NCBI GenBank assembly: GCA_017626555.1
Contig: JAGAIM010000142.1
Span: 1-48,052 of the forward strand
Length of the DNA: 48,052 nucleotides
Direction: 5' to 3'
Source: Bacteroidales bacterium
GTDB taxonomy: Bacteria > Bacteroidota > Bacteroidia > Bacteroidales > UBA932
Under the pieces are notes generated by a model. It worked only from the letters and a program-made list of their open reading frames with translations. It had not been told where the DNA came from and did not search any database. How positions within the stretch are numbered: the stretch's first letter is position 1; every line of letters starts with the position of its first letter. Shown here one piece after another: positions 1 through 48,052 of this stretch. Made by a program: the position numbers and the translations under genes.

Positions 1-375
1 GCCCAGTAGTCCTCTGGGTTGTTATCAGTTTGTCAAAGATAAAAAATTCGAAAGCAATTCACAACCAATGAGGGCATACCTCCTTTCTCTTCCTGTTGTT
101 ATCAGTTTGTCAAAGATAAAAAATTCGAAAGCAATTCACAACATACAGAAGGGTATATTGAATTTGAACTGCGTTGTTATCAGTTTGTCAAAGATAAAAA
201 ATTCGAAAGCAATTCACAACATCTTGAGGTCATAGACGGTCTTGAGCACGTTGTTATCAGTTTGTCAAAGATAAAAAATTCGAAAGCAATTCACAACTCG
301 AATGCCAATGCTAACCTGTCGTAGCCTACTGTTAGCAACCTGTCAAAGATAGAAATTTATAGTGTAATTCACAAT
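1..375. CRISPR. CRISPR array end, type II-C-like repeats
   Basis: Four identical 48-base repeats lie at 18-65, 95-142, 173-220 and 250-297. A degenerate fifth unit of the same length lies at 328-375. The spacers at 66-94, 143-172, 221-249 and 298-327 are 29-30 bases and unrelated to each other; bases 1-17 are the tail of a further spacer, so the array continues off the left edge. The reverse complement begins GTTGTGAATTGCTTTC and contains TATCTTTGA, which resembles the 46-48-base repeats of Bacteroidetes type II-C (Cas9) loci as I recall them. No cas gene lies in this window. The degenerate unit marks the array terminus; it differs mainly in its middle (about 352-363) and at its left end. Confidence 0.95.
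344..374 (-). promoter_or_regulatory. promoter-like motif within the terminal CRISPR repeat
   Basis: Read on the minus strand, the degenerate repeat has TTG (372-374), a 20-base gap, then TATCTTTG (344-351). This matches the Bacteroidetes -33/-7 consensus TTG-N19-20-TAnnTTTG. The same two elements occur at the same offsets in each of the four perfect repeats. Transcription would start about 5-7 bases past the motif and run left into the adjacent spacer. This is a sequence match only. Confidence 0.5.
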
Positions 376-406
376 TTTGCAATTCAATAAACTTTCTTTA
401 TATTTG
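376..406 (+). promoter_or_regulatory. Bacteroidetes-type promoter next to the CRISPR array
   Basis: TTTG (376-379), a 19-base gap and TATATTTG (399-406) form a full match to the TTTG-N19-TAnnTTTG promoter. Start of transcription is expected near 411-414. No open reading frame follows for over 400 bases, so the product would be a non-coding RNA or a long leader. Confidence 0.55.
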
Positions 407-410
407 TAAT

Positions 411-486
411 GTTACCATCATACTGATGCTAGCAAGCCACCTCATAGACCAGGTTGTTACCTGCAATCTTCTGAGGTGGTTCTCAT
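411..486 (+). ncRNA. candidate small RNA beside the CRISPR array
   Basis: Downstream of the 376-406 promoter there is a nested fold: an outer 8-bp stem CCACCTCA (437-444) with TGAGGTGG (472-479), enclosing CAGGT (450-454) with ACCTG (459-463) around a TGTT loop. A short T-rich tract follows at 480-489, weak as a terminator. The degenerate repeat at 328-375 just upstream could act as an anti-repeat if transcription began further left, making this the tail of a tracrRNA. Equally it could be an unrelated small RNA. No protein frame is visible. Confidence 0.4.
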
Positions 487-539
487 TTAATATTTCAATC
501 TAACTAGGTATAATGGAAAACAAACTGTATATTTGCAGT

Positions 540-637
540 CGGATGGGTTAGGGGCTTCAGCTCGTAACTTTTGTAAACATCCGAAAATTACTCTCACGGC
601 AGGGTCTATCATCCCAGAAGTCCGTGAGAGTTTTTTA
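540..637 (+). ncRNA. candidate small RNA with intrinsic terminator
   Basis: A TATATTTG box (528-535) lies just upstream of two strong stems. The first pairs TCGGATG (539-545) with CATCCGA (578-584) and encloses GTTA (547-550) with TAAC (565-568). The second pairs CTCTCACGG (591-599) with CCGTGAGAG (622-630) and is followed directly by six T residues, a textbook intrinsic terminator. The -33 half of the promoter is not evident. There is no reading frame, and I do not recognise a known riboswitch, SRP RNA or 6S RNA. It could also be the terminator for a transcript starting near 411. Confidence 0.5.
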
Positions 638-704
638 TTGTCTATTGTCCCAAGGCGACACATACAGAGCAGAGGATAATACTCTCATTATCTCAGACTT
701 ACGC

Positions 705-780
705 AATCTACGTGCATACCAGGAGGGAGCACGCAGATTATGTAACTGACTATACGGCAAGATGATAGGCTTCACCTATC
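705..780 (+). other. two stem-loops in the leader before the 868 gene
   Basis: The non-coding stretch 638-867 holds a hairpin AATCT-A-CGTGC (705-715) pairing with GCACG-C-AGATT (729-739), and a perfect 6-bp hairpin GATAGG-CTTCA-CCTATC (764-780). A TATATTTG box lies at 840-847, close to the 868 start codon. The first hairpin shares its stem and a GGGAG loop segment with a hairpin at 33753-33778 upstream of metF. Function unknown. Confidence 0.4.
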
Positions 781-867
781 GGCAAAAGAAACAGAAGTTA
801 CAATGCACCTGCAACTAGAGAATCAGAATAAAATTTCATTATATTTGAAGATATTATGATAACTGCT

Positions 868-1692
868 ATGAAAAAATTCATTACTACCATTGTTATTGCC
901 GTGATGGGCATCACAATGACCGCCAGAGGATATGAGGTTAAAGGACCGCAAGGAGGTTTGGCGATGGAAATCACCCTGCCGGACAAATTCAATAAGGAGA
1001 CCGACACCTGCCCGATGGTGATACTTATGCACGGTATTTTCTCCAGTAAGGACATAGTGCCCATACCTGCTATTGCCAGAGGACTCGCTAAGGAAGGTAT
1101 CGCATCCATAAGTTTCGATTTCGGAGGGCATTGGAGCAGCGAGGGAGAAATGCAGTATATGACTGTCGGAAAGGAGATTGAAGATGCCCTGACAATGTGG
1201 GACTATGCACGTTCACTTCCATATATCACTCAGATCGGACTGCTCGGACATTCGCAGGGAGGTGTGGTTGCATCTATGACAGCAGGAATCCTGAGCGCAA
1301 GAGGAGAATCTCCGGCTGGGCTTGTGCTGATTGCACCGGGTTCCGTGATTCAGGATGCTTGCAGAAACGGGCACTTCTTCGGTGCCGAATTCAATCCATC
1401 CGATCCACCTGAATACGTCAAATGCTTCGGTATGATGAAACTCGGCCGGGAATATATCCTTGAAACCCAGACACTGGACATATATGGGACATCCTGTGCC
1501 TTTTCCGGTCCTGTCAGAATAATACACGGCAGCAAGGATAAAATAGTACCGGTCTCCTGCAGCGAAAAATATGCAGAAACATACGGAGAGTCATCAGAAC
1601 TCATCATAGTTGAAGGAGAGAACCATCTGATAAGCAGAAGGCTCAGAAAAGTGAGAGACCTGAGTATTGACTTCTTTACTGAAGTGTTTTAA
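868..1692 (+). CDS. secreted alpha/beta-hydrolase (esterase-like)
   Basis: This is a 274-residue alpha/beta-hydrolase fold enzyme, probably a periplasmic or outer-surface carboxylesterase of the cinnamoyl/feruloyl-esterase type. The N-terminus (MKKFITTIVIAVMGITMTARG) is a signal peptide. The oxyanion segment reads LMHGIFSS. The nucleophile elbow GHSQGG puts the catalytic Ser at residue 129, with Asp224 (GSKDKIVP) and His253 (GENHL) completing the triad. An in-frame ATG four codons upstream (856) is possible, but the start at 868 gives a cleaner signal peptide. The gene converges with the GH127 lipoprotein 5 bases downstream, and a plant cell-wall role would suit that neighbour. The substrate is not readable from sequence. 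Confidence 0.85.
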   Translation: MKKFITTIVIAVMGITMTARGYEVKGPQGGLAMEITLPDKFNKETDTCPMVILMHGIFSSKDIVPIPAIARGLAKEGIASISFDFGGHWSSEGEMQYMTVGKEIEDALTMWDYARSLPYITQIGLLGHSQGGVVASMTAGILSARGESPAGLVLIAPGSVIQDACRNGHFFGAEFNPSDPPEYVKCFGMMKLGREYILETQTLDIYGTSCAFSGPVRIIHGSKDKIVPVSCSEKYAETYGESSELIIVEGENHLISRRLRKVRDLSIDFFTEVF

Positions 1693-1697
1693 GGTCA

Positions 1698-3698
1698 TCA
1701 CCTGGTCGGGAATACCGTCAGACGCAATGTAGTAGCACCATACGGAACAAGATCGATAGCCTGGATATCATCCTGAACCTCAAAGTCAGAAGGGAGAGCC
1801 GGGGTATGCCTCCCATCTTCGAGTTCCCAACCGGCAACAGGTACAACGGGAACACTTATACGGTATGGAGTCGATTCCAGGTCGAATGGATATATGTCCG
1901 ACTCTTCAAAGACTGCTTCCGGAACATCTTCATCTGTAAGAGCAAGAGAGTAGTTCCAGGCTCCTGCAGGAAGTATGCTCCAACATTTGAATTCAGGATT
2001 CTCAGGCACTTTACCGTGCATATTCGCATATACCTTATCATCTTCCGACCACTCGGCGGGTATGGCGTATGAATAAAGCACAGGACCGCGCTGGATATAC
2101 GAACCGACATATTCATCAGAATGCGGATCCGCTCCTTCAGGCCAACCTTTGACCTCCACAGGCATATCGAGCACCAAGGTGAGTACATCACCATCCCTGA
2201 AACGGCGTTCTATTGTCGAAAAACCTTTTTCATCCGGAATGACGTCATAACCGCTTCCATTTATCCTGATTTCTGCATAATCACACCACGAAGGGACACG
2301 GAATGTGAACGGGAATCTGGCCGACTTGTCCATCGAAAAAACAAATCTTATCTCGTTCCCGAAAGGATATGCCGTATCTTCGGTCACAGTGACAAAATTA
2401 CCGTCCGGGAGTCTGTGACGCACTTCTGAAGGGCCGTACATTGCAGCGACAAGTTCTCCGACAGACTCTCCTTCAAGCCACATCCTTGCCACATAATCCG
2501 GCATAAATCTATGGACATTGCCTGCACAGCATTCAGTCTCGTGCGTAGGACGATATGCCATCCACGTACTACCCTTCTTGAATTCATTATGATCCGAATC
2601 TCCCGTTGCAATAAATTGATTGACAGAAGAGAAATATTGGAGAGCCTTGAAATCCTTGGTCACGGCTCCTGGTCCGGCATTGAATACAGCCTTTTCTATC
2701 GCATCGGCATATCTGGCCTCACCAGTAGTCATCAGATAATGCCCCAGGCTCCAGGTGTAGTCAGTGATATCACAAGTCTCGTGAGAAGCACGAGGATCAT
2801 TACCATCAAGGTGTTCGCAACTTGATGGAACTCCATCCGGGAGAATGTGATACAGGAGAAGTTTCTCATCAGCCCTCACTGCTGCATCAAGATATTTCTG
2901 CTTGCCGGTATATGCATAAAGAAGCATCGGAAGTTTCATTTCCTCACAATAAGTAACCCCGTGCATATATGGGCTTTTATCGCTCATTATTTCGGTCATA
3001 TTCAGTTCGGTAGCCTCCTCTGCATCCCACTCTGCCACAGCATATTCCAGCAAAGTCTCATTACCTGTATGGGCGTAAGTCCACAATAAACCTTCAATGG
3101 TGATGATGTTTCGCCAAGGCATTCTCTGACCTTCACGAAACACACCGATCCTCTCTCCGGAATTGATTATATGCATATAATGTTTCTCCAGCGCGTCTAT
3201 GATCTTCTGATCGGAGGTCACTTCATATTCTGCCTGCATAGCACGGAAAAATACTGCAAAAGGCCATCTTCCCCAGAAGCCCGTCTGTCCGAGTTCGCCA
3301 TCAGCAGAAGCATTATCCAACGTATAATCTATGCCATCACGCCCTATGCGGATAAGTTCCTCATTTCCAAGAAGATGTCCCAGACGCAGAAGACCGTCGG
3401 TATAATAGGCAGTCTGCTCATATCTCCACCAGTCCGATCCGTAACTGTCGGTATTTCTGTCGAGAGTACCGGCCCATAGGCAAGTGTTGTACGGATATGA
3501 CAAGGCTTCCGGATGGCCTGTCATACCGCTGACCTGCCTTTCCAGAAACTCGGCAATCCACCCTTTAGGAGTTATCTCCCCGAGTTTACCCTCCGCAAAG
3601 CATCCGTATGGAGCCACTTCGGGATTCCTTTCCTCATTTACAGAAGAGCAGGCAGTAAGAATCGAAAGCACTGCCATAACTGATAAAAATATTTTCAT
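1698..3698 (-). CDS. GH127-family glycosidase lipoprotein (beta-L-arabinofuranosidase-like, DUF1680)
   Basis: This 666-residue lipoprotein has a lipobox LTAC (Cys17), so it should be anchored in the outer or inner membrane. The body is a GH127/DUF1680 (alpha/alpha)6-barrel followed by beta domains. The family's zinc and catalytic residues are visible: Glu307 and Cys309 in SHETCDITD, and Cys390-Cys391 in THETECCAGN, matching the Glu/Cys/Cys-Cys set described for the Bifidobacterium enzyme HypBA1. The family removes beta-L-arabinofuranose or related sugars from plant glycans; close relatives (GH146) share the fold, so specificity is uncertain. A TATTTTTG box on the minus strand (3719-3726) precedes the gene, divergent from the acetyltransferase promoter. 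Confidence 0.88.
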   Translation of the reverse strand: MKIFLSVMAVLSILTACSSVNEERNPEVAPYGCFAEGKLGEITPKGWIAEFLERQVSGMTGHPEALSYPYNTCLWAGTLDRNTDSYGSDWWRYEQTAYYTDGLLRLGHLLGNEELIRIGRDGIDYTLDNASADGELGQTGFWGRWPFAVFFRAMQAEYEVTSDQKIIDALEKHYMHIINSGERIGVFREGQRMPWRNIITIEGLLWTYAHTGNETLLEYAVAEWDAEEATELNMTEIMSDKSPYMHGVTYCEEMKLPMLLYAYTGKQKYLDAAVRADEKLLLYHILPDGVPSSCEHLDGNDPRASHETCDITDYTWSLGHYLMTTGEARYADAIEKAVFNAGPGAVTKDFKALQYFSSVNQFIATGDSDHNEFKKGSTWMAYRPTHETECCAGNVHRFMPDYVARMWLEGESVGELVAAMYGPSEVRHRLPDGNFVTVTEDTAYPFGNEIRFVFSMDKSARFPFTFRVPSWCDYAEIRINGSGYDVIPDEKGFSTIERRFRDGDVLTLVLDMPVEVKGWPEGADPHSDEYVGSYIQRGPVLYSYAIPAEWSEDDKVYANMHGKVPENPEFKCWSILPAGAWNYSLALTDEDVPEAVFEESDIYPFDLESTPYRISVPVVPVAGWELEDGRHTPALPSDFEVQDDIQAIDLVPYGATTLRLTVFPTR

Positions 3699-3734
3699 AA
3701 CAGATCATATATTTCTTGCAAAAATATGAAACTA

Positions 3735-3765
3735 TTTGACAAATGCCCCATTTAAACTAATTTTG
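3735..3765 (+). promoter_or_regulatory. promoter of the GNAT gene
   Basis: TTTG (3735-3738), a 19-base gap and TAATTTTG (3758-3765) match the Bacteroidetes consensus completely. Expected start of transcription is near 3770-3772, only 6-8 bases before the ATG at 3778. This rules out the longer in-frame TTG start at 3736, which lies inside the -33 box. Confidence 0.7.
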
Positions 3766-3777
3766 TACTTGAAATAT

Positions 3778-4278
3778 ATGAACATACGTAAGGCAACATA
3801 CGACGATATTCCACGGCTTCTGCAAATTTTTTCGGAAGCGAGACTTACTATGCGTGAGAGCGGCAATATGCATCAATGGCCTGACACCTACCCTTCCGAA
3901 GAAATCATAAGAAACGATATATCTCAAGGCCATTGCATAATATGCTATGATGAGGATGGCACAATCCAAGGCACATACGCCTGTATTCCAGGACCGGATA
4001 CGACTTACGCCAAGATTTACGACGGTGAATGGCCTGATGATGAGCCCTATTATGTCATCCACAGGATAGCGGCATCACGCAGCACAGACAGAAAGGAAAG
4101 TATAGCAGATATCTGTTTCAGCAGTACCTTCCTGATGACAGACACGATCCGCATAGACACACACAGAGAAAATACCATTATGCAGCATATTCTCAACAAG
4201 CACGGCTTCAGAAGATGCGGAACAATACTTTTGGCAAACGGAGAGCCACGTGAGGCATACCATAAAAGGAAAATATAG
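3778..4278 (+). CDS. GNAT-family N-acetyltransferase
   Basis: This 166-residue protein has the GNAT fold, which transfers the acetyl group of acetyl-CoA to an amine. It starts MNIRKATYDDIPRLLQIF, the usual first strand and helix. The C-terminal acceptor-side segment RIDTHRENTIMQHILNKHGFRRCG is typical of the family. The pyrophosphate-binding Q/RxxGxG/A loop is not clearly kept: the equivalent stretch reads RSTDRKESIADICF, so cofactor binding may be altered. The start at 3778 is set by the promoter. The gene lies 39 bases before trmD, which has its own TATCTTTG box at 4279-4286. The acceptor is unknown. Confidence 0.82.
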   Translation: MNIRKATYDDIPRLLQIFSEARLTMRESGNMHQWPDTYPSEEIIRNDISQGHCIICYDEDGTIQGTYACIPGPDTTYAKIYDGEWPDDEPYYVIHRIAASRSTDRKESIADICFSSTFLMTDTIRIDTHRENTIMQHILNKHGFRRCGTILLANGEPREAYHKRKI

Positions 4279-4317
4279 TATCTTTGCATAACAATAATTC
4301 ATTTGAATCTGAATAGT

Positions 4318-4995
4318 ATGAGAATTGACATAATCACAGTTGTCCCGGAACTGCTGGAAAGCCCTCTAAGCCATTCCATTGTCGGCCGTGCGATCAAGAA
4401 AGGCCTGGTGGAAATACATATCCACAATCTCAGGAAATATGGAAAAGGACCTCGTCTCCAGGTTGATGACTACAGTTACGGAGGAGATGCCGGAATGGTC
4501 ATTATGCTTGAACCTGTATTCAATATGATACAGGAATTGAAGGCAGAAAGAGAATATGACGAAATAATATATATGTCGCCGGACGGTGAGATACTTGATC
4601 AGGGCATAGCCAATGAACTGTCTCTGAAAGAAAACATTATAATTCTCTGCGGGCACTATAAAGGCATCGACCACCGTATCAGAGAACATCTCATAACCAG
4701 GGAGATTTCGTGCGGAGACTATGTATTGAGCGGAGGCGAACTTCCCGCTGCAATTCTTGCGGATTCCATTATCAGACTGATTCCCGGAGCATTATCCGAT
4801 GAAACGTCAGCACTCAGCGATAGTTTCCAGGATGGCCTACTCTCCCCTCCTGTTTATACAAGGCCGGCAGAATTCAACGGTTGGAAAGTTCCGGATGTAC
4901 TTTTGAGCGGGAATCCGAAACTTATCAGAGAGTGGCAGGATGAGCAAGCACTTGAACGGACAAAACTGCTGCGTCCTAATCTTTTGACAGAATAA
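4318..4995 (+). CDS. trmD: tRNA (guanine-37-N1)-methyltransferase
   Basis: TrmD methylates N1 of G37 next to the anticodon of tRNAs with a G at position 36, using S-adenosylmethionine, and prevents +1 frameshifting. The 225-residue length and the sequence [26 protein letters not shown] are diagnostic. The SPOUT trefoil knot that binds the methyl donor is seen in [16 protein letters not shown] and [11 protein letters not shown]. The GDAGMVI segment is also conserved. An in-frame TTG at 4303 is rejected in favour of the ATG at 4318, which gives the canonical N-terminus. It is not in the rimM/rplS context common elsewhere. Confidence 0.96.
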
Positions 4996-5007
4996 AAGTG
5001 AAAATTA

Positions 5008-5038
5008 TTTGCAAATATCGATTTATTATCTAAATTTG
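5008..5038 (+). promoter_or_regulatory. promoter of a small RNA gene
   Basis: TTTG (5008-5011), a 19-base gap and TAAATTTG (5031-5038) match the Bacteroidetes consensus perfectly. It lies 13 bases after the trmD stop and is followed by no protein gene for 310 bases; start of transcription is expected near 5043-5045. Confidence 0.72.
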
Positions 5039-5043
5039 CATTC

Positions 5044-5162
5044 GACATAACGATTTAATGTCAATCAGACGTTTCTAACCACTAATAATTAATCATCCCA
5101 AAAGGGGAAATACACTACACTACTAACTAACCGAAAAGTCCCGCAGTGATGCGGGATTTTTT
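5044..5162 (+). ncRNA. independent small RNA, about 119 nt
   Basis: A consensus promoter at 5008-5038 and a strong intrinsic terminator (TCCCGC 5139-5144, loop AGTGAT, GCGGGA 5151-5156, then six T) bracket a segment of about 119 bases. The only frame inside is a 6-codon ATG...TAA starting at 5058. A small hairpin CCC-AAAA-GGG sits at about 5098-5107, followed by a long unpaired ACACTACACTACTAACTAAC stretch that could bind a target RNA. Layout and sequence are those of a trans-acting small RNA. I believe similar sequences occur in other Bacteroidales but cannot verify it here. The rest of the gap (5163-5239) shows nothing else. Confidence 0.65.
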
Positions 5163-5239
5163 ACATCTCCATTTATTAGCGATTTCATTTTAACACCGCA
5201 AGATTCTGTTGTCGGACAGAAGTTTTTTAAAAATATTGG

Positions 5240-5280
5240 TACCTTGTATTGCAAGGTATTCAAAAATTTTTATATCTTTG
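5240..5280 (+). promoter_or_regulatory. palindromic operator overlapping the PspC-PadR operon promoter
   Basis: A perfect inverted repeat TACCTTG-TATTG-CAAGGTA (5240-5258) lies just upstream of TATCTTTG (5273-5280). The TTG at its centre (5249-5251) is 21 bases from the -7 box, so the palindrome covers the -33 region. The operon contains a PadR repressor, a family that typically autoregulates through such sites, so PadR is the likely ligand. Transcript start is expected around 5286. Confidence 0.6.
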
Positions 5281-5347
5281 TGGTGTAATATCAGACTGGT
5301 ACAAGTTTGGAAAGATTAGAATATTATAGATTATTGACTTATAGATT

Positions 5348-5923
5348 ATGAAAAAGACAATTAACGTAGCAATCGGAGGATGCAGTTTCACAATCGACGA
5401 AGATGCATACGACACACTGAATGATTATCTGGAGCGTTTCAGATCGGCACTTGACAACAACAGCAAGAATGCAGATGTAATGGACGAACTTGAGGGACGG
5501 ATCGCAGATCTGCTCAAGGCCAGACTCGGAGGCAGGCAGGTCATAGATCTCTCAATGGCTCAGGCCGTAATCGGTGAGATAGGATATCCTGATGGATATA
5601 AGGCTCAGGAAAAAGCAAGTACTGCAGAGGAATATCATTACAGCGGTACTGATGGTGAACGTCCGGTAAGGAAATTGTTCCGCGATCCCGATGGAAAACG
5701 GATTGCAGGAGTGTGCTCAGGCATCGCACTGTTTCTGGGAGTAGATGTGACACTTATAAGAGTAATATTCCTTGTAGCATTCATCTGCGGTTCTGCCGGG
5801 TTCTGGATATATCTCGTCATTTGGATTGCGGCGCCTGAGGCACGTACTGCAGCAGAGAAATGTGAGTTGAGAGGCATTCCTGCAAACGCAGAAAACATCA
5901 GAAGATTCACCAAAGGCATCTGA
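5348..5923 (+). CDS. PspC-domain membrane protein
   Basis: This 191-residue protein opens with a soluble domain (1-90, IGGCSFTIDEDAYDTLNDYLERF) that is repeated at the start of the second PspC gene of this operon. The PspC domain follows at about 108-167 (RKLFRDPDGKRIAGVCSGIALFLGVDVTLIRVIF), including one hydrophobic membrane segment and a terminal WIAAPEA. In enterobacteria PspC senses envelope stress and activates the phage-shock response; Bacteroidetes homologues usually sit with PadR regulators, as here. First gene of the operon, 2 bases before the PadR gene. Its exact signal is unknown. Confidence 0.88.
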   Translation: MKKTINVAIGGCSFTIDEDAYDTLNDYLERFRSALDNNSKNADVMDELEGRIADLLKARLGGRQVIDLSMAQAVIGEIGYPDGYKAQEKASTAEEYHYSGTDGERPVRKLFRDPDGKRIAGVCSGIALFLGVDVTLIRVIFLVAFICGSAGFWIYLVIWIAAPEARTAAEKCELRGIPANAENIRRFTKGI

Positions 5924-5925
5924 TT

Positions 5926-6276
5926 ATGGAAAATTCTGCAGGCATAATCGAAAACAACAAGACCCAGATGAGGCGAGGGGTGCTGGAGTACTGCATCCTC
6001 CTTATTCTGGCCGGCGGTGACGGATATGCCTCGTCGATCATCAAAAAACTCAAGGAAGTTAATATAATTGTGGCAGAAGGCACCATCTATCCCCTGCTGA
6101 TACGCCTCAAGAAATTAGAACTTCTGACATACAGATGGGAAGAATCGACGCAGGGGCCGCCACGTAAATATTATATGATCACAGATCTTGGCAGAGAACA
6201 ACTTGCCGGTCTGGATGCAGCCTGGGACGAACTGGCAAAAGGCATAGAAATAATCAGAAAAGGATCTAAGGCATAA
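5926..6276 (+). CDS. PadR-family transcriptional regulator
   Basis: This 116-residue protein is a winged-helix repressor of the PadR family. The family features are in order: the first helix RRGVLEYCILLILAGGDGYASSIIKKL, the recognition region VAEGTIYPLLIRLKKLELL and the wing GPPRKYYMITDLGREQL. A short C-terminal helix should make the dimer. It lies between two PspC genes (gaps of 2 and 12 bases), so all three are co-transcribed. The palindrome at 5240-5258 is a plausible site for autorepression. The inducer cannot be read from sequence. Confidence 0.93.
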   Translation: MENSAGIIENNKTQMRRGVLEYCILLILAGGDGYASSIIKKLKEVNIIVAEGTIYPLLIRLKKLELLTYRWEESTQGPPRKYYMITDLGREQLAGLDAAWDELAKGIEIIRKGSKA

Positions 6277-6288
6277 CCTTGATATAAA

Positions 6289-7344
6289 ATGAAGACAACA
6301 GAAAATATTAGCCTCGGCGGATATGCATTCACAATTGAAGCGGATGCATACGCCGAACTTGGAACATATCTCAACGAGGTCAGAAAAGGATTCAGCACAG
6401 ACCCGAGTGCTGACGAGATATTGGAAGATATAGAAGAACGCATTGCTGAACTGCTTAAGGAACAGACAGTTGCAGGAATGGTAGTAAATATGTCTATGAT
6501 TCAGGATATAAAGAAGCGCATAGGCAATCCGGAAGAACTCGCTCAGGATGATGCAGATCGGCAGGAGGAAAGCACACAAGGAGAAGAAAACCAGAATAAG
6601 AAAACAGATAAGAAAAGTTGGAAAAACAAAAGGATCTACAGGGATATCGACAACAGAGTGTTCGGAGGCGTATGCTCAGGAATCGGATCATATTTCGGAA
6701 TAGACAATGTCCTTGTCAGAATCTTCTTCCTTATATTCTTTATGATCGGGTTCATCGGTATTGATGACGGGCCATACGTACTATTTTCAGTCGTGGCATA
6801 TATCTGCTTATGGATAGCAATGCCTGCAGCCAGAACCGACGGACAAAAACGCGAACTTCACGGAAGACCTACAGATCTGAAAGGATACAAAGGGAATGAT
6901 TTTGACTTTGAGCGGGAGGTCAAGGAGGCAGCACAATCTCCTGCAGGACGAACTATCAAACGTGCTGGAGAGATATTCCTTGGGGGCATACTCCTGATTA
7001 CAGGTCTGGGAGGACTGCTCGGAGGCTTGTTCATTCCTAAAATGCCTGAAATCATAGGAGTTCATCTGGCAGACCATATAATGAGATGGGGGCCGCTTGA
7101 TGCAGAAGGGCAACTCATATCCGACCTTTTTGGTGGCACTACATTCTGGGGGCTCGTACTCGTGATGCTGGGAATCGGCTGTGTAGGAATGGTTTATGGA
7201 GGTGTTATGCTCCTCTTCGACCTGAAATCACCATCGTGGAAACCTGGACTGATAATATTCATAGCCTGGATCATCAGCATATTTGTCATTATTGCATACA
7301 TAATCAAGATCATTGCAGATGCCCTTCCTGGATTGATTGTCTGA
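6289..7344 (+). CDS. PspC-domain membrane protein, long form
   Basis: This 351-residue protein shares the N-terminal soluble domain of the first PspC gene (ISLGGYAFTIEADAYAELGTYL). A charged linker at about 85-110, rich in Glu, Gln and Lys, leads to a PspC domain (about 115-185, RDIDNRVFGGVCSGIGSYFGIDNVLVRIFF) and then further membrane segments: IFLGGILLITGLGGLLGGLFI, TFWGLVLVMLGIGCVGMVYGGVMLLF and a final hydrophobic helix. It is the last gene of the operon. It probably works with the shorter PspC and PadR in an envelope-stress circuit; the role of the shared N-terminal domain is unknown. Confidence 0.87.
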   Translation: MKTTENISLGGYAFTIEADAYAELGTYLNEVRKGFSTDPSADEILEDIEERIAELLKEQTVAGMVVNMSMIQDIKKRIGNPEELAQDDADRQEESTQGEENQNKKTDKKSWKNKRIYRDIDNRVFGGVCSGIGSYFGIDNVLVRIFFLIFFMIGFIGIDDGPYVLFSVVAYICLWIAMPAARTDGQKRELHGRPTDLKGYKGNDFDFEREVKEAAQSPAGRTIKRAGEIFLGGILLITGLGGLLGGLFIPKMPEIIGVHLADHIMRWGPLDAEGQLISDLFGGTTFWGLVLVMLGIGCVGMVYGGVMLLFDLKSPSWKPGLIIFIAWIISIFVIIAYIIKIIADALPGLIV

Positions 7345-7492
7345 CCGCATATCAACAGAATCAAAGGAGTAAGATTACCTTGATCATAAAAATTCAACAA
7401 AATTCATAAAGTTATGTAGCATTTGGCATAGAATATGCGCCTATATGAATGCACTCAAGTTAGTTAGACATAAATATTGAACGAACTGAAAA

Positions 7493-7585
7493 GCCGCCCG
7501 ACGAAGTGATTCGTCGGGCGGCAATGATTATAGACAGGATATGACAGAATACCAGGCAGTATGAATTCTTCAAACTGCCTGGTAT
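7493..7585. terminator. two strong stem-loops after the PspC operon
   Basis: The gap 7345-7779 contains a perfect 13-bp stem with a GTGA loop (7493-7505 with 7510-7522) and a perfect 12-bp stem with a 13-base loop (7549-7560 with 7574-7585). The first is flanked on its left by four A residues, so it looks like a terminator when read on the minus strand. Neither has a T-run on the plus strand. They may end transcription of the PspC operon in a Rho-aided way or be part of an unrecognised RNA. Confidence 0.45.
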
Positions 7586-7720
7586 CTTCACTATGCTGAT
7601 GTCGGGGGAACACCAGATATAGATTGTCTATTTGTAAGTATTATTGTCTATACAGTCTGAATCAAAGCCCGTGCCATAATAGAGTAGAATCTTTGAAACC
7701 GGCCTCAGATAGAGTTAAAC

Positions 7721-7751
7721 TTGTGATTTTCAATATAAAATAATATCTTTA
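7721..7751 (+). promoter_or_regulatory. promoter for the 7780-13222 gene run
   Basis: TTG (7721-7723), a 20-base gap and TATCTTTA (7744-7751) match the consensus apart from the last base. Transcription would begin around 7756, some 24 bases before the ATG at 7780. Confidence 0.5.
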
Positions 7752-7779
7752 CAACTGAATATCAAAATTCATCGAACCT

Positions 7780-8517
7780 ATGAATCATCTAAAAAATATA
7801 TTTGCATACGGACTCAGCCTTATTGCTGTATCCTGCGGAACTTCCAATCAAAATTTGGCAGATACCGGATTTATCGACAGTGTCACAGAGGCATTTGCAA
7901 ATGAAGGCCGCATCAATATGGACAATCTTCAATGGACACGTGAGCCTGAAGCATTCAAGGTAAAGAATGATACAATTGAAATCACTACTGCGCCACATAC
8001 CGACCTGTGGCAACGTACATACTATCATTTCCGCAACGACAATGCCCCTGTACTGCAGATGCAGACAAAAGAAAAGTATTTCAGTTTTGTTGTAAAGACC
8101 GATTTTACACAAAGTCACCAGAGGTTTGACCAATGCGGCATAGTAATGTATCTGGACAGCGAGAATTGGCTGAAAGGCTCAGTCGAATTTGAAAATGAAA
8201 AATTCCAGCACCTTGGAAGCGTTGTAACCAACAACGGTTATTCGGATTGGGCTACGACAGCAGTACCTGCAGATGTCAAGACAATGTGGTACCGCTTTTC
8301 CCGCAGGGAAGATGATTTCTGCATAGAGTGTTCATCTGATGGCGTGGATTTCAGCCAGATGCGTATATGTCACATCTATGCTGCTACAGATGTGATCAGT
8401 TTCGGTATTTATGCCTGCTCTCCTGAGGATTCATCCTTCACGGCAGTGTTCTCTGATATGAAAATTACTGAATGTATGTGGAAGGCTCACGACGGACAGC
8501 AGCCTGATGAAAAATAA
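7780..8517 (+). CDS. DUF1349-family lipoprotein (concanavalin-like fold)
   Basis: This 245-residue lipoprotein has a signal peptide ending in AVSC (lipobox Cys19). The mature part matches the DUF1349 family, a concanavalin A/laminin-G-like beta-sandwich: the segments QRFDQCGIVMYLDSENWLKG, VPADVKTMWYRFSRR and VISFGIYACSPEDSSFTAVFSD are typical. Members are often called regulation of enolase protein 1 but their biochemical role is not settled; a carbohydrate-binding role is plausible. It is first in a run of plus-strand genes, 27 bases before the hydrolase. Confidence 0.85.
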   Translation: MNHLKNIFAYGLSLIAVSCGTSNQNLADTGFIDSVTEAFANEGRINMDNLQWTREPEAFKVKNDTIEITTAPHTDLWQRTYYHFRNDNAPVLQMQTKEKYFSFVVKTDFTQSHQRFDQCGIVMYLDSENWLKGSVEFENEKFQHLGSVVTNNGYSDWATTAVPADVKTMWYRFSRREDDFCIECSSDGVDFSQMRICHIYAATDVISFGIYACSPEDSSFTAVFSDMKITECMWKAHDGQQPDEK

Positions 8518-8544
8518 ATAATCACGTATCATTATCTTAAGGCT

Positions 8545-9840
8545 ATGAGAAGGCTCTTTGCAATAATCGGTCTGATGATGTCGGCAATGTTCATTGCTGA
8601 TGCTCAGACAGGCACGTGGTCGGGCAAGATTGACGTACAAGGCACTGAAATTTCCATTGTATTTCATCTCGACGAAGATAAACCTACCGTGGACTCGCCG
8701 GATCAGGGCGTCAAAGGCATACCGGTACAGATTGAAAGAGGCGATGCCGGAAAGGTCACCGTCAGGATTCCTGCCATTGCCGCCACATTTGAAGGCCAAT
8801 GGCTGTTCAACAGAATAGTCGGCACATTCAATCAGATGAATGTGGATTTCCCATTGACTCTTACCCCAGGAGAGAACAAGCCAAAGCGTCCTCAAACTCC
8901 GTCCGGACCATTCCCGTACACAACGGAAGATATCACATTCACGAATGACGGAATCAGATTGAACGGTACTCTTGTCCTGCCGGAAGGATATTCACGCGAG
9001 ACACCTGTATTGATTATGGTGACTGGAAGCGGACAGCAGAACCGTGATGAGGAACTATTTGACCATAAACCATTTGCAGTTATCGCTGATGCTCTTGCAA
9101 GAGCAGGCATCGCTACTTTACGATATGATGACAGAGGCTTTGGAGACTCCTCTGCCAACCCTATGGAATGGACTGTAGAGGATTTCAAGTCTGATGCTCT
9201 GGCAGTTATATCACTCCTCAGAGAAAGGTTTGACAAAGTAGGAGTGATCGGCCATAGCGAAGGCGGAACCATTGCAATGATGATTGCAGCAGAGCATAAG
9301 GCAGATTTCATAATCAGCCTAGCAGGAATGGCAGTTTCCGGAGCGGAGACACTTGTATGGCAGAATCGCATCGCATTTGGAGGCCTGGGCTTTTCTGACG
9401 AAATCATTGATTCATATTGTCAATTGCTGGAGACAGCCTTTAATGTCAGAGTCCACGGCGGCAGAATGCCGGATCCTGCCGATTATAATCTTCCGGAATC
9501 CCTGATACAGAATTACTGGGCAGTAGTAGCGCAGATCCAGTTGCCATATATGAGGTATTTTCTGTCACTTGATATACGCCCTCTTCTGGGAGAGATTACT
9601 TGCCCGGTTCTTGCACTGAATGGAGCAAAAGATAATCAAGTCGATCATACTGTCAACCTGAATGCAATCCGCTCCGGACTGACTTCTGATCCTAAAAACC
9701 GTATTGCATCAATAGAAGATCTCAACCATCTTTTCCAACATTGCAGGACAGGCGCTGTTACCGAATACAGAATGATAAAGGAAACCTTTGCGCCGGAAGT
9801 GTTGACAATGATCATACAATGGATATCTGATTTAAAATAA
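8545..9840 (+). CDS. exported alpha/beta-hydrolase (serine aminopeptidase/esterase-like)
   Basis: This 431-residue protein has a signal peptide (MRRLFAIIGLMMSAMFIADAQ), an N-terminal beta-rich domain of about 100 residues (TGTWSGKIDVQGTEISIVFHL) and a C-terminal alpha/beta-hydrolase domain starting near residue 125. The nucleophile motif GHSEGG places Ser at 238, the acid is in NGAKDNQVDH (about 362) and His395 lies in DLNHLFQH. The RYDDRGFGDS segment is usual for Bacteroidetes hydrolases of the S33/S9-like group. It likely acts in the periplasm on a small ester or peptide; the substrate is unknown. Confidence 0.85.
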   Translation: MRRLFAIIGLMMSAMFIADAQTGTWSGKIDVQGTEISIVFHLDEDKPTVDSPDQGVKGIPVQIERGDAGKVTVRIPAIAATFEGQWLFNRIVGTFNQMNVDFPLTLTPGENKPKRPQTPSGPFPYTTEDITFTNDGIRLNGTLVLPEGYSRETPVLIMVTGSGQQNRDEELFDHKPFAVIADALARAGIATLRYDDRGFGDSSANPMEWTVEDFKSDALAVISLLRERFDKVGVIGHSEGGTIAMMIAAEHKADFIISLAGMAVSGAETLVWQNRIAFGGLGFSDEIIDSYCQLLETAFNVRVHGGRMPDPADYNLPESLIQNYWAVVAQIQLPYMRYFLSLDIRPLLGEITCPVLALNGAKDNQVDHTVNLNAIRSGLTSDPKNRIASIEDLNHLFQHCRTGAVTEYRMIKETFAPEVLTMIIQWISDLK

Positions 9841-9857
9841 AATTCTCAGGGATCATA

Positions 9858-10466
9858 ATGGAACATACAGACATTCCTATCGAGAAACATCCTCTCCCTC
9901 CTTTCCTTCCGGAAGGGGCACATATTCTTATGCTTGGAAGTTTTCCACCGGCCAGAAAAAGATGGTCGATGGATTTCTTTTATCCCAACTGGATAAATGA
10001 TATGTGGAGGATTATCGGTCTGGTGTTCTTCGATGACAAGGAACATTTTGTAGCAGAGGATGCCGAAGGCAGAAAAGAAAAGAGATTCGCACGAAAAATA
10101 TGCGAAGGATTCGCTGACAAGGCCGGAATCGCTATGTATGATACCGCTTGCGCAGTGAAACGGCTGAAGGACAATGCATCAGACAAATTTCTGGAAATTG
10201 TGGAGGCCACTGACCTGCAGGATCTGCTTTCCAGGATTCCCGAATGCGGAGCCATCGTAGCGACAGGGCAGAAAGCAGCGGATGTTATAGTGGAAATGTT
10301 CGGTTGTGATGCGCCGCCTGTAGGAGGATATACCTCGTGTACATTTGCACATAAAACCATAAGGTTCTGGAGGATGCCTTCCTCATCACGTGCATACCCT
10401 CTTCCTCTGGAAAAGAAGGCTGAATATTACCGGAAAATGTTCATCAAGGAAGGAATATTAAAGTAA
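9858..10466 (+). CDS. uracil-DNA-glycosylase-superfamily protein
   Basis: This 202-residue cytoplasmic protein belongs to the uracil-DNA glycosylase superfamily, which removes damaged bases from DNA. The first motif is ILMLGSFPP followed by RWSMDFFYPNWINDMWRIIG, comparable with the LGSxPG...NxFW motif of mismatch-specific (Mug/TDG-like) members. The second half has GAIVATGQKAADVIV and the terminal loop FWRMPSSSRAYP, comparable with the LPSTSPA-type loop. The exact base specificity (uracil, hypoxanthine or other) is not evident. It sits 17 bases after the hydrolase and 9 before the S46 peptidase without obvious functional linkage. Confidence 0.75.
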   Translation: MEHTDIPIEKHPLPPFLPEGAHILMLGSFPPARKRWSMDFFYPNWINDMWRIIGLVFFDDKEHFVAEDAEGRKEKRFARKICEGFADKAGIAMYDTACAVKRLKDNASDKFLEIVEATDLQDLLSRIPECGAIVATGQKAADVIVEMFGCDAPPVGGYTSCTFAHKTIRFWRMPSSSRAYPLPLEKKAEYYRKMFIKEGILK

Positions 10467-10475
10467 TTACAATAT

Positions 10476-12602
10476 ATGAAAAGAAAACTCATTATCATTA
10501 TTTCGGCCTTTATGGCCATATTCACTGCCAGTGCAGATGAAGGTATGTGGCTGCCGTCACTGATTTCCCAAAGGATTGCCGATATGCAGGAAAAGGGATT
10601 CAGACTCAGTGCAGAGGACATCTACAGTGTCAACCAGGCATCGCTCAAGGATGCGGTTGTCCTTTTCGGACGCGGATGCACCGGCGAACTTATATCTCCG
10701 GAAGGTCTTCTGCTCACTAACCATCACTGCGGCTACGGGCAGATCCAGAAGCACAGCAGCGTAGAGCACGATTATCTCAAGGACGGTTTCTGGGCAATGA
10801 GCCGCGCTGAAGAATTGCCTAATCCGGGGCTGAGTGTAAGTTTCCTGGAAAGAATGGAGGATGTGACAGATATCATCCTTAAGGGATATGAGCCAGGAAT
10901 GAGCGAAGACCAGAGAGTAGAGATTGTCAGGAACAACTCCAATGCCCTGATAGATGAAGTGACGAAAGAAGGAAAGGGGCTCAGAGCAACTGTGGAGGCA
11001 CTTTATTATGGCAACCAGTATTTCCTTTTCCTCTACAGACAATATGAAGACGTGCGTCTCGTGGGTGCACCGCCTTCATCTATCGGAAAGTTCGGAGGTG
11101 ACACGGACAATTGGATGTGGCCTCGCCATACCGGCGACTTCTCGATGTTCCGCATCTATGCCGACAAGGATAACAATCCGGCTCCATACTCTGAGGATAA
11201 TGTTCCATACAGGCCGAAGAAATATTTCCGCATCTCCACCAAAGGCGTACAGGAGGGAGATTTCACATTCATCTACGGTTTTCCAGGCAGCACTAAAGAA
11301 TATATCCACTCGGAAGGTGTAAGATATATAGAGGAAATCGGCGACCCGCATAAGATAAATCTACGCACCCTTCGTCTTGACATTATGAACAAGTATCAGG
11401 CTCAGAGTCAGAAGGTACGCATACAATATTCATCCAAGAACGCCAATGTATCCAATGCCTGGAAGAAGTGGCAGGGAGAGGTCAAAGGCATTAAGAAGAT
11501 GAAGACCGTACAGACGAAGCAGGAGTTCGAAAAGGCATTCGACAGATGGGCTCAGGGAGGCGAATTTGCCGGCGTAACAGATAAAATCGCCGGTATCTAC
11601 AAGGAACTTGAGCCATATCAGTTCGCTACTGATTATTACTCAGAGACAGTCCGCACAGTGGAGATCGCGAATTTCGCTATGAGCATAGCAAGATTGTTTG
11701 TCCAGGAAGACTCGACAATGACCTTCGATTCCGCAAAGGCAGCCGCGCTTGCCGAAGCCTTCTACAAGGACTGGTACCTCCCTATCGACAAGGAATCTTT
11801 CGTTGCGGTGATGAACGAATATGACAAGAATGTTCCCGCTGATTTCAAGCCTGAGTATTATAAGGAGAAACTGGCATCATACGGTTCTATAGATGCTTGG
11901 GCTGAAAACATATTTACCAATTCCATCTTTACCGATCAGAGCAAGGTTGTTGCACTTACTGCAGAAGACAAGGATATGGTGACGGCAGACCCTGCGACAG
12001 AATTCTTCAATGAATTCCTTAAATGGTATTATGCTGATATTCTTCCTGTTACGACACGTCTGAATCAGGAACTTCAACTGGCTTACCGCGACTATATGCG
12101 CGGACAGATGGTCTATTGCCGTACTCAGAGGATACCTAAGGCATTCTATCCTGATGCCAACCTCACCCTTCGTGTCGCATACGGCCATATAAAGGGCTAC
12201 TCCCCAGCCGACGGAGTATATTACACACCATCATCGACAATCAAGGGAATTATGGAGAAGGACAATCCGGACATATTCGACTACAACATTCCTCAGCGCC
12301 TGCGCGACATCTACGCGACAAAGGACTACGGCCGCTGGGCTGATGCCTCAGGAGAGGTTCCGGTATGCTTCATTGCCACCAACCACACAACCGGCGGCAA
12401 CTCCGGCAGCCCCGTGATCAATGCCGACGGCGACCTCATAGGCCTCAATTTCGACCGTGTATGGGAAGGCACTATGAGCGACATTGTCTTCGACCCTGAG
12501 ATATGCCGCAACATCGCACTCGACGTACGCTACGTCCTCTTCACCATCGACAAGATCGGTGAAGCAGACTACCTTTTTGAAGAAATGACATTTACAGAAT
12601 AA
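10476..12602 (+). CDS. S46-family dipeptidyl peptidase, DPP11-like
   Basis: This 708-residue exported serine exopeptidase releases dipeptides from oligopeptide N-termini in the periplasm. A signal peptide (1-20) precedes the chymotrypsin-like catalytic halves: His84 in LLTNHHCGYG, Asp221 in RHTGDFSMF and Ser643 in GGNSGSPV. Residue 661, 18 after the Ser, is Arg (NFDRVWEG). In Porphyromonas gingivalis this position is Arg in DPP11 (Asp/Glu-specific) and Gly in DPP7, so acidic P1 specificity is inferred. The length fits the family (about 710). The GC-rich 3' half has no gaps or frameshift. It lies 8 bases before the NYN gene. Confidence 0.93.
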   Translation: MKRKLIIIISAFMAIFTASADEGMWLPSLISQRIADMQEKGFRLSAEDIYSVNQASLKDAVVLFGRGCTGELISPEGLLLTNHHCGYGQIQKHSSVEHDYLKDGFWAMSRAEELPNPGLSVSFLERMEDVTDIILKGYEPGMSEDQRVEIVRNNSNALIDEVTKEGKGLRATVEALYYGNQYFLFLYRQYEDVRLVGAPPSSIGKFGGDTDNWMWPRHTGDFSMFRIYADKDNNPAPYSEDNVPYRPKKYFRISTKGVQEGDFTFIYGFPGSTKEYIHSEGVRYIEEIGDPHKINLRTLRLDIMNKYQAQSQKVRIQYSSKNANVSNAWKKWQGEVKGIKKMKTVQTKQEFEKAFDRWAQGGEFAGVTDKIAGIYKELEPYQFATDYYSETVRTVEIANFAMSIARLFVQEDSTMTFDSAKAAALAEAFYKDWYLPIDKESFVAVMNEYDKNVPADFKPEYYKEKLASYGSIDAWAENIFTNSIFTDQSKVVALTAEDKDMVTADPATEFFNEFLKWYYADILPVTTRLNQELQLAYRDYMRGQMVYCRTQRIPKAFYPDANLTLRVAYGHIKGYSPADGVYYTPSSTIKGIMEKDNPDIFDYNIPQRLRDIYATKDYGRWADASGEVPVCFIATNHTTGGNSGSPVINADGDLIGLNFDRVWEGTMSDIVFDPEICRNIALDVRYVLFTIDKIGEADYLFEEMTFTE

Positions 12603-12610
12603 GAAAACTT

Positions 12611-13222
12611 ATGGCACACGCAGACAATCTATCCATAGGAGTATTCATCGACGGCGGTTATTTCGCCAAGATAGATGAAGGCCTCGCTAAGAAGAATATG
12701 GGAAAGGTGAACGTGAAAGGGCTTTTCCAATATATTCCGGAATTGATAGCCAAGCATTTCTGCATTGACAGGAAACTGCTCTACATCACCGAAGCACATT
12801 ACTACAGAGGACGTTACAGAGCAGCGGATGCAGAGAACAGACATCTGTTGCTGGAAGAACGCAAGTTCGAGGATTCGCTCATTGAAAATGATATTATCTT
12901 CCACTACAAGCATCTGCGTCCGAACCCATCCGGCGGAGTGATAGAAAAAGGTGTCGATACCTGGTTCGCTCTGGACACATACGAAATGACTCTGTACAGG
13001 GAATTTGATTATGTCGTGCTTATCAGCGGTGATGCAGACCACGAAATGCTGGCAAAGAAACTCAAGGCTCTCAAGACCCATACTATACTGCTCACCTGGG
13101 ATCCTGCCAACACAGGCTCTACATCACGTTTCCTTAGCGAAGAAGTATGCACCCATATCGATATTATGAGACTTGCAGGAAAAGATCCTGAGTTATTGAA
13201 AAAAATAACTGACAATAAATAA
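12611..13222 (+). CDS. NYN-domain (PIN-like) protein
   Basis: This 203-residue cytoplasmic protein is of the NYN/LabA (DUF88) type, a PIN-like fold of predicted metal-dependent ribonucleases. The acidic active-site residues are visible: Asp in IGVFIDGGYF, Asp in VDTWFALDTYEM, and Asp residues in VVLISGDADHEML. The terminal TILLTWDPA strand fits the fold. An intrinsic terminator follows at 13244-13282, so it ends the run of genes begun at 7780. The RNA target is unknown. Confidence 0.88.
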   Translation: MAHADNLSIGVFIDGGYFAKIDEGLAKKNMGKVNVKGLFQYIPELIAKHFCIDRKLLYITEAHYYRGRYRAADAENRHLLLEERKFEDSLIENDIIFHYKHLRPNPSGGVIEKGVDTWFALDTYEMTLYREFDYVVLISGDADHEMLAKKLKALKTHTILLTWDPANTGSTSRFLSEEVCTHIDIMRLAGKDPELLKKITDNK

Positions 13223-13243
13223 ATTTGCAGAAATTTCCAATCC

Positions 13244-13288
13244 ACGCCCACCTTGTTCCTTACATTGGCACAAGGTGGGCGTAATTTT
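13244..13288 (+). terminator. terminator after the NYN gene
   Basis: A perfect 13-bp stem (ACGCCCACCTTGT 13244-13256 with its complement 13270-13282) around a 13-base loop is followed by AATTTT. It lies 22 bases past the stop codon of the NYN gene. Confidence 0.8.
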
Positions 13289-13334
13289 GCCACATAGAAA
13301 CACAATTTGTAAATTAATTAAATAAGAAAAGATT

Positions 13335-13487
13335 ATGTGGCTCGCAGTAATTATTTTTGTTTATCTGGCAGTGGAAGTGCTAAGTTATATCACAGGAGGA
13401 GCGGAAATGCCCAGCAACGGCAGAAAAGCGGAAATCAAGGATTACGGATTCGAAAATGGCAGTAAGAGATCGCCGGAGGCTGCCTGA
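13335..13487 (+). CDS. small membrane protein candidate, 50 residues
   Basis: A 50-codon ATG-to-TGA frame begins MWLAVIIFVYLAVEVLSYITGG, a single hydrophobic helix of about 18 residues, followed by a polar, Lys/Arg/Glu-containing tail (NGRKAEIKDYGFENGSKRS). It has its own space between the NYN terminator and the convergent gene at 13573, and a purine-rich AAGAAAAGATT stretch before the ATG. A hairpin (CGCCGGA 13471-13477 with TCCGGCG 13494-13500) overlaps the last codons and could end the message. The rest of the 13223-13572 gap shows nothing else. Expression is unproven. Confidence 0.45.
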   Translation: MWLAVIIFVYLAVEVLSYITGGAEMPSNGRKAEIKDYGFENGSKRSPEAA

Positions 13488-13572
13488 GGCAGATCCGGCG
13501 ACTGCAAATAAAGGTGAAATATGATGAGCCTCAGCGTCTGGTTGGCCTGACCACAGCCCGAGGACGAAGGTG

Positions 13573-14418
13573 CTATTTTACTTTCAGTATTTCTATAGGC
13601 TGGTTCTGTAAAGCATCCAGAGGATGTGACTGATACCGGACTTTGCTGAAATCAATGCTCAGAAGTTCAATACATCGTATATTGCAGTTCCAGGCTGTCC
13701 TATAGTAAAACTTCAAGGCCGTCTGATCGGTAACCGATGTGAATCTGGGAATATCGGACACAGAGGCAGTGACATCAGAAGCAGTCAATATTCTGAATGC
13801 CTGCATCACTGTATCAAATCCTGTTTCATATATATGGAAAGACGTGATGGAGGGATCATCATATAATTGCGGGCGGCCTCCCGTGAATTGTAATATGACG
13901 GTACGGCCCCCGGGTTCTGAAATTCTCCAGCAGGCTGCGCACTCTGCATCGGTAGGGACAAGACGGATATCCTCAAGAAAATCCTCAATCTGGTCTATGG
14001 AAGAGAATTGTGACAGGAGCCAAGAAACAAACTGCATATCACATAGAGTGACCGCGTTGAGATCCATATTATACGAAGCACAATCACTATAATCAGGATC
14101 AACGAACATACCTACTGAAAGCCCGGCTTCGTTCACACCCTCCACCACGAATGACTCAGACTCTGCATATATTCCTACATAGCCATATAGCGACTTGTAT
14201 TTAAGGCCTTTTTTCCCTGCAGGCGTGAATGACTGGTGAAGATATCCGCGCGGAGTCACTACATATCCACACTGAACAGGAAATGAAGACCAATCCAGTG
14301 TCCGCGCCACTACCCTGCTTCCATCCTTTGCAGTAAGCGATATGCCCGTACCGGCATCCACCTCAATTGCTGCAAGCACACCTACCAACAAAGCAATTAC
14401 TGCTGTCATACACTTCAT
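13573..14418 (-). CDS. degenerate choloylglycine-hydrolase-family protein lacking the nucleophile Cys
   Basis: The family (penicillin V acylases, bile salt hydrolases) uses an N-terminal Cys freed by signal cleavage, within A-C-T-x-I-S-L. Here the signal peptide (MKCMTAVIALLVGVLAAIEVDA) is followed by GTGISLTAKDGSRVVARTLDW: the Cys codon is GGT (Gly) at 14350-14352, one base from TGT. Arg and Asp of the RTLDW motif and the GVNEAGLSVGMF loop are kept. The protein (about 281 residues) is also short: between LYDDP and MQAFRIL only about 15 residues replace some 70-80 seen in active enzymes, removing the LTNSP segment with its active-site Asn. It looks catalytically dead or repurposed. Start chosen at 14418 after a GAGAGA site; 14433 and 14475 are alternatives. 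Confidence 0.75.
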   Translation of the reverse strand: MKCMTAVIALLVGVLAAIEVDAGTGISLTAKDGSRVVARTLDWSSFPVQCGYVVTPRGYLHQSFTPAGKKGLKYKSLYGYVGIYAESESFVVEGVNEAGLSVGMFVDPDYSDCASYNMDLNAVTLCDMQFVSWLLSQFSSIDQIEDFLEDIRLVPTDAECAACWRISEPGGRTVILQFTGGRPQLYDDPSITSFHIYETGFDTVMQAFRILTASDVTASVSDIPRFTSVTDQTALKFYYRTAWNCNIRCIELLSIDFSKVRYQSHPLDALQNQPIEILKVK

Positions 14419-14473
14419 ATTTCTCTCGTTCATAAAATCATTTCTGGATATAGCAATGTCCACGCCATAAAAC

Positions 14474-14505
14474 AAAAAATGCTGTCCTTCATCAGAACAG
14501 CATTT
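14474..14505 (-). terminator. terminator of the DUF4332 gene
   Basis: On the minus strand, AAATGCTGT pairs with ACAGCATTT (14497-14505 with 14477-14485) and is followed by a T-run (complement of 14474-14479). It ends the 14526-14933 transcript before the choloylglycine-hydrolase-like gene. Confidence 0.75.
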
Positions 14506-14525
14506 GAATAAAAGTCAAATAAGAC

Positions 14526-14933
14526 TTAATAAGTCATTGTACCAGGAAGTTCCTTAGCACAGTCTATCATCTTCTGGATTTCTTTAGCCACAGGAACACG
14601 GCGAACAAGATGCTTTTCCTCATTTACTTCAAGCATCTTCGCTGCAAGATTCTCGGCATTGCGATGTGCAAGTTCCTTCACGGTATCAACACCTGCTGCC
14701 TCAAGAAGTTCAGCAAACTGAGGGCCGACACCCTTTACACGGAAAAGATCAGCGTGATTGCACCATTTGAGAATAAGTGTTCCTGAAATTCCTGTCTCCT
14801 CCTCAAGAGCCTTACGACCTGCTGGAGCAGCACATTTAGCAAGAAGTTTAGTTGCAGTGTCAATGCCCGCTGCTGTAAGTTTCTCAGCGTATGCAGTGCC
14901 TACACCTTCAATGTCAATTACTTTGTAAGCCAT
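14526..14933 (-). CDS. DUF4332 helix-hairpin-helix protein
   Basis: This 135-residue protein begins MAYKVIDIEGVGTAYAEKLTAAGIDTATKLL and carries two helix-hairpin-helix-like units, the second being FRVKGVGPQFAELLEAAGVDTVKELAHR. GVG loops of this kind bind DNA backbone or act in protein contacts; DUF4332 members are widespread in Bacteroidetes and cyanobacteria with no firm role. The start is set by the promoter at 14978-15008 and the family N-terminus; an upstream in-frame start at 15032 is rejected. The gene is monocistronic, with its own terminator. Confidence 0.85.
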   Translation of the reverse strand: MAYKVIDIEGVGTAYAEKLTAAGIDTATKLLAKCAAPAGRKALEEETGISGTLILKWCNHADLFRVKGVGPQFAELLEAAGVDTVKELAHRNAENLAAKMLEVNEEKHLVRRVPVAKEIQKMIDCAKELPGTMTY

Positions 14934-14977
14934 AGTTATATTAAAATTTAGTGGTTTATGATATTTCAAACGATTTC

Positions 14978-15008
14978 CAAAATTACGTAAAATCTTGAAA
15001 GTAGCAAA
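14978..15008 (-). promoter_or_regulatory. promoter of the DUF4332 gene
   Basis: Read on the minus strand: TTTG (15005-15008), a 19-base gap and TAATTTTG (14978-14985), a complete consensus match. The transcript would have a leader of about 40 bases. A TATTTTTG box on the plus strand (15040-15047) serves the divergent GH9 gene. Confidence 0.7.
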
Positions 15009-15081
15009 CAAGTAATCAAGGTTTTGTGACAAAATATATTATTTTTGCAAAAAAAGCGATCCATTATTAACCTTACTGACT

Positions 15082-16884
15082 ATGTATAAATTTCTGAAAC
15101 CATCATTGATATGCATCATATCTGTTTTGATGCACTCCTGTTCCAGTGGCGAAAATCCGCTCAGCATCAAAATCAATCAAGTCGGATTCTATCCTCAACA
15201 GGAAAAAACAATGACTCTTGAAGGAATCAATCCGGCAGAGACGATTTACATCTGCAGAAAGGACTCGGAAGAGCCTGTACTTGAATGTCATCCAGTCCGT
15301 ATTGCAACATCCCCGTGGTCCGGCAAGGAGCGTAAGATTTTTGATTTCAGTCAAGTCACCGAACCTGGAAGATATACGATTATTGCAGGAGATGAAACGG
15401 CAGAATTCATCATCAGTGAAACCGCACTCGATGCTCTTGCTGAGGCGGCCTTGAAAGGATTCTATCATCAACGGAGCGGTATGGATCTCGACTCTGCTAT
15501 TGCAGGCAAGTGGGCACGTAAAGGCGGTCATCCTGACACGCTCGTATATATACACGGAAGTGCTGCGACTCAGGAAAGACCTGAAGGCACGGTGATATCA
15601 TCCCCAAAAGGATGGTATGATGCGGGAGACTATAACAAATATGTAGTGAATTCCGCATATTCGATGGGACTGATGGCAAATGTATTCCGCGTATTATCAA
15701 TGAAAAGGCTCATCACTCGGGAAGAGAGCACCAGGTTCTGGGAAGAACTGGAATATAATCATCAATGGCTACTTACAATGAAGGATCCGTCCGACGGCGG
15801 AGTATATCATAAACTGACAACTCCTTCATTCGAGGCTTTCATCCATCCGACAGAATGCCGGCAGAAGCGTTATGTAGTGCAGAAATCCGTTACTGCATCA
15901 CTTGATTTTGCTGCGGTATGTGCAGAAATGGGAATGACTTGGGGCACTCATTTCGGCGGCAATCTGCTATGGGACATCAACACAAGAGGTGTATGGGAAA
16001 AAGCAGAGGATGGAGCGGGGGCATACCGATGGGCCAAAGAAAATCCGGACGCTTTCTATCATCAGGACAAGATGAACGGAATGTATGATCCCGACGTGGT
16101 TACAGGAGCATACGGAGACGGCAGTGCATCAGATGAACTGTTCTGGGCTGCCACAAGTCAGTATATGGCAAATTACCCGGGAGACAGTGATGTATATCTG
16201 ACAGATGTGATTGAGAATATGCCGGAAGAATTTACTCTGATGTCGTGGGGAAATGTAGCGGCATTGGGAGTGTTCAACTGGATCGAAATGGAAATGCATC
16301 ATCGGAAATGGGGCGAATTCTATCCTATACATAATCCTGAAGCAGAGCAGGAAAAAGAAATCAGGACGAGATGCGTAAAGATGCTTATGGAATACTGCGA
16401 CAAGGCCATTGAGGCAGTAGAAGGTTCCTGCTACAACAGCGCATACGGCAACAGGCCAGAGGATTTCCATTGGGGATGCTGTTCAAGTTTCTGCGATCAG
16501 GCGATATGCTTCCTATATGCGTATGAACTGACCAATGACAGAAAATATCTCGACAATGCATTCAGGAATATCAACTATATCCTTGGTCAGAATGCCACAG
16601 GATATTGTTATGTGACAGGTTTCGGAACAAAGAGTCCAATGCATCCGCATAGCCGTCTCTGCGCATCAGACGGCATTGAGGAACCGATTCCTGGTCTGCT
16701 TGTCGGAGGGCCGAACCCTGGACAGCAGGACATTGTGGAAGTAAAGAGATACAGTTCTGATTTCCCTGATGAATCATACGAAGATGTAGAACCGTCTTAC
16801 GCATCCAACGAGATTGCCATCAACTGGAACGCCTCCCTTGTCGCTGCCATAACCTGGCTATCCCATATCGGGAATGAGTTGTAA
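15082..16884 (+). CDS. GH9-family glycoside hydrolase lipoprotein (endoglucanase-like)
   Basis: This 600-residue lipoprotein has lipobox MHSC (Cys20). An N-terminal Ig-like (CelD_N) domain (IKINQVGFYPQQEKTMTL, about 28-110) is followed by the GH9 (alpha/alpha)6 barrel. Catalytic residues are visible: Asp180 and Asp183 in GWYDAGDYNKYV, the SPMHPHSR substrate loop and the general acid Glu577 in ASNEIAINWNA. GH9 enzymes cleave beta-1,4-glucans such as cellulose, mixed-linkage glucan or glucomannan with inversion. As a cell-surface or periplasmic lipoprotein it probably trims oligosaccharides. No SusC/SusD pair is nearby, so it is not in a recognisable polysaccharide-utilisation locus. Confidence 0.92.
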   Translation: MYKFLKPSLICIISVLMHSCSSGENPLSIKINQVGFYPQQEKTMTLEGINPAETIYICRKDSEEPVLECHPVRIATSPWSGKERKIFDFSQVTEPGRYTIIAGDETAEFIISETALDALAEAALKGFYHQRSGMDLDSAIAGKWARKGGHPDTLVYIHGSAATQERPEGTVISSPKGWYDAGDYNKYVVNSAYSMGLMANVFRVLSMKRLITREESTRFWEELEYNHQWLLTMKDPSDGGVYHKLTTPSFEAFIHPTECRQKRYVVQKSVTASLDFAAVCAEMGMTWGTHFGGNLLWDINTRGVWEKAEDGAGAYRWAKENPDAFYHQDKMNGMYDPDVVTGAYGDGSASDELFWAATSQYMANYPGDSDVYLTDVIENMPEEFTLMSWGNVAALGVFNWIEMEMHHRKWGEFYPIHNPEAEQEKEIRTRCVKMLMEYCDKAIEAVEGSCYNSAYGNRPEDFHWGCCSSFCDQAICFLYAYELTNDRKYLDNAFRNINYILGQNATGYCYVTGFGTKSPMHPHSRLCASDGIEEPIPGLLVGGPNPGQQDIVEVKRYSSDFPDESYEDVEPSYASNEIAINWNASLVAAITWLSHIGNEL

Positions 16885-16921
16885 ACCAGAAGAATAGTCC
16901 TGTAAATAATCTGGCAGCACA

Positions 16922-17021
16922 ATAAAGCGGCAACTGAACTACTAGTGACGTGCCACCCCCGGCTAGGGGGTGCCTCCCGAATGGGAGGCGGGTGTCACGG
17001 GTAGTTCAGTTGCCGCTTTAT
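16922..17021. repeat. foldback REP-like element (copy A)
   Basis: A 100-base cruciform-forming element lies between the convergent GH9 and phosphohexomutase genes. Perfect 21-bp outer arms (16922-16942 and 17001-17021) enclose TGAC (16946-16949) with GTCA (16994-16997) and two inner hairpins, CACCCCC-GGCTA-GGGGGTG (16953-16971) and GCCTCCC-GAAT-GGGAGGC (16972-16989). The 20-base core at 16951-16970 recurs exactly, inverted, at 30706-30725 inside metH. It may also serve as a bidirectional terminator here. Confidence 0.8.
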
Positions 17022-17030
17022 GTTTACTGA

Positions 17031-18692
17031 CTATTTGCTGAACTGTGCTCTGAGAGCCTCATTCTTAGCATCAGCGTCCGAACCCTTGATACCGAAGTAG
17101 AACTTGATCTTAGGCTCTGTACCTGAAGGACGGACTGTAACTACATCACCAGCCTCGTTATAGAACTGGAGAACGTTAGATGACGGAAGACCTGTCTCCT
17201 CAGGCTTTGTATAATCGATAACCTTGATTACCGGAGAACCTGCAAGTTCTTTTGGAGGATTGTTGCGATAGTCAACCATCATCTGGGCAATTTCCTCAAG
17301 ACCTGCCTTGCCCTTCTTGGTAACAGAAATGAGAGACTCCTTGTAATAGCCGAATTCAGCATATATATCCTGAAGCAACTGATAGAGGGTCTTGCCCTGC
17401 TCTGCAGCCCAGGCAGCACACTCAGCAACGAATGCACAAGAGATAGGGGCATCCTTGTCACGTACGAACTCGCCTACATTGAAGCCATAACTTTCCTCGC
17501 CACCGCATACGAATGTAGTCTCTCCCTCATTCTTCTTTATGATATCAGCGATCCACTTGAATCCGGTGAGAACATTGTAAACCTTCACTCCATACTTCTC
17601 TGCAATGGCGCGCATAAGTTCTGTAGTCACTATGGTCTTGACTATATACTGCTTGCCGTCGAGTTTTCCAAGTTCCGACCAGCGGCGAAGGATATAATAT
17701 GTAAGGATTGAACCAGTCTGGTTACCGTTGAGAAGAACCATCTTGCCCTCATTATCGCGTACTGCAATACCGATACGGTCCGCATCAGGGTCAGTCGCCA
17801 TCACGATATCAGCACCCTCTCTGTCAGCAACTGCCACTGCCATTGCAAGAGCAGAAGGCTCTTCCGGATTAGGAGACATCACTGTAGGGAAGTTTCCGTC
17901 AACCACATCCTGCTCAGGAACGTGGTAGATATTCTCAAAACCAAGTCTCTGAAGGAATTCCGGAACGATTTCTACACCAGAACCGTGGATAGGAGTATAA
18001 ACGATCTTGATATCCTTATGAGCCTGACGCGCCTCAGGAGACAGCATAAGAGTCATTACTGAATCAAGATATGCCTCATCCATTTCGTGTCCCATAACTT
18101 CGATAGGAGCAGCATCCTCACCTGGCTCGAACTTGACCATTGAAGGATCAGTAATCTTGGCAACCTCTGCAACGATGTCCTTGTCAACAGGAGAAGTTAC
18201 CTGAGCACCGTCTGACCAGAACACCTTGTATCCGTTATACTCTTTAGGATTATGAGATGCGGTGATCATAATGCCGGCAGTAGCCTTTTTCATTCTTACA
18301 GAGTAACTCATAAGCGCAATCGGATGAAGTTTGTCAAAGATATAGACGTGAATTCCGTTTGCAGCAAGAACGTTTGCAGCGATCTGAGCGAATTCAGGGC
18401 TGTTGTTGCGGCTGTCGAATGAGATGCATACACTGAGCGGCCCCTCGCAGTTTTCCTTCATATAGTTGGCAAGTCCCTGTGTAGCCATTCCTACAGTGTA
18501 TTTGTTCATTCGGTTGGTGCCGACTCCCATTATACCGCGGAGACCGCCTGTACCGAACTCAAGATTTCTGTAGAATGCATCCTCGAGACCAACAGGATCA
18601 TTTTCCTGAAGCGCGATGATCTGAGCCTTAGTAGCCTCATCAAAATTACCGTCCAGCCAACTCTGGACTACTGTTCTGAAATCTCTTTCCAT
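17031..18692 (-). CDS. phosphoglucomutase/phosphomannomutase-type phosphohexomutase
   Basis: This 553-residue cytoplasmic alpha-D-phosphohexomutase interconverts hexose 1- and 6-phosphates via a phosphoserine enzyme. Visible motifs in order: GTGGLRGIMGVGTNRMN, the phosphoserine loop TASHNPKEYNGYKVFWSDGAQ (Ser146), the metal loop DPDADRIG, the sugar loop GGEESYGF and the phosphate-binding loop RPSGTEPKIKFYF. The length matches the PgcA-type phosphoglucomutases of Bacteroidetes and Firmicutes. A minus-strand TATATTTG box (18735-18742) precedes it, divergent from the methyltransferase gene. Choice between glucose and mannose cannot be settled from sequence. Confidence 0.94.
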   Translation of the reverse strand: MERDFRTVVQSWLDGNFDEATKAQIIALQENDPVGLEDAFYRNLEFGTGGLRGIMGVGTNRMNKYTVGMATQGLANYMKENCEGPLSVCISFDSRNNSPEFAQIAANVLAANGIHVYIFDKLHPIALMSYSVRMKKATAGIMITASHNPKEYNGYKVFWSDGAQVTSPVDKDIVAEVAKITDPSMVKFEPGEDAAPIEVMGHEMDEAYLDSVMTLMLSPEARQAHKDIKIVYTPIHGSGVEIVPEFLQRLGFENIYHVPEQDVVDGNFPTVMSPNPEEPSALAMAVAVADREGADIVMATDPDADRIGIAVRDNEGKMVLLNGNQTGSILTYYILRRWSELGKLDGKQYIVKTIVTTELMRAIAEKYGVKVYNVLTGFKWIADIIKKNEGETTFVCGGEESYGFNVGEFVRDKDAPISCAFVAECAAWAAEQGKTLYQLLQDIYAEFGYYKESLISVTKKGKAGLEEIAQMMVDYRNNPPKELAGSPVIKVIDYTKPEETGLPSSNVLQFYNEAGDVVTVRPSGTEPKIKFYFGIKGSDADAKNEALRAQFSK

Positions 18693-18792
18693 AATTGGTA
18701 TATTATTTTAATGTTAAATTGCATTATATCTGAGCAAATATACTGATAAATATTCAAGAAAAAATCTATTTTTGCATAAATTTTCAATAAGA

Positions 18793-20022
18793 ATGGACAA
18801 ACTCCTTGATTTCATTTCCGAGCATCTGGCTGACGACACCACAAGGCTTATTCTCGACAAGAGCAAATGGCCGGAAATCGATATGGAAACAGTTGTCAAC
18901 TGTATCGAAAGCAGACGCAAACTCAAAGGGAAAGTGCAGGAGTGGTATGACGAGCCAAGGCTGGTATTTCCTGTCAGACTGTCGGCAGAACAGTGCAGCA
19001 GCAGCGCCACTGCACAATACAAAGCAACACTTGCCGAAAGGATTGCAGATAAAGAAGGTTGGTGCATTGCCGACCTCACAGGAGGTCTCGGAGTGGACTG
19101 CTGGTTCTTTTCGAAGAAAGCAGCGACAGTGCTGTACAATGAGATGCAGGTTCCCCTTTCCGATGCTGCAGGATATAATTTCAAGATTCTCGGTGCGACC
19201 AATATAATCGTAAGAAACAATATAGCCCGGAAGGAAACTATAAACGATATTCTGTCGGAAATATATCCTGATATAGTATATATGGATCCGGCCAGAAGGG
19301 GCGAAGGCGGAAGAAAGGTATTCCTGATAGAAGAATGTACTCCAGATGTCTTGACTTTGAAGGATGAGATATTCCGCGTATCACGCAATATTCTCATCAA
19401 ACTTTCGCCAATGGCCGATATCAGTATGGTATGCTCAAGGTTAGGTTCTACCTGCCGTGAAGTTCACATCGTATCTTCTGAAGGAGAATGCAAGGAACTT
19501 CTGATCTGGTTGGACAGGGACTGGAAAGGTGAATACAGTGTAAGCGCCGTCGAACTTCCGGCTGGTTTCCCCGAGAAGTCCGCATCTGTATTGACTTTCA
19601 CCCCGGAAGAAGAAAAGACATCGGCAGTAAGATTGGCGGAAGAACCCGGAGAATATCTGTTCGAACCAGGAAAATCACTTACAAAAGCAGGGGCTTTCAA
19701 CACCACGGGAATCCGTATGGATATATGCAAGTTTGGTATTTCAACGCACTACTACACTACATCGAGCATTGACAAAGCCGAATTGTTGAAAGGTTACGGA
19801 AAAGTATTTAAAATATTGAGCAGCAGCCCATTGGACAAACGCAACATAAAAAGCACAGGGAAATGCTATCCTAAAGCGGAGGTGACAGCCAGAAACATTC
19901 CGATAACCTCGGAAGCACTGAGAAAAAAAATCGGATGCGCCTCTGGCGGAGATGTGCACATCTTCGGATTAAGATCTGATGTCAAAGGGAATCTCCTGAT
20001 TGTAGGCAAGCGAATAATATGA
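18793..20022 (+). CDS. class I SAM methyltransferase with THUMP-like domain
   Basis: This 409-residue protein has a class I methyltransferase core: the SAM loop is IADLTGGLGVDCWFFSKKA and the catalytic-site motif is YMDPARRGEGGRKVFLIEECTPD. The C-terminal region (from about 300, GKSLTKAGAFNTTGIRMDICKFG) fits the THUMP-like domain found with it in Bacteroidetes proteins of predicted RNA-methylating function. The ATG at 18793 is chosen; an in-frame TTG at 18772 lies inside the TATTTTTG box (18767-18774) that should drive the gene. It is 13 bases upstream of the small exported protein. The RNA target is unknown. Confidence 0.85.
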   Translation: MDKLLDFISEHLADDTTRLILDKSKWPEIDMETVVNCIESRRKLKGKVQEWYDEPRLVFPVRLSAEQCSSSATAQYKATLAERIADKEGWCIADLTGGLGVDCWFFSKKAATVLYNEMQVPLSDAAGYNFKILGATNIIVRNNIARKETINDILSEIYPDIVYMDPARRGEGGRKVFLIEECTPDVLTLKDEIFRVSRNILIKLSPMADISMVCSRLGSTCREVHIVSSEGECKELLIWLDRDWKGEYSVSAVELPAGFPEKSASVLTFTPEEEKTSAVRLAEEPGEYLFEPGKSLTKAGAFNTTGIRMDICKFGISTHYYTTSSIDKAELLKGYGKVFKILSSSPLDKRNIKSTGKCYPKAEVTARNIPITSEALRKKIGCASGGDVHIFGLRSDVKGNLLIVGKRII

Positions 20023-20035
20023 ACATCAAACAATT

Positions 20036-20527
20036 ATGAAAAGACTGATTATAATAGCATTGTTTAGCCTCGCCTGCTTTTCTGCAGGTGCCACTCAGCA
20101 AATCCACGACAAAGTGATAATAGACGGAGAAACGTGGGAACTACCATTATCGCCTCTGCAATATCTCCAACCGGAGATGCAGGATGCATTCAACGCGCTG
20201 ATCGGCAATAGAAATTTTGTAAGCACGGCAAATTATCGTGGTTACATTGCCTATTGGTACGTCGAGCGTAGCCGGCTATATCTGGACCGGGTGGAAATCC
20301 CTCAGATGGACGGAACCCGCAAGACTCTATCCGGCAAGGATCTGAAAAAGGTTTTCCGTAAATTCAGATGCTGGGGAAAGATCAAGGCAGGATGGATTAC
20401 CGGTAAGATTAATGTCGGTTACGGTATCGGCAGACGTGATACCGCCAATCCGCATATACCGGCATTCGCCAAAGAAGAATCGTGGGTATTGAAAAAAGGA
20501 AGAATAATCCGGACAGACGCAAAATAA
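20036..20527 (+). CDS. small exported protein of unknown function
   Basis: This 163-residue protein has a signal peptide (MKRLIIIALFSLACFSAGA) and a mature part of about 144 residues with the distinctive segments DGETWELPLSPLQYL, NYRGYIAYWYVERSRLYLDRVEI and WGKIKAGWITGKINVGYG. There are no Cys residues after the signal and no recognisable catalytic motif. Alternating hydrophobic and polar strands suggest a small periplasmic beta fold. It is the last gene before a bidirectional terminator. I do not recognise a named family. Confidence 0.75.
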   Translation: MKRLIIIALFSLACFSAGATQQIHDKVIIDGETWELPLSPLQYLQPEMQDAFNALIGNRNFVSTANYRGYIAYWYVERSRLYLDRVEIPQMDGTRKTLSGKDLKKVFRKFRCWGKIKAGWITGKINVGYGIGRRDTANPHIPAFAKEESWVLKKGRIIRTDAK

Positions 20528-20530
20528 TAT

Positions 20531-20557
20531 AAGGCCCCATCGTTCGATGAGGCCTTT
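20531..20557. terminator. bidirectional terminator
   Basis: AAGGCC-C-CATC (20531-20541) pairs with GATG-A-GGCCTT (20546-20556) around a GTTC loop, with T residues to the right and a TAAT/A-rich flank to the left. It lies between the converging 20036 and 20579 genes. Confidence 0.7.
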
Positions 20558-20578
20558 ACTGTATCCGATCCGTAAAGA

Positions 20579-23119
20579 CTAGTTCTGATGGGCTGGTCTG
20601 AGAAGGTCGAGAACCACCTTCACAGGATTGAACGTAGCAAGAGGAACCTCAACGAAAAGTGTATTCCAGTTGCTCATAGCACCGTTCCAAAGTCCAGGAA
20701 GTTCAAGCGCCTTGAGTTCGCGTCCCTGATAACTCTTCGAACTGATGAATCCCGCATCCTCGTCAACATATTCAAGAAGATCGAAACTCTGTCCTTTATA
20801 GTCGTGCAGGCAGCATACGATATCAACCGGATTGAAGTGTGTAGCAGAAGCAAGTGCATTACGCGCGTGATCGTCTGACATATTGATCTGCACACTCTCG
20901 AGAACCTGAAGTGATGTCGAACCATCCTTCTCTGCAATGATGAAAGGACCACCGCCTGGTTCGCCTTGATTCTTCACCATACCTGCCACACGGATAGGAC
21001 GGTTGAGTTTCGCGCGAAGAGCGGCTACGCGTGCCTCAAAGTCCGAGGCCTCAGGCAGAGTCACGCAAAGAGTTTTGTCAAGGAACGCTTCGATCTCGTC
21101 ACAAAGTTCAGGAGTTGCCTCAGCATCAAGGGCATTGAGATAGCCGTAGATTCTGTCTCTAAGTTCAAGAGCCTTGCCAAGAAGCACCTTCTTCCAGGTT
21201 GCTGTCTCAGGGAGGAGTCTCTCATTTGCCACGTTGTCAATATTCTTGATTGAAACCACCTCTTCCTCGATCTTGTTGAGATTATAAATAAGTGCACCGT
21301 GTCCTGCAGGTCTGAAAAGAAGAGAATCAGTCTCTGTCCTGAAAGGCTTGTTCTCCACATCAACTGCAACCGTATCGGTAGCCTTATCCTGGAAAGTGAA
21401 TGTAATGTTATACTTTACGCCGTACTTAGCCTCGTATGCTTCCTTGACCTCAGCGTATGCCTCCTCGAAAAGATGCTGATGCTCAGGAGAAATTGTAACG
21501 ACAAGATTTGCTGTTCCATCCTCATTCCTCATATAGTTCTGAGCCTCGACAAGATGCTCCGCGAATGCAGTACGAATTTCACCGTCAGTATATTTATGGA
21601 ACTTTAGAACTCCCTTTGGCTTGGCACCATAACCAAGGCCTTCATCATTAAGAGTCTTTGAAAGGACCTCCTTCCTGTATTCAGGACATTTGCAGGTCTG
21701 CTCTCCGAAGAGTTCCGGAGTATAGAATGCGAATGACTGGATCTGATCAACAAATCTTGCTGCCGGAGCATCATCTGCCAATTCCTTTCCTGCCTTCAAT
21801 GCATCCAGCCCGCTGAAAAGATCCTTGAACATACGTGATGCAGCACCGGATGCTGGCACGAATTTGCATTTCCCATTGATGCGCGCACCTTCGTAATACT
21901 TTGCCGCAGCCTCTACAGCAGCATCGTCAAGCACCTGAATTCCTCTTTCCGGAGTGGCTGGCGCTACAATCTTCATCCAAGGAAAGCCCTGTTTGAAGCG
22001 TTCCACCTGCTGCTCAACAGTCTGTACAGACGAGCCTCTCTGCTCAATCTGAGCGATATCTTCTTTAGTAAACATATTGGATATTGAATTAGTGTATATT
22101 TCTCTTCTATATTGGTATTCCGAGCGGAACTTCTCAAATTTGTGAGGTTCCATACGGAATCGGAAATCATCGGTAAATATAGGATAATTATATTGGAACA
22201 CCGCAGCAATCTCTCCGTGAGTTTTTCCTTTCAGATCCAGAAGAACCGGCTCGTGATCCTTGATACCCTCGGAAGGGATAAAAGAACATAGAGGTTCTAT
22301 GCCGAAATGGCGGGCGACAGCCCTCACAGCCATAGAAGTACCGTTCTGCTTTCCCTGATAGGAATATCCTGCAATGTGCGGAGTTGCGATATCCACGACA
22401 TCCATCAATTCCTCATTGATATGCGGTTCATTATTCCAGGTATCAAGCACTATAGCCCCTAACTTCGGATATGCCGAAAGAAGAGCATTTTCATCAACGA
22501 CCTCACCTCGGGCCGCATTTATAAAGATGGCGCCGGGCTTCATCAAAGTAAAGAAATCCTCATTCGCCATTCCACGCGTTGTCTGATCCAAAGGGACGTG
22601 CAAGGTGACTATATCTGACTCAGCAAGAAGATATTCCAGTGAGCAGAACCCATCAGCCCCCTCCGCTGCTGCACGTGGTGGGTCACATCTGAGTATATTG
22701 AAGCCGATATACCGCGCCATTTCTTCGACCTTACGCCCGACATTGCCGACTCCTATGATTCCGATGGTACTTCCGTCTATCTTTATGCCTTTTCGCGCCG
22801 CCACGCCGTATAGTGCAGAGAAAACATACTGCATCACTCCCCCTGCGTTACATCCCGCTGCATTAGCGACTTCAATGCCATTGTTCCGACAATACTCCTC
22901 ATCGATATGATCCATACCTATGGTAGCGGTAGCAATCATCTTTACAGAAGTTCCCTCCAGCAAAGATGCGTCACAACGGGTTCTCGTCCTCACCATCAAG
23001 GCATCCGCATCAACAATATCCTCACGGGAAATCTCTATCCCTTTTTTATAGAGCACCTCACCGTATGGCTCGAACACACCGGCAAGGAAAGGTATGTCAA
23101 CATCTGCAACTATCTTCAT
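20579..23119 (-). CDS. pdxB: 4-phosphoerythronate dehydrogenase fused to DUF4301
   Basis: This 846-residue protein joins two normally separate proteins. Residues 1-340 are PdxB, which oxidises 4-phosphoerythronate with NAD in pyridoxal phosphate synthesis: the Rossmann loop GIIGVGNVGRKVEE, catalytic Arg204 (NAARGEV), Glu231 (NNEP) and His248 (ATPHIAGYSYQGK), and the family ending FRSEYQYRRE are present. Residues 349-846 are a complete DUF4301 protein, starting with a Met (MFTKEDIAQIEQRG, codon at 22073-22075) and including PASGAASRMFKDLFSG, EPGGGPF and the terminal SNWNTLFVEVPLATFNPVKVVLDLL. The linker is only IYTNSISN. DUF4301 has no assigned function. Two bases after the DUF721 gene in the recF operon. 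Confidence 0.85.
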   Translation of the reverse strand: MKIVADVDIPFLAGVFEPYGEVLYKKGIEISREDIVDADALMVRTRTRCDASLLEGTSVKMIATATIGMDHIDEEYCRNNGIEVANAAGCNAGGVMQYVFSALYGVAARKGIKIDGSTIGIIGVGNVGRKVEEMARYIGFNILRCDPPRAAAEGADGFCSLEYLLAESDIVTLHVPLDQTTRGMANEDFFTLMKPGAIFINAARGEVVDENALLSAYPKLGAIVLDTWNNEPHINEELMDVVDIATPHIAGYSYQGKQNGTSMAVRAVARHFGIEPLCSFIPSEGIKDHEPVLLDLKGKTHGEIAAVFQYNYPIFTDDFRFRMEPHKFEKFRSEYQYRREIYTNSISNMFTKEDIAQIEQRGSSVQTVEQQVERFKQGFPWMKIVAPATPERGIQVLDDAAVEAAAKYYEGARINGKCKFVPASGAASRMFKDLFSGLDALKAGKELADDAPAARFVDQIQSFAFYTPELFGEQTCKCPEYRKEVLSKTLNDEGLGYGAKPKGVLKFHKYTDGEIRTAFAEHLVEAQNYMRNEDGTANLVVTISPEHQHLFEEAYAEVKEAYEAKYGVKYNITFTFQDKATDTVAVDVENKPFRTETDSLLFRPAGHGALIYNLNKIEEEVVSIKNIDNVANERLLPETATWKKVLLGKALELRDRIYGYLNALDAEATPELCDEIEAFLDKTLCVTLPEASDFEARVAALRAKLNRPIRVAGMVKNQGEPGGGPFIIAEKDGSTSLQVLESVQINMSDDHARNALASATHFNPVDIVCCLHDYKGQSFDLLEYVDEDAGFISSKSYQGRELKALELPGLWNGAMSNWNTLFVEVPLATFNPVKVVLDLLRPAHQN

Positions 23120-23121
23120 AA

Positions 23122-23463
23122 CTATTTCAATATCAAAGTCCTTACCACTATCCCATCACCTTCCCCGTCCGACAATCCATCAGATGCAAGATATTCATTG
23201 ATCCTGCATAGCAGGCTGTCTCTCTGAAAATACAATTGATTCCTGACAACTGACGAACTGATTGCACAGACCATCACTCCTTTATCAAAATTCACATCAA
23301 GGGTATAACGTCCTGCACCTGAGACAACAGTCCAAGCATCAGAGACTCTCTGTCTGTCCAATCCAGCAGTCAGTCTCATATCTCTGATGAACTGCCTGAC
23401 AAGTTCTTCCATACCTACGGCTTCCTGTCGCCTCAGCCCATTCTTTCTGCTGTCGTATGCCAT
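23122..23463 (-). CDS. DUF721 (DciA-like) protein
   Basis: This 113-residue protein matches DUF721, the family containing DciA, which helps load the replicative helicase in bacteria lacking DnaC. Visible segments: VRQFIRDMRLTAGLDRQRVSDAWTVVSG and the KH-like strand-helix GVMVCAISSSVVRNQLYFQRDSLLCRINEYL. It sits 3 bases after recF and 2 before the pdxB fusion. The recF-DUF721 pairing is common in bacteria near the dnaA/recF region and supports a role in DNA replication. Confidence 0.88.
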   Translation of the reverse strand: MAYDSRKNGLRRQEAVGMEELVRQFIRDMRLTAGLDRQRVSDAWTVVSGAGRYTLDVNFDKGVMVCAISSSVVRNQLYFQRDSLLCRINEYLASDGLSDGEGDGIVVRTLILK

Positions 23464-23466
23464 AAT

Positions 23467-24564
23467 CTATATTCTAGTGAACACCCCCGAGGATGTCTCA
23501 TAATATGCCCTGTCCTGAGTCAGTCCATCCACTATGCCTGACATCCTCACTTTGTTGCTGTCCGTTATGAATATCTGACCGAAATCATTGCTTGCAACCA
23601 TCTGAAGCAGATTCGAAATCCTTCCCATATCCAGTTTGTCAAAAACATCATCAAGCAAGAGAATCGGTGCAAACCCATATTTCTTCTTCATAATCTCATA
23701 TTGAGCGAACTTCAATGACACCAGAAACGACTTCTGCTGCCCCTGTGAGCCGTAGCGTCTGATCGGATGTCCGTTCATCCGGAAAATGAAATCATCCCGT
23801 TGTATTCCGGATGTAGTGTATTTCAACATCTTGTCTTTCTCGTACGATGATGAAAGAAGGACATCAAGTCCTGCCTTGGAAAGTTCTGAATCATATTCGA
23901 TATCCACCTGTTCCGAGCCTCCGGAAAGCATCCTGTAGTATTCTGCCACTATCGGGTTGAGTTCCTCAATGAAACGTTTGCGGGCCTGATATACAGGCTC
24001 AGCCAAAGCAGACATCCTCAAATCCATCACTTCAATAAGCGTCCTGTCCGGATTCAATTCTTTCAGCATTCTGTTCCTCTGGAGCAGAAGCCTGTTGTAC
24101 TGCTGCATCATAGACATATATTCCTTGTCCATCTGCGAAAGTACGGAATTCACAAATCTTCTTCGTTCCTCTCCGGACTCACTTACCATCGTAATATCAG
24201 ATGGAGACACCATCACTATCGGCAGAACACCGATATGCTCAGACACCTTGCCATACTGCTTATCGTCCCGTTTCACCTTCTTTTCGCCGCCGGATGTAAT
24301 CCTTACGGCAAATCTGCTGGACAAGCCGTTAGGCATCCTGTATGTGCCTGACAATGAGAATTCAGTGGTACCGTGACGGAAATTGAACTTGTCGGATGTA
24401 GAAAACGCACTCTTGGTCATAGACAGATAATATATCGCATCCAGAAGATTGGTTTTTCCCTCACCATTGTTTCCGCTGATGCAATTGACATTGGGAGAAA
24501 ATTCCAATTCCTGAAGTTGAATATTTCTGAAGTCTGATATAACGATTTTTTCGAGTACTGGCAT
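23467..24564 (-). CDS. recF: DNA replication/repair protein RecF
   Basis: RecF is an SMC-like ATPase that, with RecO and RecR, loads RecA at single-strand gaps. The 365-residue length is typical. Walker A is GNNGEGKT (31-38), the signature motif is RYGSQGQQKSF and Walker B is ILLLDDVFDKLD, followed by the D-loop region. The N-terminus VLEKIVISDFRNIQ is diagnostic. A TATATTTG box on the minus strand (24584-24591) precedes it. It is first in a three-gene operon with DUF721 and pdxB-DUF4301. Confidence 0.95.
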   Translation of the reverse strand: MPVLEKIVISDFRNIQLQELEFSPNVNCISGNNGEGKTNLLDAIYYLSMTKSAFSTSDKFNFRHGTTEFSLSGTYRMPNGLSSRFAVRITSGGEKKVKRDDKQYGKVSEHIGVLPIVMVSPSDITMVSESGEERRRFVNSVLSQMDKEYMSMMQQYNRLLLQRNRMLKELNPDRTLIEVMDLRMSALAEPVYQARKRFIEELNPIVAEYYRMLSGGSEQVDIEYDSELSKAGLDVLLSSSYEKDKMLKYTTSGIQRDDFIFRMNGHPIRRYGSQGQQKSFLVSLKFAQYEIMKKKYGFAPILLLDDVFDKLDMGRISNLLQMVASNDFGQIFITDSNKVRMSGIVDGLTQDRAYYETSSGVFTRI

Positions 24565-24672
24565 ATTTGGTATGATATCTTGGCAAATATAATAAACTGT
24601 TTTGATTTTTATACGAAAACCACGAGCGATTTGACAGGAAAATCATACTGTGGCTCAAAATAAAAAGTATTC

Positions 24673-24704
24673 TTTGGGAGTTTGGACATTTTTTTCTAAA
24701 TTTG
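24673..24704 (+). promoter_or_regulatory. promoter of the TPR-protein gene
   Basis: TTTG (24673-24676), a 20-base gap and TAAATTTG (24697-24704) form a full consensus match. The transcript leader of about 60 bases includes TTTGGG (24711-24716) pairing with CCCAAA (24727-24732). An upstream in-frame TTG at 24702 lies inside the -7 box and cannot be the start. Confidence 0.7.
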
Positions 24705-24767
24705 CGCCCTGTTTGGGGTAATTGTACCCAAATAGTCCCAAAAGACAAATATAAAAATCAAAAAGAT

Positions 24768-25436
24768 ATGGCTAAAGAAATCAAAAATGAGAATGCCGAG
24801 GCAGTAGTTGAGGCGGTTTCAAAGACAGAGCAGTTCTTCGAAAAGAACGGCAAACTTCTTACTATCATCTGCGTTGCAGTTGTTGTTGCTTGCGCTGGAG
24901 TATTCTGCTGGTACAAGTTCGTTCATCAGCCAAAGGTGACTGAGGCTCAGGGTCAGATGGCTCTTGCAGAAGAGAATTTCCGCAACGGAGAGTACGAACT
25001 CGCCCTCAACGGTGACGGCAATGTTCTCGGTTTCGTACAGGTTCTTGATGAGTACGGTACCAAGGCCGGAAAATCCATCAACTTCTATGCTGGAGTATGT
25101 GAACTTCAACTCGGCAACTGGGAGTCAGCAATCGCATATCTTGAGGCATACAAAGGCAAGGACGAAATTCTTGCAGCACGTGCTAAAGGATGCCTCGGAG
25201 ATGCATACGTAGGCCTCGAAAACTACAACAAGGCTCTCGGATATTTTGAGGATGCAGCAAACACCGTTGACAATATGTATGCTGCAGGTTACCTGCTCAA
25301 GGCCGGTATCGTAGCAGAGAAACTTGGTGACAATGCGAAGGCTCTTTCATTCTACGAAACAATCAAGGATAAGTATCCTCAGTCAATGGAGGCTTACGAG
25401 ATCGACAAGTATATCGGAAGAATCACCAATAAGTAA
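24768..25436 (+). CDS. membrane-anchored TPR protein
   Basis: This 222-residue protein has a charged N-terminus, one membrane helix (LLTIICVAVVVACAGVFCWYKF, about 31-52) and a periplasmic tetratricopeptide-repeat domain: LALNGDGNVLGFVQVLDEY, INFYAGVCELQLGNWESAIAYLEAY, AKGCLGDAYVGLENYNKALGYFEDAAN and AGIVAEKLGDNAKALSFYETIKDKYP. The arrangement resembles YfgM/YbgF-type scaffold proteins of the envelope. Such proteins bind partner proteins; no enzyme activity is expected. It is followed 52 bases later by yebC. Confidence 0.87.
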   Translation: MAKEIKNENAEAVVEAVSKTEQFFEKNGKLLTIICVAVVVACAGVFCWYKFVHQPKVTEAQGQMALAEENFRNGEYELALNGDGNVLGFVQVLDEYGTKAGKSINFYAGVCELQLGNWESAIAYLEAYKGKDEILAARAKGCLGDAYVGLENYNKALGYFEDAANTVDNMYAAGYLLKAGIVAEKLGDNAKALSFYETIKDKYPQSMEAYEIDKYIGRITNK

Positions 25437-25488
25437 AAATCAATAGAGGGATTTCGGATAGAAAGCACCTTTAGAAATCATTTTTGAT

Positions 25489-26220
25489 ATGGGAAGAGCA
25501 TTCGAATTCAGAAAGGAAAGAAAATTCAAGAGATGGGGGCATATGGCTCGCGTCTTCACAAAGATAGGAAAGGAAATCACTATTGCTGTCAAGCAGGGTG
25601 GTCCCGATGTGACAGGTAATCCACGTCTTCGCGCACTTATTCAGACTGCAAGAAGCGAGAATATGCCTAAAGACAACATCGAGCGTGCAATCAAGAGAGC
25701 GACTGACAAGGATCAGGCTGATTATAAGGAGGTTGTATTCGAGGGTTACGGTCCGCACGGTATTGCTGTACTCGTTGAAGCGGCTACTGACAACAACAAC
25801 CGAACTGTTGCAAACGTACGTTCTTACTTTACAAAGAGCGGCGGTTCTCTCGGAACATCAGGAAGCGTTGACTATATGTTCGACCGCAAATGTATGTTCA
25901 GAATGAAATCTGCCAACCCATACGATCTTGAAGAACTCGAACTTGAACTTATCGACTTCGGTGTAGAGGAAATCTTCGAGGAGGAGAACGAGAACGAAGA
26001 AATGGAGATCGTGCTTTACGGTGAGTTCACTGCATTCAACGGTATTCAGAAGTGGATCGAGGACAATGGCTACGAACTGATCGCAGCAGAGTTCACCCGT
26101 CTCCCTAATGTTGACCTCAAGGTTCTTGAAGGAGACGCAAAGGCAGACATCGAGAAACTCATCGAGCGTATTGAGGAAGACGATGATGTCCAGAATGTTT
26201 ACACAACTATGCAGCCGTAA
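25489..26220 (+). CDS. yebC: YebC/PmpR-family regulatory protein
   Basis: This 243-residue protein matches the YebC/TACO1 family. The N-terminus GRAFEFRKERKFKRWGHMARVFTKIGKEITIAVKQGGPD, with NPRLRALIQTARSENMPKDNIERAIKRA and ANVRSYFTKSGGSLGTSGSVDYMFDRK, is diagnostic. Members were named as transcriptional regulators; more recent work links the family to relief of ribosome stalling at proline-rich stretches. It ends before a strong terminator at 26244-26278. Confidence 0.95.
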   Translation: MGRAFEFRKERKFKRWGHMARVFTKIGKEITIAVKQGGPDVTGNPRLRALIQTARSENMPKDNIERAIKRATDKDQADYKEVVFEGYGPHGIAVLVEAATDNNNRTVANVRSYFTKSGGSLGTSGSVDYMFDRKCMFRMKSANPYDLEELELELIDFGVEEIFEEENENEEMEIVLYGEFTAFNGIQKWIEDNGYELIAAEFTRLPNVDLKVLEGDAKADIEKLIERIEEDDDVQNVYTTMQP

Positions 26221-26243
26221 TCAAAACGACATTGACATAGAAG

Positions 26244-26278
26244 CCGATGACCCCGGAATCAGGTCATCGGTTTTTTTT
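26244..26278 (+). terminator. terminator after yebC
   Basis: A perfect 9-bp stem CCGATGACC (26244-26252) with GGTCATCGG (26262-26270) is followed by eight T residues. Confidence 0.92.
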
Positions 26279-26351
26279 ATGTTTACTCTCATAAAAAATG
26301 TTATATTTGCCGTAATGAATACATAAAATCAATACCATCAGAGTTTTTATT

Positions 26352-27914
26352 ATGGGGATTCAACAGGAAAAGATCAAGGAACTGGTAGAACGTAGAGCCA
26401 AGGCTCGACTGGGCGGGGGTCAGACAAGAATCGATGCACAGCACCAGAAAGGCAAACTTACTGCAAGAGAAAGGCTTGCACTCCTTCTGGACGAAGGCAG
26501 TTTTGAAGAGTTCGATATGTTCGTCCAGCACCGCTGTACAAATTTCGGAATGGAAAACACCAGATTTGACGGAGACGGTGTAGTCACCGGTATGGGCACA
26601 ATTGACGGACGGCTCGTATATGTCTATTCACAGGATTTCACTGTAGTTGGCGGGACGATGTCCGAAACGATGGCACAGAAGATCTGCAAGGTTGCAGATA
26701 TGGCAATCAGAAACGGTGCGCCTTTGCTATGCATAAATGATTCCGGCGGTGCACGCATTCAAGAGGGCCTGGGTGGTCTTGCCGGTCTGGGAGAAATATT
26801 CACAAGGCATATCACTGCCTCAGGAGTCATTCCGCAGATTTCAGGTGTTTTCGGTCCTTGTGCCGGAGGCGCTGTTTATTCTCCGACTCTGACCGACTTC
26901 ACCATTATGGTCAAGAACACTTCATATATGTATCTTACCGGCCCTAGTGTCGTCAGGACAGTCACTGGCGAAGAGGTCGGGCACGAAGAACTTGGAGGCG
27001 CAAGCGTACATTCATCGAAGAGCGGTGTGGCTCATTTCATTGCAGAAAACGAAGAAGAAGGCATCTGCATTATGAAGGCTCTGCTGAGTTTCCTTCCGTC
27101 CAACAACCGCGAGAAGGCACCGTTCCGTCCGACAAACGATCCAGCGGGAAGAGTTGCTGACGAACTGAACGATATCATTCCGGACAATCCGAACAAAGCA
27201 TACGATATGTACGGAGTGATCGGCAGCATAGTCGATGATGGCGAATTCCTCGAAGTACACAAGGATTGGGCAAAGAACATCATAACAGGATTCGCTCACT
27301 TCAACGGACGCTCGACCGGAATCATAGCCAACCAGCCGAAGATGCTTGCAGGAGTGCTGGACAGCAATGCATCACGCAAAGCGGCAAGATTCATACGTTT
27401 CTGCGATGCCTTCAACATTCCTATAGTAAGTCTCATCGATGTTCCTGGCTTCCTCTGCGGCACTCAGCAGGAATATAACGGCATAATCAACCACGGCGCC
27501 AAACTTTTATACGCATACGGAGAAGCAACCGTTCCTAAAGTAGCAATCACATTGAGGAAATCATACGGTGGAGCATATATCACGATGAGTTGCAAGCAGA
27601 TGCGCAGCGATATAAACCTAGCCTGGCCGACAGCCAACTTTGCTGTAATGGGAGCGGAAGGAGCCGTTGAGATCCTGTATTCCAAGGAACTTGACAAGAT
27701 TGAGGATCCTATGGAGAGAATCGAGACTGCGGAACAGAAGAAGAAGGAATATAATGACCTATTCTGCAATCCGTACAACGCGGCCAGTTTCGGTTACATA
27801 GACGACGTGATTGAACCACGCAACACACGTTTCCGCATAATCAGAGCCCTGGAGCAACTGGCAGAAAAACGTCTGGAGAATCCTTGGAAAAAACACGACA
27901 ACCTCCCACTCTAA
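26352..27914 (+). CDS. mmdA: methylmalonyl-CoA decarboxylase alpha subunit (carboxyltransferase)
   Basis: This 520-residue acyl-CoA carboxylase/carboxyltransferase subunit transfers the carboxyl group of methylmalonyl-CoA to the biotin of MmdC, leaving propionyl-CoA. The two crotonase-like halves are visible: GARIQEGLGGLAGLGEIFTRHITASGVIPQISGVFGPCAGGAVYSP and DVPGFLCGTQQEYNGIINHGAKLLYAYGEATVPKVAI, with MGAEGAVEILY near the end. The following OadG, biotin carrier and membrane decarboxylase genes mark it as a sodium-pump subunit and not a biosynthetic propionyl-CoA carboxylase. Preceded by a TATATTTG box (26302-26309). Glutaconyl-CoA decarboxylase is the main alternative. Confidence 0.9.
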   Translation: MGIQQEKIKELVERRAKARLGGGQTRIDAQHQKGKLTARERLALLLDEGSFEEFDMFVQHRCTNFGMENTRFDGDGVVTGMGTIDGRLVYVYSQDFTVVGGTMSETMAQKICKVADMAIRNGAPLLCINDSGGARIQEGLGGLAGLGEIFTRHITASGVIPQISGVFGPCAGGAVYSPTLTDFTIMVKNTSYMYLTGPSVVRTVTGEEVGHEELGGASVHSSKSGVAHFIAENEEEGICIMKALLSFLPSNNREKAPFRPTNDPAGRVADELNDIIPDNPNKAYDMYGVIGSIVDDGEFLEVHKDWAKNIITGFAHFNGRSTGIIANQPKMLAGVLDSNASRKAARFIRFCDAFNIPIVSLIDVPGFLCGTQQEYNGIINHGAKLLYAYGEATVPKVAITLRKSYGGAYITMSCKQMRSDINLAWPTANFAVMGAEGAVEILYSKELDKIEDPMERIETAEQKKKEYNDLFCNPYNAASFGYIDDVIEPRNTRFRIIRALEQLAEKRLENPWKKHDNLPL

Positions 27915-27927
27915 TGATATATAAGGT

Positions 27928-28317
27928 ATGAACCCATTTAATCTATTGCAGGTATCGGAGAGCGTCATAGTAAAGAGCGCAGAGATGGCCGAAAAGGATC
28001 CTCACGGAGCCATAATAACTCTGGTGTCGGTCTCGGTGGTATTCGTTGCATTGATTGTCCTTTACTTCGCCTACACACTTATCGGCAAGTTTTCATCCGG
28101 AGAGATAAAGTTCAGGAAGCCGGAGAAAAAGAAGGCGAAAGAGGCAAAAGGAGCACCGGATGGCGAAATAGCCGCTGCGATCGCTCTGGCATTGGATCAG
28201 GAGATGAATGGAGAAGTCTATGCAGCCATATCGATGGCGCTCCATCAGTACCTGAACGATACAGTACACGATAATGAAAGTTATATAATCACAATCAAAA
28301 GAAAACATCAGATATGA
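27928..28317 (+). CDS. sodium-pump decarboxylase gamma/delta subunit (OadG family)
   Basis: This 129-residue subunit has one membrane helix (IITLVSVSVVFVALIVLYFAYTLIGKF, about 31-57) and a Lys/Glu-rich cytoplasmic tail ending in an alpha-helical region (EIAAAIALALDQEMNGEVYAAISMALHQYL). OadG/MmdD subunits hold the carboxyltransferase to the membrane subunit and stabilise the complex. The stop codon overlaps the start of the biotin-carrier gene by 4 bases (ATGA), implying translational coupling. Confidence 0.85.
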   Translation: MNPFNLLQVSESVIVKSAEMAEKDPHGAIITLVSVSVVFVALIVLYFAYTLIGKFSSGEIKFRKPEKKKAKEAKGAPDGEIAAAIALALDQEMNGEVYAAISMALHQYLNDTVHDNESYIITIKRKHQI

Positions 28318-28745
28318 AAACATATAAATTCAAGATCAACGGCAATGAATATAATGTTGCGATCAATTCTGTAGAGGGTACTGATGCTTCAGTAACAGTC
28401 AACGGCACCGAGTACAAGGTCGAACTTGAAAATGCGCCATCAGTTCCAGTTCAGGCGGCACCTGCAGCGCCGGTTGTATCAGCGCCTGCTCAACCTGTTC
28501 CTGCAGCACCTCAGCCAGCGGTATCAGGTGCAGGAAAGGCTGTGACAAGCCCGCTTCCTGGCGTGATCATCGCGGTCAAGGTAAATGTAGGCGACAGCGT
28601 CAAGGCTGGTCAGGAGGTTGCAGTTCTGGAGGCTATGAAGATGGAGAATTCCATTGAGGCCACACAGGACGGTACCGTAACGGCAATCCACGTAGCAAAG
28701 GGAGACTCTGTTCTTGAAGGAGCATCTGTCGTAACTATAGCATAG
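28314..28745 (+). CDS. mmdC: biotin carrier subunit of methylmalonyl-CoA decarboxylase
   Basis: This 143-residue subunit carries CO2 on biotin between the carboxyltransferase and the membrane decarboxylase. An N-terminal adaptor-like region (1-40) is followed by an Ala/Pro-rich flexible linker (about 41-75) and a biotinyl domain, with the biotin-accepting Lys109 in EAMKMEN. The usual paired Gly-Asp turn (VGDSVKAGQEV) is present. Start overlaps the OadG stop; the membrane subunit starts 5 bases after its stop. Confidence 0.93.
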   Translation: MKTYKFKINGNEYNVAINSVEGTDASVTVNGTEYKVELENAPSVPVQAAPAAPVVSAPAQPVPAAPQPAVSGAGKAVTSPLPGVIIAVKVNVGDSVKAGQEVAVLEAMKMENSIEATQDGTVTAIHVAKGDSVLEGASVVTIA

Positions 28746-28749
28746 TGAT

Positions 28750-29892
28750 ATGAACACAATATTTGAAAGTCTTCAGCAATTCTTCCAGTACACAGGCTTC
28801 GCCAGTATGACGTACAAACACGCCATTATGATCTTCATCGGCATCGTGTTCATCTATCTGGCGATCAAGAAAGACTGGGAGCCTCTGCTGCTTATCCCGA
28901 TCGGCTTCGGAATGATAATCGGAAACATTCCGTTTGTCCCGGGTCTCAACATAGGTATATATGAAGAAGGATCTGTTATGAACATCCTGTACCAGGGTGT
29001 CCAGACCGGATGGTATCCTCCGCTCATATTCCTGGGAATAGGCGCGATGACAGACTTCTCCGCCCTGATTTCCCAACCAAGGCTGATGCTCATCGGAGCC
29101 GCAGCCCAGATAGGTATCTTCGGAGCATATATAATAGCACTCCATATGGGATTCACACCGGCAGAAGCCGGTGCCATCGGCATCATCGGAGGTGCAGACG
29201 GGCCTACGGCAATATTCCTATCTTCAAAACTTGCTCCTCACCAGATGGGTGCAATTGCAGTTTCTGCATACTCATATATGGCTCTTGTGCCTGTCATTCA
29301 GCGTCCTATAATGCTTATGCTGACGACCAAGAAGGAACGCCTCATCAGAATGGCCGCTCCAAGACAGGTAAGCCAGAAGGAAAAGATCATATTCCCTATC
29401 GTCGGTTTCATCCTGACTGCTATGATCGTTCCTTCCGGAATGCCGCTGCTTGGAATGCTCTTCTTCGGCAACCTGCTTAAGGAAAGCGGAGTCACCAAAC
29501 GCCTTGCAGAAACAGCACGCGGACCGCTCATCGATGTCGTGACCATCCTGATAGGTATAACCGTAGGATGCTCGACCCAGGCTGATGAATTCCTCACAGG
29601 TGATTCTGTCAAGATATTCCTCCTCGGACTTCTTTCATTCGTCATTGCGACGATGTGCGGTGTACTTTTCGTAAAATTTATGAACCTCTTCTGCAAAGAA
29701 GGACGAAAGATCAATCCACTTATCGGCAATGCCGGCGTATCGGCTGTTCCTGATGCAGCACGTGTATCCCAGAATGTCGGCCGGGAGTTCGACAAGAACA
29801 ACCACCTCCTGATGCACGCAATGGCTCCGAACGTAGCCGGTGTCATCGGCTCAGCCGTAGCAGCAGGTATCCTGCTCAGTTTCCTCGGATAG
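28750..29892 (+). CDS. mmdB: Na+-translocating decarboxylase beta subunit
   Basis: This 380-residue polytopic membrane protein decarboxylates carboxybiotin and exports Na+. The family's key region GIIGGADGPTAIFLSSKLAPH contains the conserved membrane Asp, and the second re-entrant segment is GCSTQADEFLTG. About nine to eleven hydrophobic helices can be seen (for example AIMIFIGIVFIYLAI and IGFGMIIGNIPFVPG). It is the last gene of the four-gene pump. The same fold serves oxaloacetate and glutaconyl-CoA decarboxylases; the alpha subunit indicates methylmalonyl-CoA. Confidence 0.93.
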   Translation: MNTIFESLQQFFQYTGFASMTYKHAIMIFIGIVFIYLAIKKDWEPLLLIPIGFGMIIGNIPFVPGLNIGIYEEGSVMNILYQGVQTGWYPPLIFLGIGAMTDFSALISQPRLMLIGAAAQIGIFGAYIIALHMGFTPAEAGAIGIIGGADGPTAIFLSSKLAPHQMGAIAVSAYSYMALVPVIQRPIMLMLTTKKERLIRMAAPRQVSQKEKIIFPIVGFILTAMIVPSGMPLLGMLFFGNLLKESGVTKRLAETARGPLIDVVTILIGITVGCSTQADEFLTGDSVKIFLLGLLSFVIATMCGVLFVKFMNLFCKEGRKINPLIGNAGVSAVPDAARVSQNVGREFDKNNHLLMHAMAPNVAGVIGSAVAAGILLSFLG

Positions 29893-29930
29893 GAGACACG
29901 GAACAAGTTGACCACCAACACATTAGACAT

Positions 29931-29960
29931 AATGCCTGCTGTCATAGTGCAGCAGGCATT
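29931..29960 (+). terminator. terminator after the decarboxylase operon
   Basis: An 11-bp stem (AATGCCTGCTG 29931-29941 with CAGCAGGCATT 29950-29960) around an 8-base loop follows the mmdB stop by 38 bases. The T-run is weak (ATTC). Confidence 0.65.
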
Positions 29961-30063
29961 ATTCGTAAGACACTATAGCACAAGCACTTATGTTCCACAC
30001 AAAATTAATATTCACTATTTGACGGAAATAGAGTATCTTTGTAAGTTAATTATCAGGAAAAGT

Positions 30064-33000
30064 ATGATCGACATACAAAATGACAGGATATTGATTCTGG
30101 ATGGAGCGATGGGCACTATGATCCAGAGATACGGCCTTACGGAAGAAGACTACCGCAGAGGCCCGTTTTCTGGCTGCACAAAGGAACTCAAGGGCAACAA
30201 CGAGTGCCTGAATCTCACACATCCGGAAATCATAAAGGCCATACATCAGGAATACATTGCGGCAGGAGCCGATATCATAGAGACCAACACTTTCAGCGCA
30301 AATGCAATATCGCAGTCGGAGTACGGATGTGAGGAGTTTGCGGCTGAGATGGCACTAGAAGGTGCAAGGATAGCGCGTGAAGCGGCCGATGAGGCTCAGG
30401 AGATTGCGGCCAAGGTAGGGCTGCAGAGGAAGGTATGGGTAGCCGGAAGCATTGGTCCGACTTCAAAATCTCTGTCATTATCACCCGACGTGGCCGATCC
30501 TGCATTCAGGCCATATAGTTTCGATCAGATGAAGGAGGCATATCGTCTCCAGGCGGAGGCTTTGCTGAAAGGCGGTGCTGACATTCTGCTTATCGAGACC
30601 TGCTTCGATGCCCTCAATGTCAAGGCAGCGTTAGCCGGCATCCAGGAGATTGTCCGGGAGAGGCTGTTGACTACACTGGCCCCCTCCCAGTTGAACTGGG
30701 CTCCTCCCCCTAGCCGGGGGTGGCAAAATGCCAGTTCCGTCATACAGCCTCTCCCGGACATACCGCCAGTGATCATATCGGTGTCAGTGGGAGACAGGAG
30801 CGGGAGGACTCTGACAGGCCAGACACTGGAGGCTTTCTACACCTCGGTATGTCACTACCCTATCCTGGCTTTCGGACTGAACTGCTCTCTCGGAGCGGCG
30901 GAACTTATGCCGCTTGTCGAGGAAATCGACAAATGGTGCAGATGCGGAGTGAGTTGCTATCCGAACGCCGGACTGCCTAACGAGATGGGAGGATATGACC
31001 AGAGTCCGGAAGATATGGCCGCACAGATCAAGGCTATGGCATCCAAAGGACTTGTCAACATAGTCGGAGGATGCTGCGGCACGACTCCAACTCATATAAG
31101 AGCGATTGCCGATGCCGTAAAGGGGCTTGATGCCAGAAAGTTGTCCACAGATACGGATAATTCTGCGAAGAAGACATTGAAGGTCAGCGGACTTGAAGCT
31201 GTGGAAGTGGATGTGAAGCGGAACAACTTCACCAATGTCGGAGAAAGGACAAATGTAGCAGGTTCGCGCAAATTCGCAAGGCTCATAGCATCAGGAGATT
31301 ACGAATCCGGGCTCCAGATTGCTGCAAAGCAGATAGAAGACGGGGCCTCCATCATCGATATCAATATGGATGACGCTATGCTTGACAGCACAAGGGAGAT
31401 GGAGCGGTTCGTGAGATATATTTCCAATGAGCCTGCTGTCGCTAAGGCTGCTCTTATGATAGATTCATCTCATTGGGACACGATTCTGGCCGGTCTTGAG
31501 AATGCACAGGGCAAGTGCATCGTCAATTCCATAAGCCTTAAGGAGGGCGAGGAAGCATTCATCGAGAAAGCAAGGATAATAAAGTCATTCGGAGCGGCTA
31601 TGGTGGTGATGGCATTCGACGAAGAAGGCCAGGCAACCACATACGGGCGCAAGATCGAGATATGCGACAGAGCATACAGACTTCTTTCAGAGAAGGCCGG
31701 AATATCACCTGAAGACATAATATTCGATGTCAACATATTATCCATCGGTACCGGCATCGAGGAGCACGCCAGATATGGAATCGACTTTATCGAGGCAGTA
31801 AGATGGATCAAGGCGAATCTTCCGGGAGCACTGACATCCGGAGGAGTTTCCAACCTTTCATTCGCATTCAGAGGAAACAACGCCGTGCGCGAAGCGATGC
31901 ATTCGGCTTTCTTATACCACGCCATCAAGGCCGGACTGGATATGGCCATAGTCAATCCTTCTATGCTCCAGGTATATGATGAGATTGAGCCGGAACTGCT
32001 GAAATGCGTGGAGGATGTGATATTCGACACCGACTCCCAGGCCACTGAAAGGCTGATTGCAAAAGCGTCAAGGATGCTCGAGGAAAAGGATTCCCCACAG
32101 TCTGTCGAGACATCACCAGTCAAAGTCCCGTTGGAAGATAGGCTTAAAGAGGCCCTCGTCAAAGGAAGGTCAGAAGGTCTCGAGGAGGATCTGAAGGAGG
32201 CTATGGAACATTATGGCGGTGCACTGTCCGTCATAGAAGGGCCTCTTATGGCAGGAATGGAGACAGTGGGTGCCTTATTTGGAGACGGCAAGATGTTCCT
32301 GCCGCAGGTGGTCAAATCAGCCAAGGTTATGAGGGATGCCGTAGGTATTCTTGAACCGTTTATGGACAATGATGCCAGAGAAAACGAAAAGCCCAAAGTC
32401 GTCATTGCCACCGTCAAGGGAGACGTACACGACATAGGAAAGAACATAACCGGCATCGTGCTCGCCTGCAACGGCTTCGAAGTCTGTGACCTTGGCGTGA
32501 TGGTGGACAAGGAAACGATTCTGGCCAAAGCCGAAGATATCAATGCCGACATTATAGCCGTGAGCGGACTCATCACACCGTCTCTCTATCAGATGGAAGA
32601 AATCTGCAGAGATATGAAAGCCAGGGGAATGGCCAAGCCGCTATTCATCGGAGGTGCAACGACTTCAGCCCTTCATACTGCTGTCAAACTCGCCCCTATT
32701 TATGATCACGTATTCTATGGCGCAGATGCATCAGCAGCAGCTGTTATGGCGAAGAAATATATTCTGGATCCGGAAACATTCGAAAAGGAACAGCATTCCG
32801 AACAGGAAAAGATCCGAAGTCTGTACGGTTCTCGCGAAGAGAAGCCTGCAGCCGGCGGATGGACTATGCTTAAGACCGGATATGCAGCGGAGACATACGC
32901 AGAGACCCTTCCGGAAAGCATTCCATTCCTCGAACTTCCGATAGATGAGGCTATGCCATATTTCGACTGGAAGATGCTCCACGCCATCTGGGGAGTGAAA

Positions 33001-33708
33001 TACGGAAGCCGCGTTCCTGAAGTAGCCGAACTTATGCAACTGAGAAGAGACGCTGAAGATGAAGTTGCTATGGCAAATTTCAAAATAATGATTTCAGTAA
33101 AATTCTATCACGCATACTCAGACAATGATGATATCGTCATAAAGACCGGAAGCAAAGAGAGAAGGCTTCCTATGATGAGACAGGAAGGAGGAGCAATGCA
33201 GTCCCTGTGTGATTTTGTAAGGCCTTCAGGCAAAGGCGGACCGTCCGCATTCGGAGTATTTGCCATCAGCGTCAAAGCCAATGATGCACACGAAGAAGGC
33301 TGCTGCTGCCCTGCCTGCAGCAACAGATATGAGGATATGGTGGGGCGCACGGTGAGGATGACTATGGCGGAAGCGGCATCCACCTGGCTGGATAGAAAAC
33401 TAAAAGCAGAAATCAATGAGAATATGAAGATCATCAAGCCTGCTGCCGGCTATTCAAGTTGTCCGGACCATACTCTCAAAGAGGATATTATGAAATTGCT
33501 TCCTGAGGGAGGCAGACTCGGCATAAAACTCACTGAAAGTTTTGGAATGACACCGGAATCCAGCATCTGCGGAATGATATTCATACATCCTGAGGCTGCA
33601 TATCCTGATATCCGCCGCATTTCCCTGCAGCAGTACGAGGATTATGCACAACGCAGGGGTATGGATGAGCAGACTGCACGCCGCTTTCTCAGCCACCTGC
33701 TGAAATAG
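30064..33708 (+). CDS. metH: cobalamin-dependent methionine synthase with a repeat insertion
   Basis: This 1214-residue enzyme transfers the methyl group of methyl-tetrahydrofolate to homocysteine through cobalamin. All four modules are present: homocysteine/zinc domain (about 1-360; zinc Cys in GLNCSLG and GGCCGTTP), folate domain (about 385-640, NVGERTNVAGSRKFARL), B12 cap and Rossmann domains (about 670-900; cobalt-ligand His789 in DVHDIGKN) and the reactivation domain (about 930-1214; RPSGKGG and AAGYSSCPDH). Residues about 197-232 are foreign to the family and encoded by a foldback repeat (30651-30760) that keeps frame. A TATCTTTG box lies at 30034-30041; the ATG at 30064 gives the canonical N-terminus DRILILDGAMGTMIQ. 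Confidence 0.94.
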   Translation: MIDIQNDRILILDGAMGTMIQRYGLTEEDYRRGPFSGCTKELKGNNECLNLTHPEIIKAIHQEYIAAGADIIETNTFSANAISQSEYGCEEFAAEMALEGARIAREAADEAQEIAAKVGLQRKVWVAGSIGPTSKSLSLSPDVADPAFRPYSFDQMKEAYRLQAEALLKGGADILLIETCFDALNVKAALAGIQEIVRERLLTTLAPSQLNWAPPPSRGWQNASSVIQPLPDIPPVIISVSVGDRSGRTLTGQTLEAFYTSVCHYPILAFGLNCSLGAAELMPLVEEIDKWCRCGVSCYPNAGLPNEMGGYDQSPEDMAAQIKAMASKGLVNIVGGCCGTTPTHIRAIADAVKGLDARKLSTDTDNSAKKTLKVSGLEAVEVDVKRNNFTNVGERTNVAGSRKFARLIASGDYESGLQIAAKQIEDGASIIDINMDDAMLDSTREMERFVRYISNEPAVAKAALMIDSSHWDTILAGLENAQGKCIVNSISLKEGEEAFIEKARIIKSFGAAMVVMAFDEEGQATTYGRKIEICDRAYRLLSEKAGISPEDIIFDVNILSIGTGIEEHARYGIDFIEAVRWIKANLPGALTSGGVSNLSFAFRGNNAVREAMHSAFLYHAIKAGLDMAIVNPSMLQVYDEIEPELLKCVEDVIFDTDSQATERLIAKASRMLEEKDSPQSVETSPVKVPLEDRLKEALVKGRSEGLEEDLKEAMEHYGGALSVIEGPLMAGMETVGALFGDGKMFLPQVVKSAKVMRDAVGILEPFMDNDARENEKPKVVIATVKGDVHDIGKNITGIVLACNGFEVCDLGVMVDKETILAKAEDINADIIAVSGLITPSLYQMEEICRDMKARGMAKPLFIGGATTSALHTAVKLAPIYDHVFYGADASAAAVMAKKYILDPETFEKEQHSEQEKIRSLYGSREEKPAAGGWTMLKTGYAAETYAETLPESIPFLELPIDEAMPYFDWKMLHAIWGVKYGSRVPEVAELMQLRRDAEDEVAMANFKIMISVKFYHAYSDNDDIVIKTGSKERRLPMMRQEGGAMQSLCDFVRPSGKGGPSAFGVFAISVKANDAHEEGCCCPACSNRYEDMVGRTVRMTMAEAASTWLDRKLKAEINENMKIIKPAAGYSSCPDHTLKEDIMKLLPEGGRLGIKLTESFGMTPESSICGMIFIHPEAAYPDIRRISLQQYEDYAQRRGMDEQTARRFLSHLLK
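30651..30760. repeat. foldback REP-like element inside metH (copy B)
   Basis: Perfect 17-bp arms (30651-30667 and 30744-30760) enclose TGAC (30668-30671) with GTCA (30739-30742), ACTGGC (30675-30680) with GCCAGT (30730-30735), and two inner hairpins: CCCAG-TTGAA-CTGGG (30686-30700) and CCCCC-TAGCC-GGGGG (30706-30720). The 20 bases at 30706-30725 are the exact reverse complement of 16951-16970. It encodes about 30 extra residues within the metH frame, beginning LLTTLAPSQLNWAPPPS. Confidence 0.85.
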
Positions 33709-33752
33709 CAGAGGAGGACAATCGGCTGAAAATCAAAACATTACCCCTACCA

Positions 33753-33778
33753 CGTGCCGTACAAAGGGGAGCACGCAG
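33753..33778 (+). other. stem-loop in the metF leader
   Basis: CGTGC (33753-33757) pairs with GCACG (33771-33775), with a GGGGA segment in the loop. The 26-base unit shares its ends and 19 of 26 positions with 711-736. It lies in the 112-base metH-metF gap and could modulate metF expression or be a dispersed repeat. Confidence 0.35.
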
Positions 33779-33820
33779 AAGGCACAACAGACTTAAAATC
33801 AAGAACTTACTTATTGCACT

Positions 33821-34804
33821 ATGAAAATATCAGATATATTGGCAGGCAGTACGAAGGCATATCCTTCACTTGAGATAGTACCGCCACTCAGAGGAATGAC
33901 CAAAAATGAACTTTTGGAAAGTATCGCTCCTTTTATGGAGTTCAGTCCCAAATACATTAACGTAACAAGTCATAGGGATGAATTTGAGTTCCGAGCCGAT
34001 GCAGACGGCTCATTCAGCCGGCACCTCGTACGCAACAGGATAAGCGAGACTACGGTATGCGCTGCAATTATGTCAAGATATGATATTGAGACTGTGCCTC
34101 ATATCATCTGTGCAGGCACTACTGCAGAGGAAATCGAAAGCAAACTGGACAATCTCGAATTCCTCGGCATCAACAACATCGTGGCTCTCAGAGGTGACAG
34201 TATGACCGGCGAGAAGCGCTTCACCCCGACTCCGGGCGGCTATAGATATGCCAGCGAACTAGTAGAAGGGATACGTAATTATCAGGGCAGTGCAAGTTAT
34301 CAGAGACGTCGCAAGGTTGAAAAGGATGCATCCGCACAATCGACAACTGAGGACAGATATTTCTGCATAGGCGTGGGCGGCTATCCGGAAAAACATTTCG
34401 AAGCGGCTAATATTGAAACCGACATAGCAAACCTGAAGAAAAAGATCGATGCCGGCGCTGACTATGTGATAACTCAGATGTTCTTTGATAACAAAGTTTA
34501 TTATGATTTTGTCCAAAGGTGCCGACAAGTCGGAATAACAGTTCCTATCATTCCTGGTCTGAAGCCCATTTCAACTGCAAGACAAGTAAATATGCTTCCA
34601 GAGTCATTCTCTTTGGATATACCATTGGAACTGACATCAGAGATAGCGAAGGCTGGAGAAGACAAAGATGCTGTTTACAACATTGGAACTGAATGGTGCA
34701 TCAGCCAATGCAGAGATCTGATTGCACACGGTGTACCTGCCGTTCATTTCTACACAATGGGCAGATCAAATAATATAGTCAGTATCCTTAAGGAATGTTT
34801 CTGA
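33821..34804 (+). CDS. metF: methylenetetrahydrofolate reductase
   Basis: This 327-residue FAD enzyme reduces 5,10-methylene- to 5-methyl-tetrahydrofolate, the methyl donor used by MetH encoded just upstream. Family motifs: SLEIVPP near the N-terminus (active-site Glu region), YINVTSHRDEF, LGINNIVALRGDS, YFCIGVGGYPEKH, DAGADYVITQMFFDN and IPIIPGLKPI. The insert near residues 150-180 (YQGSASYQRRRKVEKDASAQSTT) is somewhat long and polar. The adjacency to metH makes a functional pair; the 112-base gap leaves room for separate control. Confidence 0.95.
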   Translation: MKISDILAGSTKAYPSLEIVPPLRGMTKNELLESIAPFMEFSPKYINVTSHRDEFEFRADADGSFSRHLVRNRISETTVCAAIMSRYDIETVPHIICAGTTAEEIESKLDNLEFLGINNIVALRGDSMTGEKRFTPTPGGYRYASELVEGIRNYQGSASYQRRRKVEKDASAQSTTEDRYFCIGVGGYPEKHFEAANIETDIANLKKKIDAGADYVITQMFFDNKVYYDFVQRCRQVGITVPIIPGLKPISTARQVNMLPESFSLDIPLELTSEIAKAGEDKDAVYNIGTEWCISQCRDLIAHGVPAVHFYTMGRSNNIVSILKECF

Positions 34805-34843
34805 TACATTAAAGAATTAAAATTCAACGCTTTGATATCATTA

Positions 34844-34918
34844 TCGGCAAGGTTGGCAACTATTTTTAAAAATTAGCAATAAATAGGTTGTTTCCTTGCC
34901 GATTTATTAGTATTTTTG
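34844..34918 (+). promoter_or_regulatory. V-type ATPase operon promoter with flanking inverted repeat
   Basis: TTG (34888-34890), a 20-base gap and TATTTTTG (34911-34918) form a consensus promoter about 44 bases before the first ATPase gene. A 9-bp inverted repeat (TCGGCAAGG 34844-34852 with CCTTGCCGA 34894-34902) spans it, the right arm lying between the -33 and -7 boxes. The pair may be the metF terminator, an operator, or both. Confidence 0.5.
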
Positions 34919-34961
34919 CCGAATTAAGGTATAAAATATAACCAAAACTAAATATCCGGAT

Positions 34962-35567
34962 ATGCAGAACAAATTGCAGGAATTGACAGACAAACTCTAC
35001 AACGAGGGTCTGGCAAAAGGAAAGCAGGAAGGCGAAGAACTTCTTGCGAAGGCTAAGGTACAGGCAGAGGAGATTCTTGCCAAGGCTCAGTCCGAGGCAG
35101 AGCGAATCATTGCAACTGCTCAGAAACAGGCAGACGAAATCAAGACAAAGACTGCTTCTGACGTTAAGATGGCATCAAGCCAGAGCATAGCAGCCACAAA
35201 GAAGGACATTGAAAATCTCATCGTCAGCAAAATGACAGTTGAGGCAGTGAAAAAGAATCTCACTTCACCTGACTTCATCAAGGAAATCATCAAGACCGTT
35301 GCTGAGAAATTCACTACCGACGGTCCCGTAGATCTCAACCTTATTCTTCCAGAGTCACTTAAGAATGACCTGGAACCATTTGCCACAAAGGAACTTGCCA
35401 AGATTCTTGGTTCAGGAGTTCAGGCTTCATTCTCAAAGAAAGTGGCAGGAGGTTTCCAGATCGGTCCTAAGGGCGAAGGATGGTTCGTAAGTTTCACAGA
35501 TGAAACATTCAATCAACTCATTTCAGAGTATCTCAGACCAGCAACCAAGAAGATTCTCTTTGGATAA
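34962..35567 (+). CDS. V-type ATPase subunit E
   Basis: This 201-residue peripheral-stalk protein links the catalytic head to the membrane part of the rotary ATPase. The N-terminal two-thirds is a long Ala/Lys/Glu-rich coiled coil (KGKQEGEELLAKAKVQAEEILAKAQ), and the C-terminal domain carries VDLNLILPESLKNDLEPFA and GGFQIGPKGEGWFVSFTDETFNQLISEYLRP, as in NtpE/AtpE. It opens the seven-gene operon E-DUF2764-A-B-D-I-K; its last base is the first base of the next start codon. Confidence 0.9.
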   Translation: MQNKLQELTDKLYNEGLAKGKQEGEELLAKAKVQAEEILAKAQSEAERIIATAQKQADEIKTKTASDVKMASSQSIAATKKDIENLIVSKMTVEAVKKNLTSPDFIKEIIKTVAEKFTTDGPVDLNLILPESLKNDLEPFATKELAKILGSGVQASFSKKVAGGFQIGPKGEGWFVSFTDETFNQLISEYLRPATKKILFG

Positions 35568-36199
35568 TGAACAATTACGTTTACATAATAGCAGGTCTTC
35601 CCGACTTCACTCCGGACTGGAGACAGGGCGAGAAGAGTCTTGACGAATACCTTGAGCAGGTGAGAGAACTTCTGTCAGCAAAAGACAATGAGGTTCTTGA
35701 TTTCATTGTGAAGAGATTCGACAAGGATCAGATCGGCCCAGAACTCTATAAGGAGGCGCTTTCACACAAGATCGGATTCATCAGGGAGTTCTTCCGTTTC
35801 GACCTTGACGTGCGCAACCAGAAAGTCAGGTATCTGAACCAGGCACTGGGCAGAGACGCAGAAAAGGACGTGCTCTCGCTCAGGGATCCTGAAGCAGAAG
35901 AGACCGGCCTTGAACCGGAGCAGCCGGAATTCAAGGAGTCTGCAAAACTGCAGAGCATCCTCGAAGGCCACGATATCCTCTCCAGAGAAAGAGGCATAGA
36001 CGACCTCTACTGGGAGAAGATCGACGAACTCACCCTCTTCGATTATCTCAACTTTGACAAGATCCTAGGAATGATGGTGAAGATGATGATTATCCGCAGA
36101 TGGCTCATCCTCGACGAAGAAACCGGACGTGAGATGTTCAAGAAACTCGTTGATGAGGTGCGTGGCACATTCAAAGGCGTAGAATATAACGAGAAATAA
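35567..36199 (+). CDS. DUF2764 protein of the V-type ATPase operon
   Basis: This 210-residue protein belongs to DUF2764, found almost only in Bacteroidetes-type V-ATPase operons. Visible segments: YVYIIAGLPDFTPDWRQGEKSLDEYLEQVRELL and FFRFDLDVRNQKVRYLNQALGR. No recognisable subunit C gene is in the operon, and the helical composition and position suggest it takes the place of subunit C as the socket of the rotor shaft; this is inference. It overlaps subunit E by one base and is followed 17 bases later by subunit A. Confidence 0.85.
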   Translation: MNNYVYIIAGLPDFTPDWRQGEKSLDEYLEQVRELLSAKDNEVLDFIVKRFDKDQIGPELYKEALSHKIGFIREFFRFDLDVRNQKVRYLNQALGRDAEKDVLSLRDPEAEETGLEPEQPEFKESAKLQSILEGHDILSRERGIDDLYWEKIDELTLFDYLNFDKILGMMVKMMIIRRWLILDEETGREMFKKLVDEVRGTFKGVEYNEK

Positions 36200-36216
36200 C
36201 AAAAACAACAATTGAT

Positions 36217-37968
36217 ATGAAAACAACTGGTAAAGTTACGGGTATCGTTTCCAACCTCGTGACTGTAGAGGCCGACGGACCGGTGTCGCAGAATGAAATC
36301 TGCTACATTACCGTAGGTGACACGAAGCTTATGGCCGAGGTCATCAAGGTGAACGGAAAGAACGCAGCAGTACAGGTATTCGAAAGCACCCGTGGACTCA
36401 AGAACGGTGACATAGTCGAGTTCGAGGACAGAATGCTCGAGGCCACTCTCGGCCCTGGCCTGCTCTCAAGCAGTTACGACGGTCTTCAGAACGACCTCAC
36501 CACAATGACAGGCGTATTCCTCCAGAAGGGAGAGTACACCAACCCTCTCAACCACGAAAAACTTTGGGACTTCACACCGCTTGCAAAACCGGGTGACAAG
36601 GTAGTCGCAGCAGACTGGCTCGGAGAGGTGAAGGAAGGATGGCTTCCTCACAAGATTATGGTTCCGTTCAGTTTCAAGGGCGAATATACTGTAAAGACAG
36701 TCGCTCCTGCCGGACAATACAACATCGACAAGGTGATCGCAGTCCTCACAAACGCTGAAGGCGAGGATGTGGAAGTGACAATGTGGCAGAAATGGCCGGT
36801 TAAGGTAGCCATAAAGGGTTACAAGGACAAGCCTAGGCCATCAAAGATAATGGAAACAGGTGTACGCGCGATCGACACCCTCAACCCTATCGCTGAGGGA
36901 GGTACAGGCTTCATCCCTGGTCCTTTCGGCTGCGGAAAGACAGTGCTCCAGCACGCTATCGCAAAGCAGGGTGATGCAGACGTGATCGTAATGGCAGCCT
37001 GCGGCGAGCGTGCAAATGAGGTTGTGGAGATCTTCGCAGAGTTCCCTGAACTCATCGACCCACATACAGGACGCCACCTGATGGAGCGTACAACCATCAT
37101 CTGCAATACTTCAAATATGCCTGTAGCAGCGCGTGAGGCATCTGTATATACAGCGATGACGATCTGCGAGTACTACCGTGCGATGGGTATGAAGGTACTT
37201 CTCCTTGCCGACTCTACTTCACGTTGGGCACAGGCTCTCCGTGAGATGTCCAACCGTATGGAGGAACTCCCAGGAGCCGATGCGTTCCCTGTCGATCTTT
37301 CTGCCATCATCTCGAACTTCTACGCACGCGCAGGTATGGTCATCCTCAACAACGGTCAGACAGGTGCGGTTACATTCATCGGTACCGTATCTCCAGCCGG
37401 AGGTAACCTCAAGGAGCCGGTGACAGAGTCAACCAAGAAGGCTGCAAGATGTTTCTACGCCCTTGAGCAGAACCGCGCAGACCAGAAGCGCTACCCTGCT
37501 GTCAACCCTATCGATTCATATTCAAAGTATCTTGAGTATCCTGAGATCCGCGAGTATCTCAACGAGACCATTATGCCAGGTTGGGTAGAAATGGTGGAAA
37601 GAGCAAAGAATATCGTACGCAAAGGTAAGGAGGCAAACGACCAGATCAACATCCTCGGTGACGACGGTGTGCCTATGAGTTACCACGAAATCTTCTGGAA
37701 GTCTGAACTTCTCGACTTCGTGATCCTCCAGCAGGATGCATTCGACGACATCGATGCACTCTGCCCTATCGAGCGTCAGAAATATATGCTCGAACTCGTG
37801 ATGGGTATCTGCGAGCGCGACTTCACATTCGAAGACTTCGAGGAGTGCCGCAATTACTTCAAGGAACTTATCAACGCCCTCAGGCAGATGAACTACTCTG
37901 AGTTCAAGAGTGAAAGGTTCTATGAATATCAGGAAAAACTCAATAATCTTCTAAGCAATGGCAAATAA
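36217..37968 (+). CDS. V-type ATPase catalytic subunit A
   Basis: This 583-residue protein forms the three catalytic sites of the V1 head. Walker A is GPFGCGKT (about 235-242), the catalytic Glu lies in GERANEV, Walker B is KVLLLADSTSRWAQALREMSNR, and the non-homologous region specific to V/A-type A subunits is between about 110 and 190. YAEFGY-like F-type features are absent. The final codons overlap the subunit B start by 11 bases. Confidence 0.96.
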   Translation: MKTTGKVTGIVSNLVTVEADGPVSQNEICYITVGDTKLMAEVIKVNGKNAAVQVFESTRGLKNGDIVEFEDRMLEATLGPGLLSSSYDGLQNDLTTMTGVFLQKGEYTNPLNHEKLWDFTPLAKPGDKVVAADWLGEVKEGWLPHKIMVPFSFKGEYTVKTVAPAGQYNIDKVIAVLTNAEGEDVEVTMWQKWPVKVAIKGYKDKPRPSKIMETGVRAIDTLNPIAEGGTGFIPGPFGCGKTVLQHAIAKQGDADVIVMAACGERANEVVEIFAEFPELIDPHTGRHLMERTTIICNTSNMPVAAREASVYTAMTICEYYRAMGMKVLLLADSTSRWAQALREMSNRMEELPGADAFPVDLSAIISNFYARAGMVILNNGQTGAVTFIGTVSPAGGNLKEPVTESTKKAARCFYALEQNRADQKRYPAVNPIDSYSKYLEYPEIREYLNETIMPGWVEMVERAKNIVRKGKEANDQINILGDDGVPMSYHEIFWKSELLDFVILQQDAFDDIDALCPIERQKYMLELVMGICERDFTFEDFEECRNYFKELINALRQMNYSEFKSERFYEYQEKLNNLLSNGK

Positions 37969-39280
37969 GGCATTTCAGAAAACATATACACAACTTGAAG
38001 CCATCACCAAGGCTACAGTTTCGCTGAAAGCGACAGGTGTATCAAACGACGAACTCGCTCTCGTTGACGGCCGCCTTGCTCAGGTGGTTAAGACAAAGGG
38101 AGACCTCGTAACACTCCAGATTTTCTCCGGTACTGAGGGAATCCCTACAAACGCTGAGGTTGTATTCCTCGGTGGAGCCCCTACCCTCAATGTAAGTGAC
38201 GATCTTGCCGGACGTTTCTTCAACGCATACGGCGAGCCTATCGACGGTGGTCCTGTTGTGGAAGGAAAGACAGTGGAGATCGGAGGTCCTTCAGTGAACC
38301 CTTACAAGAGAAAGCAGCCTTCACAGTTGATTCCTACCGGTATCGCCGGCATCGACCTCAACAACACTCTGGTATCAGGACAGAAGATTCCGTTCTTCGC
38401 AGACCCAGACCAGCCATATAATAATGTAATGGCTCAGGTGGCTCTACGTGCGGATGTTGACAAGATCATCCTCGGAGGTATGGGTCTTTCAAACGACGAC
38501 TACCTCTACTTCAAGCACGAATTCGAGGCAGCAGGTGCTCTCGACAAGATCATATCATTCGTGAACACTACAGAGCAGCCTCCTGTGGAGCGTCTCCTTA
38601 TTCCGGATATGGCGCTTACTGCAGCAGAGTATTTCGCAGTGGAGAAGAATGAGAAAGTACTCGTACTCCTTACCGATATGACCCTCTACGCCGATGCGCT
38701 TTCAATCGTGTCTAACCGTATGGACCAGATTCCTTCAAAAGACTCAATGCCAGGTTCACTCTATTCAGACCTCGCGAAGATCTACGAGAAGGCCGTGCAA
38801 CTTCCTGACGGAGGTTCCATCACGATTATCGCTGTGACTACACTCAACGACGGAGATATCACCCACGCGATTCCAGACAACACAGGTTACATCACAGAGG
38901 GACAGTTGTTCCTCCGTACCGACCCGGATTCAGGTAAGGTCATCATCGACCCGTTCCGTTCGCTTTCACGTCTGAAGCAACTCGTACAGGGTAAGAAGAC
39001 CCGTAAGGACCACGGTCAGGTGATGAATGCATCCGTACGTCTCTACGCCGATGCGCAGAACGCAAAGACAAAACTTGAGAACGGTTTCGACCTCAGCGAC
39101 TACGACCTAAGATGTCTTGACTATGCGAAGGCATACGCTACGAGACTTCTTGCGATCGACGTGAACCTCAAGATCGACGAGATGCTTGACACAGCCTGGG
39201 AACTCTTCGGAACATATTTCTCGAAGGCAGAGACCGGTATCAAGCAGGAACTTATTGACACTTATTGGAAAGGTAATTAA
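37958..39280 (+). CDS. V-type ATPase subunit B
   Basis: This 440-residue non-catalytic nucleotide-site subunit alternates with A in the head. It has the family sequence (VDGRLAQVVKTKGDLVTLQIFSGTEGI, QLIPTGIAGIDLNNTLVSGQKIPFF, LLTDMTLYADALSIVSNRMDQIPSKDSMPGSLYSDLAKIYEKA) and lacks a working Walker A loop, as usual. Codon usage is strongly biased, as in subunit A, suggesting high expression. The subunit D gene starts 2 bases after the stop. Confidence 0.96.
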   Translation: MANKAFQKTYTQLEAITKATVSLKATGVSNDELALVDGRLAQVVKTKGDLVTLQIFSGTEGIPTNAEVVFLGGAPTLNVSDDLAGRFFNAYGEPIDGGPVVEGKTVEIGGPSVNPYKRKQPSQLIPTGIAGIDLNNTLVSGQKIPFFADPDQPYNNVMAQVALRADVDKIILGGMGLSNDDYLYFKHEFEAAGALDKIISFVNTTEQPPVERLLIPDMALTAAEYFAVEKNEKVLVLLTDMTLYADALSIVSNRMDQIPSKDSMPGSLYSDLAKIYEKAVQLPDGGSITIIAVTTLNDGDITHAIPDNTGYITEGQLFLRTDPDSGKVIIDPFRSLSRLKQLVQGKKTRKDHGQVMNASVRLYADAQNAKTKLENGFDLSDYDLRCLDYAKAYATRLLAIDVNLKIDEMLDTAWELFGTYFSKAETGIKQELIDTYWKGN

Positions 39281-39282
39281 TT

Positions 39283-39900
39283 ATGGCTATCAAATTCCAG
39301 TACAATAAGACATCTCTGAACAACTTGAACAAGCAACTCAAGATGCGAAAGAATGCCCTCCCTACCCTTAAGAACAAGGAGTCGGCGCTTCGTCTTGAGG
39401 TGAAGAAGGCCAAGGACTATTCGGAGAAACTTATTGAAGATCTTGATGCCGCCCTGAAGAAATACGACTATCTCGCAGCGCTCTGGAACGAGTTCCAGCC
39501 GAATCTGATCTCTATCACCGATGTAGATCTCTACACCGTGAAGGTTGCCGGTGTAAAGACCCCGGCACTGGGTGAGATCAAGTACGAGATCCACGAGTTC
39601 AACGCCTTCAACTGCCCGGCGTGGTATGCGGACGGAGTTGCTATACTCAAGGAACTCTCAAGGCTCGGAATCGAATCGGAGGTCTATCTCGAGAAGGCCC
39701 GTATTCTCGATTTCCAGAGGAAGAAGACCACTCAGAAGGTGAATCTTTATGAGAAGGTGCAGATCCCTGGATATCAGGAGGCAATCAGAAAGATCAAACG
39801 ATATATGGAAGACGAGGAGAACCTCTCCAAGGCTGCTTCCAAGATCGTGAAGAGCAGGCACGCATTAGAAGAAGAGGAGGAGCAGAACAATGATAACTAA
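39283..39900 (+). CDS. V-type ATPase subunit D (central shaft)
   Basis: This 205-residue protein forms the rotating coiled-coil shaft. It starts IKFQYNKTSLNNLNKQLKMRKNALPTLKNKESALRLEVKKAK, the usual left-handed coiled coil, and ends in the paired helix YQEAIRKIKRYMEDEENLSKAASKIVKSRHALEEEEEQ. Its 3' end overlaps the subunit I start by 11 bases. Confidence 0.93.
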   Translation: MAIKFQYNKTSLNNLNKQLKMRKNALPTLKNKESALRLEVKKAKDYSEKLIEDLDAALKKYDYLAALWNEFQPNLISITDVDLYTVKVAGVKTPALGEIKYEIHEFNAFNCPAWYADGVAILKELSRLGIESEVYLEKARILDFQRKKTTQKVNLYEKVQIPGYQEAIRKIKRYMEDEENLSKAASKIVKSRHALEEEEEQNNDN

Positions 39901-41734
39901 AATGACAAAATATTCCTTCGTTCTCCTGAGCGGAGAGAAGGAAGGTTTCCTGGAACAACTTCAGGAACTTGGAGTCGTGGATATCAGCCGTTCTGTCAGG
40001 CCTGTAGATGCCGACTCTTCAGTAATGTTCCACAAGGCGGAAAGAGCAAAAAAGACTCTGGAATTCCTTGAGAGCATTGACTACTCAAAAGATACTGATG
40101 CTGAAGCAATTGCAAAGACGACAGTCAATGTAGAAGGTGATCCTGTGGATTTCATCGAGGAATGCAGGGCAAGACTCACAGAACTACAGGCTTCGATTGC
40201 TGCCGCCGAAAAGCAGTTGAAATTGAGAACTCCTTGGGGTGAATACGACAAGAAAGCCCTGGACGGACTCGACAGCATAGGATATGCAGTGCGATATTAT
40301 ACGGTAGATGCAAAGAAGTTCGACCCTTTATGGGGTGAACTCTACCCTCTTCAGACCGTTTCCGACAACGGCAAGAAGGTATGGTTCGTGACGATAGCAC
40401 CTAAGGGCGAGGCATACAGTTTCCCTGTACAGGAGATTACGGCTCCGGAAGGCACATCAGCCGAAGCGGCAGCCGAAATCGCACGTATAAAGGCTGAGAT
40501 TGTAGAATGCAAGGCCGGACTCCTCAATGCAAAGGACTACATACCCGCTATCAGGGAGGCCTGCAACAATGACCTCGTTGAACTTGACCGATATCTTGCA
40601 AATGAGGCAGGAGAAGGTGCAGCAGAAAACCTCATCACTGTATTTACAGGTTTCGCTCCGTCTGAAAACGATGCGGAACTTGTAGAGGCATTCGACAAGA
40701 TGGGAGTGCTCTACATAAAGGAAGAAGCAGTGAAGGAGGACAATCCTCCAATCAAACTGAAGAACAACTGGTTCACACGTCAGTTCGAGGTCTTTACCGA
40801 AATGTACGGTATGCCTGATTATGATGAGTTTGACCCGACTTCAATAGTTGCGCCATTCTACATTCTCTTCTTCGCTATGTGTATGGGAGATGCAGGATAT
40901 GGACTTGTCCTCATCCTGTTCGGCCTTGCAGTGACAAAGAGATGGCTGAACATCGAGATGTTCAAGAACATAGGACCGATCATCTCCATACTCGGAGCCG
41001 GTACGCTTCTCATAGGTCTTGTCCTGGGAACTGCATTCGGCATCGACCTCTCGGCTGCAGAATGGTATCCTGATGCTATGAAGAAATTTATGGTTACAGG
41101 AGACATAGCGGGATTCCCGGCACAGATGATCCTTGCTTTGGCAATCGGAGTATTCCACATCTGCCTTGCAATGACAGTGAAAGCGATCGGCTACACCAAG
41201 AGATTCGGCTTCAGAGAAACCGTGAGTGCGTGGGGATGGCTTCTGCTCATTGTAGGAGGAATAGTTACAGCATTCCTCGCAATCGGAGGTCTATTGTCAC
41301 CTGTTGCAGTGAAATGGCTCATCATAGTGATCGGAACCGTATCTGCACTTGGCATATACATCTTCAATACTCCGGGCAAGAACCCACTGGCCAATATAGG
41401 TTCTGGATTATGGGACACCTACAATATGGCTACAGGTATCCTCGGTGACGTATTGAGTTACATAAGACTCTATGCTCTCGGACTTGCCGGAGGTATGCTC
41501 GGACAGGCATTCAACATTCTTGGAAATATGATAATCGGTGACGGATTCACAGCGGTCAACTGGCTTCCGTTCCTGCTCATCATACTTTTCGGACACGTCC
41601 TCAACATTGCAATGTCGTGCCTTGGAGCATTCGTACACCCTCTGCGTCTTACTTTCGTAGAGTACTTCAAGAATGCCGGATACGACGGCAAAGGCAAGGA
41701 ATACAACCCGCTTACAAAAGAAAAGAACAATTAA
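39890..41734 (+). CDS. V-type ATPase membrane subunit I (a)
   Basis: This 614-residue stator subunit provides the ion half-channels. The N-terminal cytoplasmic half (1-320) binds the peripheral stalks; the C-terminal half holds about seven to eight membrane helices, beginning IVAPFYILFFAMCMGDAGYGLVLILFG and ending LLIILFGHVLNIAMSCLGAFVHPLRLTFVEYFKNAGY. The conserved Arg that releases ions from the ring lies in YIRLYALGLAGGMLGQAFN. The start overlaps subunit D; a second Met at residue 5 is an alternative. Confidence 0.95.
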   Translation: MITKMTKYSFVLLSGEKEGFLEQLQELGVVDISRSVRPVDADSSVMFHKAERAKKTLEFLESIDYSKDTDAEAIAKTTVNVEGDPVDFIEECRARLTELQASIAAAEKQLKLRTPWGEYDKKALDGLDSIGYAVRYYTVDAKKFDPLWGELYPLQTVSDNGKKVWFVTIAPKGEAYSFPVQEITAPEGTSAEAAAEIARIKAEIVECKAGLLNAKDYIPAIREACNNDLVELDRYLANEAGEGAAENLITVFTGFAPSENDAELVEAFDKMGVLYIKEEAVKEDNPPIKLKNNWFTRQFEVFTEMYGMPDYDEFDPTSIVAPFYILFFAMCMGDAGYGLVLILFGLAVTKRWLNIEMFKNIGPIISILGAGTLLIGLVLGTAFGIDLSAAEWYPDAMKKFMVTGDIAGFPAQMILALAIGVFHICLAMTVKAIGYTKRFGFRETVSAWGWLLLIVGGIVTAFLAIGGLLSPVAVKWLIIVIGTVSALGIYIFNTPGKNPLANIGSGLWDTYNMATGILGDVLSYIRLYALGLAGGMLGQAFNILGNMIIGDGFTAVNWLPFLLIILFGHVLNIAMSCLGAFVHPLRLTFVEYFKNAGYDGKGKEYNPLTKEKNN

Positions 41735-41740
41735 CAATAA

Positions 41741-42199
<459 letters not shown>

Positions 42200-42224
42200 T
42201 ACAAGGGAATATCCATAATAAAAG

Positions 42225-42260
42225 ATCCACGGCCTTGAGCAATGCTTCAAAGCCGTGGAT
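42225..42260. terminator. bidirectional terminator between the ATPase operon and ndk
   Basis: ATCCACGGC (42225-42233) pairs with GCCGTGGAT (42252-42260), extended inside by TTGAGC with GCTTCAA. T-rich on the right (TTCTTTT) and A-rich on the left (AATAAAAG), fitting use in both directions. Confidence 0.85.
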
Positions 42261-42282
42261 TTCTTTTGACATCAATTCTATA

Positions 42283-42744
42283 TTACATCTCGTCCGGTGC
42301 GTACTTGAAAGAATCAAGCGGAGACTTGTACTCACAATAATCAGACTCCACAAAGAATCTCTTGAGTTCTATCTCTGCATTCTCGAGTGAATCCGAAGTA
42401 TGCACAATATTTTCCTGAGCACTGAGGCTGTAGTCGCCACGGATTGTACCTGGCACAGCCTTGCTTGCCTTTGTAGCACCGGCCATATCACGTACGACCT
42501 GTACTGCGCTGTATCCCTCCCAGCAGCAGAGGATTACCGGAGCAGCCATCATTCCGTCACGAAGCCAAGGGAAGAATGGTCTGTCAAGAAGATGTGCATA
42601 ATGTACCTTGAGGATCTCCTCATCAAATTGAACCATCTTCATTGCGACGAGTTTAAGTCCTCTTTTCTCAAATCTTGAGATAACTTCGCCGATAAGACCC
42701 CTCTGAAGACATCCCGGCTTCAAAATTACAAGTGTTCTTTCCAT
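42283..42744 (-). CDS. ndk: nucleoside diphosphate kinase
   Basis: This 153-residue kinase balances nucleoside triphosphates by passing the gamma-phosphate through a His. The active-site His115 is in ENIVHTSDS, where most homologues have HGSDS; the Thr is a mild deviation. The N-terminus RTLVILKPGCLQRGLIGEVISRFEKRG, the GATKASKAVPGTIRGDY loop and the C-terminal FF-E segment are typical. It lies 12 bases after arcA and is probably co-transcribed from upstream. Confidence 0.95.
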   Translation of the reverse strand: MERTLVILKPGCLQRGLIGEVISRFEKRGLKLVAMKMVQFDEEILKVHYAHLLDRPFFPWLRDGMMAAPVILCCWEGYSAVQVVRDMAGATKASKAVPGTIRGDYSLSAQENIVHTSDSLENAEIELKRFFVESDYCEYKSPLDSFKYAPDEM

Positions 42745-42756
42745 AATAATATAAAG

Positions 42757-44034
42757 TTACCAATTTACTTTCTGTCTTGAAAGAGGCATAGTCATACACC
42801 TCGCTCCCCCACCGCCACGCGGAAGTTCTGACCCGTCGATCGTTATGGCGCAAGGTTTATCGCCACAAACCGCGTCCGTACGGGTTCCGGCAATGAAATC
42901 TACAGCCTTGACGATCTCGAATCCGGCCTTGTCCAACTCCTCCAAAGTGTGGACATTCCTCGCGTATGTAAGCACCTTGCCGGGAGCAAACGCGAAGAAG
43001 TTGGCACCACTATGCCATTGTTCCCTCTCCTGGTCCCATTCATCTTCGCCTCCGCATACAATAGGCTCAAGATCCATACCCAGAGCCTTTAACGCAGGCA
43101 GCAGGCCTGCCACCGGACGGATGGATGCGACTCTCCCCTGCTCAATTATGATATGTACAGTCTGATACTGATTGGATTGCATAATCAGAGGTTTGAAAAC
43201 CATACACTTATCCCTGTCAAGAAGAGTGAATACCATATCAAGATGTATGAAGGACTCCGGCTGTGAAGGAAGTTGCTGAACCAGAACATTGAGTTTTCCG
43301 GAAGTATTATTCCTGCATAAACCTTCAACAATGAAATCTATGCCTTGGGCTGTGGTCCTGACTCCATTACCTACAATAAGGATATCCTCACGCGCAACAA
43401 TTATATCACCTCCTTCCATTATGACCTGAGAAGAAGCCAAGTCGTTTGCATTGGCATCTATGACCTCGCATTCGAAAGTCCCGCTATATCTGTATATGGC
43501 ATCCATAATAAGCGATTCGCGCATACGGACTTTGTTGGCCATACGGCATATAAGCGCCCGATTGCCTACAGTTACCGCCGCATCACGGGTAAAGTAGAAG
43601 TTGTATAAAGGATATAATGCATAATACTCATTCTTCAGATATGCAGTAAGAGTATCAATCCTTGCCGGCAGACCTTCAACAAGCACTCTGGCAAGTTCTG
43701 ACGAGTCCATCTCCATCAGCATATCAAGATATGATAGTGCCTCCTCGGTCTGACATATACGATGTATCAGATCGGCGCGAGGTTTCCATTGATCAAGCAC
43801 CTTGACGAGAAGATCGCGTACTTCATACACTTTTGCCAACTTTGAAAGGACTCCTGAAAGTTGTTCATACTCATTTTGAGCAATCGAAAGATTGAGGATA
43901 TCACTGTACAGCGCTCGCTGCACATTTTTGGGAGTCATATTTTCGACCTCAAATCCAGGCCTATGCAGAAGAACCGCATCTAGTTGTCCGATTTCCGACT
44001 GTACGTCTATCTTCAATTGTCCGCGCTCTATCAT
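42757..44034 (-). CDS. arcA: arginine deiminase
   Basis: This 425-residue enzyme hydrolyses arginine to citrulline and ammonia. Family motifs: SEIGQLDAVLLHRPG, FTRDAAVTVGNRALICRM, GGDIIVAREDILIVGNGVRTTAQGI, the catalytic His in FIHLDMVFTLLD and the nucleophile Cys413 in GGGGARCMTMPL. The rest of the deiminase pathway (ornithine carbamoyltransferase arcB, carbamate kinase arcC) is not next to it; instead ndk follows 12 bases downstream. The N-terminus MIERGQLKIDVQ is a reasonable start. Confidence 0.93.
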   Translation of the reverse strand: MIERGQLKIDVQSEIGQLDAVLLHRPGFEVENMTPKNVQRALYSDILNLSIAQNEYEQLSGVLSKLAKVYEVRDLLVKVLDQWKPRADLIHRICQTEEALSYLDMLMEMDSSELARVLVEGLPARIDTLTAYLKNEYYALYPLYNFYFTRDAAVTVGNRALICRMANKVRMRESLIMDAIYRYSGTFECEVIDANANDLASSQVIMEGGDIIVAREDILIVGNGVRTTAQGIDFIVEGLCRNNTSGKLNVLVQQLPSQPESFIHLDMVFTLLDRDKCMVFKPLIMQSNQYQTVHIIIEQGRVASIRPVAGLLPALKALGMDLEPIVCGGEDEWDQEREQWHSGANFFAFAPGKVLTYARNVHTLEELDKAGFEIVKAVDFIAGTRTDAVCGDKPCAITIDGSELPRGGGGARCMTMPLSRQKVNW

Positions 44035-44153
44035 AACAGTTTGAAAGAAATATAATGTGTAAATTTAACAAACATTTCCTTAAAAGGCAAATCTATGCCA
44101 TAATTCATATTTTTTACCTACATTTGAACTACGAACTTTAAAAAAACAGAATA

Positions 44154-44483
44154 ATGAAGATAGCAGAACGATACAAAGGAATTGACGGAGTCCAGGCCTG
44201 GGAGATCGTTGTCCATTACATAATAGTGAACAAACGTATCACAACTCTTAAAGGAATATCATTTAATGCGACTTTTGTCGGCAACTGCCTGTTTCTGAAA
44301 GGAGGCACTCCTGGTACAAAACGTGCAGAACGCGGAGAATACCTGACAGCCAAAGACTTCATTGCCGCATACGACATAGTCAAAGATTGGGATGACATCC
44401 ACACCGGCAATGTCAAACCTTATATAAAAAGACAGCAGACCCCGTTCATCGCTCTGCTGCATTGTGCCGGAATTTTGGAATAA
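44154..44483 (+). CDS. small protein of unknown function
   Basis: This 109-residue soluble protein begins MKIAERYKGIDGVQAWEIVVHYIIVNKRI. It is fairly basic with no signal peptide or membrane segment; the segment VGNCLFLKGGTPGTKRAERGEYLTAKDFIAAYDIV may be a small alpha/beta fold. I do not recognise a family. A TACATTTG box (44119-44126) lies 28 bases before the ATG. The next gene follows after 30 bases and has its own -7 box. Confidence 0.68.
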   Translation: MKIAERYKGIDGVQAWEIVVHYIIVNKRITTLKGISFNATFVGNCLFLKGGTPGTKRAERGEYLTAKDFIAAYDIVKDWDDIHTGNVKPYIKRQQTPFIALLHCAGILE

Positions 44484-44513
44484 TTGCTAAATTTGCATAA
44501 AAGATTAAACGGT

Positions 44514-44894
44514 ATGAAAGGGAAAATCATCGGGATCACATCATTGATAGCCGCAATCGTCATAGCAGGATTTGTTTTCTTCAAATTCTATTTCGTGTTT
44601 GGAGAAGGAGTCAAGGCTGGCGAACTTAATTTTGTGGTTTACAAGGGGTATGTATTCAAGACATACGAAGGACGCGTAATCCAAGCCGGATTCGGCAAAG
44701 GCAAGGGAGCCAATGCCGGAGCAATTCAATCTTACGAATTCGACTTTTCCATCACAGACAAGGCCATAGCCGACTCGCTGATGAGATGTGGCGGCAAGAC
44801 AGTGGAACTTCATTACAAGGAATATCTCGGCTCTCTTCCGTGGAGAGGCAAGCAGAAATATATCGTGGACGGCATAGTTTCCGTTAGAGAATAA
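44514..44894 (+). CDS. membrane-anchored protein of unknown function
   Basis: This 126-residue protein has one N-terminal membrane helix (GIITSLIAAIVIAGFVFFKFYF type, about 5-27) and an exported domain of about 95 residues with the segments GYVFKTYEGRVIQAGFG, YEFDFSITDKAIADSLM and GGKTVELHYKEYLGSLPWRGKQKYIVDGI. Similar one-helix proteins occur across Bacteroidetes without assigned role, as far as I can recall. The start at 44514 is chosen; an in-frame TTG at 44484 overlaps the preceding stop region and the TAAATTTG box (44488-44495). Confidence 0.75.
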   Translation: MKGKIIGITSLIAAIVIAGFVFFKFYFVFGEGVKAGELNFVVYKGYVFKTYEGRVIQAGFGKGKGANAGAIQSYEFDFSITDKAIADSLMRCGGKTVELHYKEYLGSLPWRGKQKYIVDGIVSVRE

Positions 44895-44907
44895 CAATCA
44901 AGCGACT

Positions 44908-46911
44908 ATGAAGAAAATATCATTAATCCTGAGCACTCTTTGCTTGGGACTGGCTTTGTCGGCGCAGCCAGGCATAATCAGTACAAGGCCGGCCAACAGT
45001 CAGGATGGCAAGACCCTCACAATGGAAGAGACCATCCTTTCAAGGGAACTTTCCCCTGCCAATATCTGGGCTTCCTGGGAAGATTCTGAAAATATCCTGA
45101 TGCACAAGGATGGGAAATGGCAGAAATATGACATCAACACAGGTAATTATGCCGACTTTGCCGGTATAAGGAGACCGTCTATTGAGGCATTGACTAAAGA
45201 CAGGAGCCTCTATCTTGTATATGCTGACGGAACGGAAAAACTGATTGCCCAAAGTGAAAACAAGAACATAACTTACGGAGAGTTTGTCAGCCGCAATGAA
45301 TTCGGAATAAGCAACGGCATATTCTGGTCGCCTGACAGTACAAAGGTTGCCTTCTACCGCAAGGATGAAAGTGCAGTAACGTCATTTCCTCTTCTGGATA
45401 TTACCACCCGCACCGGCTCGCTGAAGGAAATCAAGTATCCTATGGCAGGTATGGACTCCGAGAACGTACAACTCGGCATCTATGACGTTGCCTCAGGGAA
45501 AACCATCTATGTCCAGGCTGATGATTTCGGACACGACAGATATCTTACGAACATCAGTTGGGCTCCTGATGAAAGAGTTGTTTATATCCTGGTATTGGAC
45601 AGAAGCCAGAAACACCTGAGACTCAATGCATATTGCTCTGATACCGGAGAATATATCAAGACAATATTGACAGAGGACAGCGACAAATATGTGGAACCGG
45701 TAGATCCGCTTCATTTCGTCGCAGGCTACAATGATATTTTCATCTATCGTACTGCGAATCGGGACGGATTCCGCAATCTATACCTCTGCGACAATGCCGG
45801 CAATATCCGCAGACTTACTTCCATAGACGCCGATGTCAAATATGTCGGGAATGACGGAAGATTCGTTTATTATACATCTGCCGAAGTCTCCCCTATTGAA
45901 AACCATCTGTTCAGGATAGAGATAAAAAATCTTAAGAAAGGTATCCTAAAGGCAAGGACAGGACAGCCGGAGAGACTGACGCTCGAAGAAGGATGGCACG
46001 ATATTGCCCTTAGTCCCGATGGACGATATTTCTTAGACTCATATACATCTCTCTGTACTCCAAGAGTGGTAAACATCTGCAAATCAGACGGAAAAGTTAT
46101 CAAAAACCTTCTTACCGCAGAGGATCCTACACTTGATTATGCATATACAGAAATCAGCCTCGGCACGGTAAAGAGCGCCGACGGATTGTACGACAATTAT
46201 TACAGAATAATCAAACCTAAGGACTTTGATCCTACCAAGAAATACCCTGTGATAGTCTATGTCTATGGAGGTCCTCACTCACAGATGGTACAGAATACCT
46301 TTATGGGGCAATTGCGCAGGTGGGAGATGTATATGGCTCAGAGAGGATATCTGGTCTATGTCCAGGACAACAGAGGAACAGAAAACCGTGGTCTTGCATT
46401 TGAGCAGGCAATTCACGGGCAATGTGGCCAGGCAGAGATGGCCGATCAGATGGAAGGTGTGAAGATGCTTATGGAACTCCCGTACATAGACAAAGACAGA
46501 ATCGGAGTCCACGGTTGGAGTTATGGAGGATTTATGACTATCTCGCTTATAACCAATTATCCTGACGTATTCAAGGTCGGTGTAGCCGGCGGCCCTGTGA
46601 TAGATTGGAAATGGTATGAGGTAATGTATGGAGAAAGATATATGGATCATCCTGACGTGAATCCTGACGGATATGCCAGGACAAGCCTCATCAATAAAGC
46701 GAAGGATCTGAAAGGAAAACTTCTTATATGCCAAGGTGCAATAGACCCTGTTGTGGTATGGGAGCATAGCCTAAGTTTCATCAGGGAATGCATAAAGAAC
46801 AACGTACAGGTCGATTATTTCCCTTATCCCTGCGCAGAACATAACGTTATGGGCAAGGACAGAGTCCATCTTCACGACAAGATATCGATGTATTTCGAAG
46901 ACTACTTATAG
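44908..46911 (+). CDS. S9-family dipeptidyl peptidase (DPP IV-like)
   Basis: This 667-residue exported serine peptidase has a signal peptide (MKKISLILSTLCLGLALSAQ), a beta-propeller N-terminal domain (about 45-410, with repeats such as IFWSPDSTKVAFYRKDES and SWAPDERVVYILV) and a C-terminal alpha/beta-hydrolase domain. The triad is Ser538 in HGWSYGGFM, Asp613 in GAIDPVV and His645 in CAEHNVMG; YVYGGPHSQ forms the oxyanion region. Such enzymes release Xaa-Pro or related dipeptides in the periplasm. The propeller motif that grips the free N-terminus reads SRNEFGI; one Glu of the DPP IV double-Glu pair is not obvious, so specificity may differ. Overlaps the convergent gene by 10 bases. Confidence 0.92.
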   Translation: MKKISLILSTLCLGLALSAQPGIISTRPANSQDGKTLTMEETILSRELSPANIWASWEDSENILMHKDGKWQKYDINTGNYADFAGIRRPSIEALTKDRSLYLVYADGTEKLIAQSENKNITYGEFVSRNEFGISNGIFWSPDSTKVAFYRKDESAVTSFPLLDITTRTGSLKEIKYPMAGMDSENVQLGIYDVASGKTIYVQADDFGHDRYLTNISWAPDERVVYILVLDRSQKHLRLNAYCSDTGEYIKTILTEDSDKYVEPVDPLHFVAGYNDIFIYRTANRDGFRNLYLCDNAGNIRRLTSIDADVKYVGNDGRFVYYTSAEVSPIENHLFRIEIKNLKKGILKARTGQPERLTLEEGWHDIALSPDGRYFLDSYTSLCTPRVVNICKSDGKVIKNLLTAEDPTLDYAYTEISLGTVKSADGLYDNYYRIIKPKDFDPTKKYPVIVYVYGGPHSQMVQNTFMGQLRRWEMYMAQRGYLVYVQDNRGTENRGLAFEQAIHGQCGQAEMADQMEGVKMLMELPYIDKDRIGVHGWSYGGFMTISLITNYPDVFKVGVAGGPVIDWKWYEVMYGERYMDHPDVNPDGYARTSLINKAKDLKGKLLICQGAIDPVVVWEHSLSFIRECIKNNVQVDYFPYPCAEHNVMGKDRVHLHDKISMYFEDYL

Positions 46912-47603
46912 CGGAATTTCGAGTGATGCCGATCCTGGAACGGCACAGGTGCGACGGACATTCCGACGCCCACAATGAATTCCCCTGCTACAAATGATGC
47001 CTGCACTCCAAAGGAATAGACCTCAGGTGTTGCAGGCATTGTTATTGCCGCCATATTTCCGTCCGGACGTGGGAATAGTACAGGAGAATATACGGCTACA
47101 GACTGGAAATACTGCGTCCAGAATGCAACAGACACATTTTCTGAGGGACGATAGAGGAATCCCTCCCTTGTCCCCATTCCCCAGTTGTTCCCCATTATCC
47201 CGAGTTGGGCTCCATACATAATGCCGGACAGGAAATAGAATCTTTTCCCTATCTTCAAAGTATTTCCTACCATTTTCTGTTCAGACACGAAAAGTTCAGG
47301 TACATCTATATAATTGGATACCAGAAGATTGGAAAAGAATTTATCCGGATGGTCCTGATTGAATTCACCGAAACCGATGCTTCCGTCAAATCCATATACC
47401 GGGATTATATCAAAGACAGGCCTGAGAAGGGGTGCATAATTCCAAGGAAGAAATCCGTTCAGATACTTTGCCGGTATAAAAAGTTGAGGAGGGAGAATGT
47501 TCGGAATCGGCCGAGGAAAAGAATCAATCTTTTCCTTATCCTGTCCCAGCGCACAAATTCCCAAAGCGCCCACGAGTATGATCATCAGAATATATCGTTT
47601 CAT
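46902..47603 (-). CDS. outer-membrane-type protein of unknown function
   Basis: This 233-residue protein has a signal peptide (MKRYILMIILVGALGICALG) and a mature domain with alternating hydrophobic strands and many aromatic residues (FYFLSGIMYGAQLGIMGNNWGMGTREGFLYRP, NVSVAFWTQYFQSVAVYSPVLFP, YSFGVQASFVAGEFIVGVGMSVAPVPF), as in small outer-membrane beta-barrels of Bacteroidetes. It ends with a basic tail (RHHSKFRYK) without the usual terminal aromatic. It converges on the S9 peptidase gene, sharing 10 bases. No named family is recognised. Confidence 0.75.
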   Translation of the reverse strand: MKRYILMIILVGALGICALGQDKEKIDSFPRPIPNILPPQLFIPAKYLNGFLPWNYAPLLRPVFDIIPVYGFDGSIGFGEFNQDHPDKFFSNLLVSNYIDVPELFVSEQKMVGNTLKIGKRFYFLSGIMYGAQLGIMGNNWGMGTREGFLYRPSENVSVAFWTQYFQSVAVYSPVLFPRPDGNMAAITMPATPEVYSFGVQASFVAGEFIVGVGMSVAPVPFQDRHHSKFRYK

Positions 47604-47737
47604 TGCATTCTCTAATTTTCACCTCAAATGACAACTTATATGCCCCAAAAGGCGTGAAACGGTCTTTTTTGTGCATAGAAATGATCATCAATATAATATT
47701 TATTCTAACTTTGTAAGAATTGTTATGTCCGTCGCTC

Positions 47738-48052
47738 GAAAGAATCGAAAAGTTCAGTAACGAAGAAAAAATGTATAAGGCAAGAAAACTTTGAGCGAAG
47801 CGATAGTAAGTCCTCCTCCCGAGGAGGAGGATTTAGGAGGTGGGTAACGTAAATATATTTTCATATTTGGGCAATACCCTTGAAAGAATCGAAAAGTTCA
47901 GGAACAAAGAAAAAATGTATAAGGCAAGAGAACTTTGAGCGAAGCGATGGTAAGTCCTCCTCCCGAGGAGGAGGATTTAGGAGGTGGGTAACGTAAATAT
48001 ATTTTCATATTTGGGCAATACCCTTGAAAGAATCGAAAAGTTCAGTAACGAA
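47738..48052. repeat. 144-base tandem repeat array, cut by the window edge
   Basis: Two complete 144-base units (47738-47881 and 47882-48025) and the first 27 bases of a third (48026-48052) follow each other directly. Units 1 and 2 differ at only about four positions. Each unit contains a CCTCCTC-CC-GAGGAGG hairpin, GGAGGTGGGTAACG after it and a 7-codon frame ATG...TGA. No long frame crosses the array. The rest of the 47604-47737 gap shows no gene. Confidence 0.9.

Follow-up and report, generated by a model that had tools for sequence, protein, structure and literature searches.

The metH gene in the analysed window (the whole stretch of 48,052 nucleotides) carries a long DNA palindrome within its reading frame. 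This raises the question of what the element is, how it came to lie in the gene, and whether the residues that it encodes serve the protein.

Host gene and architecture of the insert

The metH reading frame runs from an ATG at 30064 to a stop codon ending at 33708 and is uninterrupted across the insert, as a sequence-only reading of this DNA had stated. The product has the Pfam domains S-methyl_trans (residues 10-352), Pterin_bind, B12-binding_2, B12-binding and Met_synt_B12; the S-methyl_trans (homocysteine methyltransferase) match crosses the insert, spending residues 10-352 on 283 profile positions. In short, 36 amino acids are added to an otherwise intact MetH. Alignment with human MTR covered MetH residues 6-200 and 235-400 and skipped the insert, leaving a gap between 4ccz residues 203 and 208. 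From this alignment and from the variation in loop length, the loop may be surface-exposed, which is a weaker prediction. A terminator scan within metH found none. The gene directly 3' of metH (33821-34804) presumably is metF, which it resembles.

Going inwards, the element consists of perfect 17-nt inverted arms (30651-30667 and 30744-30760, 76 nt apart), a one-base bulge, four further pairs, a small internal loop, a 6-bp stem and two hairpins (Table 1). A 131-nt stretch was folded at -72.4 kcal/mol, the mean of shuffled sequences being -44.5 kcal/mol (z = -7.7; 0 of 200 shuffles as low). The structured insert and its perfect 17-bp arms, as first described, are therefore real. The arms had also been taken to bound the element; the palindrome is indeed perfect over 17 bp, but the arms do more than mark the edge of the element: they form its stem.

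Table 1. Features of the window. T1 and T2 are the repeat subtypes and R1 the core model described below.
Feature	Position	Strand	Basis
T1 copy, locus L045, 28-nt arms (93% complementary), between convergent ORFs	16922..17021	-	core match, arms
metH, the host gene, encoding a cobalamin-dependent methionine synthase of 1214 aa	30064..33708	+	open frame; Pfam
metH insert, a palindromic element of subtype T2 (residues about 197-232)	30651..30760	+	inverted repeat, fold, R1
Left stem arm, 17 perfect pairs plus 4 past a one-base bulge	30651..30671	+	
Right stem arm of the metH element	30739..30760	+	inverted repeat, fold
Inner 6-bp stem, left side; partner 30730-30735	30675..30680	+	fold
Core hairpin 1, CCCAGT/ACTGGG	30686..30700	+	fold
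Core hairpin 2, contains the repeated core CCCCTAGCCGGGGGTGG at 30707-30723	30703..30723	+	

Copies of the repeat and their spread

The 20-base core singled out in the sequence-only reading belongs to a repeat: all 20 bases recur at 17 other places of the same genome, and elements of the same type lie inside other genes. The 17-base form CCCCTAGCCGGGGGTGG, with at most two mismatches, was found at 26 places in the genome, 13 per strand, and its reversed control at none. A core model (R1), mostly sequence-based and built from 42 sequences, gave at least 27 clear matches and one weak match in this genome and at least 22 clear matches and one weak match in genome G377; these are lower bounds because 150 first-look candidates per genome were scored, out of 238 and 223 found, respectively. 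The match in metH (30670-30735) scored 62.6 bits, this copy being itself among the 42 model sequences. Copies measure about 100-130 nt, with a GC-rich core of two hairpins enclosed in a long stem. The RNAalifold consensus of alignment A1 contained only six pairs because the ends of the two subtypes were misaligned in it. Rfam, at its gathering score, had no match to 63,212 bases in six sources.

The exact core pattern was present in 53 of 400 genomes of the genus, the genome of the window included. Among 393 genomes of the order (3 of the genus) and 149 of the family (11 of the genus), it occurred in the genome of the window only. As far as sampled, the family is confined to one genus of uncultured gut Bacteroidales, as judged by the exact core pattern, by which degenerate relatives elsewhere would be missed. 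Related metH loci came from Bacteroidales or Bacteroidia in 32 of 33 cases, many with titles naming ruminants and one being Candidatus Cryptobacteroides; the 33rd was a Bacilli record with a 27-residue match.

Subtypes and their coding bias

Two subtypes were distinguished by their ends, mostly CACGTC or CATGTC in T1 and AAAATG in T2. Within the genome of the window and G377, 9 of 13 T2 copies and 2 of 35 T1 copies (both in sufD) lay inside long genes (Fisher p = 1.9e-5). This tally comprised the clear R1 matches of both genomes minus the contig-end locus L048, a near-copy of L044; the weak matches (G000:C126 and G377:C74) were left out, L155 was entered manually as a T2 copy outside genes, contig-end loci L162 and L164 were excluded from coding judgements, and a 155-aa ORF at L243 was not taken as coding. 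A survey of neighbouring genes covered 22 of the 23 T1 copies of the genome, L282 being counted in the coding tally and not here: 15 were between convergent ORFs, 6 in tandem, none between divergent ORFs and 1 inside sufD. We keep sufD as a T1 host, with the caveat that the match of its ORF to the SUFBD core is incomplete (positions 69-228 of 232). T1 copies of other species also occurred in aroK, prmC and apbE, in an unevenly drawn set that yields no rate. At locus L150 (G000:C68, about 13030-13480), there seems to be a tandem repeat of the right half of a T1 copy together with the flank downstream of it.

Consensus cores, typed by hand, were open in three of six frames for T1, four for T2 with TAG and five for T2 with TAC, single copies varying. 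A core readable in four frames, or five in the TAC form, would explain why T2 is the genic type.

Host genes of T2

Besides metH, T2 was found in murB, argC, aroK, hemW and genes for a FolC-like Mur ligase, a THUMP-like methyltransferase and an RluA-like synthase; the names ArgC, HemW, FolC and RluA are putative, assigned from the sequences, and the domains are Pfam predictions. All 13 host ORFs scanned contained Pfam domains, located on one side of the insert only in the HemW- and RluA-like hosts. Inside genes T2 was translated in four frames, giving PPP(T/S)RGW, PYPGVGK, PLPGGGK and, in reverse, PPP(G/A)RGRG. One loop of aroK was occupied in four species, by T1 in one of them and by T2 in the other three, with two frames used. 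The simplest reading is therefore that insertion happened more than once, but the difference in frame could instead come from later indels. The murB gene of G377 holds two T2 copies. Its FolC-like gene (L281, G377:C64) also has a run of CHPDSS repeats far from the T2 insert.

At murB site 1, 30 loci were read, from 50 matching genomes of 57 searched. Six had complete T2 copies, two had remnants and one a related palindrome; 10 had inserts of the CHCEERSDVAI, CHSERSEES or CHFDxxxRVEK kind, two had other long loops, and in the remaining nine the loop was short (8-14 residues). In this genus, then, tolerant loops accommodate in-frame palindromes belonging to more than one family.

Palindromic repeats other than T2 were observed in frame in murB (L251-L253, L255, L259-L261, L263, L269 and L278) and in metH (L072). 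Their peptides are CHCEERSDVAI-, CHSERSEES- or CHFERS-like, and we take these to resemble translations of widespread REPs.

The metH loop across species

The residues at about 197-232 had been described as absent from the consensus of the MetH family. This holds for 46 of 55 distinct MetH rows, which lack the insert, but not for the nearest genome, SIG153, which has the same insert with substitutions of its own. Eight rows had the element or a remnant of it (judged by eye) and one had arms only, so that among related species the insert is patchy and not universal. Three insert-free rows had other features in the loop: an unrelated palindrome in L072 and other long loops in L060 and L080. All nine rows with element or arms fell in one clade of 26 (support 100/99), in which the inner forks are partly open; the tree omits six rows identical over the first 500 residues, L084 (another part of the protein) and L119 (the 27-residue Bacilli match).

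In RGIG7439 the metH core has the opposite orientation and is again in frame. This may reflect inversion in place or a separate insertion, the latter being conceivable because arms of the metH subtype recur in the FolC-like copy (by eye). In RGIG4217 (L088) the two arms are joined and the core is absent. This row is sister to those of the window and SIG153 (94/87), and RGIG1649, outside that group, shares the arms; L088 therefore reads as a loss of the core, with deeper forks open. Element-free relatives, copies across the genome and other host genes together bear out the earlier proposal that the element entered metH in frame at a tolerant loop. The mobility of the palindrome is inferred from this distribution.

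Flips and losses at intergenic sites

Three intergenic sites of one contig (loci A, B and C) were compared in 6, 5 and 9 relatives, respectively. At locus A, the outer ends of the arms were joined in SIG153 and the core was absent. Similarly, G169 had at locus B a perfect palindrome of the same arms, again with the core absent. At locus C, the core had one orientation in the genome of the window and SIG153 and the reverse in G169, within the same arms; in other relatives the site was empty (three), or held T2 (one), T1 with unrelated arms (one), another palindrome (one) or direct repeats (one). A different palindromic element was seen at the intergenic site of the locus C T1 copy in L179 (G403:C13). 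Template switching or hairpin cleavage could produce such flips and losses of the core.

Paired changes in the stem and possible selection on the insert

In the arms at murB site 1, 96.4% of cells were paired and 10 of 22 pairs had changed on both sides (shuffle mean 3.0; 0 of 500 shuffles reached 10; slid versions gave 0-2). This analysis used five of the six complete copies, the sixth being identical to one of the five. One of five covariation measures, the number of further pair types, was in no excess over shuffles (11 against 10.3; 199 of 500). In the metH arms 4 of 27 pairs had changed on both sides (10 of 500 shuffles reached 4; slid versions 0), in a comparison of only three of eight copies, which are few, inverted and decayed copies having been excluded. 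In the inner 6-bp stem, double-sided changes affected five of six pairs in murB and none of six in metH.

Stems maintained through paired changes are also what would be seen if the insert had been domesticated, its peptide or mRNA hairpin having come under selection for a function in hosts such as MetH and MurB. Between the genome of the window and SIG153, the metH insert had pS 0.268 and pN 0.042 (0.394 and 0.055 in the rest of the gene), and nonsynonymous changes were few (binomial 0.0079), so that the peptide could be in use. Similarly, the insert at murB site 1 was identical over 99 nt between the genome of the window and G377, with pS 0.44 in the 75 codons upstream. However, two other metH pairs gave binomial values of 0.21 and 0.18, and in 13 of 15 pairs of murB inserts pN lay within 0.05 of pS (one pair had no differences), upstream pN being 0.006-0.051. 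Patchy presence in related species, variable orientation and frame, remnants and losses point the same way. We consider domestication unlikely; the 36 MetH residues are most likely a tolerated passenger.

The core was more alike than the coding flanks in 6 of 10 orthologous comparisons (profiles judged by eye), namely murB of the window genome with L254 and L256, murB L264 with L266, argC, sufD, and metH with RGIG1649. It was no more alike than the flanks in murB of the window genome with L264, L265 and L266 or in metH with SIG153. Recent movement, interspecies exchange or structural constraint could each account for this conservation.

Origin of the arms

Arms were compared between loci using 21 T1 arms and 19 hand-picked T2 arms. 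The likeness of T1 arms was 9.89 against 8.85 in shuffles (sd 0.15; 0 of 300), nearby control pieces giving 8.40. For T2 arms it was 8.98 against 8.25 (sd 0.14; 0 of 300), a value raised by the presence of three murB and two aroK copies in the set. By eye, arm sequence is common to metH and the FolC-like copy of G377. Since the likeness between loci exceeds that of shuffles, the arms appear to be part of the element, diverging while they stay paired.

The arms might instead be host DNA, the core having inserted into the centre of existing palindromes such as terminator hairpins. Arms without a core at locus A in SIG153 (outer ends), locus B in G169 and metH in L088 would fit, as would the position of T1 copies, mostly convergent or tandem, where terminators are expected. 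Yet such an origin would not make the arms of separate loci alike, or those of the FolC-like copy and metH share sequence; L088 reads as core loss, given the arms in RGIG1649 (deeper forks being open), and a long palindrome in the otherwise short MetH loop is a priori improbable. We think this origin improbable as well. Insertion by inverted copying of the target, one arm being native and the other its new inverted copy, would account for arms that vary by locus and are nearly perfect; neither arm is visible by eye in the short loops of element-free MetH relatives, arms at separate loci are related and paired changes renew the complementarity, all of which make it very unlikely. Finally, an assembly artefact or a pseudogene is hardly credible, for although the genomes used are draft or metagenome assemblies, the element lies in the same loop of separate assemblies with substitutions of its own (SIG153 and RGIG1649; in opposite orientation in RGIG7439), the metH frame is open at full length and cysteines 274, 337 and 338 are invariant in the 28 aligned rows.

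Proposed movement and candidate mobilisers

Probably, the metH insert is a copy of a dispersed, non-autonomous palindromic repeat that moved as a hairpin and is tolerated as a passenger. Some activity would move the element in this form, and selection would remove most landings in genes. Copies surviving in genes would be those with a length divisible by three and an open frame, placed in a tolerant loop. The arms would be inherited with the element and would stay paired through correction templated by the hairpin or through selection for the stem. More tentatively, T2 might be a lineage adapted to genes, in which loss of the TAG makes five of six frames readable, the stem is repaired on the hairpin template, and the core flips or drops out in place; we hold this possible but doubtful. 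If so, it would provide a continual supply of in-frame loop variants in MurB, AroK and MetH.

As candidate mobilisers, 30 loci of Y1 transposases were examined, and no convincing copy of the repeat lay within 1.5 kb; the sole match was a chance match with three mismatches in L191. Y1 matches were present in 14 of 14 carrier genomes and 8 of 14 non-carriers. The RAYT-like Y1 gene of the window genome (L194, G000:C162) has GCCTGCTG...CAGCAGGC hairpins on either side, which perhaps are its own REP. Carriers G039 and G237 (the latter absent from the matched list) had no match to this RAYT at 1e-10. With repeat-free Y1 loci and a RAYT flanked by unrelated hairpins, a Y1/RAYT mobiliser is unsupported. 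The best matches to this RAYT were mostly in carrier genomes (by eye), a concentration explained equally well by kinship. Phages, plasmids and IMG/VR, searched as carriers, gave no match. Because the carriers are related species, the distribution alone also fits vertical descent with losses.

Comparison with known systems

The sequence-only reading had called a palindrome acting as a coding insertion unusual in bacteria. This is only partly right, since in-frame palindromes have been published for Rickettsia and several REP-rich genera. Rickettsia palindromic elements are about 150 bp long and lie in frame in unrelated metabolic genes, with 44 in R. conorii (PMC10969869). The present repeat is likewise a palindrome in frame in metH, murB, argC, aroK, a folC-like gene and others. 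By description, it differs in its phylum, in its locus-specific, co-varying arms, in the flip of its core in place and in its gene-enriched subtype.

Most GTAG and CGTC REPs lie between convergent or tandem genes and some inside ORFs, with an intragenic REP once at about the same recB site in related species (PMC3733652). REPs as described there measure 20-40 bp and leave a GTAG or CGTC unpaired at one end, and the Bacteroidales family is about 100 nt or more. Its core stretches are 60-73 nt, with arms of 17-28 nt in the two copies of the window. T1 has CGTC (in the copies of the window genome) or TGTC (in many copies of other species), of which the GTC is base-paired to GAC in the folds; in T2 the sequence there is AAAATG. 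Of the traits of MITEs, inverted repeats are present and no partner transposase was found among the Y1 genes. Enterobacterial ERIC and RU, 103-168-bp repeats reported inside genes too (PMC2759123), belong to a different phylum and are likened by description only. Nematomorpha mitochondria keep perfect inverted repeats in coding sequence (PMC6649704); in these, conserved native protein is encoded by both arms, whereas the Bacteroidales palindrome comes from a repeat family and is an extra insert of patchy occurrence. The titles and abstract openings of the open-licence papers listed contained nothing on the present family.

These results extend in-frame selfish palindromes past Rickettsia and the REPs to core enzymes of ruminant and hindgut Bacteroidales. 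Because several species show the arms, the orientation and the loss of the core at orthologous positions, the family offers a direct approach to the questions of how such elements move, how genic stems stay complementary and how proteins gain loops. The repeat works like Rickettsia palindromic elements, which were compared by description, and intragenic REPs, and appears to be a separate family. The insert is real, and apparently a member of a new family of a known kind, unusual in its co-varying arms, its in-place core flip and its gene-enriched subtype.
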